Source: Burkholderiales bacterium (GTDB taxonomy: Bacteria > Pseudomonadota > Gammaproteobacteria > Burkholderiales > Burkholderiaceae_C). From it: a stretch of 48,416 nt of DNA. The notes under the pieces are model-generated. The model was not told the DNA's origin. It searched no databases and saw only the letters and a program-made list of their open reading frames with translations. Position numbers and translations under genes: made by a program. The stretch lies in assembly GCA_030602985.1 (NCBI GenBank), contig JAUVYR010000004.1:1-48416 (forward strand). The letters run 5' to 3'. Every line of letters begins with the position of its first letter. The first letter of the stretch is position 1. Positions 1-48,416 of the stretch are shown in pieces.

Positions 1-2675
1 GGGACTGCCGTCTTCACCCAATCCACTTCGGATTCGGGCACCTCGAACACCAGTTCGTCGTGCACCTGCATGATCATCTTCGTGCCCTTGCCTTGCGCGT
101 CCAGCGCCTGCTGCACCGCCACCATGCTCATCTTGATGAGGTCGGCGGCGGTACCCTGCATGGGCGCGTTGATGGCGGCACGCTCGGCCCCGGCGCGGCG
201 CGGGCCGTTGGGGCTGTTGATCTCGGGCAGGTAGAGGCGGCGGCCAAAGACGGTTTCCACATAGCCGCGCGCCTTGGCCTGGGCCTTGGTGTCGTCCATG
301 TAATGGCGCACGCCTGCGAAGCGCTGGACGTAGCGGTCGATGTAGTTCTTGGCCGCCGTGTTGTCGATGCCCAGCGCCTTGGCCAGGCCATAGCTGCTCA
401 TGCCATAGATGAGCCCGAAGTTGATGACCTTGGCATACCGGCGCTGCTCGCTGCTGACCTGCGCCGGCGCCAGGCCAAACACCTCTGCGGCGGTGGCACG
501 GTGCACGTCCATGCCCTCCGCAAACGCCTTGAGCAAGGCGTCGTCGCTGCTCAGGTGGGCCATGATGCGCAGCTCGATCTGGGAATAGTCCGCACTGGCA
601 ATCACGTACCCCGGTGGTGCGACGAAGGCCTCGCGCACACGCCGCCCCTCGGCCGTGCGGATCGGGATGTTCTGCAGGTTGGGCTCGTTGCTGGAGAGCC
701 GCCCAGTCACCGCCACTGCCTGCGCATAGTGCGTGTGTACGCGGCCGGTGCGCGGGTGCGCCAGCCCGGCCAGCTTGTCGGTGTAGGTGCCTTTGAGTTT
801 GCTGAGCGATCGATGCTCCAGGATTTTGGCGGGCAGCGGGTAGTCTTCGGCCAGTTTTTCCAGGACTTCTTCGTCGGTGCTGCGGGCGCCGGTGGCGGTT
901 TTTTTCACCACAGGCAGGCCGAGTTTGTCAAAGAAGATTTCGCCCAGCTGCTTGGGGCTGCTGAGGTTGAACGGCTGTCCGGCAATGGCGTAGGCCTCCT
1001 GCTCCAGCTGCAGGATGCGCTGGCCCAGTTCGTGGCTCTGCCGGGCCAGGGTGTCGGCGTCGATCATCACACCGTTGCGTTCGATGCGGTACAGCGCCTC
1101 ACTGCTGGCGATTTCCAGTTCGTAGATGGCCTTGAGCTTGTCGTCGGCCTGCAGGCGGGGCCACAGCACCCGATGCACGTCCAGCGTCTGGTCGCTGTCT
1201 TCACAGGCGTATTCGGCGGCTTTGTCGATGGCCACCTGGGCAAAGGGGATCTGGTGGGCACCTTTGCCGCACAGGTCTTCGTAGCTGATGCCGCTGCGCC
1301 CCACATGCCGCTCGGCCAGACTGGCGAGGTTGTGGGGCTTGTGCACCTCCAGCACATAGCTTTGCAGCATGGTGTCGTGGGTATAGCCCTGCACCTCGAT
1401 GCCGTGGTTGGCAAACACATGGCGGTCGTATTTGACGTGCTGCCCCAGTTTGAGGTGCCGGGGGTCTTCCAGCCAGGGCTTGAGGCGGGCCAGCACCTCG
1501 TCGCGGGGGAGTTGCGCCGGGGCGTCCGGGCCGTCATGGGCCAGGGGAATGTAGGCGGCCTCCCCGGGCTGTACGCTGAACGAAACCCCCACGATTTCGG
1601 CGCGCATGTCGTCCAGCGAGGTGGTTTCGGTGTCCAGCGCCACCAGATCGGCGGCTTGCAGGCGGGCCAGCCAGCGATCGAAAGCATCCCAGTTGAGCAG
1701 CGTTTCGTAGTGCTTGTGCGTGGCCGCTGAAGCGGCAGGCACCGGCTCGGCAAACAGATCCGCCGTCTGGCCAGACGGGGCCGGTGCGGCCTGGGCCAGC
1801 GAACGCGCCAGCCCTTTGAAACCGTAGCGCTCGTAAAAGTCGCGCAAGGCATCGGTTTCGCGCTCACGAATGACGAGCGCATCCAGCGCCGGCAAACCCG
1901 GCACGAAGCCGTTGAGTTCGCAGTCGGTTTTGATGGTCACCAGCTGGCGCCCTGTTGGCAGCCAGTCGCGGGCCTTGCGCAGGTTCTCGCCGGCCACGCC
2001 CTTGATCTGATCGGCCTGGGCCAGCACCCCGTCCAGTGAGCCGTGTTCCAGCAGCCATTTGGCGGCGGTTTTGGGGCCGACTTTCTCCACACCGGGCACG
2101 TTGTCCACGGCATCGCCCACCAGTGTCTGGTAGTCCACCATCAGGTGGGGAGGCACACCAAATTCGGCGGTCACACCGGCCACATCTCGCACCTTGCCGC
2201 TCATGGTGTCGATGATGGTGATGTGCTCATTGACCAGCTGGCTCAAGTCCTTGTCGCCACTGGAGACGATCACCCGAACCCCCTGGGCGGCCGCAGTGGC
2301 GGCCAGTGTGCCGATCACGTCATCGGCCTCCACACCGGGCACATCCAGCACCGTCCAGCCCAGCAGCCGCACCACTTCATGGATGGGCGCGATCTGGGTG
2401 CGCAAGTCGTCTGGCATGGGGCTGCGATGGGCTTTGTAATCGGGGTACAGGGCATCGCGAAAGGTGGGGCCGGAGGCATCGAACACACAAGCCACGTAGT
2501 CGGCCGGGTGTTCTTTCTGCAGCGCCTGCATCATGTTGACCATGCCACGTATGGCTCCGGTGGCCGGGCTGGTCGGGTCGCCAGGCACAGCCCGCAGGTC
2601 CGGCATGGCATGGAAGGCGCGATAGAGGTAGCTGGAGCCGTCAACCAGCACCAGGGTTTTCTGGGGTTCACTCAT
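1..2675 (-). CDS. polA: DNA polymerase I (3'-truncated by the window edge)
   Basis: Repair and Okazaki-fragment polymerase that removes RNA primers and fills gaps. The 891 codons present hold all three domains. The N-terminal 5'-3' nuclease has YRAFHAMP near residue 18 and the VVDYQTLVGDAVDNVPG loop. The 3'-5' exonuclease keeps its first acidic motif, LDTETTSLD, near residue 347. The polymerase domain has motif A DYSQIELR near 696, motif B RRYAKVINFGLIYG near 746 and motif C QVHDELVFEV near 872. About 35-40 C-terminal residues should lie left of base 1. The start is the ATG at 2675-2673. It has no clear Shine-Dalgarno, and a CACAAT -10-like box lies just upstream on the same strand. It is divergent from the DUF2782 gene across 79 bp. 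Confidence 0.97.
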   Translation of the reverse strand, partial: MSEPQKTLVLVDGSSYLYRAFHAMPDLRAVPGDPTSPATGAIRGMVNMMQALQKEHPADYVACVFDASGPTFRDALYPDYKAHRSPMPDDLRTQIAPIHEVVRLLGWTVLDVPGVEADDVIGTLAATAAAQGVRVIVSSGDKDLSQLVNEHITIIDTMSGKVRDVAGVTAEFGVPPHLMVDYQTLVGDAVDNVPGVEKVGPKTAAKWLLEHGSLDGVLAQADQIKGVAGENLRKARDWLPTGRQLVTIKTDCELNGFVPGLPALDALVIRERETDALRDFYERYGFKGLARSLAQAAPAPSGQTADLFAEPVPAASAATHKHYETLLNWDAFDRWLARLQAADLVALDTETTSLDDMRAEIVGVSFSVQPGEAAYIPLAHDGPDAPAQLPRDEVLARLKPWLEDPRHLKLGQHVKYDRHVFANHGIEVQGYTHDTMLQSYVLEVHKPHNLASLAERHVGRSGISYEDLCGKGAHQIPFAQVAIDKAAEYACEDSDQTLDVHRVLWPRLQADDKLKAIYELEIASSEALYRIERNGVMIDADTLARQSHELGQRILQLEQEAYAIAGQPFNLSSPKQLGEIFFDKLGLPVVKKTATGARSTDEEVLEKLAEDYPLPAKILEHRSLSKLKGTYTDKLAGLAHPRTGRVHTHYAQAVAVTGRLSSNEPNLQNIPIRTAEGRRVREAFVAPPGYVIASADYSQIELRIMAHLSSDDALLKAFAEGMDVHRATAAEVFGLAPAQVSSEQRRYAKVINFGLIYGMSSYGLAKALGIDNTAAKNYIDRYVQRFAGVRHYMDDTKAQAKARGYVETVFGRRLYLPEINSPNGPRRAGAERAAINAPMQGTAADLIKMSMVAVQQALDAQGKGTKMIMQVHDELVFEVPESEVDWVKTAV

Positions 2676-2742
2676 ACCGGGGATTGTGCCGGTAATCGGC
2701 GGCCTGAGCGTTTTCTGGCCACGCCATCGGCTGGCATTTGCC

Positions 2743-2748
2743 TACAAT
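2743..2748 (+). promoter_or_regulatory. candidate -10 element (TACAAT) of the DUF2782-thrB cluster
   Basis: TACAAT matches the sigma70 -10 consensus at five of six positions. The predicted transcription start, seven bases past its last base, is 2755, the A of the DUF2782 ATG. I see no good -35 box at 16-18 bp spacing. The assignment rests on the -10 match and its position only. Confidence 0.35.
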
Positions 2749-2754
2749 GGAAGC

Positions 2755-3087
2755 ATGTACACCTCACCTCTTCTTTGCCGCTCGGTCATGGCCCTGCTGG
2801 TTGCCAGCCTGATGGCCAGCACGTCCTTCGCGCAGCCCGGGCAGCCCGCCGACGCCCTGGACCGAGAACCCGTTCGCACACTGGAACAGCGAACGGAACG
2901 GATTGTTCACATGGACTCAGGCAGCCGCATTGAAGAATTGCGCGTGGGTGGGCAGACGCGCAGCATCGAAGTGGAAACCAACTCACGCGTCCCTGGCTAT
3001 CAGGTGCAACCCATGGACCCGAGCCAGATGCGCGATGGTCGGGGCTCCACCCCAGGCAAGAGCAGCTGGCGGATTCTGCAGTTCTGA
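2755..3087 (+). CDS. DUF2782 family secreted protein
   Basis: A 110-residue protein of unknown function. Residues 1-25 form a signal peptide: a short charged start, hydrophobic [10 protein letters not shown], then a SFA|Q cleavage site. The mature part is small, charged and without Cys, ending in the family-typical [13 protein letters not shown]2782 proteins are commonly found upstream of thrB in Burkholderiales. Here thrB starts two bases after this stop, so the two are probably cotranscribed. The ATG at 2755 was chosen because it gives a complete signal peptide; an upstream in-frame ATG at 2686 would add 23 unlikely residues. No spaced Shine-Dalgarno precedes 2755, which fits the -10 box seven bases upstream and a possible leaderless message. 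Confidence 0.85.
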
Positions 3088-3089
3088 TC

Positions 3090-4043
3090 ATGGCGGTTTT
3101 CACTGAAGTCTCGCGGGAAGACGCCGCCGAGTTGATGCGCCGCTTGCATCTGGGCACGCTCACCGACCTGAAAGGGATTGCCGGCGGCATTGAAAACACC
3201 AATTACTTTGCCGACACCGAGCGGGACGGTCAGACCCACCACTATGTGCTGACCCTGTTTGAGCGGCTGACCCACGAACAGCTGCCTTTTTACCTGTATC
3301 TGATGCAGCACCTGGCGACCAAAGGGATTCCGGTGCCGGCCCCTGCTGCCGACAGCTATGGGGACATCCTCCACACCGTCGGCGGCAAACCCGCTGCCGT
3401 GGTGAACAAACTGCTGGGCCGCAGCGAGCTGGCACCGACGGCAGACCATTGCGCACAAGTGGGCGCCATGCTGGCGCGCATGCACCTGGCCGGCCAGGAC
3501 TACCCACGCCACCAGCCCAACCTGCGCGGGCTGGACTGGTGGAACGAAACCGTCCCTGTGGTCCTGCCGCATGTATCAGCGGACCAGGCCGTATTGCTGG
3601 AAAGCGAGCTGGCCTATCAGAACCAGGTGGCGACCTCCCCCACCTATCTACGCCTGCCCAGAGGCCCGGTACATGCCGACCTCTTTCGAGACAACGTGAT
3701 GTTTCACGAGGGGCGGTTGAGCGGATTTTTTGATTTTTACTTTGCTGGCTGCGATACTTGGCTTTTCGACTTGGCCGTCTGCCTGAATGACTGGTGCATC
3801 GACCTTCCCACAGGTGCGCCAGTGAAAGACCGGGAGCTCGCGATGCTGCAAGCCTATGAAAGTGTCCGCCCTCTCACCCAGGACGAACAGCATGATTTGC
3901 CCGCGATGAAACGTGCAGGCGCTTTCCGGTTCTGGGTCTCACGGCTCTGGGACTGGTATCTGCCCCGTGAAGCGAGCATGCTGAAACCGCACGACCCCAC
4001 CCATTTTGAACGTGTGCTGCGGCACCGCATCCAACCTCTATGA
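3090..4043 (+). CDS. thrB: homoserine kinase (ThrB, APH-fold type)
   Basis: Phosphorylates L-homoserine to O-phosphohomoserine in threonine biosynthesis, in the cytosol. At 317 residues it belongs to the aminoglycoside-phosphotransferase-like ThrB class of many Proteobacteria, not the GHMP-kinase class of E. coli. Visible motifs are the nucleotide-binding region GGIENTNYF near residue 32, the catalytic loop HADLFRDNV at 195-203 and the metal-binding FFDFYFAG just after it. It starts two bases after the DUF2782 stop, and its TGA overlaps the next gene's ATG by four bases, so translational coupling is likely. No other threonine-pathway gene is in the window. Confidence 0.95.
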
Positions 4044-4822
4044 AACTCAACAAAGTGCCCGCGTCGACCGGGGTCCAGTGGGTCAGGCAAGGCATCCGCA
4101 CCTTTTTCACACAGCCGTTCGCCCTGTCCGGCCTGTTCTTCATGTTCATGCTGCTGGTATCGCTCCTGTCGATTGTGCCGGTTCTGGGCCCGGTGGTGGC
4201 CTTGGCCCTGCTGCCTGCGGCGACACTGGGCCTGATGGCGGCCACCAAGGAAGCCTCCAAGGGCAAGTTCCCCATGCCCACCATCCTGGCCAGTGCGTTC
4301 CAGGCAGGCAAGGAGCGCGTCAGGGCCATGCTCACCCTGGGTGCGGTGTACGCTGCCGGTTCACTCGTGATCATGGGCCTGTCCACGCTGATTGCTGGGA
4401 CCGACCCTGTGACCATGTCGCCCGACGACGTTGAGTCTGCGGCGGAGGTCTTGCAACGCCCTGAAGCGGTTCGCGGTCTACTGATCAGCATGGTTCTGTA
4501 TATTCCCCTGGGCCTGCTGTTCTGGCATGCACCTGCCTTGGTGCACTGGCATGGGGTGTCACCCGCCAAGAGCCTGTTTTTCAGTGCCCTGGCGTGCTGG
4601 ACCAACAAGGCCGCCCTGCTCTTTTACTTCCTGGCCTGGACCGGCGTGTTTTTCCTGGTGTCGCTGGTGCTGGTGCTGCTGGGCACCGTTCTGGGTGGTC
4701 CGCAATTGCTCGCTTTCCTGCTTTTCCCTGTGGCGATGATTCTGAGCGCCATGTTTTTTTCGTCGCTCTATTTCACGTTCCGGGACAGTTTCACCACTGA
4801 CGACGGCCAGCAAGCCGCCTGA
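4040..4822 (+). CDS. BPSS1780 family integral membrane protein
   Basis: A 260-residue inner-membrane protein of the BPSS1780 family, function unknown. It has an amphipathic start ([13 protein letters not shown]), then about six hydrophobic helices: near 27-50, 55-70, 105-122, 150-170, 196-218 and 222-245. A charged tail ends the protein. The family signature region is the N-terminal [17 protein letters not shown] segment. It overlaps thrB by four bases (ATGA) and is followed five bases later by a diguanylate cyclase, so it sits inside a four-gene rightward unit. The link to threonine synthesis is by position only. Confidence 0.85.
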
Positions 4823-4827
4823 GTGAC

Positions 4828-6377
4828 TTGCACACCCCGACCCTCTTCCTCGTCATGGTGGCCGTCAGCCTGGTGCTGGCGGCGTCCATTGCGCTGGTCG
4901 GGCACCGGGATCATTCGGAACGCTATTGCTGGGCCGGGGGGCTGACCGCCCAGGCCCTGGCGTATGTGCTGTTTGGGCTGCGAGGCCAGATACCTGACTG
5001 GCCCTCCATCGTCCTGGGCAACGTCTTGTTGGCCAGTTCGTTCGGGCTCTACACCACCGGGTTGATGCGATTTCGGGGAGTTCGCCTGCCTCGCTGGCTA
5101 GTCTGGGGGCCGGTGGGCATCACGGGATTGTTGTTCTGGGTGCTGATCGATCACACCTCGCCACGACTGATCGTCAGTGCCGTGCTGATCATGATTCAGA
5201 TCGGGATTCTGCTCACCGCCCTGCTCATCCGGCGCCAGACCCCTCTGCTCCGAGGCGAATGGCTGATCGTCAGTGGCGCAATGGCCATGGCCGGCCTGAT
5301 GGCCTTTCGCCTGTGGGCAGTCACCAGCGGCCTGTTGCGCATTCAATTTGTCACCGACGGCGGCTGGATTCAGGGCATGACATTCATGTTTGCCATGACG
5401 TCCACACTCATGCTGGCGATCGGACTGATCATCATGAGTGAAGAACGGGCTGAAGCCTCGATGGCGCTCGGTCAGCGCTTCCAGTGGTACCGTGGGCAAA
5501 TTCTGGAACGCCTGTCGACCGGTGCGCCCCTGGCGGAGGTGCTGGACGCCATCCGCCAAGGGCTGGAAGCCTTGCGACCGGACACCCAGTGCCGCATTGC
5601 GCTGGGGGATCAGGAATCGGGCATGCCACCCAAAGCCGATGACACCCCCTGGAAGACCAGCTGGTCGCAGCCGGTGGTGTCCTCCACCGGGAAGGTCCTC
5701 GGGCATTTCATGCTGTATCAGGAAGACCCTCGCCCCCCACACCCGAGGACCTTTCATTGATCAGGCAATCGGCCATGCTGGTGGCACTGGCCCTGGATCA
5801 GGACGCGCTGGCACGGCAACGCCAAGAGACCGACGCGCTGATGCACAGCCAGGCCTTTCACGACGGCCTGACCCAGCTGCACAACCGTCGGCTGCTGCAG
5901 AACAACCTGAATATGGCGCTGGCAACCCAACGTCGCCAAGGCACTTGCGGTGGTCTGATGTTCATGGACCTGGATAACTTCAAGCCCTTGAACGATACCC
6001 ATGGTCATGATGTGGGCGACCGATTGCTCGTCGAGGTGGCCAAGCGACTGACCCGGCAGGTGCGCGAAACCGATACTGTGGCCCGTTTTGGGGGCGACGA
6101 GTTTGTCATATTGCAGGCTGACCTGGGGGCGGACATGCCACTGGCCCAGGCACAAGCCCAGAAAATTGCTGAAAAAGTCCTTGAGGCGCTGGCGCAGCCT
6201 TATGAATTGGGCACGGTCACCCACCGATGCACAGCCAGTATCGGTCTGGTGGTTTTTCAGGGAGGCGTGATCAAGGCGGAGCAGCTGATCAAGGAAGCGG
6301 ACGCAGCCATGTATGCCGCCAAGCAGCAAGGCCGCAACCGCGTACACCGGGTCATGCTGGAGCCTAAACCGGTGTGA
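4828..6377 (+). pseudogene. 7-TM/GAF-like diguanylate cyclase, split by a frameshift in a C6 tract
   Basis: Read as one gene this is a membrane diguanylate cyclase making c-di-GMP from two GTP. The first reading frame, 4828-5760, encodes seven hydrophobic segments (residues 5-205) and a GAF-like domain, then stops at TGA 5758-5760. The GGDEF domain continues in the -1 frame to 6377, with intact ARFGGDEFVIL and an RETD inhibitory site five residues earlier. One extra C in the run 5733-5738 would join them as PRPPTPEDLSLIRQS, the normal end of such GAF domains, giving about 516 residues. As it stands, CCCCCCA at 5733-5739 is in phase as a -1 slippery heptamer. A TTG at 5757 overlapping the stop could restart the GGDEF half. 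The annotated start is TTG 4828; ATG 4855 is an alternative. The 3' end overlaps uvrD by 14 bases. Confidence 0.85.
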
Positions 6378-8769
6378 GTTTGGCGATGCTGAGAGCCAGC
6401 CATTTGGTGCCATGGCGGGTGAAACTGACCTGCGCCCGGGCATCATCGCCCTGTCCGTCCACCGTCAGCACTTTGCCTTCACCAAACTTGTTGTGAAAGA
6501 CCTGCATACCTGCTCGAATGCCATGGGCGGGCGCCGCCTGTCGTGGCACAGGAGTGAGATTGGCGCTTGCGCCGCCCCCCTGGGTGGACGATAAACCACT
6601 GCGGCCCCAAGCCGGCTGTCCATTGTGGCCCCCAAATGCACCGCCCCACTGCCCCTGCGGGGGCGTGAGCCACTTCAGGCAGGTTTCGGGCAGTTCGTCA
6701 AAGAAACGGCTGCGCAGGTTGTAGCGTGTCTGCCCGTGCAACATGCGCGTCTGGGCGTGGGTCAGGTACAGGCGCTTGCGTGCGCGGGTGATGGCCACAT
6801 ACATGAGGCGGCGCTCCTCTTCCAGGCCGTCCATGCTGCTCAGGCTGTTCTCGTGAGGGAACAGGCCCTCTTCCAGCCCGGTGATGAACACGGCATCGAA
6901 CTCCAGCCCCTTGGCGGCGTGCACGGTCATCAGCTGTACGGCGTCTTCACCGGCCTGGGCCTGATTGTCGCCCGACTCCAGGGCGGCATGGGTCAGGAAG
7001 GCCACCAGCGGGCTGAGCGTTTCGCCCGTGTCAGCAGCCAGCCCCTCTGGCAACGGCTGATCCAGCACGGGTAGAGACACATCCAGCCCCTGGCTGGCGG
7101 GCGACTGGCTAAGTGCAGGAGACCTGGCGGTTTCATCCAGCGGCAAGGCCACGGCATCGCGGCCAAAGCCCTCCTGCATCACGAAGCTTTCGGCGGCGTT
7201 GACCAGTTCTTCCAGGTTCTCCACCCGGTCAGCGCCATCACGGTCAGCACGGTAATGCTCCATCAGCCCGCTGTGCTGCAACACCAGCTCAATGATCTCG
7301 CGCAGGGTGGCCCCTTCGGTCTGCTCACGCATCACGTCCACCTTGGCCACAAAGGCCGACAGGTTGGCACCCGCCTTGCCGCTGAGGGCACTGACCGCAT
7401 CGTGCAGCGAGCAGCCGGCGGCTTTCGCGGCGTCCTGCAATTGCTCGATCGAGCGTGCGCCGATGCCCCTCGGCGGGAAGTTGACCACGCGCAGGAAGCT
7501 GGTGTCGTCATGCGGGTTGTCAAGCAATCGCAGATAAGCCAGCGCATGCTTGATTTCAGCGCGCTCGAAAAAGCGCAGTCCCCCATACACCCGATAAGGC
7601 ATTCCCGCGTTGAACAACGCACTTTCCATCACCCGGCTCTGTGCATTGCTGCGGTATAGGACCGCCACCTCGTGGCGCGGGTAGCCGTCGTTGCGGATGA
7701 GCTGCTTCATCTCGTCCACGATCCACTGCGCTTCGGCGAAGTCGGTGGGCGCCTCATACACTCGCAAGGGCTCCCCTGCCCCCTGATCGGTACGGAGGTT
7801 CTTGCCGAGGCGACCCCGGTTGTGTTCGATCAGTTGGTTGGCCGCGTCCAGAATGTGGGCGTGGCTGCGGTAGTTCTGCTCCAGCTTGATCTGGTGCTGG
7901 ACATCGAACTCCCTCACGAAGTCGGCCATGTTGCCCACGCGGGCGCCGCGGAAGGCGTAGATGCTCTGGTCGTCGTCGCCCACGGCAAGCACCGCATTGC
8001 CCCCTGGCACAAAACGCCCATCGTGCTCGTGCCCGGCCAGTTGCTTGAGCCAGGCGTACTGCAAGCGGTTGGTGTCCTGGAACTCGTCCACCAGGATATG
8101 CCGGAAGCGCCGGTGGTAGTGCTCGCGCAGCGGGTCGTTGTCGCGCAGCAACTCGAAGCTGCGCAGCATCAGCTCACCAAAGTCCACCACGCCCTCGCGC
8201 TGGCACTGCTCTTCGTAGAGCTGGTAGATCTCGATCTTCTTGCGGGTGTCTTCATCACGGGCGATGACGTGCGCAGGTCGCAGACCATCTTCCTTGCAAC
8301 CTGCGATGAACCACTGCAGTTCCTTGTGCTTGAAACGCTCCTCGTCAATCCCGTACTGTTTGACCAGCCGCTTGATGGCGCTGAGCTGGTCCTGGGTGTC
8401 CAGAATCTGAAAGGTCTGCGGCAGGTTGGCGAGTTTCCAGTGGGCGCGCAGCATGCGGTTGCACAGGCCATGGAAGGTGCCGATCCACATGCCCCGCACG
8501 TTGACGGGCAGCAGAGCGGACAAACGGGTGAGCATTTCCTTGGCCGCCTTGTTGGTGAAGGTGACGGCCAGAATGCCGCCTGGCGTCACCTGCCCGGTGC
8601 TGAGCAGCCAGGCGATGCGGGTGGTGAGCACCCGCGTCTTGCCGGAACCGGCGCCAGCCAGAATGAGCGCATGCTCGGGTGGCAAGGTCACAGCAGCCAA
8701 CTGCTCGGCGTTGAGATCCTGCAACAAGGGGGAAGGCGCAGCAGAGCCAGGGGGGGCAAAAACAGACAT
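6364..8769 (-). CDS. uvrD: UvrD-type superfamily 1 ATP-dependent DNA helicase
   Basis: A 3'-5' DNA helicase of the UvrD/PcrA/Rep group, acting in nucleotide excision and mismatch repair. Its 801 residues carry the Q motif LNAEQLAAV, Walker A AGAGSGKT near residue 40, motif II LVDEFQDTN, motif III GDDDQSIYAFRGA, motif IV EQNYRS and motif VI VAITRARKRLYLTHA. The C-terminal segment MQVFHNKFGEGKVLTVDG is the small Tudor-like RNA-polymerase-binding domain of UvrD/PcrA and is absent from Rep, which supports UvrD. A Pro/Gly-rich linker precedes it. The gene is convergent with the broken cyclase, overlapping it by 14 bases. It shares its orientation with the stator genes upstream, but a separate role is obvious. 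Confidence 0.95.
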   Translation of the reverse strand: MSVFAPPGSAAPSPLLQDLNAEQLAAVTLPPEHALILAGAGSGKTRVLTTRIAWLLSTGQVTPGGILAVTFTNKAAKEMLTRLSALLPVNVRGMWIGTFHGLCNRMLRAHWKLANLPQTFQILDTQDQLSAIKRLVKQYGIDEERFKHKELQWFIAGCKEDGLRPAHVIARDEDTRKKIEIYQLYEEQCQREGVVDFGELMLRSFELLRDNDPLREHYHRRFRHILVDEFQDTNRLQYAWLKQLAGHEHDGRFVPGGNAVLAVGDDDQSIYAFRGARVGNMADFVREFDVQHQIKLEQNYRSHAHILDAANQLIEHNRGRLGKNLRTDQGAGEPLRVYEAPTDFAEAQWIVDEMKQLIRNDGYPRHEVAVLYRSNAQSRVMESALFNAGMPYRVYGGLRFFERAEIKHALAYLRLLDNPHDDTSFLRVVNFPPRGIGARSIEQLQDAAKAAGCSLHDAVSALSGKAGANLSAFVAKVDVMREQTEGATLREIIELVLQHSGLMEHYRADRDGADRVENLEELVNAAESFVMQEGFGRDAVALPLDETARSPALSQSPASQGLDVSLPVLDQPLPEGLAADTGETLSPLVAFLTHAALESGDNQAQAGEDAVQLMTVHAAKGLEFDAVFITGLEEGLFPHENSLSSMDGLEEERRLMYVAITRARKRLYLTHAQTRMLHGQTRYNLRSRFFDELPETCLKWLTPPQGQWGGAFGGHNGQPAWGRSGLSSTQGGGASANLTPVPRQAAPAHGIRAGMQVFHNKFGEGKVLTVDGQGDDARAQVSFTRHGTKWLALSIAKLTPV

Positions 8770-8807
8770 CCCCAGATTGTAGGAACCCTGGCTGGCCTGC
8801 CCCGGCG

Positions 8808-9677
8808 TTAACGCAAAGGATCGGGGGCTTCCATCACGATTTCAACCCGGCGGTTCTGACTCCGTCCTTCGGCCGTGCCGTTCGAGGCGACGGGCCGGGT
8901 GTCTGCCAGGCCAGAGGCACGCAGGCGTGTAGGGTTGAGTCCGCGGGTTTCCAGATGCCGAACCACCGCAGAAGCCCGAGAGGCCGACAGCTCCCAGTTG
9001 GACGGAAAACGCGCCGTGTTGATCGGGATGTTGTCGGAATGCCCCTCCACCACAATCGTGTGGTCTGGTGCGCCATTGAAGGCAGGCAGCAACTGGTCGA
9101 TCACCCGCTGGCCCTGGGGGGTGAGCGAGGCATCACCCGAGGCAAACAGGACTTCGCTGCTGATCCGAAATCGCACGACACCAGGCGTGGACTCCACCTC
9201 GATGCCTGGCCCCAGTTCACCCCAGTCGACCGCGGGTTGTACGGGCGCAGCGCGACGGTCGGCTGGCTCGCCTTCGATGCGTTCGGGGGCCGTGGCCGGG
9301 TTGGGCAAAGGGATAGGGGGCGGGAGCGTGGTGCCCGTGTCCGCTGCGGCCTGCACCAATGGAGACTGGCTATCCAGAGCGCTTTCCCGTTTTTCTCCCC
9401 GGAAGGATTCGCTGATGGGCTCAGAAAATGCCAGCATGACCACCATCATGGCCAGCAACAAGGTGACCACATCCAGGTAGGTCACCAACCAGGACTCGTC
9501 TTCCTGGGGGGGCACTGGATCGGTATGCCAGCGCTCAAAACGCCCCGAACTCAAAGCGCTGATCCGGCGTCCAGGGCCCGAGGGACTGGCATCTCGGGCC
9601 GATTCGGCCACGGCAGGACCGGACGGGCTCGACTGCATCTCGGCGAGCATTTTTTCGAGCAGCGACCCGTTGCTCAT
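8808..9677 (-). CDS. motB: MotB-type flagellar stator protein with OmpA-like domain
   Basis: The stator B subunit anchors the flagellar motor to peptidoglycan and carries the ion-binding aspartate. In 289 residues there is a cytosolic N-terminus of about 62 residues, longer than the roughly 25 usual for MotB. One transmembrane helix follows (TYLDVVTLLLAMMVVML) with the ion-binding Asp69, then a Pro-rich linker. The OmpA-like peptidoglycan domain is at about 160-280 (VVEGHSDNIPINTARFPSNW, then ELSASRA). The start ATG overlaps the upstream motA stop as TGATG, so translation is coupled. The FSEP after the helix resembles PomB. Other flagellar genes are absent, so this may be an extra stator set. 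The family is certain; the coupling ion is not. Confidence 0.9.
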   Translation of the reverse strand: MSNGSLLEKMLAEMQSSPSGPAVAESARDASPSGPGRRISALSSGRFERWHTDPVPPQEDESWLVTYLDVVTLLLAMMVVMLAFSEPISESFRGEKRESALDSQSPLVQAAADTGTTLPPPIPLPNPATAPERIEGEPADRRAAPVQPAVDWGELGPGIEVESTPGVVRFRISSEVLFASGDASLTPQGQRVIDQLLPAFNGAPDHTIVVEGHSDNIPINTARFPSNWELSASRASAVVRHLETRGLNPTRLRASGLADTRPVASNGTAEGRSQNRRVEIVMEAPDPLR

Positions 9678-10537
9678 CAGCGGCGACTGCTTGCAGTGGA
9701 CCCAGGACGGGCGGGCGGCTTGCGGCGCAACAGGCCGGGGGCCTTGATGGGTTCCTGCTGGCCGTCAAAGATTTCGTCTTCGTAGTGCGCCACAAACGAC
9801 TTGAGCGTCTCACGCATGAGCGAAGGACTGCGCTTGGCCGTCATCATGGCAATGCCCTGCATGACCATATTCATTAACACCACACGCTGCTCGGTGCGGC
9901 GTTCCAGCTTGACAGCCACGGGCTTGAAGACCAGATTGGCCAGGAGAATGCCGTAAAAAGTGGTCATCAGCGCCACTGCCAGATGACCGCCGATCACCAC
10001 CATATCGCCGGATCCGAGAATATCCATCATGTTGACCAGCCCCACCAGGGTGCCGATCATGCCAAACGCGGGCGCGTAGCTGGCCATGACTCGAAACAGC
10101 TGGGCTTCTGCGGCTTCTTTGGCCCGCAGGCGGGAGATGCGCCATTGCAGCAAGTCAAGGATGTCGTCTTCGGGGGTGCGCTCAATCACCAGTTGCACAC
10201 CCGTACGCAAAAACGGGTTGGTCACACGCTCCAGCGCTTTCTCGACCGCCACCGGATCATCGCGTATCCAGAGTCGGGACACATCGACCAGCTCCTCAAT
10301 ATCCTTCTGGGTGTACAGCTGCTCATTGCGGATCACAGTCTTGATCAGCTTGAAAACACGCAACACCTCCTTGAGCGGGTAGCTCATGAAGGTGGCAGCC
10401 ATGGTGCCGAACAGCACGATGCCCAGACCCGGCAAGTCAATGAACAGCAGCGGATCTTCCGCGGCAAACGCCATGACGACCACCAGCAACAGCACACTGG
10501 CGGCCATCCCGATCAGGGTGGATGGATTCATCCGCAA
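9677..10537 (-). CDS. motA: MotA/PomA-type flagellar stator channel subunit
   Basis: The channel subunit forms a ring around MotB and turns ion flow into rotor torque. Its 286 residues have four hydrophobic segments: 6-26, 34-52, about 152-172 and 185-205. A large cytosolic loop carries the charged rotor-contact helix (RLWIRDDPVAVEKALERV). TM3 reads APAFGMIGTLVGLVNMM and TM4 LAVALMTTFYGILLANLVF, very close to Vibrio PomA. Thr163, Thr192 and Thr193 fall where PomA has its sodium-pathway threonines (158, 185 and 186). The gene is the first of a coupled pair with motB and lies 11 bases after the chemoreceptor gene on the same strand, so the three may form one motility operon. Confidence 0.9.
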   Translation of the reverse strand: MRMNPSTLIGMAASVLLLVVVMAFAAEDPLLFIDLPGLGIVLFGTMAATFMSYPLKEVLRVFKLIKTVIRNEQLYTQKDIEELVDVSRLWIRDDPVAVEKALERVTNPFLRTGVQLVIERTPEDDILDLLQWRISRLRAKEAAEAQLFRVMASYAPAFGMIGTLVGLVNMMDILGSGDMVVIGGHLAVALMTTFYGILLANLVFKPVAVKLERRTEQRVVLMNMVMQGIAMMTAKRSPSLMRETLKSFVAHYEDEIFDGQQEPIKAPGLLRRKPPARPGSTASSRR

Positions 10538-10548
10538 GACTCCATGAC

Positions 10549-12357
10549 TCAGATTTTGAACTGGGCCACAGTCGCGGCCAGGTTGTCGGCTTGTTCACTC
10601 AATGCAGTCGCCGCCGAGGCGCTTTCCTCCACCAAAGCCGCATTCTGCTGGGTCATCTGGTCCAGATTGGTCACAGCATCTCCGATCTGTGAAATGCCTT
10701 GGCGCTGCTCATTGGCGGCCATGGCAACCTGATTCATCAAATGAGCGACCTTCTGGACATCCTGGACGATGGTTTTCATCACATCCCCAGTCTGATTGAC
10801 CAGAGAAGACCCTGTTTCAACGGCCTGTACAGAGCCTTCAATCAAGCCTTTGATTTCCTTGGCTGCATCGCCCGAGCGCTGGGCCAACGAGCGCACCTCA
10901 CTGGCCACCACAGCGAAACCACGCCCCTGCTCACCCGCGCGCGCGGCTTCCACCGCTGCATTCAGGGCCAGGATATTGGTCTGGAACGCAATGCCGTCAA
11001 TCACCGCAATGATGTCATTGATGCGACGTGACCGGCTGGTGATGTCATCCATGCTTCGGACCACATCGGCCACGACCTCGCCACCGCGGGAAGCCGATTT
11101 CGCAGCGGCCGCTGCAATCTGATTGGCTTCAGTCGCGGTTTGCGCCGACTGGGTGACGCCACTGATCATTTCTTCCATGGTCGACGCGGTCTCTTCGAGG
11201 TTGGAAGCCGTCTGCTCCGTTCTGGCAGAGAGATCATGGTTGCCGGCGGCAATCTCACGCGCGGCAACATTGACCGAGTCACTGGTTTCGCGAATGCGTA
11301 ACAGGGTCGATTGAATCTTGTCCACGAATTCATTGAAGGCAGCAGCAATGCGCGCGAGCTCGTCAGAGCCAGTGGCATTGAGCCGCTTCGTGAGATCACC
11401 CTCACCCGAAGCCACGTCATGCATGGCCTGCTCCAGTCGGCCCAGCCGGGCGAGCGAGCGCGCGACCACCCCGGCACAAATCAGCACCGAGGCCAATGCG
11501 ACGAGCAAGCCCCCAATCAGCGAACCCGTCAGCAACTGCCGAACTCCAGCCATGGCTTCGGCTTCATGCAAGGCAATCACGAGCCACCAATCGGTCCCGG
11601 GTATGGCGCGCGCACTCAAGAGATGCCCGACGCCATCCAGGCTCACATTTTTGAGCGCAGCGCTTTGCGCAATCTGCTGAATGCTGGCAGCGCTGAGTCC
11701 AGGCGCCATATCGGCCACCTCCTTGAGCACGAGCTCCAGGTTTTTATGTACCAGGACCTTGCCTGCACTGGACACGATGAAAGCGTAGCTGGAGGGCGTC
11801 GGCGCAATCGATGTGACACTGTTGGCGACCACATCCATGAATACATCGGCCGCCGCGACTGCACTGACAGACGCGCCTTGCCGCGAAGCCACGGCGAATG
11901 TCATGACCAGGCGACCGCTGCCTGCATCCACATAAGGCTCGGTCAATACCACGCCGTTGCCACTCGCCGCGAGTCGATACCAGGGTCGCGCGGTGGGGTT
12001 CCATCCTGGGGGGAGATTTTGCGGCGTTGAGAATATGGCGGTCCCATCGGCATACCCGATGTAGGTGGTGTCGAATCCGCCACTGACCACAGCCTGTGTC
12101 AACGCTGGCATAGGATCATCGAGACGGGTGGCTGGCAACATGGACAAGGCGATGTCCGATCGCGTTTTGACCCATTCAGCAATCCCGCTGACTCTGGCCT
12201 CAGAAAGCTGTGCGGCGTTCTGGGTCAGGGACTGGACGGCGGCATTCCTGACGGTCAGGAAATTGAGGGTGGACACCGCCAATACACTGGCAACCACCAG
12301 GAATCCGGTGGTCAGGATCAGCCGTTGCTTCAGAGAAAGGGATGAGCCGAATGTCAT
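10549..12357 (-). CDS. methyl-accepting chemotaxis protein with double-Cache sensor
   Basis: A transmembrane chemoreceptor of 602 residues. TM1 is at about 12-32, followed by a periplasmic dCache_1 domain (about 40-270), TM2 at 273-300, a HAMP domain to about 352 and a cytoplasmic signalling domain to 600. The signalling tip ([20 protein letters not shown]) is intact. No C-terminal CheR-binding pentapeptide is seen; the protein ends AATVAQFKI. In the membrane-distal Cache pocket, R124, W126, Y127, Y142, D144 and D171 match the amino-acid-binding motif of PctA-type receptors in identity and spacing, while the motif's leading Tyr is W119. An amino acid or related amine ligand is therefore inferred. 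It lies immediately upstream of motA on the same strand. Confidence 0.95.
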
Positions 12358-12462
12358 GGGTGACCTCGCGAATGCACTGCTCCGAGTTTTAACAGATTAG
12401 ACCGTTGCCTGACAGCAGGGAATCGCTGTAAGAACAAAAGAAAAGCCCGCCATTCCTGAAAT

Positions 12463-12473
12463 TTGTATACAAT
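12463..12473 (+). promoter_or_regulatory. guaC promoter region with TTGTATACAA palindrome
   Basis: TTGTATACAA at 12463-12472 is a perfect 10-bp palindrome. Its right half provides TACAAT (12468-12473), a five-of-six -10 match that would start transcription near 12480, 87 bases before guaC. I find no convincing -35 box. A palindrome lying on the -10 suggests repression; GntR-type regulators often bind TGTATACA-like sites, but no such regulator is in the window. Confidence 0.4.
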
Positions 12474-12499
12474 CAATCACCGGGCCCAAGATCCTTGCG

Positions 12500-12519
12500 T
12501 CCGGTTTTTTGTTACCGGA
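12500..12519 (+). other. hairpin in the guaC 5' leader
   Basis: TCCGGT (12500-12505) pairs perfectly with ACCGGA (12514-12519) around an eight-base T-rich loop. A second small dyad, CAAG-ATC-CTTG, lies just upstream at 12488-12498. No T-tract follows the main stem, so it is not a classical terminator. I do not recognise a known riboswitch family in this 87-base leader. Confidence 0.35.
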
Positions 12520-12566
12520 TTCAGGCCAAGCGCTCACCCTTTCAATCTTGACAAGGAGCCTGGCTC

Positions 12567-13544
12567 ATGGAAATTTTTGACTACGACAACATCCTGTTGC
12601 TGCCGCGCAAGTGCCGCGTGGAAAGCCGCTCGGAGTGCGATACCTCGGTGCAACTGGGCGAACGGCGCTTCAAGTTGCCGGTTGTGCCGGCCAACATGAA
12701 AACCGTGCTGGACGAAAATATCGCCGAATGGCTGGCCGCCCACGGCTATTTTTACGTGATGCACCGCTTCGACATCGACAACGTCGCTTTTGTGCAGCAC
12801 ATGCATCAGCGCGGACAGTTTGCCTCGATTTCTCTGGGCATCAAGGCGGCAGACTACGACACCGCCGACCGGCTCGCCGCACTGGGCCTGCAGCCGGAAT
12901 ACATCACGATCGACATCGCGCACGGTCATGCCGACAGCGTGCAACGCATGATCGCCCATCTCAAGCGCGTGCTGCCCCGCAGTTTCGTGATCGCAGGCAA
13001 CGTCGGTACGCCCGAGGCCGTGATTGACCTGGAAAACTGGGGGGCCGACGCCACCAAGGTGGGCATTGGCCCGGGCAAGGTCTGCATCACCAAACTCAAG
13101 ACAGGTTTTGGCACAGGCGGCTGGCAACTCTCCGCGCTGAAGTGGTGCGCGCGCGTCGCGACCAAGCCCATCATTGCCGATGGCGGCATTCGCGAGCACG
13201 GCGATATCGCCAAATCCATCCGTTTTGGCGCGACCTTCGTGATGGTGGGTTCGCTCCTGGCGGGCCATGAGGAGTCACCCGGCAAAACGGTAGAAGTGGA
13301 CGGCAAGCTGTACAAGGAATACTACGGTTCTGCCAGCGACTTCAACAAAGGCGAATACAAGCACGTGGAAGGCAAGCGTATTCTGGAACCTGTCAAAGGG
13401 CGACTGGCGGATACCTTGCGAGAGATGCAGGAAGATCTGCAGAGCTCCATCAGCTACGCCGGGGGCAAACAGTTGCTGGACATCCGCAAGGTCAACTATG
13501 TCATTCTGGGCGGGGACAACGCCGGCGAGCATTTGTTGATGTAA
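12567..13544 (+). CDS. guaC: GMP reductase
   Basis: Reductively deaminates GMP to IMP and ammonia using NADPH, recycling guanine nucleotides into the adenine branch. The 325-residue sequence is a TIM barrel of the IMPDH/GMPR family without CBS domains, the length of the shorter (Bacillus-type) GMP reductases. The catalytic Cys is C173 in [11 protein letters not shown]. The Gly-rich phosphate loop [20 protein letters not shown] and the flap [18 protein letters not shown] distinguish it from IMP dehydrogenase. A strong AAGGAG at 12553-12558 sits eight bases before the ATG. The gene is monocistronic by layout: divergent from the chemoreceptor and 142 bp from the next gene. Confidence 0.95.
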
Positions 13545-13568
13545 CGCAAAAACAGAACTGATCGACCT

Positions 13569-13599
13569 CCACTGGCTCCTGCCAGTGGGTTAGTATGAT
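13569..13599 (+). promoter_or_regulatory. palindrome plus candidate -10 box before the GGDEF-EAL gene
   Basis: CCACTGG (13569-13575) and CCAGTGG (13582-13588) form a perfect 7-bp dyad around six bases. TATGAT at 13594-13599 is a five-of-six -10 match. The dyad covers the place where the -35 box would be, so it could be an operator. It could also be a stem ending guaC transcription, since it begins 24 bases after the guaC stop, but no T-tract follows. Confidence 0.3.
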
Positions 13600-13686
13600 T
13601 CGCATCGTCGGTTCGGCCAGCCAGCCGGGCTTGTTCTTAGCCTTTGGGCACCCCCTGACTATGCGAACGATTCACTGGTCTGCTTC

Positions 13687-16600
13687 ATGGGAAAGCCGCC
13701 GTTATCCACGGGGGCGGACGCCGTGTCGATGACGGCAGATTTTTCCACCCTGTCCCGCAGGCACCGCTGGCTGGCCTTCGGGTGTTTTTGTGCCAGCTTC
13801 CTGCTACTGGCACTCGGGGTCTGGCATCTGGACAAGCAACAGACCGACACGCATCGAGCGCGCGTGACTGTTCTGGCGGGTGATACGGCCCAGGCCGTGC
13901 AAAGCCGCATGTCGCGCTTGATGTCCGCAACCTATCTGCTGTCGGCCTACGTGCGAGCCAATCAGGGGCGAGTCGAGCAATTTGATGAGCTGGGTACGCA
14001 GATGCTGCCCTTCTACCCTGGGGCAACCGCTCTCGGGCTGGCACCCGACGGCGTCATTCGATATGTCGTGCCCTGGGAAGCGAATCAGGCGTCTATCGGT
14101 TTCAACCAGCTGGCGGATCCCGCACAAAGTCCGGAAGCGTTTCTGGCCAAAGAGACCGGGCGATTGACACTGGCCGGCCCTCTCAACCTGGTCCAAGGCG
14201 GGCTCGGTGTGGTCGGTCGGTTGCCCATCTTCATGCCGAATGGCCAGGGCCAGTCCCCGACTTTCTGGGGATTTGCCTACGTGACGGTGCGCTTCCCAGA
14301 TGCATTTGAAGGCATCGCCATGGAGCGGCTGTCTGAACTGGGCTATCGGTATCGCCTGCAAAGGCGGCACCCAGACACTGGCATGGTCCAGGTGATTGCC
14401 GAGTCATCGGATCTCCAACCCGGCGCCCTCATGAGCCAACCTGTGGAAAGGACTGTCCTGGTGCCCAATGGGGAATGGACCCTGCAGGTGGAGCCCGTCA
14501 ATGGCTGGGGCAGGCCCGGGGTTCTGGCTTTTCAACTCGCCCTCGCTGGCATCTTCAGCCTGTTGCTGGGCTTCCTGATTCGCCTGTATCTCGCTCGCGG
14601 TATGCAGAAAAACTGGTTGGAAGCCCAGGTCAGGCAACGCACCGACGAAATCGCGCAAGCCCGTGATGACCTGCAGGCCACCCTGAATGCGGTACCCGAC
14701 CTGCTGTTCGAGATCGATGCCGATGGGGTCTTGCATGGCCACCATCGCCACCAGAGCACCTTGACCGTTTACGGCACAGAACAGCTGAACGGTAAAAACA
14801 TCGCCGAGTTTTTGCCAGAGCATGTGGTGACCGTCATCCGCCAGGCCATGGAAGTCGCAGCGCGGGATGGCCGATCGGGTGGCGCCGAGTATGCCCTGGA
14901 CAGCCCCATGGGCAGACAATGGTTTGAACTGTCGATGGCCGCCAAGCGGCAGGACGGTGAAGGCAGCGTGACTGGCGCTCCCAACCGCTTCATTGCCTTG
15001 TCGCGAAACATCACAGCACGCAAGGAGGCCGACCTGAAATTCCAGCTGGCGACCCAGTTTTTCGAAGGCAGCAACGAGGGCCTGCTCATCACCGATGCCG
15101 AGCAGCGCATCATCCAGGTCAATCCGGCTTTCACGACGATCACGGGATACACACCAGACGAAGTGATGGGCCAGAAACCGGAAATTCTGGCATCAGGCCG
15201 GCATGATGCGTCCTTTTATGCAGCCATGTGGCAAGAAATCAACGCCCATGACCACTGGCAAGGCGAGGTCTGGAACCGGCGTCGCAACGGAGAGGAATAC
15301 CCTGAATGGCTCTCCATCAGCCGTATTCAGGACAGTCAAGGCCTGACCACCCACTACGTGGCCATTTTCAGCGATATCAGCCGTCGGCTGGAGCAGGAAG
15401 CACGCATCCGCGACCTCGCTTACTTCGATACGCTGACCGGACTGGCCAATCGTGTGCTGCTGCGAGATCGGGTGCAGCACGACCTGAGTATGGCCCGAAG
15501 GCACCAGACCGCCCTGAGCTTGTTGTTCATCGATCTGGATCACTTCAAGCACATCAACGATTCCCTGGGCCATCAGGTAGGTGACCAGCTCCTGATCCAG
15601 GTGGCCCAGCGCATCAAGCACATACTCCGAGAGCAGGACACCGTGGCCCGACTCGGGGGCGATGAGTTCATGGTGGTATTGCCTGAAACCACCACTGAGG
15701 GCGCCTCCCATAAGGCGTCGCAGCTCCTGCAGACCCTGTCCCGGCCCTATGAGATCGGGGGACAGGAGCTCACGGTCACGCCGTCGATCGGGATCGCCAT
15801 GTACCCTGAAGACGGTCAGGACTTTGAAGGCCTGTACCGCTGTGCGGATACCGCCATGTATCGCGCCAAGCAGGAGGGGCGTAGCCGTCATGCTTTCTTT
15901 ACTCGCGAGATGCAGGCCTCAGCGGTCCGACGATTGCAGCTCGAAAACGCCCTGCGCCGTGCGATTGACCGAGGCGAGTTCAGCCTGCACTACCAACCTC
16001 AGCTGACACTGGATCACAGCCGTGTGGTCGGATTCGAAGCCTTGCTGCGCTGGCAGCACACCGAACTGGGCGCGGTCTCACCGGGCGAGTTCATTCCCGT
16101 GGCAGAACAGACCGGCCAGATCGTTGCGATCGGTCAGTGGGTGTTGCATACGGCCTGCCAGCAAATGCGGCAGTGGCAGTTGCAGGGCCTGCCCGATGTT
16201 GGGGTAGCCGTCAATATGTCAGCGGTGCAGTTCCGTCAGCCCGATCTGGTGGCTCAGGTGGCACGGGTGCTGGAGTCGACCGGGTTGCCTGCGCATTGCC
16301 TGGAGCTGGAATTGACCGAGAGCACGGCCATGCTGGACCCTGAGGCCGCAGTCACAACCATGCAGGCACTCCATCGGCTGGGGGTCCGACTATCGATCGA
16401 CGATTTCGACACCGGATACTCGTCCCTCAGTTATCTGAAGCGATTCCAGATCCACAAGCTCAAGATCGACCAGTCATTTGTACGCGATCTGCCTGATGAT
16501 CCGGATGATGCAGGCATTGTCGAAACCGTCATCCAGATGGCACGAAGCCTCGGTCTCACCACCATCGCAGAAGGGGTGGAAACCGAGGCTCAGCACGCTT

Positions 16601-16710
16601 TCCTGCAGCAACGCGGCTGCAACGAAGTGCAGGGTTATCTGCTGGCGCGGCCTTTGCCTGCTACCGCTCTGGAATCCTGGTGGCGTGAACGCTTGTCACC
16701 AGTGGCCTGA
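13687..16710 (+). CDS. CHASE-PAS-PAS-GGDEF-EAL membrane c-di-GMP protein
   Basis: A 1007-residue sensor that can both make and break c-di-GMP. Order: TM1 near 28-46, extracytoplasmic CHASE domain about 60-260, TM2 near 277-300, coiled linker, PAS at about 325-440 and a second PAS at about 455-570 (NEGLLITDAEQRIIQVNPAF). GGDEF follows at about 580-735, with intact ARLGGDEFMVVLPE and an REQD inhibitory site. EAL is at about 750-1000. Its key motifs are present: EALLRW, ELTEST, DDFDTGYSSL, KIDQSFV and EGVET. Both output domains therefore look active. ATG 13687 is used; ATG 13729 is an alternative that would lose 14 residues. The 3' end overlaps the convergent helicase gene by 76 bases. Confidence 0.93.
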   Translation: MGKPPLSTGADAVSMTADFSTLSRRHRWLAFGCFCASFLLLALGVWHLDKQQTDTHRARVTVLAGDTAQAVQSRMSRLMSATYLLSAYVRANQGRVEQFDELGTQMLPFYPGATALGLAPDGVIRYVVPWEANQASIGFNQLADPAQSPEAFLAKETGRLTLAGPLNLVQGGLGVVGRLPIFMPNGQGQSPTFWGFAYVTVRFPDAFEGIAMERLSELGYRYRLQRRHPDTGMVQVIAESSDLQPGALMSQPVERTVLVPNGEWTLQVEPVNGWGRPGVLAFQLALAGIFSLLLGFLIRLYLARGMQKNWLEAQVRQRTDEIAQARDDLQATLNAVPDLLFEIDADGVLHGHHRHQSTLTVYGTEQLNGKNIAEFLPEHVVTVIRQAMEVAARDGRSGGAEYALDSPMGRQWFELSMAAKRQDGEGSVTGAPNRFIALSRNITARKEADLKFQLATQFFEGSNEGLLITDAEQRIIQVNPAFTTITGYTPDEVMGQKPEILASGRHDASFYAAMWQEINAHDHWQGEVWNRRRNGEEYPEWLSISRIQDSQGLTTHYVAIFSDISRRLEQEARIRDLAYFDTLTGLANRVLLRDRVQHDLSMARRHQTALSLLFIDLDHFKHINDSLGHQVGDQLLIQVAQRIKHILREQDTVARLGGDEFMVVLPETTTEGASHKASQLLQTLSRPYEIGGQELTVTPSIGIAMYPEDGQDFEGLYRCADTAMYRAKQEGRSRHAFFTREMQASAVRRLQLENALRRAIDRGEFSLHYQPQLTLDHSRVVGFEALLRWQHTELGAVSPGEFIPVAEQTGQIVAIGQWVLHTACQQMRQWQLQGLPDVGVAVNMSAVQFRQPDLVAQVARVLESTGLPAHCLELELTESTAMLDPEAAVTTMQALHRLGVRLSIDDFDTGYSSLSYLKRFQIHKLKIDQSFVRDLPDDPDDAGIVETVIQMARSLGLTTIAEGVETEAQHAFLQQRGCNEVQGYLLARPLPATALESWWRERLSPVA

Positions 16711-18257
16711 CGCCCGACCCCGGCGCCGTGACCGTGGTGGGCAGCAGGCTTGCCAAAACCCACGCGCGGGCCTTCACCAGCGCCGCGCGCATGGCTCGGC
16801 GCCCCCCGGAAACCGCCGTCACCGCGGAAGCCTCCTTCGCTGCGGAAGCCCCCCTCGCCCCGGCCTGCCCCATGACGGGGCGCATGGCGAGGCGCACCCC
16901 GGCCACCACGGCGGTCGTCACGGAACTCGTAGACCGGCTTGCGCGGCTCCAGGCCAGGGATGGTCTGGGTCTCGATCTTCTGTTGGCTGAAGGCTTCGAT
17001 TTCGCCAATCTTGCGGCGATCGCGGAATTCCGCCATGGTCACGGCCAGACCCTGGCGCCCTGCACGGCCGGTCCGGCCAATGCGGTGAGTGTAGTCTTCG
17101 GCCTTCATGGGCAGACCGAAGTTGAACACGTGGGTGATGGTCGGCACGTCGATGCCACGGGCGGCCACGTCGGTCGCCACCAGAATCTGCACCTGGCCAT
17201 TGCGCAGGGCCATGAGGCGGCGGTTGCGCAGGCCTTGGCTCAAAGCGCCATGCAGTGCCACGGCGGCAAAGCCTACCTGCTGCAAGTCGGCCGCCAGGGC
17301 ATCACATTCGATCTGCGTGCTGGCAAACACGATGGCCTGGTCAATGGAGGCGTCACGCAGCCAGTGGTCCAGCAGCTTGCGCTTGTGTTCCGGGCTGTCA
17401 CACCAGTAGAGGCGCTGCTCGATGTTGACGTGCTTGTCCTGCGGGGTGTCGATCTGCACCTTCTGCGGACTGCGCATCACTCGCGTGGCCAGCGCCTGAA
17501 TACGGGGCGCAAAAGTGGCACTGAACATCATGGTCTGGCGACGCGCGGCGGTCAGTCGGTTGACTTCCGCAAGGTCATCGGAGAAACCAAGATCCAGCAT
17601 GCGGTCGGCTTCATCAACCACCAGGAATTGCACTTCGTCCAGCTTGATCTGGCCGCTGCGCTGCAGATCCAGCAGGCGGCCCGGGGTGGCCACCACCAGG
17701 TCGGCGTTTTGCAGCTTGGCGATCTGCATCTGGTAAGGCATGCCACCGACCACGTTGGCAATACGCAGGCCTCGGCAGTGCTTGACCAGGTCGATCGCAT
17801 CATGCGCCACCTGCTGGGCCAGTTCACGCGTGGGGCACAGCACCAGTGCACCCGGCACGGCTGGCTGGAAGTGACGCGCCAGCAGCGGGTTCTTGCGCTT
17901 TGGGCGCTTAGGGGCTGGCTTCCCGGCCGCCTCTGCTTCGGACACCAAACGGTCCCATTCGGCCCGCTCCTGGGCTTCACGGGCACTTTGCTGTTCCAGC
18001 AAGGTATGCAGCACAGGCAAGAGGAAGGCGGCGGTTTTACCGCTACCGGTCTGGCTGGAGACCATCAGGTCAGTAAAGACCTGGCCTTCGGTGCCGTTGT
18101 GCATGGCTTTCGGAATGGCGGCCTGCTGAACGAGCGTGGGCTGGGTGAACCCCAGATCGGCCACGGCCTTGATCAACGGCTCGGCCAGACCCAGAGCGAC
18201 AAACGCTTCAGGCAGGGCAGCAGGTTGCGTGGGAGGGGTTTGGAGGGTATCCGTCAT
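16635..18257 (-). CDS. DEAD-box ATP-dependent RNA helicase
   Basis: Unwinds short RNA duplexes in ribosome assembly or mRNA turnover. The 540 residues carry Q motif, motif I SSQTGSGKT, Ia PTRELAQQV, Ib ATPGRLLDL, II VDEADRMLD, III FSATF and VI HRIGRTGRAGR. About 50 extra charged residues separate motif I from Ia (RAEWDRLVSEAEAAGKPAPK). The C-terminal 110 residues are an Arg/Gly-rich RNA-binding tail with GGFRSEGGFRGDGGFRG repeats. The ATG at 18257 was chosen over one at 18308, which would add a hydrophobic non-homologous stretch; an AAGGAC precedes it. The tail runs 76 bases into the convergent GGDEF-EAL gene, which is unusual. A small C-terminal frameshift is possible. It is RhlE-like, but the subfamily is not certain. 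Confidence 0.93.
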   Translation of the reverse strand: MTDTLQTPPTQPAALPEAFVALGLAEPLIKAVADLGFTQPTLVQQAAIPKAMHNGTEGQVFTDLMVSSQTGSGKTAAFLLPVLHTLLEQQSAREAQERAEWDRLVSEAEAAGKPAPKRPKRKNPLLARHFQPAVPGALVLCPTRELAQQVAHDAIDLVKHCRGLRIANVVGGMPYQMQIAKLQNADLVVATPGRLLDLQRSGQIKLDEVQFLVVDEADRMLDLGFSDDLAEVNRLTAARRQTMMFSATFAPRIQALATRVMRSPQKVQIDTPQDKHVNIEQRLYWCDSPEHKRKLLDHWLRDASIDQAIVFASTQIECDALAADLQQVGFAAVALHGALSQGLRNRRLMALRNGQVQILVATDVAARGIDVPTITHVFNFGLPMKAEDYTHRIGRTGRAGRQGLAVTMAEFRDRRKIGEIEAFSQQKIETQTIPGLEPRKPVYEFRDDRRGGRGAPRHAPRHGAGRGEGGFRSEGGFRGDGGFRGAPSHARGAGEGPRVGFGKPAAHHGHGAGVGRQATGDKRSRHQDSRAVAGKGRASR

Positions 18258-18562
18258 GTGATGTCCTTGCGCGAAAAAAGCGCAATAGAACACGACGAGC
18301 ACTGGCATGGTAGCCCTCGTGTGCCCGATCGGTTCGTGGTGGAAAAAACATCGACCACAAACAAATCGGCGAGGGCGCCTGAAACAGGCTATTCTCGCGT
18401 GGGGTGTGAGGCGTATCGCTTAAAAGCTGAACCGGACTGGCCGGCCGCCTACCCCGCTAAGCGTGAGGCAGATGCAACAAAGTCCCTCAAATCAGGGACC
18501 AGTGCGTATTATGGCACACATTCCGGGTTTTCCCTAGATCCCATGCATCAGGTGCTACACGC
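18258..18562 (-). other. 305-bp noncoding region upstream of the DEAD-box helicase gene
   Basis: No plausible gene lies here. On the minus strand it holds a CATAAT -10-like box at about 18513-18508, a perfect stem GTCCCT/AGGGAC (18482-18487 with 18494-18499) and the helicase Shine-Dalgarno. If the -10 is used, the helicase message has a 5' leader of about 240 bases, as in several DEAD-box genes controlled through their leaders. That is inference. Confidence 0.4.
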
Positions 18563-20183
18563 TCATGCCAGTAGCGCCACCATCACGTGGAACAGCCCCG
18601 CCGAGACCACTGCAGTGGCTGGCACGGTGATGATCCAGGCAGCCACAATGCGCATGACCACCGAGCGCTTGACAAGCTCTTTCTTGTAGGCCTTCTTGAG
18701 AGCTTTGCGCTCTTTTTTGTCAAAGGGACTGAAGGCCTCCTCATCCACATCGGCACGGATGTTTTTCTTGCGCTCGTTCACGCGCTTTTTCATGTCAGCC
18801 AGCATGCGCTTTTTCTCTTCGACGGGGGCCGACTCGAAACGCACCAGATAGGCCTCGACTGCCTCGCGGTCTTCGCCCTGATGACCAGCGCGAATCACAG
18901 CTTCCATCTTCGAGTAGTTGACCTTGAGCAACTCGCGCAAAAAGCCCACACCGAACACCGCACCAATCGTCACATGCGTGGTGGACACGGGCATACCAAG
19001 ATGGGACGCGATGATGACTGTGACCGTGGCCGCCATGGCGATGGAGTAGGCCCGCATGCGGTCCAGTTCGGTGATTTCCTTGCCCACCGTACGAATCAAC
19101 CGCGACCCGTACAAAGCCAGACCGACCGACAACCCGACGGCCCCCAGCAGCATGATCCACATCGGTGTGACCGCCCGTGCAGCAATCGCCCCAGTGGAGA
19201 GCGCTTCATAAATGGCTGCCAACGGCCCAATCGCATTGGCCACGTCGTTGGCGCCATGCGCAAAGCAGAGCAATGCTGCCGCACATACCAGCGGCCAGGT
19301 GAACAGCGTGTTCACGCTGTCCTTGCTACTGGGCAGGCGTCGCGCCATCTGGGCTATCGGCTGTCGAACCAGCAGGTAGGTGACCACAGCGATGATCAGT
19401 CCACCCGTCACGGCCGTGCCCATGTCCAGCTTGACGATCTGGGACAAGCCTTTCTGCAGCATGAACGTGCCGAAGGCCCAGGCCATGAGAGCGATCAGCA
19501 GGGGAACCCGCTTGGCTGCTGCTTCCGCCATGTCACCCTGGTAGGTGATGGTGCGCTTGATCAGATACAGGAGGGCAGCAGCCAGCACGCCGCCAAAGAC
19601 CGGAGAAATCACCCAGCTGGCTACGATCGACCCAATGGTGGACCAGTTGACCAACCCCCACCCCCCGGCTGCAATGCCAGCCCCCATGACCGCACCGATG
19701 ATGGAATGGGTCGTGGAGACGGGCGCACCCAGCATGGTCGCCAGGTTGAGCCAGAGCGCCCCGGCCAGCAGAGCGGACAACATCAGCCAGGTGAAACGTT
19801 CCGGGTCGTCAATGGCGCGGGGATCGATGATCCCCCCCCTTGATGGTCCCGACCACATCCCCCCCAGCGACGATGGCTCCCAGGGCTTCAAACACGACTG
19901 CGATCAGAATGGCCCAGCCCAGCGTGATCGCTCCGGAGCCGACCGCTGGCCCCATGTTGTTGGCCACGTCGTTGGCGCCGATGTTCATGGCCATGTAGGC
20001 GCCCACCGCAGCCGCGACCACCAGGAACCACAGGGCATGCGGGCTCAGGCCAGCCACACTCTGGCTGTTCCAGGCAGCGAACAGCGCGACCAGGATCAGA
20101 AAACCCACGGCCGCAGCCAGGCGCCAGGCCTGATTGAAATGTGCTTCACCCGCCTTGGTGGCAGGCATCAGAGGGATAGACAT
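18563..20183 (-). pseudogene. PiT-family inorganic phosphate transporter, frameshifted in a G8 tract
   Basis: Low-affinity phosphate symporter of the inner membrane. The N-terminal part from ATG 20183 carries the first signature GANDVANNMGPAVGS. The C-terminal part, in another frame down to 18563, carries the second (GANDVANAIGPLAA), both PVSTTH motifs and a long charged cytosolic segment before the last helix. The frames separate at a run of eight G (plus-strand C at 19832-19839). Removing one G restores VVGTIKGGIIDPRAIDDP and a 539-residue protein. As written, the first frame ends at 19809 after 124 residues. It lies 39 bp after orn on the same strand. No phoU-like DUF47 partner is adjacent. 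Confidence 0.9.
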
Positions 20184-20221
20184 CGTTGTTCAGTCAGATG
20201 GATCGGGATTGCGCACCCGGA

Positions 20222-20815
20222 TCAACGAAGAAAGTGCTCGCGGTAGTAGACCAGTTCATCGATGGACTCATGGACATCGGCCAGGGCCGTATGCCGCTGC
20301 TGCTTCTTGAAGGCTGCATAAATCTCGGGCCGCCAGCGCTTGGCGAGCTCCTTCAGGGTACTCACATCCAGGTTTCGATAGTGCAGATAGTCTTCCAGCC
20401 TGGGCATGTACTTGACCAGGAAACGGCGGTCCTGACCAATCGTGTTGCCGCACAAAGGCGAGCCATTTTTGGGCACGTAACGCTTGATAAAGGCCAGCAC
20501 TTCTTCTTCTGCCTGGGCCTCGGTCACGGTGCTGGCCTTGACCTTGTCAATCAGACCGCTTTTTCCATGGGTGCCCTTGTTCCAGTTGTCCATGGCATCG
20601 AGCACGGCGTCCGGTTGGTGGATCACCAGAACCGGGCCTTCCACACGGGGCGTGAGTTGAGGCCCTGTGATGACGACTGCGATCTCGAGCAGGCGTTCTT
20701 TCTCAGGGTCAAGCCCGCTCATTTCACAATCCAGCCAGACCAGATTCTGATCGCTCTTGTGCAGCAGGTCGCCAGCGGGGTTCGGCTCGTCCGAATGGGT
20801 ATGAGTGACATCCAT
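20222..20815 (-). CDS. orn: oligoribonuclease (Orn)
   Basis: A DEDDh 3'-5' exoribonuclease that degrades the shortest RNAs, including pGpG from c-di-GMP breakdown. That gives it a functional link to the GGDEF/EAL genes of this window. The 197 residues show the first acidic motif [20 protein letters not shown], the [12 protein letters not shown] motif, [16 protein letters not shown], and the final [14 protein letters not shown] with catalytic His and Asp. The N-terminus has about 20 extra polar residues before the fold; an internal start is possible but no better ATG is seen. It is divergent from the M48 protease across 57 bp. Confidence 0.95.
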
Positions 20816-20872
20816 CCCCTGTATTTTCGCTCATTGCGCACGCAGCCCCTCGGCTTTGGCTAGACTTCATGC

Positions 20873-22144
20873 ATGAACGATGTTTTGCAAATGTACGAAT
20901 GGATCTGGAGCCTGGTGTTTGCCGCTCTGCTGCTGGCCGGGCTGGCCACCCGTTTCTGGCTGGCCAGCCGGCAGGTTCGTCATGTCGCCACCCATCGGCA
21001 TGCCGTGCCATCCCCCTTTGATCGCACCATCACCCTGTCAGCCCATCAGAAGGCGGCCGACTACACCATCGCCAAACTGCGTGTCGGGCTGATCGATGCC
21101 GCCCTGGCTGCGGCCATCCTGGTGGGTTGGACGCTGATGGGCGGCTTGAATGCACTCAACCAGTGGCTGATTGGCTGGATGGGACAGGGCTTGCACCAGC
21201 AACTCGCATTGCTGGTCGCCTTTGTGGCCGTGGGCGGCCTGCTTGAGCTGCCTCTGACTTGGTACCGGGTTTTCCGCCTCGAAGAGCGTTTTGGGTTCAA
21301 CCGCATGACACCCAAGCTCTGGATCATGGACGGCCTCAAGGGCATCGGTGTGGGCCTGGTTATCGGCCTGCCAGTGGCCGCGGTCGTGATCTGGCTGATG
21401 GAATCTGCGGGTCCCTACTGGTGGCTTTGGGCCTGGGCGGTCTGGATGGGCTTCAACCTGCTGTTGCTGGTGCTCTACCCCACTGTCATTGCGCCGCTTT
21501 TCAACCAGTTCAAGCCACTGGATGATGACGCGCTCAAAACCCGCATCGAACAGTTGATGCAGCGTTGCGGCTTCAGTGCCAAGGGTCTGTTCGTGATGGA
21601 CGGCAGCAAGCGCAGTGCGCATGCGAATGCGTACTTCACCGGCTTTGGCCCGTCCAAGCGCGTGGTGTTCTTTGATACGCTGCTCCAACAACTCTCACCC
21701 GCCGAAATCGACGCCGTACTCGCTCACGAACTCGGGCATTTCCGGCATCGACACATCATCAAGCGGATCGGGATGATGTTTGCGATCAGCCTGCTGGGTT
21801 TTGCCTTGCTGGGCTGGCTATCGGCCCAGATCTGGTTCTACAGCGGTCTGGGCGTCACGCCCAGTTTCACAGGGTCCAACAGTGCGCTGGCGCTGATTCT
21901 GTTTCTGAGCGTGGTGCCCCTGGCCACTTTCTTCATCACGCCCCTGATGAGCCAGCTGTCGCGCCAGCACGAATTCGAGGCTGACGCCTATGCCATGGCC
22001 CATGCCGACGGTAAAGACCTGGCCAGCGCCTTGTTGAAGCTGTATCAGGACAACGCCAGCACTCTAACCCCGGACCCGCTGTACGTGAAGTTCTACTACT
22101 CGCATCCGCCTGCCAGCGAGCGCCTGGCTCGCATGCCCGTATGA
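20873..22144 (+). CDS. M48 family membrane metallopeptidase (Ste24-like)
   Basis: A zinc endopeptidase of the inner membrane, 423 residues, of the M48A (CAAX protease 1/Ste24-like) type. The N-terminal half has four hydrophobic helices, including GLVIGLPVAAVVIWLM. The zinc site HELGH is at residues 285-289, followed by FRHRHIIKR, two more helices and the third ligand region QHEFEADAYAM. The true substrate in bacteria is unknown; quality control of membrane proteins is a guess from family members. The stop overlaps the rsgA start (ATGA). No Shine-Dalgarno precedes the ATG, and TAGACT at 20861-20866 is placed so transcription could begin at the ATG itself. Confidence 0.92.
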   Translation: MNDVLQMYEWIWSLVFAALLLAGLATRFWLASRQVRHVATHRHAVPSPFDRTITLSAHQKAADYTIAKLRVGLIDAALAAAILVGWTLMGGLNALNQWLIGWMGQGLHQQLALLVAFVAVGGLLELPLTWYRVFRLEERFGFNRMTPKLWIMDGLKGIGVGLVIGLPVAAVVIWLMESAGPYWWLWAWAVWMGFNLLLLVLYPTVIAPLFNQFKPLDDDALKTRIEQLMQRCGFSAKGLFVMDGSKRSAHANAYFTGFGPSKRVVFFDTLLQQLSPAEIDAVLAHELGHFRHRHIIKRIGMMFAISLLGFALLGWLSAQIWFYSGLGVTPSFTGSNSALALILFLSVVPLATFFITPLMSQLSRQHEFEADAYAMAHADGKDLASALLKLYQDNASTLTPDPLYVKFYYSHPPASERLARMPV

Positions 22145-23028
22145 CGCGTTACGGACGCGTGGTGGCCACCCATGGCCGCCACGTCTGGGTGGAAGACGAA
22201 CAGGGGCAGCTTCAGCTGTGCCACCCCAGGGGCAAAAAAAATCTGGCAGTGGTCGGAGACGAGGTGCAGTGGTTGCCCTCCGCTGACGAAGGCACATTGG
22301 AGTCCATCCAGCCCAGGCGCAACCTGCTCTACCGGCAGGACGAAACGAGAACCAAGTCATTTGCAGCCAATCTGGGCCAGGTGCTGATCCTGCTGGCCGC
22401 AGAGCCCATGTTTTCGGAAAGCCAGCTCAATCGGGCCCTGATCGCCGCTCGGGCCGCAGGCATAGAAGCCTTTGTGGTGCTGAACAAGCAAGACCTGAAG
22501 GACGCCTTCGACACAGGCTGGCAGCGCCTGGCGCCGTACCGCGCCATGGGGTTGCAGGTGCAGGCCCTGAGCCTGGTGTCCGGGTCTGGTCTGGAGGCCT
22601 TGAGGCAACAACTCTGGGGCCGCATCACTTTCGTCCTGGGACCATCAGGGGTGGGCAAAAGCACACTGGTCAACCATTTGCTGCCCGACGCCGGTGCCGC
22701 CACAGCTGCGATTTCCAAGGCCCTGAATTCGGGACGCCACACCACGACCAGCACGCGCTGGTACTGGCTTGACAGCCGCCGTGAAGGCGCCATCATCGAT
22801 TCCCCGGGGTTCCAGGAGTTTGGCCTGCAGCATATTGAGTCCACGCAGTTGGCCACACTCATGCCTGACATGGCTGCTGCGCTGGGGCAATGCCGCTTCT
22901 ACAACTGTACGCACCTCCACGAGCCGGGCTGTGGTGTTCGGGCGGCCGTAGGTCAGACCATCAGCGAGCACCGGTACAAGCTTTACACCGAACTGTTTGC
23001 GGAGCTGTCCGCCCCGCCGCGCTACTGA
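22141..23028 (+). CDS. rsgA: ribosome small-subunit-dependent GTPase A (RsgA)
   Basis: A circularly permuted GTPase that checks late 30S subunit maturation. Its 295 residues have an N-terminal OB fold (GRVVATHGRHVWVEDEQGQ). The G motifs follow in permuted order: G4 LNKQDLKD near 114, G1 GPSGVGKST near 167, then G3 DSPGFQEFGL. The C-terminal zinc finger reads CRFYNCTHLHEPGC. It overlaps the protease gene by four bases, so the two are probably one transcript. Its TGA lies inside a perfect palindrome shared with the convergent next gene. Confidence 0.96.
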   Translation: MTRYGRVVATHGRHVWVEDEQGQLQLCHPRGKKNLAVVGDEVQWLPSADEGTLESIQPRRNLLYRQDETRTKSFAANLGQVLILLAAEPMFSESQLNRALIAARAAGIEAFVVLNKQDLKDAFDTGWQRLAPYRAMGLQVQALSLVSGSGLEALRQQLWGRITFVLGPSGVGKSTLVNHLLPDAGAATAAISKALNSGRHTTTSTRWYWLDSRREGAIIDSPGFQEFGLQHIESTQLATLMPDMAAALGQCRFYNCTHLHEPGCGVRAAVGQTISEHRYKLYTELFAELSAPPRY

Positions 23029-23041
23029 AACACGGTTTCAG
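23025..23041. repeat. 17-bp palindrome spanning the stop codons of two convergent genes
   Basis: CTGAAAC (23025-23031) and GTTTCAG (23035-23041) are a perfect 7-bp inverted repeat around ACG. It contains the rsgA TGA (23026-23028) and the opposing TGA of the CbiB-like gene (23040-23038). It could form a 3'-end hairpin on both transcripts. There is no T-tract, so a classical intrinsic terminator is not supported. Confidence 0.5.
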
Positions 23042-23937
23042 ATGAAGCGGACGATCATGGCCAAGGCCAACAGCACCAGCCAGAACACCACGCTGCGCCA
23101 GACCAGACCGACCACACCCGCCAGATGCGCCAGCTGGGGGGCGTCCTGCCCACCGGACAGCGAATTCTGGGAAAACCGAAGGTTCATGGCACCGGCCGTG
23201 GCAGCCAGCAGCAGCTGATCGTTGTCTGCCGACGGCCCCTCCTGACGCCAGTTGGCAATGGCTTCTTCGAAATGACCAACCACCGCAAAAAACAGAGCTG
23301 TCACGCGCACGGGGGCGTAATCAATCCAGCGCCATGCGGCTCGTGCTGCCTTGTTGGAGGCGTGTTCCGGCAGACCAGGCACTCCATCCGTCCAGCGTCG
23401 GGACACATGTTCGGCCAGCCGATAGGCCACGGCACCGGCCGGGCCCAGACCCAACGCAGCAAACACCACGAAACAGGCCAGCACCCCAAACACATGCCGG
23501 TGCGCTGAAATGACAGAATAATCGATAACCTGGCGCAGGAACACCTCGCGCGAGGTGGTGGTGGTGTCAGCGTTTTTCCAGCGCGACAGAGCCGCTCGAG
23601 CCCCCGCCTCGTCGCCGGATTCCAACGCCACTCGGATAGCTGTGAAGTGATGGCTGAACTGCCTGAATCCCAGAGTCAGGTACAGCGCCAGCACCAGCCA
23701 GACGAAGCCGAGCAGCAGGTGAATGGCCGACAGCAGCCAGAAAATCAAGGCAGAAAGCAATGCAGGGACCGTCACGGCCAGCCCCCAAGCCAGCCAGCCG
23801 TGAGACATCTGGCCTGCATCCAGGGCATGACGCGCCCAGCGGGACCAGGACCGGAACACCGAGTGGGCCGGATTGTCACGCGAGAGTGGGCGGGCTTGCT
23901 CCAGCAGCAGGGCGAGCAAAATCGCGAAAAAGCTCAT
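23038..23937 (-). CDS. CobD/CbiB-like integral membrane protein
   Basis: A 299-residue membrane protein resembling the CobD/CbiB family, whose characterised members act in cobalamin side-chain attachment. No other cobalamin gene is nearby, so that function should not be assumed. It begins MSFFAILLALLLEQARPL, the usual start of these betaproteobacterial proteins, and has hydrophobic segments at about 3-12, 48-75, 78-92, 155-180 and 275-298. The ATG at 23937 was preferred to one at 23982, which adds 15 polar residues. It is convergent with rsgA, nine bases apart. Confidence 0.75.
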   Translation of the reverse strand: MSFFAILLALLLEQARPLSRDNPAHSVFRSWSRWARHALDAGQMSHGWLAWGLAVTVPALLSALIFWLLSAIHLLLGFVWLVLALYLTLGFRQFSHHFTAIRVALESGDEAGARAALSRWKNADTTTTSREVFLRQVIDYSVISAHRHVFGVLACFVVFAALGLGPAGAVAYRLAEHVSRRWTDGVPGLPEHASNKAARAAWRWIDYAPVRVTALFFAVVGHFEEAIANWRQEGPSADNDQLLLAATAGAMNLRFSQNSLSGGQDAPQLAHLAGVVGLVWRSVVFWLVLLALAMIVRFI

Positions 23938-24000
23938 GGCGGCATCATAGCGGCCCCGTGATGCATTCGACGCAAGCTGCACCCAGGAAAACCCTCAGCC

Positions 24001-24660
24001 TCATGCGCTCAGCAGCCGGTAGAGATTGCGCAACATCCCGGCAGTGGCTCCCCAGATGTATCGCTCGGTCGCTCCATCTTGGTAAGGCATGGAGTACCAC
24101 TGGCGGTGGCGCCCCTCCCACCACCAGTCATGGCGCCGGTGATGCGCCGGATTCATCAGGTAGTCCAGCGGCACCTCGAACACGTCCGCCACCTCATGGG
24201 GGTTGGGCATGACTGCGACATCTGGCGACAGGAGCCCCACCACTGGTATGACCACAAACGAGGTGCCTGTGGTGTAGGCAGGCATCTGGCCCAGGATTTC
24301 CACGCCCTCAGGCTGCAGACCGACCTCCTCCCAGGCTTCGCGCAGGGCCGTCTCGGTCGGGGTGGCGTCCTGATGATCGACCTTGCCGCCGGGAAAGGCG
24401 ATCTGCCCGGCATGGGTCGGCAAATGCGAGGTCCGTTGGGTCAGCAGCACGGTGGGTGACGGCCGCAAAACCACCCCTACCAGCACGGCGGCTGGCGTTG
24501 GCGGCCGCCCCTCCCAGGGCGGCTCCTGGCGGATTTCTGGCGCCCACGGTGGCGGATTCGCAAAACGCTGACGCAACTGGTCGGCTGTCAATCGGTCGTG
24601 CGCGACCGCAGGCAGATGCCAATCCACCCCCGAGATGGGCACTTGACGCGGATCAATCAT
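24001..24660 (-). CDS. Nudix hydrolase, CoA pyrophosphatase type
   Basis: A 219-residue Nudix protein of the NudL/CoA-pyrophosphatase group, expected to cleave CoA to 4'-phosphopantetheine and 3',5'-ADP. The group's own signature LLTQRTSHLPTHAGQIAFPGG precedes the Nudix box GGKVDHQDATPTETALREAW plus EEVGL. In this box the usual first Glu is Asp, as is normal for this group. The C-terminus WGATAGMLRNLYRLL also matches the group. The start ATG 24660 (MIDPRQVPI) was chosen over 24756, which would run through the divergent comEA promoter region. Confidence 0.9.
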   Translation of the reverse strand: MIDPRQVPISGVDWHLPAVAHDRLTADQLRQRFANPPPWAPEIRQEPPWEGRPPTPAAVLVGVVLRPSPTVLLTQRTSHLPTHAGQIAFPGGKVDHQDATPTETALREAWEEVGLQPEGVEILGQMPAYTTGTSFVVIPVVGLLSPDVAVMPNPHEVADVFEVPLDYLMNPAHHRRHDWWWEGRHRQWYSMPYQDGATERYIWGATAGMLRNLYRLLSA

Positions 24661-24724
24661 GACGGCTCGGTTATATTGCGCACACGGCATTGTGCACAGA
24701 CACAAGACGACAGGGAGTTGACTG

Positions 24725-25069
24725 ATGAAAAAATCCATCCTCAGATGGGTCACCACCGTGACTCTGAGCGCCAGCGTGATGCTGAGCGGCGCTCAAGCCG
24801 CTGTAGAAGCGAACCGGGCCTCGCCGGAAGACTTGATGACCATCAAAGGCATTGGTCCGGCCACCAGCCAACGCATCGTGGAAGCCCGATCCCACCAACC
24901 TTTCGCCCACTGGTCGGACTTCATCCAGCGCGTTCAGGGGATCGGACCGACACGGGCCGCCAGGCTGTCAGAGCAAGGGCTGCGGGTCAATGGAGTGGCC
25001 TTCGAGCAAGAATCCACCGGGCTCTATCGCCCGCCACATGTTCAACCGCTCTGGGTTCCCATGCGCTAG
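24725..25069 (+). CDS. secreted ComEA-like helix-hairpin-helix DNA-binding protein
   Basis: A 114-residue protein with a signal peptide (MKKSILRWVTT..., cleavage at AQA|A near 26) and two consecutive helix-hairpin-helix motifs, DLMTIKGIGPATSQRIVEAR and VQGIGPTRAARL. Periplasmic ComEA proteins bind incoming double-stranded DNA during natural transformation. No comEC or pilus gene is present here, so the role is by family only. GGGAG at 24714-24718 is a good ribosome site. It is divergent from the Nudix gene across 64 bp that contain a GCACA/TGTGC dyad. Confidence 0.88.
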   Translation: MKKSILRWVTTVTLSASVMLSGAQAAVEANRASPEDLMTIKGIGPATSQRIVEARSHQPFAHWSDFIQRVQGIGPTRAARLSEQGLRVNGVAFEQESTGLYRPPHVQPLWVPMR

Positions 25070-25169
25070 CTGCATCATGCATACCGTGCATAACTCCATG
25101 GCATCAATGCCTTGGACAAGTCTTTAAGGCACGCGTAAGCTTCGCACTTTCTCAACTCATGGAGACTTC

Positions 25170-26465
25170 ATGCAAGCGAATGTGCCTCAGAAGCACCCCC
25201 TGCCTTCCTATCTGGACCCGAACGATCTGGGCCCTTGGGGAGACTTCCTGCAACAAGTGGATCGAGTCACCCCGTACCTGGGCAAACTCGGCCGCTGGGT
25301 CGAGACGCTCAAGCGGCCCAAGCGAACCTTGATCGTCGATGTCCCCATCATGATGGACGATGGACGCATTGCCCACTTCGAAGGCTATCGTGTGCAGCAC
25401 AACACGTCGCGTGGCCCAGGCAAGGGCGGGGTGCGTTTTCACCAGGACGTCACCCTGTCGGAAGTGATGGCGCTGTCCGCCTGGATGTCGGTCAAGAATG
25501 CCGCAGTGAACGTGCCCTATGGCGGGGCCAAGGGTGGGATTCGCGTCAACCCGCAGCTGCTGACCGATGCCGAGCTTGAGCGGGTCACCCGCCGCTACAC
25601 CAGCGAAATCGGGCTGATCATCGGGCCAACCAAAGACATTCCCGCTCCGGACGTCAACACCAATGAGCGCGTCATGGCGTGGATGATGGACACCTACTCC
25701 ATGAACGTGGGCGAAACCGCCACCGGTGTGGTCACTGGCAAGCCAATCGACTTGGGCGGCTCACTGGGCCGTCGTGAAGCGACCGGTCGCGGGGTGTTCA
25801 TTGTGGGGTGTGAAGCATCTCAGCGTATCGGGATGCCGATTCAGGGCGCACGCATCGCCATACAGGGTTTTGGCAATGTCGGCGGTGTCACCGGCAAGCT
25901 GTTCGCTGAAGCGGGAGCACTGGTGGTGGCCGTCCAGGATCACTCCGGAACAGTTTATCACCCGGGTGGACTCGATGTCACCACTCTGCTGGCTCATGTG
26001 GCGGCCCATGGCGGCGTCAACGGTTGCCCCGGTACCGAGTCCCTGCCCTCAGACCAGTTCTGGGACATCGAATGCGAGATCATGGTCCCCGCCGCACTGG
26101 AACGACAGATCACCGAAGCCAATGCGGGCCGCATTCGCGCGAAGATGGTGATCGAGGGCGCCAACGGCCCCACCACACCCATGGCTGATGACATTCTGAC
26201 CGACCGCGGGGTGTTGGTGATTCCGGATGTGATCGCCAACGCCGGCGGCGTGACGGTCAGTTACTTCGAGTGGGTACAGGATTTCTCCAGCTTCTTCTGG
26301 AGCGAGGACGAGATCAACGAACGGCTCGGCAAAATCATGCGCGGCGCTTTTGGCGCGATCTGGCAAGTCGCCAGTGATCACCGGGTCAGCTTGCGTACAG
26401 CCACCTTCATCATTGCGTGTCAGCGCATCCTGCATGCGCGCGACCTGCGCGGACTGTATCCCTGA
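25170..26465 (+). CDS. gdhA: glutamate dehydrogenase (Glu/Leu/Phe/Val family)
   Basis: Interconverts glutamate with 2-oxoglutarate and ammonia. The 431 residues carry the substrate domain with [10 protein letters not shown], the catalytic-lysine region [10 protein letters not shown] and the conserved [14 protein letters not shown]. The Rossmann domain has GFGNVGG, and the acidic QDHSG at the end of the second strand favours NAD over [17 protein letters not shown] and [15 protein letters not shown] complete the family set. GGAGA about six bases before the ATG is a good ribosome site. It appears monocistronic, ending five bases before the convergent DUF1178 gene. Confidence 0.94.
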
Positions 26466-26470
26466 CCGAT

Positions 26471-26902
26471 TTACTGGAGGGTGTTTTTCAGTGCTGGAAG
26501 ATCGGGTAAAGGTAGCACACCGATACCCTCTTCCAGCAGTTCCTGTGCCTGCGCGGCGCTGGCTCGCCCGCGAATCGCCCGCTCGGGCGAATCACCATGG
26601 TGTATGCGGCGTGCCTCTTCGGCGAACCGCTCACCGACATCATCGGCCGACTGCATCAGTTGGCGCATGGCTTTCAGTAGCTGGGCCTGCTGCTCGGGGG
26701 CCAAGCCCGACGCGACGGGCACATCAGGCGAGGATTTGCCCAGATTCAGTCGCGGCGCACTCAACTGTTTGCGAACATCCGTGCTTTCGCAAATGGGGCA
26801 GGTCAGCAAGCCTCGCGATTGCTGACTCAGGAAGTCGTCTTCGGAGCCGAACCACCCTTCGAAGGCATGACCGTGCTCGCACGCCAGATTGAACACTTTC
26901 AT
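26471..26902 (-). CDS. DUF1178 family protein
   Basis: A 143-residue cytosolic protein of unknown function. The N-terminus has a zinc-ribbon-like arrangement, ACEHGHAFEGWFGSEDDF then CPIC at about 36-39, typical of DUF1178. The rest is helical and charged (FAEEARRIHHGDSPERAIRG), ending in LLEEGIGVLPLPDLP. It lies nine bases after the DUF2818 gene on the same strand. In relatives both usually follow nuoN. Confidence 0.88.
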   Translation of the reverse strand: MKVFNLACEHGHAFEGWFGSEDDFLSQQSRGLLTCPICESTDVRKQLSAPRLNLGKSSPDVPVASGLAPEQQAQLLKAMRQLMQSADDVGERFAEEARRIHHGDSPERAIRGRASAAQAQELLEEGIGVLPLPDLPALKNTLQ

Positions 26903-26911
26903 GGCGGGCGA

Positions 26912-27214
26912 TCAGCGACGCTTCACCAGATAGCGGTAGACAAAACCAGGAAACGCGAAAGTCAGGAACATCGAGGCGGTGATGGCATAGAACTCCCAGT
27001 TCTGGCCGTAGATCTGACCCTGGTAATGCTCAATCCCTTTGCCCACGGCACCGGCGATGAAATAGAGCACGACCAGCTCGAACAGGCGTACCCACCAGGT
27101 TTTCACGCCTGATTTGAGGGGTACGACACAAAGGAACCGCTCATTGAAAAAAGGCAGGTTCGCAAAAACAAAGGCCAGGCCAATAACCAGCCAGATAGAT
27201 AAAGCAGACGTCAT
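26912..27214 (-). CDS. DUF2818 family small membrane protein
   Basis: A 100-residue protein with three hydrophobic helices (about 5-20, 40-58 and 74-90) and a basic end, YRYLVKRR. DUF2818 genes in Burkholderiales commonly follow nuoN directly, which suggests but does not prove an accessory role with complex I. Here it is about 4 kb from nuoN because the sulfur cassette lies between. It is expressed leftward with DUF1178. Confidence 0.85.
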   Translation of the reverse strand: MTSALSIWLVIGLAFVFANLPFFNERFLCVVPLKSGVKTWWVRLFELVVLYFIAGAVGKGIEHYQGQIYGQNWEFYAITASMFLTFAFPGFVYRYLVKRR

Positions 27215-27317
27215 GTAGGGGATGTTAACTGAAACATGCTTGACAGAGCCGGTGTGGGCCCAATGGTTCCGGCAGCACAGAACCGACCTATCTGGGGTGT
27301 CGCACAGATCGACCCGT

Positions 27318-27333
27318 GGGGCACCGTCGCCCC
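27318..27333 (-). terminator. possible hairpin after the metallo-hydrolase gene
   Basis: GGGGC (27318-27322) and GCCCC (27329-27333) can pair around six bases, beginning 13 bases past the stop of the leftward hydrolase gene. No T-tract follows, so termination is uncertain. A second dyad, GGTTC/GAACC (27265-27284), lies further on, before DUF2818. Confidence 0.25.
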
Positions 27334-27345
27334 GAATGAACGCAC

Positions 27346-28206
<861 letters not shown>

Positions 28207-28242
28207 GGTGGATGCTCCTGATGACTATCAATTTCGATGCCA

Positions 28243-28281
28243 ATAGTTTATTGACAAACAAACTATTTGTCAATAAACTAT
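28243..28281. promoter_or_regulatory. 39-bp perfect palindrome carrying two mirrored promoters (BigR-type operator)
   Basis: ATAGTTTATTGACAAA (28243-28258) and its exact reverse complement (28266-28281) flank a seven-base spacer. Rightward, TTGACA 28251-28256 and TAAACT 28274-28279 are 17 bp apart. Leftward, the mirror copies TTGACA 28273-28268 and TAAACT 28250-28245 are also 17 bp apart. The two promoters overlap completely, so polymerases would exclude each other. A dimeric repressor on the dyad would block both genes. Confidence 0.85.
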
Positions 28282-28307
28282 CTTTGCGCTAAGTAAAGGA
28301 GCCTCAC

Positions 28308-28631
28308 ATGCTGGCCGACACCACCATCGATCTCGACGACATGCGGGCCGCCGCCGATGCCGCCTGCCGCCTGATGAAGGCGCTTTCCAACCCCGACCGT
28401 CTGCTGCTGCTGTGCCAATTGAGCCAGGGGGAGTTGCGCGTGGGGGAACTGGAGGAGCGCCTGCACATCATGCAGCCGACGCTGTCACAACAGCTGGCCG
28501 TGTTGCGCGACGAGGGCCTGGTGGCCACCCGCCGCGAAGGCAAGCACATCCATTACCGCGTGGCCAGCCCGCAGGCGCTGGCCTTGCTGGGTGTGCTTTA
28601 TCAACAGTTCTGTCCCATCATCAAGGAGTAA
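28308..28631 (+). CDS. bigR: ArsR-family sulfide/persulfide-responsive repressor (BigR/SqrR type)
   Basis: A 107-residue winged-helix repressor. The recognition region is LHIMQPTLSQQLAVLRDEGL and the wing is VATRREGKHIHYRV. Cys36 (LLLLCQLS) and Cys102 (YQQFCPI) are at the places of the two conserved cysteines of BigR and SqrR, which form a disulfide or polysulfide bridge and release DNA when persulfide appears. A third Cys, C20, is not part of that pair. There is no ArsR-type ELCVC metal site. AAGGAG precedes the ATG. It probably represses both the divergent hydrolase and its own operon through the palindrome. Confidence 0.88.
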   Translation: MLADTTIDLDDMRAAADAACRLMKALSNPDRLLLLCQLSQGELRVGELEERLHIMQPTLSQQLAVLRDEGLVATRREGKHIHYRVASPQALALLGVLYQQFCPIIKE

Positions 28632-28635
28632 GCTC

Positions 28636-29067
28636 ATGTCCATCGACTGGACCCATTTCACGCCCTGGACTTCACTGGCCGGTGGCATTCTGCTGGGCAT
28701 CGCCTCGGCCATGTTCATTCTGCTCAACGGCCGCATTCTGGGCATCAGTGGCATCGTCGGCGGGCTGCTGCGCCCGCGTTCGGGCGATATAGGCTGGCGC
28801 CTGGCCTTTGTGCTGGGCATGCTGGTGGCCCCCACCTTGTATTTCCTGATCGCGGGGCCCACGACCGTGCGTATCGATGCGGGCTGGCTGACCCTGGTCG
28901 TGGCCGGGTTGCTGGTCGGCGCTGGCACCCGCTATGCCTCGGGCTGCACCAGCGGTCACGGCGTCTGTGGCTTGTCAAGGCTGTCGCCCCGCTCCCTCGC
29001 TGCCACGCTGGCCTTCATGGCGGCGGGTTTCGCGACCGTTTACCTGGTTCGCCACGTACTGGCCTGA
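28636..29067 (+). CDS. YeeE/YedE family half-transporter (PmpA-like)
   Basis: A 143-residue inner-membrane protein with four hydrophobic segments. The YeeE/YedE signature GAGTRYASGCTSGHGVCGLS contains two cysteines, thought to relay thiosulfate or persulfide sulfur in this family. It starts four bases after the regulator stop with GGAG in front. The following gene is its usual partner, so the two probably form one transporter. The start at MSIDWTHF was chosen because the ribosome site lies just before it; the open frame itself extends 15 codons upstream. Confidence 0.88.
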   Translation: MSIDWTHFTPWTSLAGGILLGIASAMFILLNGRILGISGIVGGLLRPRSGDIGWRLAFVLGMLVAPTLYFLIAGPTTVRIDAGWLTLVVAGLLVGAGTRYASGCTSGHGVCGLSRLSPRSLAATLAFMAAGFATVYLVRHVLA

Positions 29068-29086
29068 TCACATAGGAAGTCTGACC

Positions 29087-29515
29087 ATGCAACGTCTTTC
29101 TGAATTTCTCGTAGGTCTGATCTTCGGCATCGGCCTGATCCTCTCAGGCATGACCGATCCCGGCAAGGTGATCGGCTTTCTGGATCTGTTCGGCAACTGG
29201 GATCCTTCCCTGGCCTTTGTCATGGGAGGCGCCATTCTGGTGGGCGTGTTCGCTTTTGCCGTGGCCAAGAAACGTACCACCAGCCTGCTGGGTGGGGCCA
29301 TGCAGTTGCCCACCGCCCGCCACGTGGACAAGCGCCTGATCATCGGGAGCCTGGCCTTTGGCGCTGGCTGGGGCCTGGCCGGCTTTTGCCCCGGCCCGGC
29401 GCTGGTTTCCCTGGGGGCTGGAGAAGTCAAGGCGGCCGTGTTCGTGCTGGCCATGCTGATCGGCATGCTGGCCTTTGAAGTGGCTGAACGCCTGAAAGCA
29501 CCGGCCTCGAAATAA
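29087..29515 (+). CDS. DUF6691/YeeE-like partner half-transporter (PmpB-like)
   Basis: A 142-residue membrane protein with hydrophobic helices at about 7-22, 42-60, 86-104 and 112-132. The conserved motif AGFCPGPALVSLGAG contains the single signature Cys, and GMTDPGKVIGFLDLFGNWDP is the N-terminal family block. AGGAAG at 29074-29079 precedes the start. Pairs of these half-length YeeE proteins are typical of BigR operons. Confidence 0.87.
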   Translation: MQRLSEFLVGLIFGIGLILSGMTDPGKVIGFLDLFGNWDPSLAFVMGGAILVGVFAFAVAKKRTTSLLGGAMQLPTARHVDKRLIIGSLAFGAGWGLAGFCPGPALVSLGAGEVKAAVFVLAMLIGMLAFEVAERLKAPASK

Positions 29516-29539
29516 GCAGGCCCCCCAACGGACACCGCC

Positions 29540-31204
29540 ATGAAGAACCCACCCCGCTGGCTGCCAACCTGGCTCAGCAGCTACCAACGCGGTCAATTGT
29601 CCGGCGACCTGACCGCCGGCCTGATCGTGACGGTGATGCTGATCCCGCAAAGTCTGGCCTACGCCATGCTCGCGGGTCTGCCGCCAGAAGTGGGGCTGTA
29701 CGCCAGCATCCTGCCCTTGCTGGCCTACGCAGCCCTGGGCTCCAGCATGACATTGGCGGTGGGCCCGGTGGCGGTGGCCTCGCTGATGACCGCCAGCGCA
29801 CTGCAACCGCTGGCCACACCGGGCTCACCGGAATACGTGGCGCTGGCCATTGCGCTGGCCCTGCTGTCGGGCGTGATGCTGCTGGTTTTCGGGTTTCTGC
29901 GCCTGGGGTTTCTGGCACAGCTGCTCAGCCATCCGGTGATCAGCGGCTTCATCACAGGCTCGGCGCTGCTGATCGCCATCGGACAGACCCGGCACCTGCT
30001 GGGCCTGCCTGCGGGTGGTGATCATGCCATCGGCCAGGTCTGGCACCTATTGACTCACCTGCCTCAGGTGGAATGGGTCACCGCCTCGATTGGCCTGGGG
30101 GCCGTCGCGCTGCTGCTGCTGATGCGCCGGCTGCTGGGGACCCACCTGCTGGGCAAACTCGCTCCGATGGCCGTCGTGATTCTGGGTACGGTGGCGGTGG
30201 CCTTCTGGCAGCTGGATCAAAGCGCGGGGGTGCGTATCGTGGGCGAAGTGCCGGCCGGCCTGCCCATGCTCGGCCTCAGCCTGCCGGGCTGGAACGCCAC
30301 CCTGGCCCTGCTGCTGCCCGCCTTGCTGATCTCGCTGGTGGGCTTTGTGGAAAGTGTGTCAGTGGCGCAGTCGCTCGCACTGAAGCGCCGCCAGCGCATC
30401 GAACCCAACAAGGAACTGCTGGGCTTGGGCGCGGCCAACGTGGCGAGCGCCTTGTCTGGGGGCTACCCGGTCACGGGTGGATTTGCCCGTTCGGTGGTGA
30501 ACTTCGCCGCCGGGGCACAGACCCCGCTGGCGGGCGTGATTTCCGCCGCCTTCATGGCCGGGGTACTGCTGGGGCTGACGGGCTGGTTCCACTACCTGCC
30601 GCATGCGGTGCTGGCGGCCACCATCGTGGTCGCGGTGCTGCAACTGGTGGACTTCCAGACCCTGCGTCAGGCCTGGCGCTATGACCGCGCAGATGCCCTG
30701 GCTTTTGCAGCCACCGCCGCCGGTGTGCTGCTCCTGGGCGTGGAAGCCGGCATTCTGGCGGGTGTCGCCTTGTCTCTGGGTGTGCTGGTCTGGCGCAGCA
30801 GCCGGCCCCATATCGCGGTCATCGGCCGGGTGCCAGGCACGGAACACTTTCGCAACGTGCTGCGCCATCAGGTGGAAACCCGCCCTGGCCTGCTGGCACT
30901 GCGGGTAGACGAAAACCTGTTCTTTGCCAACGCTGCGCTGGTGGAACAGCACATCGAAGGCCTGCTGGCAGCCGACCCCTCCTCACGTCGGGTGCTGTTG
31001 GTGTGCTCGGGCGTGAACCAGATCGACACCACCGCGCTGGACATACTGACCGAGCTGGAACATCGGCTGGCAGAACAGGGCATACGGCTGGAACTGGCCG
31101 AAGTCAAAGGGCCTGTGATGGATCGCTTGCAACGTGCGCCACTAGGCGAACGTTTGGAAGGGCGTGTCTACTTGAGCACACACGCCGCTTTTCTCGCCGA
31201 TTAA
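29540..31204 (+). CDS. SulP-family anion transporter with STAS domain
   Basis: A 554-residue secondary transporter of the SLC26/SulP family. The N-terminus shows LSGDLTAGLIVTVMLIPQSLAYAMLAGL and GLYASILPLLAYAALGSS, the family signature, followed by about 12 helices. A C-terminal STAS domain (about 435-550) carries VCSGVNQIDTTALDIL. Substrates in the family include sulfate, bicarbonate and organic anions. Its place as the last gene of a persulfide-oxidation cassette suggests sulfite or sulfate movement, which is inference. It follows the half-transporters by 24 bases. Its TAA overlaps the nuoN TAA on the other strand. Confidence 0.9.
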   Translation: MKNPPRWLPTWLSSYQRGQLSGDLTAGLIVTVMLIPQSLAYAMLAGLPPEVGLYASILPLLAYAALGSSMTLAVGPVAVASLMTASALQPLATPGSPEYVALAIALALLSGVMLLVFGFLRLGFLAQLLSHPVISGFITGSALLIAIGQTRHLLGLPAGGDHAIGQVWHLLTHLPQVEWVTASIGLGAVALLLLMRRLLGTHLLGKLAPMAVVILGTVAVAFWQLDQSAGVRIVGEVPAGLPMLGLSLPGWNATLALLLPALLISLVGFVESVSVAQSLALKRRQRIEPNKELLGLGAANVASALSGGYPVTGGFARSVVNFAAGAQTPLAGVISAAFMAGVLLGLTGWFHYLPHAVLAATIVVAVLQLVDFQTLRQAWRYDRADALAFAATAAGVLLLGVEAGILAGVALSLGVLVWRSSRPHIAVIGRVPGTEHFRNVLRHQVETRPGLLALRVDENLFFANAALVEQHIEGLLAADPSSRRVLLVCSGVNQIDTTALDILTELEHRLAEQGIRLELAEVKGPVMDRLQRAPLGERLEGRVYLSTHAAFLAD

Positions 31205-32688
31205 ATCAATATCGAGGCAACGGCTTGGGCGCAGAGAGCGATCAGCCCACCCGGAATCAGGCCCAGAATCAGCACCAGCGCACCGTTCACGGACAGAACA
31301 GTGCGAACTTCCATGGATGCCGAGATGGGCTCATTGTGCGCCGGCGCATCGAAGTACATGATCTTGACGACACGCAGGTAGTAGAAGGCGCCGATCAGAG
31401 ACATCATGACCGCATAGACGGCAAGCCAGACGTAAACACTGCCCTCGATGGATAGCAAAGCCTGAAGCACGGACAGCTTGGCATAGAAGCCCACCAACGG
31501 AGGAATACCCGCCAGGGAAAACATGCAAGCGGCCATGATGCCCGCATACAGGGGGCTGCGCTGGTTCAATCCGGCCAGATCGTTGATGTCATCAGACTCA
31601 AAACCCTCGCGGCTGAGCAGCATCAGGACACCGAAAACCGCCAGCGTGGTCAACACATAAGAGACCACATAGAACATGGCGGCACTGTAGGCATTGGTCA
31701 TGTTGGCCGTGTCGCCACCCAGCCCGATGCCTGCCACCAATGCCAGCAGCATGAAACCCATCTGAGCAATGGTGGAGAATGCCAGCATCCGTTTGATGTT
31801 GGTCTGCGCCACAGCGGCCAGGTTACCGATCAGCAAGGACACCACCGCCAGAACAGCGAGCATCTGCTGCCAGTCGAAAGCCAGAGGAGCCAAGCCCTCT
31901 ACCAGCAGACGTATGACGATGGCGAAGGCGGCCAGTTTAGGTGCCGAGCCGATGAACAGGGTGATGGCTGTCGGTGCACCGTGATAGACGTCCGGCACCC
32001 ACATGTGGAAAGGAACCACGCCCAGCTTGAACGCCAGACCCGCCACCACGAACACCACGCCCAATACCAGCACTTGAGGCTGGTCAACGCCCGCCGCAAT
32101 GACCTGGCTGACGGTCTGGATGTCCAGCGAACCCGTGGCGCCGTAGACCATCGACAGACCGTACAGCAAGAAACCACTGGCCATGGCACCGAGCACAAAA
32201 TACTTCATGGCTGCTTCGGTGGCCTTGAGGTCATCACGCCGCAAAGCGACCAGCGCATAGCTGGACAGGGTGAGCAATTCCAGACCGAGGTAGATGATCA
32301 GGAAATTGTGGCCCGAAATCATCACGAACATGCCCAGGAGGGCAAACATCGACAACGTGAACAACTCGCCGCCCCTGAGCATGCCACGCGCACCCGCGTA
32401 GTGACGACTGTAGATCAACGTCACCATCATGGCGATGGCCGCAAAGGTCTTGAGCCAGTTACCCATGGGGTCGCTGACATACATGCCGCCAAACCCACTC
32501 AGGATCTCACCGGTACTGGCCATGTAAGCGGTCAGGGCCGCCACGACCGCCAGGGTCAAGAGGGTGAGTCGATGGGTGGCGTCGCGCATGGGCGAGGTGA
32601 CGAAAAGATCATAGATCGCAATCGCACACGCCATACCCAGCAACAGCAGTTCGGGGGTGACCGTGGCCCAGCTGATACTGTCAATCAT
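31201..32688 (-). CDS. nuoN: NADH-quinone oxidoreductase subunit N
   Basis: One of three antiporter-like proton-pumping subunits of complex I. It has 495 residues and about 14 helices. The conserved broken-helix region GVVPFHMWVPDVYHGAPTAI and the lysine in SAPKLAAFAI are present. It is the last gene of the nuo operon, 32 bases after nuoM. Its stop overlaps that of the SulP gene on the opposite strand, so no terminator space remains between them. Confidence 0.97.
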   Translation of the reverse strand: MIDSISWATVTPELLLLGMACAIAIYDLFVTSPMRDATHRLTLLTLAVVAALTAYMASTGEILSGFGGMYVSDPMGNWLKTFAAIAMMVTLIYSRHYAGARGMLRGGELFTLSMFALLGMFVMISGHNFLIIYLGLELLTLSSYALVALRRDDLKATEAAMKYFVLGAMASGFLLYGLSMVYGATGSLDIQTVSQVIAAGVDQPQVLVLGVVFVVAGLAFKLGVVPFHMWVPDVYHGAPTAITLFIGSAPKLAAFAIVIRLLVEGLAPLAFDWQQMLAVLAVVSLLIGNLAAVAQTNIKRMLAFSTIAQMGFMLLALVAGIGLGGDTANMTNAYSAAMFYVVSYVLTTLAVFGVLMLLSREGFESDDINDLAGLNQRSPLYAGIMAACMFSLAGIPPLVGFYAKLSVLQALLSIEGSVYVWLAVYAVMMSLIGAFYYLRVVKIMYFDAPAHNEPISASMEVRTVLSVNGALVLILGLIPGGLIALCAQAVASILI

Positions 32689-32720
32689 CTTGTAGCTCTT
32701 TCAAATCCGGTTGGAATGGT

Positions 32721-34196
32721 TCAGGGCAGCTTGGAAACGGCCACATGCTGCAGCAGTTCGACCACGGAAGGCATCATCACGTCGGTGAAGGGCTTGGGAT
32801 AGACACCCATGAACAACACCATGAAAGCCAGGACAACCATGACCAGGCATTCGCGAGGATTGATGTCGAGCAAGGCCTTGACGTTGGCATTCCCCACGGG
32901 ACCGAGGTAGACACGCTTGAACATCACCAGCGAATACGAGGCACCCAGGATCAACGCAGCAGCAGCGGCCATACCGATCCAGAAGTTGGCCTGGACGGCG
33001 CCCAGGATGACCATCCACTCCCCCACAAATCCAGCCGTCCCTGGCAAACCGGCGTTCGCCATGGTGAACAGCAAGGCAAACGCAGCAAACTTGGGCATCG
33101 TATTGACCACACCGCCGTAGTCAGCGATTTCGCGCGAATGCATGCGGTCGTACAGGACCCCGATACCCAGGAACATGGCGGCCGATACAAAGCCGTGCGC
33201 GATCATCTGCACAATCGCACCCGCCACAGCCAGTTCATTGAACAGGAAGAAACCCAGGGTCACAAAGCCCATGTGTGCCACTGAGGAATACGCGACCAGT
33301 TTCTTCATGTCCTGCTGAACCAGCGCGACCAGACCGACATAAATCACGGCAACCAGCGACAGGCCGATCATGAGGCCGGCCCATTGCATGGATGCGTCGG
33401 GTAGGATGGGCAGCGAGAAGCGCAGGAAGCCATAGGCACCCAGCTTCAGCATGATGGCCGCCAGCACAGCTGAGCCACCGGTGGGTGCTTCCACGTGCAC
33501 ATCGGGCAGCCAGGTGTGCACCGGCCACATGGGCACCTTGACGGCGAAGGCCGCAAAGAAAGCGAAGAACAGCAGCGTCTGTGCGGTACTGCCCAGCGGC
33601 AACTGATGCCAGGTGGCCAGATCAAAACTGCCCCCGGACACGTTGTACAGGTAGATCAGCGCGATCAGCATCAACAGCGAGCCGAGCAACGTGTACAGGA
33701 AGAACTTGAAAGCGGCGTAAATCTTGTTCGGTCCGCCCCAGATACCGATGATCAGATACATCGGGATCAGGGTGGCTTCGAAGAAGATGTAGAACAGCAA
33801 GGCGTCTGCGGACGCAAAAACGCCGATCATCAGACCTGACAGAATCAGGAAAGCGCCCATGTACTGGTTGACACGCTCAGTGATGGATTCCCAACTCGCA
33901 ATGACAACAATCACGGTGATGAAAGCCGTCAGCAAGACCAGCCACAGCGAAATACCGTCCACGGCCAGGTGATAGTGGACGTTGAAACGCTCGATCCAGA
34001 CGAACTTTTCAACGAACTGCATCGACGCAGAGCCGACTTCAAACCCAGTGTAAAGCGGGATGGTGACGGCCAACCCCAGCAAGGCGCCGATCAGGGCGAC
34101 CCAACGCACGAGATGGACGTGCTCTTCCCGATTGATCGCGAGCAAGGCGACACCGAAGAGGATCGGTGTCCAGATCGCTAGGCTCAGCAAACCCAT
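32721..34196 (-). CDS. nuoM: NADH-quinone oxidoreductase subunit M
   Basis: Antiporter-like membrane subunit of complex I with 491 residues. Family blocks include the TM5 glutamate region FFEATLIPMYLIIGIWGG, the channel region PMWPVHTWLPDVHVEAP with TGGSAVLAAIMLKLGAYG, and YSSVAHMGFVTLG. It sits between nuoL (13 bases upstream) and nuoN, in the usual order. Confidence 0.97.
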   Translation of the reverse strand: MGLLSLAIWTPILFGVALLAINREEHVHLVRWVALIGALLGLAVTIPLYTGFEVGSASMQFVEKFVWIERFNVHYHLAVDGISLWLVLLTAFITVIVVIASWESITERVNQYMGAFLILSGLMIGVFASADALLFYIFFEATLIPMYLIIGIWGGPNKIYAAFKFFLYTLLGSLLMLIALIYLYNVSGGSFDLATWHQLPLGSTAQTLLFFAFFAAFAVKVPMWPVHTWLPDVHVEAPTGGSAVLAAIMLKLGAYGFLRFSLPILPDASMQWAGLMIGLSLVAVIYVGLVALVQQDMKKLVAYSSVAHMGFVTLGFFLFNELAVAGAIVQMIAHGFVSAAMFLGIGVLYDRMHSREIADYGGVVNTMPKFAAFALLFTMANAGLPGTAGFVGEWMVILGAVQANFWIGMAAAAALILGASYSLVMFKRVYLGPVGNANVKALLDINPRECLVMVVLAFMVLFMGVYPKPFTDVMMPSVVELLQHVAVSKLP

Positions 34197-34209
34197 GTTG
34201 TTGTTCTCC

Positions 34210-36243
34210 TTATTTGGCGAGCCAGACGAAGTAAGTCATGAAAGCCAGCAGCCCCACGATCATCACGAACGCATAGTGGTAGAGGTAGCCTGTCTGGACA
34301 CGGCGCACGACGGCGGAAATCGCACCGACGAGCTTCCAGCTCAGGTTCACGACAGCACCTTCGATCAGCCCACGGTCCCCGCCCTTCCAAAGCCCAGTCC
34401 CCAGTGCGCGAGCGCCTTTGGCGATGATGTTCTCGTTGATCCAGTCCATGTAGTACTTGTTTTCCAGCACCACCACCGCCACGCGGAACTTCCGGGCAAT
34501 GGCCGCAGGCAATGCGGGGTTGACCATGTACATATACCAGGCCGTCAAGGTGCCCGCAGCAGCCAGATAGAGCGGCGGCGTGAAGAAGGCATGGGCCACC
34601 ATGCCAAGCGGGCTGCTGAAGATGGCGGCAAATTCCGCCATGGCCGGGTGGGCTTCGGTGTTGACGGTGATCGCGTCGGCAAGGAAGTCACCAAACACCA
34701 TGGGACCAATCGTCATGTAACCGATGATGACCGACGGCACAGCCAGCAGCAGCAACGGCACTGTGACCACCCACGGTGACTCATGCGGTTTGCCGTCGCC
34801 ATGGTCATCATGGTGATGATCATCGTGATGGGCATCCGGGTTCTGGTCATACCGTTCCTTGCCATGGAAAACCAGGAAATAGAGACGGAAAGAATAGAAG
34901 GCCGTGACAAAGACGCCCATCAGCAGCGCCACGTAAGCAATGCCAGAAGCGGGCAGATTGCTGAAGTGCACCGTTTCGATGATGCTGTCTTTGGAATAGA
35001 AGCCAGACAGGAATGGCGTACCGATAAGCGCCAGGGTCCCGATCAGGAACGTGATCCACGTGATGGGCATGTACTTGCGCAGCCCACCCATCCAGCGGAT
35101 GTCCTGGTTGTGATGCAAGCCCATGATCACCGAGCCAGCCGCCAGAAAGAGCAACGCCTTGAAGAACGCGTGGGTCATCAGGTGGAAGACGGCGACAGAG
35201 TAGGCAGAAGCGCCCAGTGCCACGGTCATGTAACCCAGCTGAGACAGCGTGGAGTACGCCACCACCCGCTTGATGTCGTTCTGGATGATGCCCATGAAGC
35301 CCATGAACAACGCCGTGATGGCACCAATCACCAGAATGAAATTGAGGGCAGCGTCCGACATCTCGTAGATCGGCGACATGCGCGCTACCATGAAGATGCC
35401 CGCGGTCACCATGGTCGCCGCGTGGATCAGGGCCGAAATCGGGGTCGGGCCTTCCATGGAATCAGGCAACCACACGTGCAGCGGGAACTGGGCCGACTTG
35501 CCCATGGCACCGATGAACAGACAGATGGCCACCACTGTAGCGAGCATGACGTCCTGTCCCATGATGTACCAGGGGAATTCGACGTTGGCGATCAGCTCGG
35601 GCGCTCTTTCGAAAATCTCGGTGTAGTTGAGGCTGCCGGTATAAGCCACGATCAGGCCGATACCCAGAATGAAACCAAAGTCGCCGACCCGGTTCACCAG
35701 GAACGCCTTCATGTTGGCAAAGATGGCTGTCGGCTTGTTGTACCAGAAGCCGATCAACAGGTAGGACACCAGACCCACCGCTTCCCAACCAAAGAACAGC
35801 TGCAGCAGGTTGTTGCTCATGACCAGCATGAGCATCGAGAACGTGAACAGAGAGATGTAGGCAAAGAAACGGTTGTATCCGGTGTCTTCCTCCATGTAGC
35901 CGATGGTGTAGATGTGCACCATGAGCGACACGAATGTCACGACGACCATCATCATGGCAGACAGACCGTCAATAAGGAAGCCGATCTCCATGCGGAGGCC
36001 GCCAATCACCATCCATTCATAGATGGTTTCATTGAAACGGGCTCCGTGCGCGGCCACAGCCCAGAGGGTCATCACAGAAATGATGAATGACACCAGAACG
36101 CCCAGAATCGCGATGGAGTGGCACAGACGGCGGCCAAACCAGTTGCCACCCAGCTTGGTCCCCAGGATGCCGGCGAGCGCCGACCCAACCAGCGGGGCGA
36201 GTGGCACCGCGAGCAGCGTGCTTGCAGATAGGGTTGTACTCAT
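34210..36243 (-). CDS. nuoL: NADH-quinone oxidoreductase subunit L
   Basis: The most distal antiporter-like subunit of complex I, 677 residues, with the long lateral amphipathic helix near the C-terminus. Visible blocks are FFGWEAVGLVSYLLIGFWYN, AQFPLHVWLPDSMEGPTPIS and YSTLSQLGYMTVALG. A His/Asp-rich cytosolic stretch (HHDDHHHDDHGDG, about residues 475-490) is a variable insertion seen in related NuoL proteins and could bind metal only incidentally. Confidence 0.97.
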   Translation of the reverse strand: MSTTLSASTLLAVPLAPLVGSALAGILGTKLGGNWFGRRLCHSIAILGVLVSFIISVMTLWAVAAHGARFNETIYEWMVIGGLRMEIGFLIDGLSAMMMVVVTFVSLMVHIYTIGYMEEDTGYNRFFAYISLFTFSMLMLVMSNNLLQLFFGWEAVGLVSYLLIGFWYNKPTAIFANMKAFLVNRVGDFGFILGIGLIVAYTGSLNYTEIFERAPELIANVEFPWYIMGQDVMLATVVAICLFIGAMGKSAQFPLHVWLPDSMEGPTPISALIHAATMVTAGIFMVARMSPIYEMSDAALNFILVIGAITALFMGFMGIIQNDIKRVVAYSTLSQLGYMTVALGASAYSVAVFHLMTHAFFKALLFLAAGSVIMGLHHNQDIRWMGGLRKYMPITWITFLIGTLALIGTPFLSGFYSKDSIIETVHFSNLPASGIAYVALLMGVFVTAFYSFRLYFLVFHGKERYDQNPDAHHDDHHHDDHGDGKPHESPWVVTVPLLLLAVPSVIIGYMTIGPMVFGDFLADAITVNTEAHPAMAEFAAIFSSPLGMVAHAFFTPPLYLAAAGTLTAWYMYMVNPALPAAIARKFRVAVVVLENKYYMDWINENIIAKGARALGTGLWKGGDRGLIEGAVVNLSWKLVGAISAVVRRVQTGYLYHYAFVMIVGLLAFMTYFVWLAK

Positions 36244-36270
36244 GCTTTTATCGTCGTTGGGCCCGGAGCC

Positions 36271-36582
36271 TTAGCCCTTGAGCGTATTGAGATCATCCAC
36301 ATTGATGGATGACTTGTTACGGAACAGCAGAATCAGGATGGCCAAGCCAATCGCTGCTTCGGCTGCGGCCACCGTCAGTATGAAGAAGACAAAAATCTGT
36401 CCTTGCAGATCACCCAGGTAGTAGGCAAACGCCACGAAATTGATGTTGACGGCCAGCAGCATCAGTTCAATGGCCATCAGAAGAACGATCAGGTTCTTGC
36501 GGTTCAGGAAAATGCCAACGACTGACAGCGCAAAGAGAATGGCGCCCAGCGAGAGGAAATGACCCAGCGTCAACGTGCTCAT
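36271..36582 (-). CDS. nuoK: NADH-quinone oxidoreductase subunit K
   Basis: Small membrane subunit (103 residues, three helices) beside the antiporter subunits. The conserved membrane glutamates are in [16 protein letters not shown] and [13 protein letters not shown]. Its start overlaps the nuoJ stop by four bases (36579-36582), implying coupled translation. Confidence 0.97.
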
Positions 36583-37229
36583 GCTTTGCCCTCCTCCGAA
36601 GCGGCGGGCGCGGCCGACGGCTTGGGTGTGACCGGCATGGGAACCAACACCAATCGATCGGCGGCTTTCACGCGGACTTGCTGACCAGGATCGATGGCCT
36701 TGCTGTCCTTGCGCTGGCGCAGAGTCAGGGCAATGGCAGCGATCATGGCCACCAGCAGGATGACGGCTGCGATCTGGATGGGCAGCAGATAGTCGCTGTA
36801 CAGTAGCAGGCCCAGCTCATAGGTGTTGGAGTGATCTGGTGCGTGCATGGCCGAAGTCGATGCCAGCTCGTTGACGGTCATGGACGGGAAGCCGAACCAC
36901 AGGACCGTGATGAGCTGACCGGCAATCACCAGTCCCAGGACCAGAGCGACCGGAAAATGCTTCCAGAAACCCTTGCGCATCGCCTCGATATTGATGTCGG
37001 CCATCATGACCACGAACAGGAACAGCACCATCACAGCGCCGAGATAGACGAGAACCAGCGTGATCGCCAGGAACTCGGCCTTCAACAGCAGCCAGATGGC
37101 TGCCGCCTGTGAAAACGCCAGCATGAGGTACAAGACCGCATGAACCGGGTTACGAGCCGTGATGACTTTGAATGCTGAAAACAGCAAGACCGCCGAAAAG
37201 ACGTAAAAAAAACCCGCTTGGTAATCCAT
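36579..37229 (-). CDS. nuoJ: NADH-quinone oxidoreductase subunit J
   Basis: Membrane subunit with five helices and a hydrophilic tail, 216 residues. The conserved third-helix region [23 protein letters not shown] minus its ends is intact, including the pi-bulge segment [14 protein letters not shown]. The Ala/Pro-rich C-terminal 40 residues ([18 protein letters not shown]) are variable in the family. It is followed by nuoK with a four-base overlap. Confidence 0.96.
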
Positions 37230-37249
37230 GTTGTTCTCTGTTGGGCCTT

Positions 37250-37759
37250 TCAGCGGTAAGGGGCATCCGCTGCTTTGGCGGCTGCAATTTCTTTTTCGTA
37301 GCGATCCCCCACGGCCAGCAGCATGTCCTTGGTGAAGTAAAGGTCACCGCGCTTCTCGCCGTGGTATTCCAGAATGTGGGTTTCAACAATGGCATCGACC
37401 GGGCAGGCCTCTTCACAAAAACCGCAGAAGATGCATTTGGTCAGGTCGATGTCGTAACGGGTGGTCCGGCGAGTCCCGTCGTCACGGACAGCTGACTCGA
37501 TGGTGATGGCCATCGCGGGACACACAGCTTCGCAGAGTTTGCAAGCAATGCAGCGCTCTTCGCCGTTGTCGTAGCGGCGCTGTGCATGCAGCCCGCGAAA
37601 ACGAGGCGAAAGCGGTGTTTTCTCTTCAGGGAACTGGACGGTCACTTTGCGGCGCAGGGCATAACGACCCGTCAGAGCCATGCCTTTGACCAGTTCGAAC
37701 AGCAGAAAACTCTTGAAGAAATCTTTGATGGAGAAAGGCGCAACAGCGGAAGCAGACAT
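37250..37759 (-). CDS. nuoI: NADH-quinone oxidoreductase subunit I (two 4Fe-4S)
   Basis: Peripheral-arm ferredoxin-like subunit (169 residues) that carries clusters N6a and N6b and passes electrons toward N2. The two cluster motifs are [12 protein letters not shown] and [12 protein letters not shown]. The N-terminal [20 protein letters not shown] is typical of beta/alphaproteobacterial NuoI. It lies 13 bases after nuoH. Confidence 0.97.
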
Positions 37760-37772
37760 GCCGGTACCCTCC

Positions 37773-38849
37773 TTAGTTCCAGATATTCCAGGGGGTCTGC
37801 ATCCAGGCCCCGACCACCAGCAACCACACCAGGGTCACCGGAATGAAGATCTTCCAGCCCAGACGCATGATCTGGTCATATCGGAAGCGCGGGAAAGTGG
37901 CACGAATCCAGATGAACATGGAGACGACCACAAAGGTCTTGATTGCCAGCCAGATCCAGCCAGGGATGAAGTCCAGAGCGGCCACCGGCGCATCCCAGCC
38001 ACCCAGGAACATCAGCACCGCCAGAATCGACACCAGCCACATACTGGCATACTCGGCCAGGAAGAAGATGGCAAAGCGCATGCCGGAATATTCCACCATG
38101 TGGCCTGCAACGATTTCCGCTTCGCCTTCCACCACGTCAAACGGATGCCGGTTAGTCTCGGCCACACCGGAAATCAGAAAGACCACGAAAATCGGCAGAA
38201 GGGGCAGCCAGTTCCAGGACAGGAAATTCAGGCCCATGTCAGCGAACATGCCCATTTGCTGAGAAGCCACGATGGCACCCAGCTGAAGACTGCCTGCCGT
38301 CATGATGACCACGAGGAAACAGAAGCCGATGGCGATCTCGTAGCTCACCATCTGGGCTGAAGCGCGCATGGCCCCCAGGAAGGCGTATTTGGAGTTCGAG
38401 GCCCAACCCGCAATGATCACTCCGTAAACCTCGATGGAAGTGATGGCCAGAATGAGGAGTAACCCAGCATTGACATTGGCCAGAATGGCTTCAGGTCCGA
38501 AGGGTATGGCCACCCAGGCGGCCAAGGCCGGCATGATGGCCAGCAGAGGAGCCAGCCTGAACAGGCCCGTACTGGCCGCACTGGGACTGATAAGTTCCTT
38601 GCTCAGCAGCTTGATGGCGTCCGCGATCGGCTGCAGCAAACCAAAAGGACCCACGCGGTTGGGGCCCAGGCGGACCTGCATGAAACCCAGCAGTTTCCGT
38701 TCCCAGAGCGTGAGATACGCCACTGCACCGAGCAAAGGCAGCAGAACGGCCATGATCTTGATGAGGTTCCAGATCACGGGCCAGGCGGCGGTCTGCCACC
38801 AAGGGGCCCCTACTAGGTTGAAACCGCCGTTGTACAGGGCGTCGATCAT
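37773..38849 (-). CDS. nuoH: NADH-quinone oxidoreductase subunit H
   Basis: Membrane subunit at the junction of the two arms, forming much of the quinone chamber. It has 358 residues and eight helices. Blocks include LLTLWERK-like [20 protein letters not shown], the [16 protein letters not shown] helix and the acidic loop [19 protein letters not shown]. The ATG at 38849 overlaps the nuoG stop as ATGA. An upstream ATG at 38954 would add 35 residues read from inside nuoG and is rejected. Confidence 0.97.
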
Positions 38850-40978
38850 GCAGTCACTCCCTCTGCTGCTGCAGCGGCACGGCCATCGGCGGTGAGTTGC
38901 AGGGACGGCGCGCGACGCACCAGCCCATCCAGTTGGTAAATGGAGGCCACACAAGGCACGCTCTGGGTCACACGGGTATCCATGACCGCCTTTGTGGTGT
39001 TATCCAGCCGGCTGGCCTCCACGAGGGTGCCGACTTCGACACCAGGCAGCGCTTGCGCCAGCACGGCCTGGGAGCTGTCCGCATCGAAACCGGGGAGGCT
39101 GAGCAGATTGCCCAGGACCCGAATGACTTTCCAAGCCGGGCGGGTGTCGCCCAACGGTTTCACGACGGCATGGAAGCTTTGCAGACGCCCTTCGGCATTC
39201 ACAAAAGAGCCCGAGGTCTCCGTGAATGGCGCGATCGGCAACAGCACGTCGCTGACGTCCAGATTGGTCTTGAACGGACTGAGGGTCACGACCATATCGG
39301 TGTTTTGCAAGCCGGCCGAGCACACGGCTGTGTCTTCGCCTGGCTCAACATTCAACAACAATGCCGCTTTCAAGCCTCCGGTCAGCATCGCTGTCGCGTG
39401 CAGCCCGCCGGGGCCTGGCAGTGCTTGAACCAGTTGTGCGCCCACCGTGTTGGCTGCTTCGGTCAGGTAACCGACACGCGCTCCCGTCTGTTGACCTATC
39501 CACTGGGCGATCGCCAGCAAACTCGATGCCTGCTCGTGATGAGCCGCAGCATTACCCAGCAAGATGGCCTTGCGCTCACCCGTCAGCAGGGATTGCGCCA
39601 CGGCACGGGCCTCAGGGGTGACCTCGACAGAAACTGGCGGCGCCATGGACTGGGCTTCTGCCACAGCGGCTGCAATCCCTGCCAGCGCAACGGCCCAGTA
39701 ACCTGCATCCGCACGAACCGCGTTCGACACAGGCAAAGCCCAGTCTTGCGTCGCTGCCCACAAGACGGACACTTGCGCACCTTTGCGTGCGGCCTGGCGG
39801 ATGCGTTGGGCAAACAGCGGATGGTCCTTGCGAAGGTTGGAGCCCACCACCAGCACACGATCCAGCATCGAGAGATCGGCAATGGGCATACCCAACCAGC
39901 GAGCCGCACCCGGTTCAGCGGTATTGGTGACATCGGCCACCCGCAAGCGCGTATCGATATTGGTGCTGCCCAGTCCCCGCACCAGTGCGCCCGCAAGGAA
40001 CAGCTCTTCCACCGTGCTGTGTGGACTGGCCACGAGACCGATGGCCGCAGCACCATGATCGGCCTTCACCTGGCGCAAACCATTGGCCACGTATTCCAGC
40101 GCGGTCTGCCAGTCGACCTCTTTCCACTCACCCCCTTGCTTGAGCATGGGCTTGGTCAGGCGATCGGGCCCATTCAAGGCCTCGTAACTAAAGCGATCAC
40201 GATCGGCAATCCAGCACTCGTTGACAGCCTCGTTTTCCAGGGGCACCACACGCATGACCTGGTTGGACTTGACCTGGACGATCAGGTTGGCCCCGGTGGA
40301 GTCGTGCGGGCTGACGCTCTTGCGCCGAGACAGTTCCCAGGTGCGGGCCTGATAGCGGAAGGGTTTGCTGGTCAGCGCACCCACCGGGCAGATGTCGATC
40401 ATGTTGCCCGACAACTCGGAGTCCACCGTGTCGCCCACGAAGGTTTCGATCTCTGAATGCTCGCCCCGGTGAGACATGCCGAGTTCCATGATGCCGGCAA
40501 TTTCCTGTCCGAAACGGACGCAGCGGGTGCAATGGATGCAACGGCTCATTTCCTCCATGGAAATGAGCGGCCCGACGTCCTTGTGAAAGACCACGCGCTT
40601 TTCTTCCTGGTAGCGCGAGCCGGAACCACCGTAACCGACTGCCAGATCTTGCAGCTGACACTCACCGCCCTGGTCACAGATGGGGCAATCGAGCGGGTGG
40701 TTGATCAGGAGAAACTCCATGACCGACTGCTGCGCTTTGATGGCCTTGTCGGATTTGGTGCGCACAATCATGCCCTGGGTCACGGGCGTGGCACAGGCGG
40801 GCATCGGCTTGGGCGCTTTTTCCACGTCCACCAAACACATGCGACAGTTGGCCGCGATGGACAGCTTCTTGTGGTAGCAGAAATGAGGAATGTAGGTGCC
40901 GGCCTTATCAGCCGCATGCATGACCATGCTGCCGGGCGGAACCTCTACCTTCTTGCCGTCGAGTTCGATTTCAACCAT
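38846..40978 (-). CDS. nuoG: NADH-quinone oxidoreductase subunit G
   Basis: Large iron-sulfur subunit of the peripheral arm, 710 residues. The N-terminal 2Fe-2S domain has [15 protein letters not shown] and then [23 protein letters not shown] and the 4Fe-4S motif [12 protein letters not shown] with CPVGAL follow. A degenerate molybdopterin-oxidoreductase domain fills the rest. Where E. coli NuoG has the extra N7 cluster cysteines, this protein reads [12 protein letters not shown], so N7 is absent. The start [13 protein letters not shown] at 40978 was chosen; a longer frame to 41044 lacks homology. It lies ten bases after nuoF. Confidence 0.97.
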
Positions 40979-40988
40979 TGTTTTTGCC

Positions 40989-42341
40989 TCAGACGTAGGC
41001 CGGAACCATGCAGGTCTTGTGTTCGATGTGGTGCTCGAACTCATGTCGGAAGTGCTTGATCATGCCGCGAACGGGCATGGCGGCTGCATCACCCAGGGCG
41101 CAGATGGTACGCCCCATGATGTTCTCGGCCACATTGTCCAGCAAGGCCATGTCGCTCGGCTTGCCTTCGCCGCGTTCGATGCGGTCCACCATGCGCCACA
41201 GCCATCCAGTGCCTTCTCGACACGGCGTGCACTGACCACAGGATTCGTGCATGTAAAAGTAGCTCAGCCGTTGCAGGGACTTGACCATGCAACGGGTGTC
41301 GTCCATCACGATCACCGCGCCGGAGCCGAGCATCGACCCCGCCTTGCTGATGGAGTCGTAGTCCATCGTGCAGTCCATCATGATGTTCGCGGGCAGGACC
41401 GGCGCGGACGAGCCACCCGGAATCACCGCCTTGAGCTGACGACCGGCGCGCACGCCACCGGCGAGTTCCAGCAGCTTGCTGAAAGGGGTACCCAGCGGAA
41501 TCTCGTAGTTGCCCGGGCGTTCCACATCACCTGAAACCGAGAAGATCTTGGTGCCCCCGTTGTTGGGCTTGCCGCATTCCAGGTAGGCCTGCCCCCCGTT
41601 ACGGATGATCCAGGGCACAGCCGCAAAGGTTTCGGTGTTGTTGATGGTGGTCGGCTTGCCGTACAGGCCGAAGCTGGCCGGGAACGGCGGCTTGAAGCGC
41701 GGCTGTCCCTTTTTGCCTTCCAGGGATTCGAGCAGCGCGGTTTCTTCGCCACAGATGTAGGCACCAAAGCCGTGAAAGGCGTGCAACTGGAAGTTGAAAT
41801 CGGATCCCATGATCCGGTCACCCAGGTAACCGGCTGCTCTCGCCTCTTCCAGGGCTTCTTCAAAACGATCATAGACCTGGAAGATTTCGCCGTGAATGTA
41901 GTTGTAACCCGCTGAAATGCCCATGGCATAAGCAGCAATCGCCATGCCTTCGATGACGATGTGCGGGTTGTACATCAGGATGTCGCGGTCCTTGCATGTG
42001 CCCGGCTCGCCCTCGTCGGAATTGCAAACAAGGTATTTTTGCCCAGGAAACTGGCGGGGCATGAAGCTCCACTTCAAGCCCGTGGGAAAACCTGCGCCGC
42101 CCCGGCCCCGCAATGCGGATTCCTTGACGGTGGCAATCACCTGGTCCTGCGACATCCCTTCGCCACCGTCTCGACCCAAGATCTTGCGCAGCGCCTGATA
42201 ACCCCCGCGCGCCTCGTAGTCTTTCAACGACCAATTGCCGCCATTCAGACCCGCATAGATTTGCGGATTGATGTGACGGTCGTGAAAGCAGGTCTCCAGT
42301 CCCTTGGCCTGGAATTGGGCAAGTACTTGATTGACGTTCAT
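40989..42341 (-). CDS. nuoF: NADH-quinone oxidoreductase subunit F (NADH/FMN site)
   Basis: Binds NADH, FMN and the N3 4Fe-4S cluster; the entry point of electrons. In 450 residues the FMN/NADH motif is [13 protein letters not shown], followed by [17 protein letters not shown] and the cluster motif [13 protein letters not shown]. The start ATG at 42341 overlaps the nuoE stop by four bases. A frame extending to 42410 would read 23 residues inside nuoE. Confidence 0.97.
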
Positions 42342-42862
42342 GACTGACTCTCCGCCGACTTGAGTCCTTCGATCAACTGATCGATTTTGTCGTTGCTCAT
42401 GAAGCTGCACATATGACGGTCATTGACCAGCATCACCGGCGAATCTGCACAGGCTCCCAGGCATTCGCTCTGCTGGAGCGTGAAAAGACCGTCCGACGAG
42501 GTTTCACCCATGTGAATACCCAGCTTCTGCTCCAGGTACTGCAGCGCCTTGCCGCCATCACGCAGCGTGCAAGGCAAATTGGTGCAGACGTTCAACTTGA
42601 ACTTGCCCACTGGACGCTGGTTGTACATGTTGTAGAAGGTCGTGACTTCATGAACGGCAATGGCTGGCATTCCCAGGTACTGGGCAATCCCTTTTTCGGC
42701 TGCCGCCGTCACGTGACCCAGCTCCTGTTGGACGATCGACAAGCAGGCCATGACCGCCGACTGTTTCTGGTCGGCTGGGTACTTGGCCACTTCGCGGGCA
42801 AAACGCGCCAGCGTGGCATCCGAAAACACCTGGGCATCAGTGGTCAATTGTGGCGCGCTCAT
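42338..42862 (-). CDS. nuoE: NADH-quinone oxidoreductase subunit E (2Fe-2S)
   Basis: Thioredoxin-fold subunit carrying cluster N1a, 174 residues. The ligands are CTNLPC and, about 40 residues later, CLGAC. The helical N-terminal segment [19 protein letters not shown] is typical. It overlaps nuoD upstream and nuoF downstream by four bases each, so the three are tightly coupled. Confidence 0.97.
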
Positions 42863-44112
42863 CGATCGATCTCTCCAAACACGATATCCATGGTACCGAT
42901 GATGGCGACCGCATCGGCCAACATGTGACCCTTGGCCATTTCGTCCATGCAGGCCAGGTGCGCAAAGCCGGGCGCACGGATCTTCAGACGATAGGGTTTG
43001 TTGGCGCCGTCGCTCACCAGATAGATGCCAAACTCCCCCTTGGGGTGTTCGACCGCCGCGTAGGCTTCGCCTTCGGGCACATGGAAGCCTTCGGTGAAGA
43101 GCTTGAAGTGGTGAATCAGCTCTTCCATGTTCGACTTCATCGACTCACGAGCGGGGGGTGCCACCTTGTGGTTGTCAGTGATCACCGGGCCCGGGTTGGC
43201 ACGCAGCCATTGCACGCACTGCTTGATGATGCGATTGGACTGATTCATCTCCTCCATGCGGACGAGATAGCGATCGTAGGTATCACCCGTTTTGCCGACA
43301 GGGATGTCGAAATCCATGCGGTCATAGACATCGTAAGGCTGCTTTTTACGCAGATCCCAGGCAATGCCTGAGCCTCTCAGCATCGGACCTGTCATGCCGA
43401 GATTAAGCGCACGCTCAGGCGACACCACACCAATGCCGACGGTTCTCTGTTTCCAGATGCGATTATCGGTCAGGAGGGTGTGATATTCATCCAGGTACTT
43501 CGGGAAGCGCTGGGTGAAATCGTCAATGAAATCCAGCAACGAGCCCTGGCGATTCTGGTTCATTTCTTCCAGTGCCTTGGCATTGCGGATCTTGTTCGCT
43601 TTGTACTGCGGCATGGAATCCGGCAGGTCGCGGTACACGCCACCCGGACGGAAGTAGGCCGCGTGCATACGAGCACCCGAGACCGCTTCGTACATATCGA
43701 ACAGGTCTTCGCGCTCACGGAAGGCGTAGATCAGGATGGTCGAGCTGCCACAGTCGTTGCCATGCGAACCCAGCCACATCAGATGATTCATGATGCGCGT
43801 GATTTCGGCATACATGACCCGGATGTACTGGGCACGCAGGGGCACCTCAATGCCCAGCAGTTTTTCAATAGCCAGGCAGTAGGCGTGCTCGTTGCACATC
43901 ATTGACACGTAATCCAGTCGATCCATGTACGGCAACGACTGGATGAAGGTCTTGCTCTCGGCCAGCTTCTCAGTCGCCCGATGCAGCAAGCCGATGTGAG
44001 GGTCGGCGCGCTGGACGACTTCGCCATCCAGCTCCAGCACCAGACGCAGCACGCCGTGAGCCGCCGGGTGCTGCGGACCGAAGTTCAGGGTGTAGTTCTT
44101 GATTTCAGCCAT
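42859..44112 (-). CDS. nuoD: NADH-quinone oxidoreductase subunit D
   Basis: The 49-kDa-type subunit lining the quinone site, 417 residues. [20 protein letters not shown] near residue 10 contains the quinone-contact His. [32 protein letters not shown] and the C-terminal DIVFGEIDR also match. The protein is separate from NuoC, unlike the E. coli NuoCD fusion. ATG 44112 ([12 protein letters not shown]) was chosen over a start four codons upstream. Confidence 0.97.
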
Positions 44113-44138
44113 GTTGCATCTCACGATGAGGCGACGCC

Positions 44139-44780
44139 TCAGTGCAGCCCCCCGTAGTTGTCTTCGCGGATGATGCGCGGGGTGATTTCGCGCGGCTCGA
44201 TGGTCACAGGCTCGTACACCACGCGGCGACGCTCCGGGTCATAGCGCATTTCCACGTGACCGGAGAGCGGGAAGTCCTTGCGGAAAGGATGCCCAATGAA
44301 ACCGTAGTCGGTCAAGATGCGACGCAGGTCGTCATGACCTTCGAACAGGATGCCGTAAAGGTCGAACGCTTCACGCTCATACCAGTTGGCTGATGACCAG
44401 AGTGAGGTGACGGAATCGACGACTGGAAACTCATCATCAGGGCAGAACACGCGGACGCGCACCCGCTGATTCAGACTCACCGAGAGCAGATGGGCAACCA
44501 CAGCAAAGCGACTGCCTTCCCAGGCCCCGTCCCGGTATTCCGAGTAATCCAAGCCACACAAGTCCACCAGTTGCTCGAACTGGCAACCGGGCGCATCACG
44601 CAGGGCTTTCATGGCTGACAGGTAGCGATCAGCAGACACCACCACCGTGATTTCACCGCGCTCCATGACAATGGAGGTTGCCTGGTCACCCAAAGCCGTC
44701 TGAACGGTTTCCATGAGCGATTCCAGTGGTACCGCCGACCAGGAACCGACGTGGACCGCACCTTTGTTAGCAACTGTCAT
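44139..44780 (-). CDS. nuoC: NADH-quinone oxidoreductase subunit C
   Basis: The 30-kDa-type structural subunit of the peripheral arm, 213 residues. The family signature ERESFDLYG-like block reads [20 protein letters not shown] and is followed by [20 protein letters not shown]. The first 25 residues ([14 protein letters not shown]) are outside the conserved fold, so a start nearer ESLMETVQ is possible. It lies 26 bases upstream of nuoD. Confidence 0.95.
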
Positions 44781-44796
44781 GTCTGAACTCCGGCAC

Positions 44797-45276
44797 TCAG
44801 GCGCGCGCAATGGTATTGGTACGACGGATCTTCTGCTGCAGCTGGATGATGCCGTAGATCAGTGCTTCGGCTGTGGGGGGGCAACCCGGCACATAGACGT
44901 CGACTGGCACGATGCGATCGCAGCCGCGAACCACAGAATAGCTGTAGTGGTAGTAGCCACCACCGTTGGCACAGGAGCCCATGGAAATGACCCAGCGTGG
45001 TTCGGCCATCTGGTCATAAACCTTGCGCAAGGCGGGGGCCATCTTGTTGCACAACGTACCGGCCACGATCATCAGATCCGACTGGCGGGGACTGGCGCGG
45101 AACACCTCGGCGCCAAATCGGGCCAGATCGTAACGGGCAGTGGCCGCGTGCATCATTTCGACCGCACAGCAGGCCAGACCGAAAGTCATGGGCCACAGCG
45201 AACCGGTCTTGGCCCAGTTCACCACCGAGTCGTAACTGGTGGTGATGAATCCTTCTTTGAAGACACCTTCAATCAT
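44797..45276 (-). CDS. nuoB: NADH-quinone oxidoreductase subunit B (N2 cluster)
   Basis: Holds the terminal 4Fe-4S cluster N2 that reduces quinone, 159 residues. The ligands are the tandem cysteines in [11 protein letters not shown], then [15 protein letters not shown] and [11 protein letters not shown]. It sits between nuoA (27 bases upstream) and nuoC (16 bases downstream), with GGAGAT-type ribosome site before the ATG. Confidence 0.97.
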
Positions 45277-45303
45277 GCCGATCTCCTTGTACGAATGAAA
45301 CGG

Positions 45304-45663
45304 TCACTCCCAATCGAGCGCACCCTTTTTCCACTCGTACACAAAACCTACCACCAGAATGGACAGGAACATCACACCTGCCCAAAAGCCCACAGGACCA
45401 ATATCCGAAAAGGCCACCGCCCAGGGAATCAGAAACGCGATCTCCAGGTCGAACAGAATGAAGAGGATCGCCACCAAGTAATACCGGACGTCAAACTGCA
45501 TTCGGGCATCTTCAAAAGCCTCGAAGCCGCATTCGTATGGTGAGTTTTTCTCAGGATCCGGGCGATTGGGGCCCAGAATGTAGCCAAAGACCTGGGGCAG
45601 CACCCCGACAGCAAGACCGACCAGGATAAACAAGAGTACTGGGAGGTATTGCTCTAGGTTCAT
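45304..45663 (-). CDS. nuoA: NADH-quinone oxidoreductase subunit A
   Basis: Membrane subunit with three helices, 119 residues. The conserved loop [20 protein letters not shown] carries the family's Cys and acidic residues near the quinone site. ATG 45663 ([12 protein letters not shown]) was chosen over a start five codons upstream. It is the first nuo gene, 40 bases after the tRNA-Leu, without room for a strong separate promoter, so nuo transcripts may begin before the tRNA. Confidence 0.96.
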
Positions 45664-45703
45664 TTGGCTGTCCTGCAAGCGCCCATGGGGCGTCTCGTTG
45701 AAT

Positions 45704-45788
45704 TGGTGCCGACGGCGAGACTCGAACTCGCACAGCTTTCGCCACTACCCCCTCAAGATAGCGTGTCTACCAATTTCACCACGTCGGC
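45704..45788 (-). tRNA. tRNA-Leu (anticodon GAG)
   Basis: An 85-base tRNA with encoded CCA. The acceptor arms GCCGACG and CGTCGGC pair fully, with discriminator A. The anticodon stem CTATC/GGTAG encloses the loop TTGAGGG, so the anticodon is GAG. The long variable arm is that of a type II (Leu/Ser) tRNA, and GTTCGAGTC is the T loop. It lies between secG and nuoA, an arrangement common in Burkholderiales. Confidence 0.95.
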
Positions 45789-45849
45789 AAGGGAATGCTG
45801 GTCAATGGCGGGATCTCGCTGTACCTCACCCGCCACCCAACAGACCATG

Positions 45850-45855
45850 ATTCTA
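45850..45855 (-). promoter_or_regulatory. candidate -10 element for tRNA-Leu and nuo transcription
   Basis: On the minus strand TAGAAT matches the -10 consensus at five of six positions. Transcription would start near 45843, 55 bases before the tRNA. A -35 is poor: GAAAAA at 17 bp, or TTAGAA at 20 bp. Read-through from secG is an alternative source of the tRNA. Confidence 0.35.
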
Positions 45856-45889
45856 CCCCGAAAACTCAGGGTTTTTTCTAATGTCTGGC

Positions 45890-46264
45890 TTACTGGCCGG
45901 GAATCTGGGAGGCATTGCCTGGGGCAGCCGGGACCGTGTCGGGGATCTGGCTTTGAGGCACAGCCGGGACCGTAGTGGGCGGCAAGTTTTCCAGCACACT
46001 ACCGCTCGGTGCTGAGGGGCGTGCATTCCCGAAGTAGGCCAGGGCCAGCGTGCACGTCAGGAAAACCGTGGCCAGAGCCGCTGTGCTGCGCGAAAGGAAG
46101 TTGGCGCCACCACTGGCGCCAAAGAGAGTGGCGGAACCCGCCCCGCCGCCGCCAAATGCCGCACCTGCATCGGCGCCTTTGCCATGTTGCACCAGAATCA
46201 GCCCGACCATGGCAATGGCAGACAACAGCTGAACGGCGAGAAGAAAGGTAAGCAAAACGTTCAT
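45890..46264 (-). CDS. secG: preprotein translocase subunit SecG
   Basis: Small partner of SecYE in the inner-membrane protein channel, 124 residues. It has two transmembrane helices (about 3-24 and 56-76) around the conserved loop VQHGKGADAGAAFGGGGAGS. The Pro/Ala-rich C-terminal tail of about 45 residues is longer than in E. coli but common in this order. It lies 24 bases after tpiA on the same strand. Confidence 0.95.
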   Translation of the reverse strand: MNVLLTFLLAVQLLSAIAMVGLILVQHGKGADAGAAFGGGGAGSATLFGASGGANFLSRSTAALATVFLTCTLALAYFGNARPSAPSGSVLENLPPTTVPAVPQSQIPDTVPAAPGNASQIPGQ

Positions 46265-46288
46265 GAAAGACTCCTGAAATACGAACCG

Positions 46289-47035
46289 TCAGGGCCGACA
46301 GGCCGAAACGATAGACAAAAGTTGATGGGCATCGCGGGAGGCTCCGCCAACCAGCGCCCCATCGACATCCGAAAGCGTGAGCAACTCAGCTGCATTGGAC
46401 GGACTCACGCTGCCACCATAAAGAATCCGGTTGCGGTCTGAGTGGCCGGTGGCGGCCTGTAACTGCGCTCTAAGCACACGGTGCACCGACTGGACTTGCT
46501 CAGCCGAAGCGTGCTCTCCCGTACCGATGGCCCAGACCGGTTCATACGCAACGATGAGTTCGCTGGTGCAATGACCCACCGCATGGATGACTGCCGACAA
46601 TTGACGCTTGACCACGAATTCGGTGCGCCCCGCCTCACGGTCGCGAGCGGTTTCCCCCACGCAGACAATCGGGGTGAGTCCTGCAGCCAGTGCACGCTGG
46701 GCTTTAGCAGCAACCAGATCATCGCTCTCACCTTGATACTGACGCCGCTCCGAATGTCCAACGATCACAAACCGACAGGCAAAATCCTTCAGCATGGACG
46801 CACTGACTTCGCCGGTGAAGGCGCCCGACTCATGACTGGAGACGTCTTGAGCGCCCCATTCGATGGACGATGCCGACAGGCACGTTTGCAACTGAGACAG
46901 GTAGGGCGTGCTGCCACAGATCGCGAGATCGGCATTGGCCGGATCAAAAGCCTGGCACAAAGACGCCAGCAACACCTGATTCGTCTGCAGGCTGCCGTTC
47001 ATCTTCCAGTTGCCAACAATGAGTTTTTTTCGCAT
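46289..47035 (-). CDS. tpiA: triosephosphate isomerase
   Basis: Interconverts dihydroxyacetone phosphate and glyceraldehyde 3-phosphate. It is a 248-residue TIM barrel with catalytic Lys11 in IVGNWKMNGS, catalytic His in IVGHSERRQYQ, catalytic Glu in VAYEPVWAIGTG, and the phosphate loop ILYGGSVSPSNA. The start MRKKLIVGNWK at 47035 was chosen; an upstream start at 47044 adds three residues. It lies nine bases after the oxidoreductase gene. Confidence 0.97.
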   Translation of the reverse strand: MRKKLIVGNWKMNGSLQTNQVLLASLCQAFDPANADLAICGSTPYLSQLQTCLSASSIEWGAQDVSSHESGAFTGEVSASMLKDFACRFVIVGHSERRQYQGESDDLVAAKAQRALAAGLTPIVCVGETARDREAGRTEFVVKRQLSAVIHAVGHCTSELIVAYEPVWAIGTGEHASAEQVQSVHRVLRAQLQAATGHSDRNRILYGGSVSPSNAAELLTLSDVDGALVGGASRDAHQLLSIVSACRP

Positions 47036-47044
47036 GAGAAACAC

Positions 47045-48055
47045 TCACCCGGTGAGCGACCAGTCGATCAGCAGCTTGCCAACATGCCGATTGGACTCCA
47101 TGAGGGCGTGCGCCTGATCTGCTTGCGAGGGCGGATAGACCTGATAAACGACAGGACGTATTCTGCCGGAAGCCAGCCAGGGCCAGACATGCGCACGCAG
47201 TTGTGCAGCGATGGCCGCCTTGAAAGCCACAGGTCGCGGACGAAGCGTGGAACCCGTGATGGTGAGTCGGCGGCGAAGGACCTGACCGGCATGAACCTCG
47301 GCCTGCACGCCGCCCTGCACCGCAATGATGACCAGTCGGCCATCCTCGGCCAGGCAATCGATCTCGCGGGCCACGTAGGGGCCGGCCACCATGTCCAGAA
47401 TGACATCGACCCCGCGACCGCCGGTGATGTCGGCGACTTCGCGCACAAAGTCCTGCTTCTTGTAGTGGATGGCATGATCGGCACCCAGAGCGAGGCAGGC
47501 CTGCGCTTTGTCATCGCTGCCAACGGTGACGATCACCGTCGCCCCCATGGCTTTCGCCATCTGAATGGCGGTGACGCCGATACCGCTCGACCCCCCCTGA
47601 ACCAGCAGCGTCTCGCCCGGTTGCAGACGACCCCGCTCGAACACATTGCTCCAGACCGTGAAGCAGGTCTCGGGCAGGCCCGCTGCATCCAGCGTTGACC
47701 AACCAGCAGGGACGGGCAGGCATTGACCCACCGGTGCCACGCAGTATTCGGCATACCCACCGCCTGCGACCAGCGCACAGACAGCATCGCCGATGGCCAG
47801 GCCCGCCTGCTCCAGGGCTTGTGTGTCGCCGGATTCGATCACACCGGCCACTTCCAGGCCCGGAATGTCGGACGCACCGGGAGGCACCGGATAGTTGCCA
47901 GTTCGCTGCAGCACGTCGGGCCGATTGACGCCCGATGCAGCCACGCGGATCAGACACTCGCCGACCCCGGACTCGGGGCGGTCGCGCGTCGTCAGGCGCA
48001 GCACCTCGGGGCCGCCGTAAGACGTGATCTCAACCGCTTGCATCGTGCGTGTCAT
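47045..48055 (-). CDS. NAD(P)H quinone oxidoreductase, PIG3-like zinc-independent MDR
   Basis: A medium-chain dehydrogenase/reductase of 336 residues without zinc-binding cysteines, of the PIG3/quinone-oxidoreductase group that reduces quinones with NADPH. Substrate-domain blocks are SGVNRPDVLQRTGNYPVPPG and PGLEVAGVIE. The coenzyme motif is LLVQGGSSGIGVTAIQMAKA, and the end NRHVGKLLI is the group's usual C-terminus. ATG 48055 is used; a GTG at 48070 overlapping the pnp stop would add five residues and could allow coupling. It lies between pnp and tpiA. Confidence 0.92.
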   Translation of the reverse strand: MTRTMQAVEITSYGGPEVLRLTTRDRPESGVGECLIRVAASGVNRPDVLQRTGNYPVPPGASDIPGLEVAGVIESGDTQALEQAGLAIGDAVCALVAGGGYAEYCVAPVGQCLPVPAGWSTLDAAGLPETCFTVWSNVFERGRLQPGETLLVQGGSSGIGVTAIQMAKAMGATVIVTVGSDDKAQACLALGADHAIHYKKQDFVREVADITGGRGVDVILDMVAGPYVAREIDCLAEDGRLVIIAVQGGVQAEVHAGQVLRRRLTITGSTLRPRPVAFKAAIAAQLRAHVWPWLASGRIRPVVYQVYPPSQADQAHALMESNRHVGKLLIDWSLTG

Positions 48056-48066
48056 GCCTGGGGCAC

Positions 48067-48416
48067 TCACTGCTGCTGTTGTTGCTGCTGAGCAGCACTG
48101 TCTTCGCGCTCGATCAGCGCCTTCATGGACAGCTTGATCCGGCCTTTTTCGTCGGTTTCCAGCACCTTGACCTTGACGATCTGGCCTTCCTTGAGGAAGT
48201 CGGTGACTTTTTCGACGCGCTGATGGGCGATCTGGCTGATGTGCAGCAGACCGTCCTTGCCAGGCAGCAGGTTCACCAGGGCACCGAAGTCCAGGATCTT
48301 GGTGATCGGGCCTTCGTAGACCTTGCCGATTTCGACTTCGGCGGTGATTTCGGCAATGCGGCGCTTGGCTTCTTCGGCCTTGGCGCCATCGGCGGAAGCA
48401 ATGGTGATGGTGCCGT
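48067..48416 (-). CDS. pnp: polyribonucleotide nucleotidyltransferase, C-terminal end (5' part outside window)
   Basis: The last 115 or so codons of PNPase, the phosphorolytic 3'-5' exoribonuclease of the degradosome. Visible are the end of the KH domain ([30 protein letters not shown]) and the S1 RNA-binding domain ([51 protein letters not shown]). The tail ends in seven glutamines. The start and both phosphorolytic core domains lie to the right of the window. The stop overlaps a possible GTG start of the next gene. Confidence 0.96.

Follow-up and report, generated by a model that had tools for sequence, protein, structure and literature searches.

The window considered here is the whole stretch of 48,416 nt that was analysed, in which a 101-bp intergenic region separates two divergent genes. 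The gene on the minus strand (27346–28206) encodes a 286-aa MBL-fold protein that resembles persulfide dioxygenases and is devoid of a BLH_phosphatase (DUF442) domain. The best solved full-length relative of this protein is 4ysk (residues 4–286, E 8.5e-123), human ETHE1 persulfide dioxygenase 4chl standing lower in the list (E 9.8e-19), and its full-length similarity to persulfide dioxygenase-like MBL proteins makes the corresponding activity a prediction. An identity as Blh, the bifunctional sulfur transferase/dioxygenase that combines DUF442 and ETHE1-like domains, was considered and rejected since DUF442 is absent and the NCBIfam Blh cut-off was missed (402 of 625 bits), the model being matched only at positions 141–423, which correspond to the dioxygenase part.

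On the plus strand, the Shine-Dalgarno sequence AAAGGAG (28295–28301) precedes the gene of a 107-aa ArsR-family regulator (28308–28631) that contains the ArsR winged-helix domain (HTH_5, E 5e-14). Its best PDB match is Xylella BigR (3pqj, E 2e-24) and, next to BigR, the closest solved relatives include the ArsR-family protein of entries 6o8l–6o8o, which we take to be SqrR. Residues Cys36 and Cys102 correspond in the alignment to the BigR pair Cys42 and Cys108 (66 residues apart) and do not vary among the eight sequences aligned, BigR being one of them. The structure matches and the aligned cysteine pair support a regulator of the BigR/SqrR type, as had been proposed in the first-pass annotation of this DNA. 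The cut-off of the NCBIfam BigR equivalog (NF040642) was missed by the protein (104.5 of 155 bits), which is therefore BigR-like and not the named equivalog; because the NCBIfam cut-offs were missed, the names BigR and Blh are applied at this locus by similarity. Further along the plus strand are encoded the first half of a YeeE/YedE-type membrane protein (Sulf_transp, 28636–29067), a second half of the DUF6691/YedE-like type (29087–29515, also readable as a longer open reading frame at 28934–29515) and a SulP-family anion permease with a STAS domain (29540–31204). The permease gene probably, but not certainly, shares an operon with arsR and the YeeE/YedE-like genes. Among named relatives, the locus is closest to that of Tepidimonas sp. 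UBA997, whose regulator is 92% identical.

The intergenic region holds a perfect dyad of 39 bp at 28243–28281 (centre 28262), with the sequence ATAGTTTATTGACAAACAAACTATTTGTCAATAAACTAT. A recheck of coordinates and complementarity found the palindrome to be exactly as initially described, with 16-bp arms complementary at 16/16 positions around a spacer of exactly 7 nt. With the loop limited to 20, no other inverted repeat of the window reaches an arm length of 11 bp. Shuffled sequences gave shorter arms, the longest being 10 bp when the 101-bp region was dinucleotide-shuffled 2,000 times and 12 bp when the 39-mer itself was shuffled 3,000 times. The motif TTGACA-N17-TAAACT that had been read on each strand was recovered by a promoter scan in both directions, at 28251–28279 (+) and 28273–28245 (–), with 10/12 consensus matches each. 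The predicted promoter of the arsR operon is composed of a −35 (TTGACA, 28251–28256) and a −10 (TAAACT, 28274–28279) on the plus strand, and that of the dioxygenase-like gene of a −35 (TTGACA, 28268–28273) and a −10 (TAAACT, 28245–28250) on the minus strand; all four elements are kept in relatives. The −35s are located inside and the −10s at opposite ends, each −10 abutting the opposite −35. Transcription is predicted to start at ~28286 (+) for the arsR operon and ~28238 (–) for the dioxygenase-like gene, ~48 bp apart, with leaders of ~22 and ~32 nt and a Shine-Dalgarno sequence on both sides.

The promoter-like sequences support the fully overlapping divergent arrangement claimed for the dioxygenase-like gene and the regulator operon, and with both core promoters within 28245–28279 the element belongs to the wider class of overlapping divergent promoters, which use the same DNA on opposite strands. 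On steric grounds, this geometry makes it very likely that polymerases would exclude each other at the 39-bp element. The two promoters had also been called identical, which is accurate for the hexamers and the arms and does not extend beyond them: the 17-bp spacers are unlike (AACAAACTATTTGTCAA vs AATAGTTTGTTTGTCAA) because the central 7 nt are not self-complementary, and the sequences that precede the −35s and follow the −10s differ as well. The same strength, argued earlier from symmetry, is not supported by the sequences. Core-promoter scores are equal in only 48 of 128 core-bearing relatives, the regulator side being higher in 55 and the dioxygenase side in 25 (mean 10.0/12 vs 9.5/12), so that equal strength by symmetry is not a conserved property.

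Homologues of the regulator were taken from genome contigs and whole genomes of the family and the order, yielding 238 analysed loci, 177 with a divergent dioxygenase gene and 61 non-divergent, whose counts share ancestry and hence are not independent. In a first set, 93 of 107 distinct intergenic regions align on a TTGACA/TGTCAA core with exactly 11 bp between the two hexamers, and 74 of these 93 are non-redundant. On each strand of the 74 relatives, the −35 reads TTGAC(A) with few exceptions and the −10 conforms to TANANT, in which bases 1, 2, 4 and 6 hardly vary and bases 3 and 5 are free. The TTGACA-N11-TGTCAA core is kept in 128 of the 177 divergent ArsR loci, from related Burkholderiales, and both promoters score at least 9/12 in 109 of these 128. 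A pattern search tolerating at most one mismatch found 23 of 401 family genomes with one site each, 22 of the 23 sites adjoining the arsR gene of the same locus by coordinates; the reversed control pattern was found in none of the 401. Among close regulator homologues (at least 65% identity), the core is present in 108/118 divergent loci vs 5/13 others. A paired comparison likewise favours the co-occurrence of core and divergent dioxygenase gene, with 26 vs 6 discordant pairs, neighbouring pairs not being independent.

Some of these five other loci that carry the core have another sulfur-related gene in the divergent position, which encodes a rhodanese-domain protein in L047 and a BLH_phosphatase-domain protein in L165. 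Locus L167, just under 65% identity, has a very similar, BLH_phosphatase-like divergent gene. A stand-alone gene of the BLH_phosphatase (DUF442) sulfur-transferase-like type thus replaces the dioxygenase gene behind a similar dyad in L165 and L167, as if the halves of Blh had been swapped behind one switch.

Conservation of symmetry across relatives had been suggested as a check, and the alignments separate two properties: the interlocked geometry of the predicted promoters is kept in many loci, and perfect symmetry is not. Exact 16/16 pairing is found in 6 of 115 distinct divergent loci, the mean being 12.3 paired positions, and the dyad is imperfect in the sister species (L003/L032). When arms were re-dealt between loci, 11.3 positions paired (sd 0.10) vs the 12.3 observed; arms of the same locus therefore agree somewhat beyond what the family consensus explains. 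In a tree based on the regulator and dioxygenase proteins, the variable arm positions 14 and 16 co-change ~3 and ~2.5 times over expectation, both figures being rough estimates. It is conceivable, if somewhat improbable, that the exactness of the symmetry arose mostly by mutation, with one arm of a quasi-palindrome being copied onto the other by template switching, and that the 16/16 match itself is functionless. The rarity of perfect arms, the imperfect dyad of the sister species and the co-change all agree with such an origin, but co-change would be expected both from template-switch correction and from selection via a symmetric binding protein. Template switching would in any case account for the exactness alone and not for the hexamers or the half-sites described below, and it is compatible with a composite promoter/operator element.

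In the 74 aligned relatives, pairing between positions is maximal at centre 0 (0.71, the highest overall) and at centres −7.5 and +7.5. At centre −7.5, the half-site positions TAT/ATA pair at 0.76–1.0. These half-sites, nine bases apart and accompanied by outer A.A and T.T, delineate two predicted 24-bp repressor sites with centres 15 bp apart, the left one at 28243–28266 (ATAGTTT-N10-AAACTAT, centre 28254.5) and the right one at 28258–28281 (centre 28269.5), with 9 bp in common. The inner half-sites fall within the promoter spacers, and their conservation there is not explained by any promoter element. A single repressor dyad had been put forward for both genes; two overlapping sites lying 7.5 bp either side of the centre fit the half-sites better. 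That one repressor dimer would instead occupy the central dyad appears unlikely: pairing does peak at centre 0, but this is also expected from two mirror-image promoters. Moreover, the conserved spacer bases ATA/TRT (−4 to −2 and 2 to 4), for which no promoter element accounts, pair with the outer half-sites at a spacing of 9 bp, about one turn between adjacent major grooves, and the 15-bp distance between sites is seen again in loci that lack the promoter core.

The arrangement of two overlapping sites provides a predicted operator signature for BigR-like regulators in Burkholderiales, A.A...TAT......ATA...TRT......ATA...T.T. At least 12 of its 16 positions are matched in 165/177 divergent and 34/61 non-divergent loci, a level reached by 1 of 238 shuffled sequences. 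The signature was learned from core-bearing loci, and its independent support therefore comes from loci without the core, in which the operator motif recurs, also as pairs 15 bp apart; such paired matches are likelier by chance because the motif partly self-overlaps at the 15-bp offset. Loci L253 and L258 are examples in which the signature is present without the hexamers. By eye, the SqrR motif ATTC-N8-GAAT does not fit and was not seen in that form. Upstream of arsR in L104 and L110, extended palindromes with extra copies of TTGACAAACAATATA suggest more than two adjacent repressor sites.

Since some positions coincide, the operator and promoter layers are not fully separable by conservation. 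Promoter-specific positions can nevertheless be defined outside the operator half-sites as the GAC of the −35 and the fourth base of the −10. On the two strands, 3.5 and 3.4 of these 4 positions are kept in divergent loci and 2.3 and 2.3 in the others, a difference that sets the operator layer apart from the promoter layer and speaks for two real promoters wherever a divergent gene requires them. These figures bear on a different and rather doubtful explanation, according to which the dyad is merely a repressor operator, the regulator promoter being real, the second TTGACA/−10 pair a by-product of symmetry and the dioxygenase-like gene transcribed weakly or from elsewhere. The occurrence of the signature without hexamers and a regulator-side promoter nearer to consensus on average are in its favour; the retention of the promoter-specific positions on both strands of divergent loci, and their lower conservation in loci without a divergent dioxygenase gene, speak against it. 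Decay of the reverse promoter where no divergent gene was found could be followed in two usable cases: in L085, the reverse −35 has decayed to CCGACG and the regulator promoter is kept, but both promoters are kept in L071. A chance inverted repeat, a terminator or a mobile-element end with no regulatory role is most improbable for a dyad that lies far beyond shuffles, is specific to this locus across genera and has conserved hexamers. Neither transcript would contain the dyad, given that transcription is predicted to start beyond it on either side, and a terminator or attenuator role was rejected on this ground.

We consider it probable that the 39 bp form a composite element in which two interlocked sigma70-type promoters coexist with a pair of overlapping operators that the BigR/SqrR-type ArsR repressor encoded next to it would bind. 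Directly visible in the sequences are the palindrome, the −35 and −10 hexamers of each strand and the degree to which these are conserved, the signature of the operator and the invariant cysteine pair; from them we infer promoter activity, repressor binding, sulfide sensing, the number of dimers and polymerase exclusion. The two pseudo-palindromic operators would overlie the promoters, each centred near one −35, and the reduced repressor would cover the element and silence both directions, the dioxygenase-like gene on one side and its own operon on the other (regulator, YeeE/YedE-like genes and perhaps SulP). Repression by promoter occlusion is documented for YgaV on its own promoter (PMC9774250). 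Sulfide, persulfide or polysulfide would then link Cys36 and Cys102 and cause the repressor to leave the DNA; BigR is released from DNA by sulfide and polysulfide (PMC5823870). After release, polymerase could start in either direction, with room for only one polymerase at a time. Competition after derepression is plausible given the near-consensus elements and constitutes a prediction of the scheme. A more elaborate proposal, which we hold to be speculative and rather unlikely as a whole, is that selection keeps the interlocked module in Comamonadaceae-type Burkholderiales, that two dimers bind and that promoter competition after sulfide exposure sets a fixed ratio of enzyme to repressor operon or a cell-to-cell choice.

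The general principle of an autoregulated divergent promoter with polymerase exclusion is already known, and older examples of overlapping divergent promoters with a regulator are the E. coli biotin operator and Tn10 tet. Mutual exclusion, initially presented as the novel aspect of this locus, has been published for E. coli bidirectional promoters including acrA/acrR (PMC12825309). The likeness to PacrA/acrR is considerable: target and autorepressor genes are divergent, the promoter is symmetric, AcrR silences both directions and polymerase binding is mutually exclusive (Warman et al. 2026, PMC12825309). However, AcrR is a TetR-family autorepressor while the regulator is ArsR/BigR-like here, and the two PacrA/acrR directions share part of one −10, whereas in the present element the −10s are at opposite ends (28245–28250 and 28274–28279) with the −35s inside; this is therefore not a bidirectional promoter in the sense of Warman et al., which implies a shared −10. 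Starts in that study are typically 10, 18 or 23 bp apart (PMC12825309), compared with the ~48 bp predicted here. In plasmid pLS20, the published divergent promoters Pc and Pr likewise overlap, one of the two belongs to the regulator itself and an operator covers the overlap; that system differs in that it uses promoters of different strength, DNA looping and a tetrameric regulator (PMC4207663).

BigR of Xylella and Agrobacterium is an ArsR-family repressor with paired cysteines that controls a sulfur dioxygenase and sulfur-related membrane proteins, a role also predicted for the regulator of this locus; bigR and blh are described as one operon (PMC5823870), whereas the dioxygenase-like gene of the present locus is divergent and its product has no sulfur-transferase (DUF442) domain. 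E. coli YgaV belongs to the same regulator group and its footprint covers its own promoter, transcription starting 28 bp before the start codon; in contrast to the present locus, the available part of the report describes no interlocked divergent promoter (PMC9774250). Serratia PigS, which resembles the regulator of this locus, is reported to be an ArsR-family protein that acts on divergent operons with predicted sulfur-compound transporters (Gristwood et al. 2011). In the literature searched, neither the interlock itself (−35s inside, each −10 directly next to the −35 of the other promoter, and a pair of overlapping BigR-like sites) nor its conservation across many Comamonadaceae-type Burkholderiales appears to have been described. 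Such an element would lend itself, as a small natural system, to testing under which conditions competition between polymerases is of consequence. In the five bidirectional promoters examined to date in E. coli, basal activity is too low for competition, which arises once one direction is strongly activated (PMC12825309); the pair predicted here, by contrast, is near consensus with optimal spacing, and one signal would free both promoters.

Three further occurrences of related motifs were noted. A TTGACA-N11-TGTCAA sequence on contig 40 of the same assembly (2983–3005) falls within a katG-like reading frame, and we attribute it to chance. The sole off-locus match of the family search, L151 (G387:C20, ~1501–1535), adjoins a BrnT toxin gene and was set aside; its palindrome has weak −10-like arms and is possibly an independent case of a similar autoregulated layout. 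Finally, L019 and similar loci of a regulator clade at ~60% identity (e.g. L199 and L191) display an alternative layout in which the divergent promoters would overlap in a different register, TTGACA/TGTCAA being located in L019 at the outer ends, ~37 bp apart, with TATA-like elements within.
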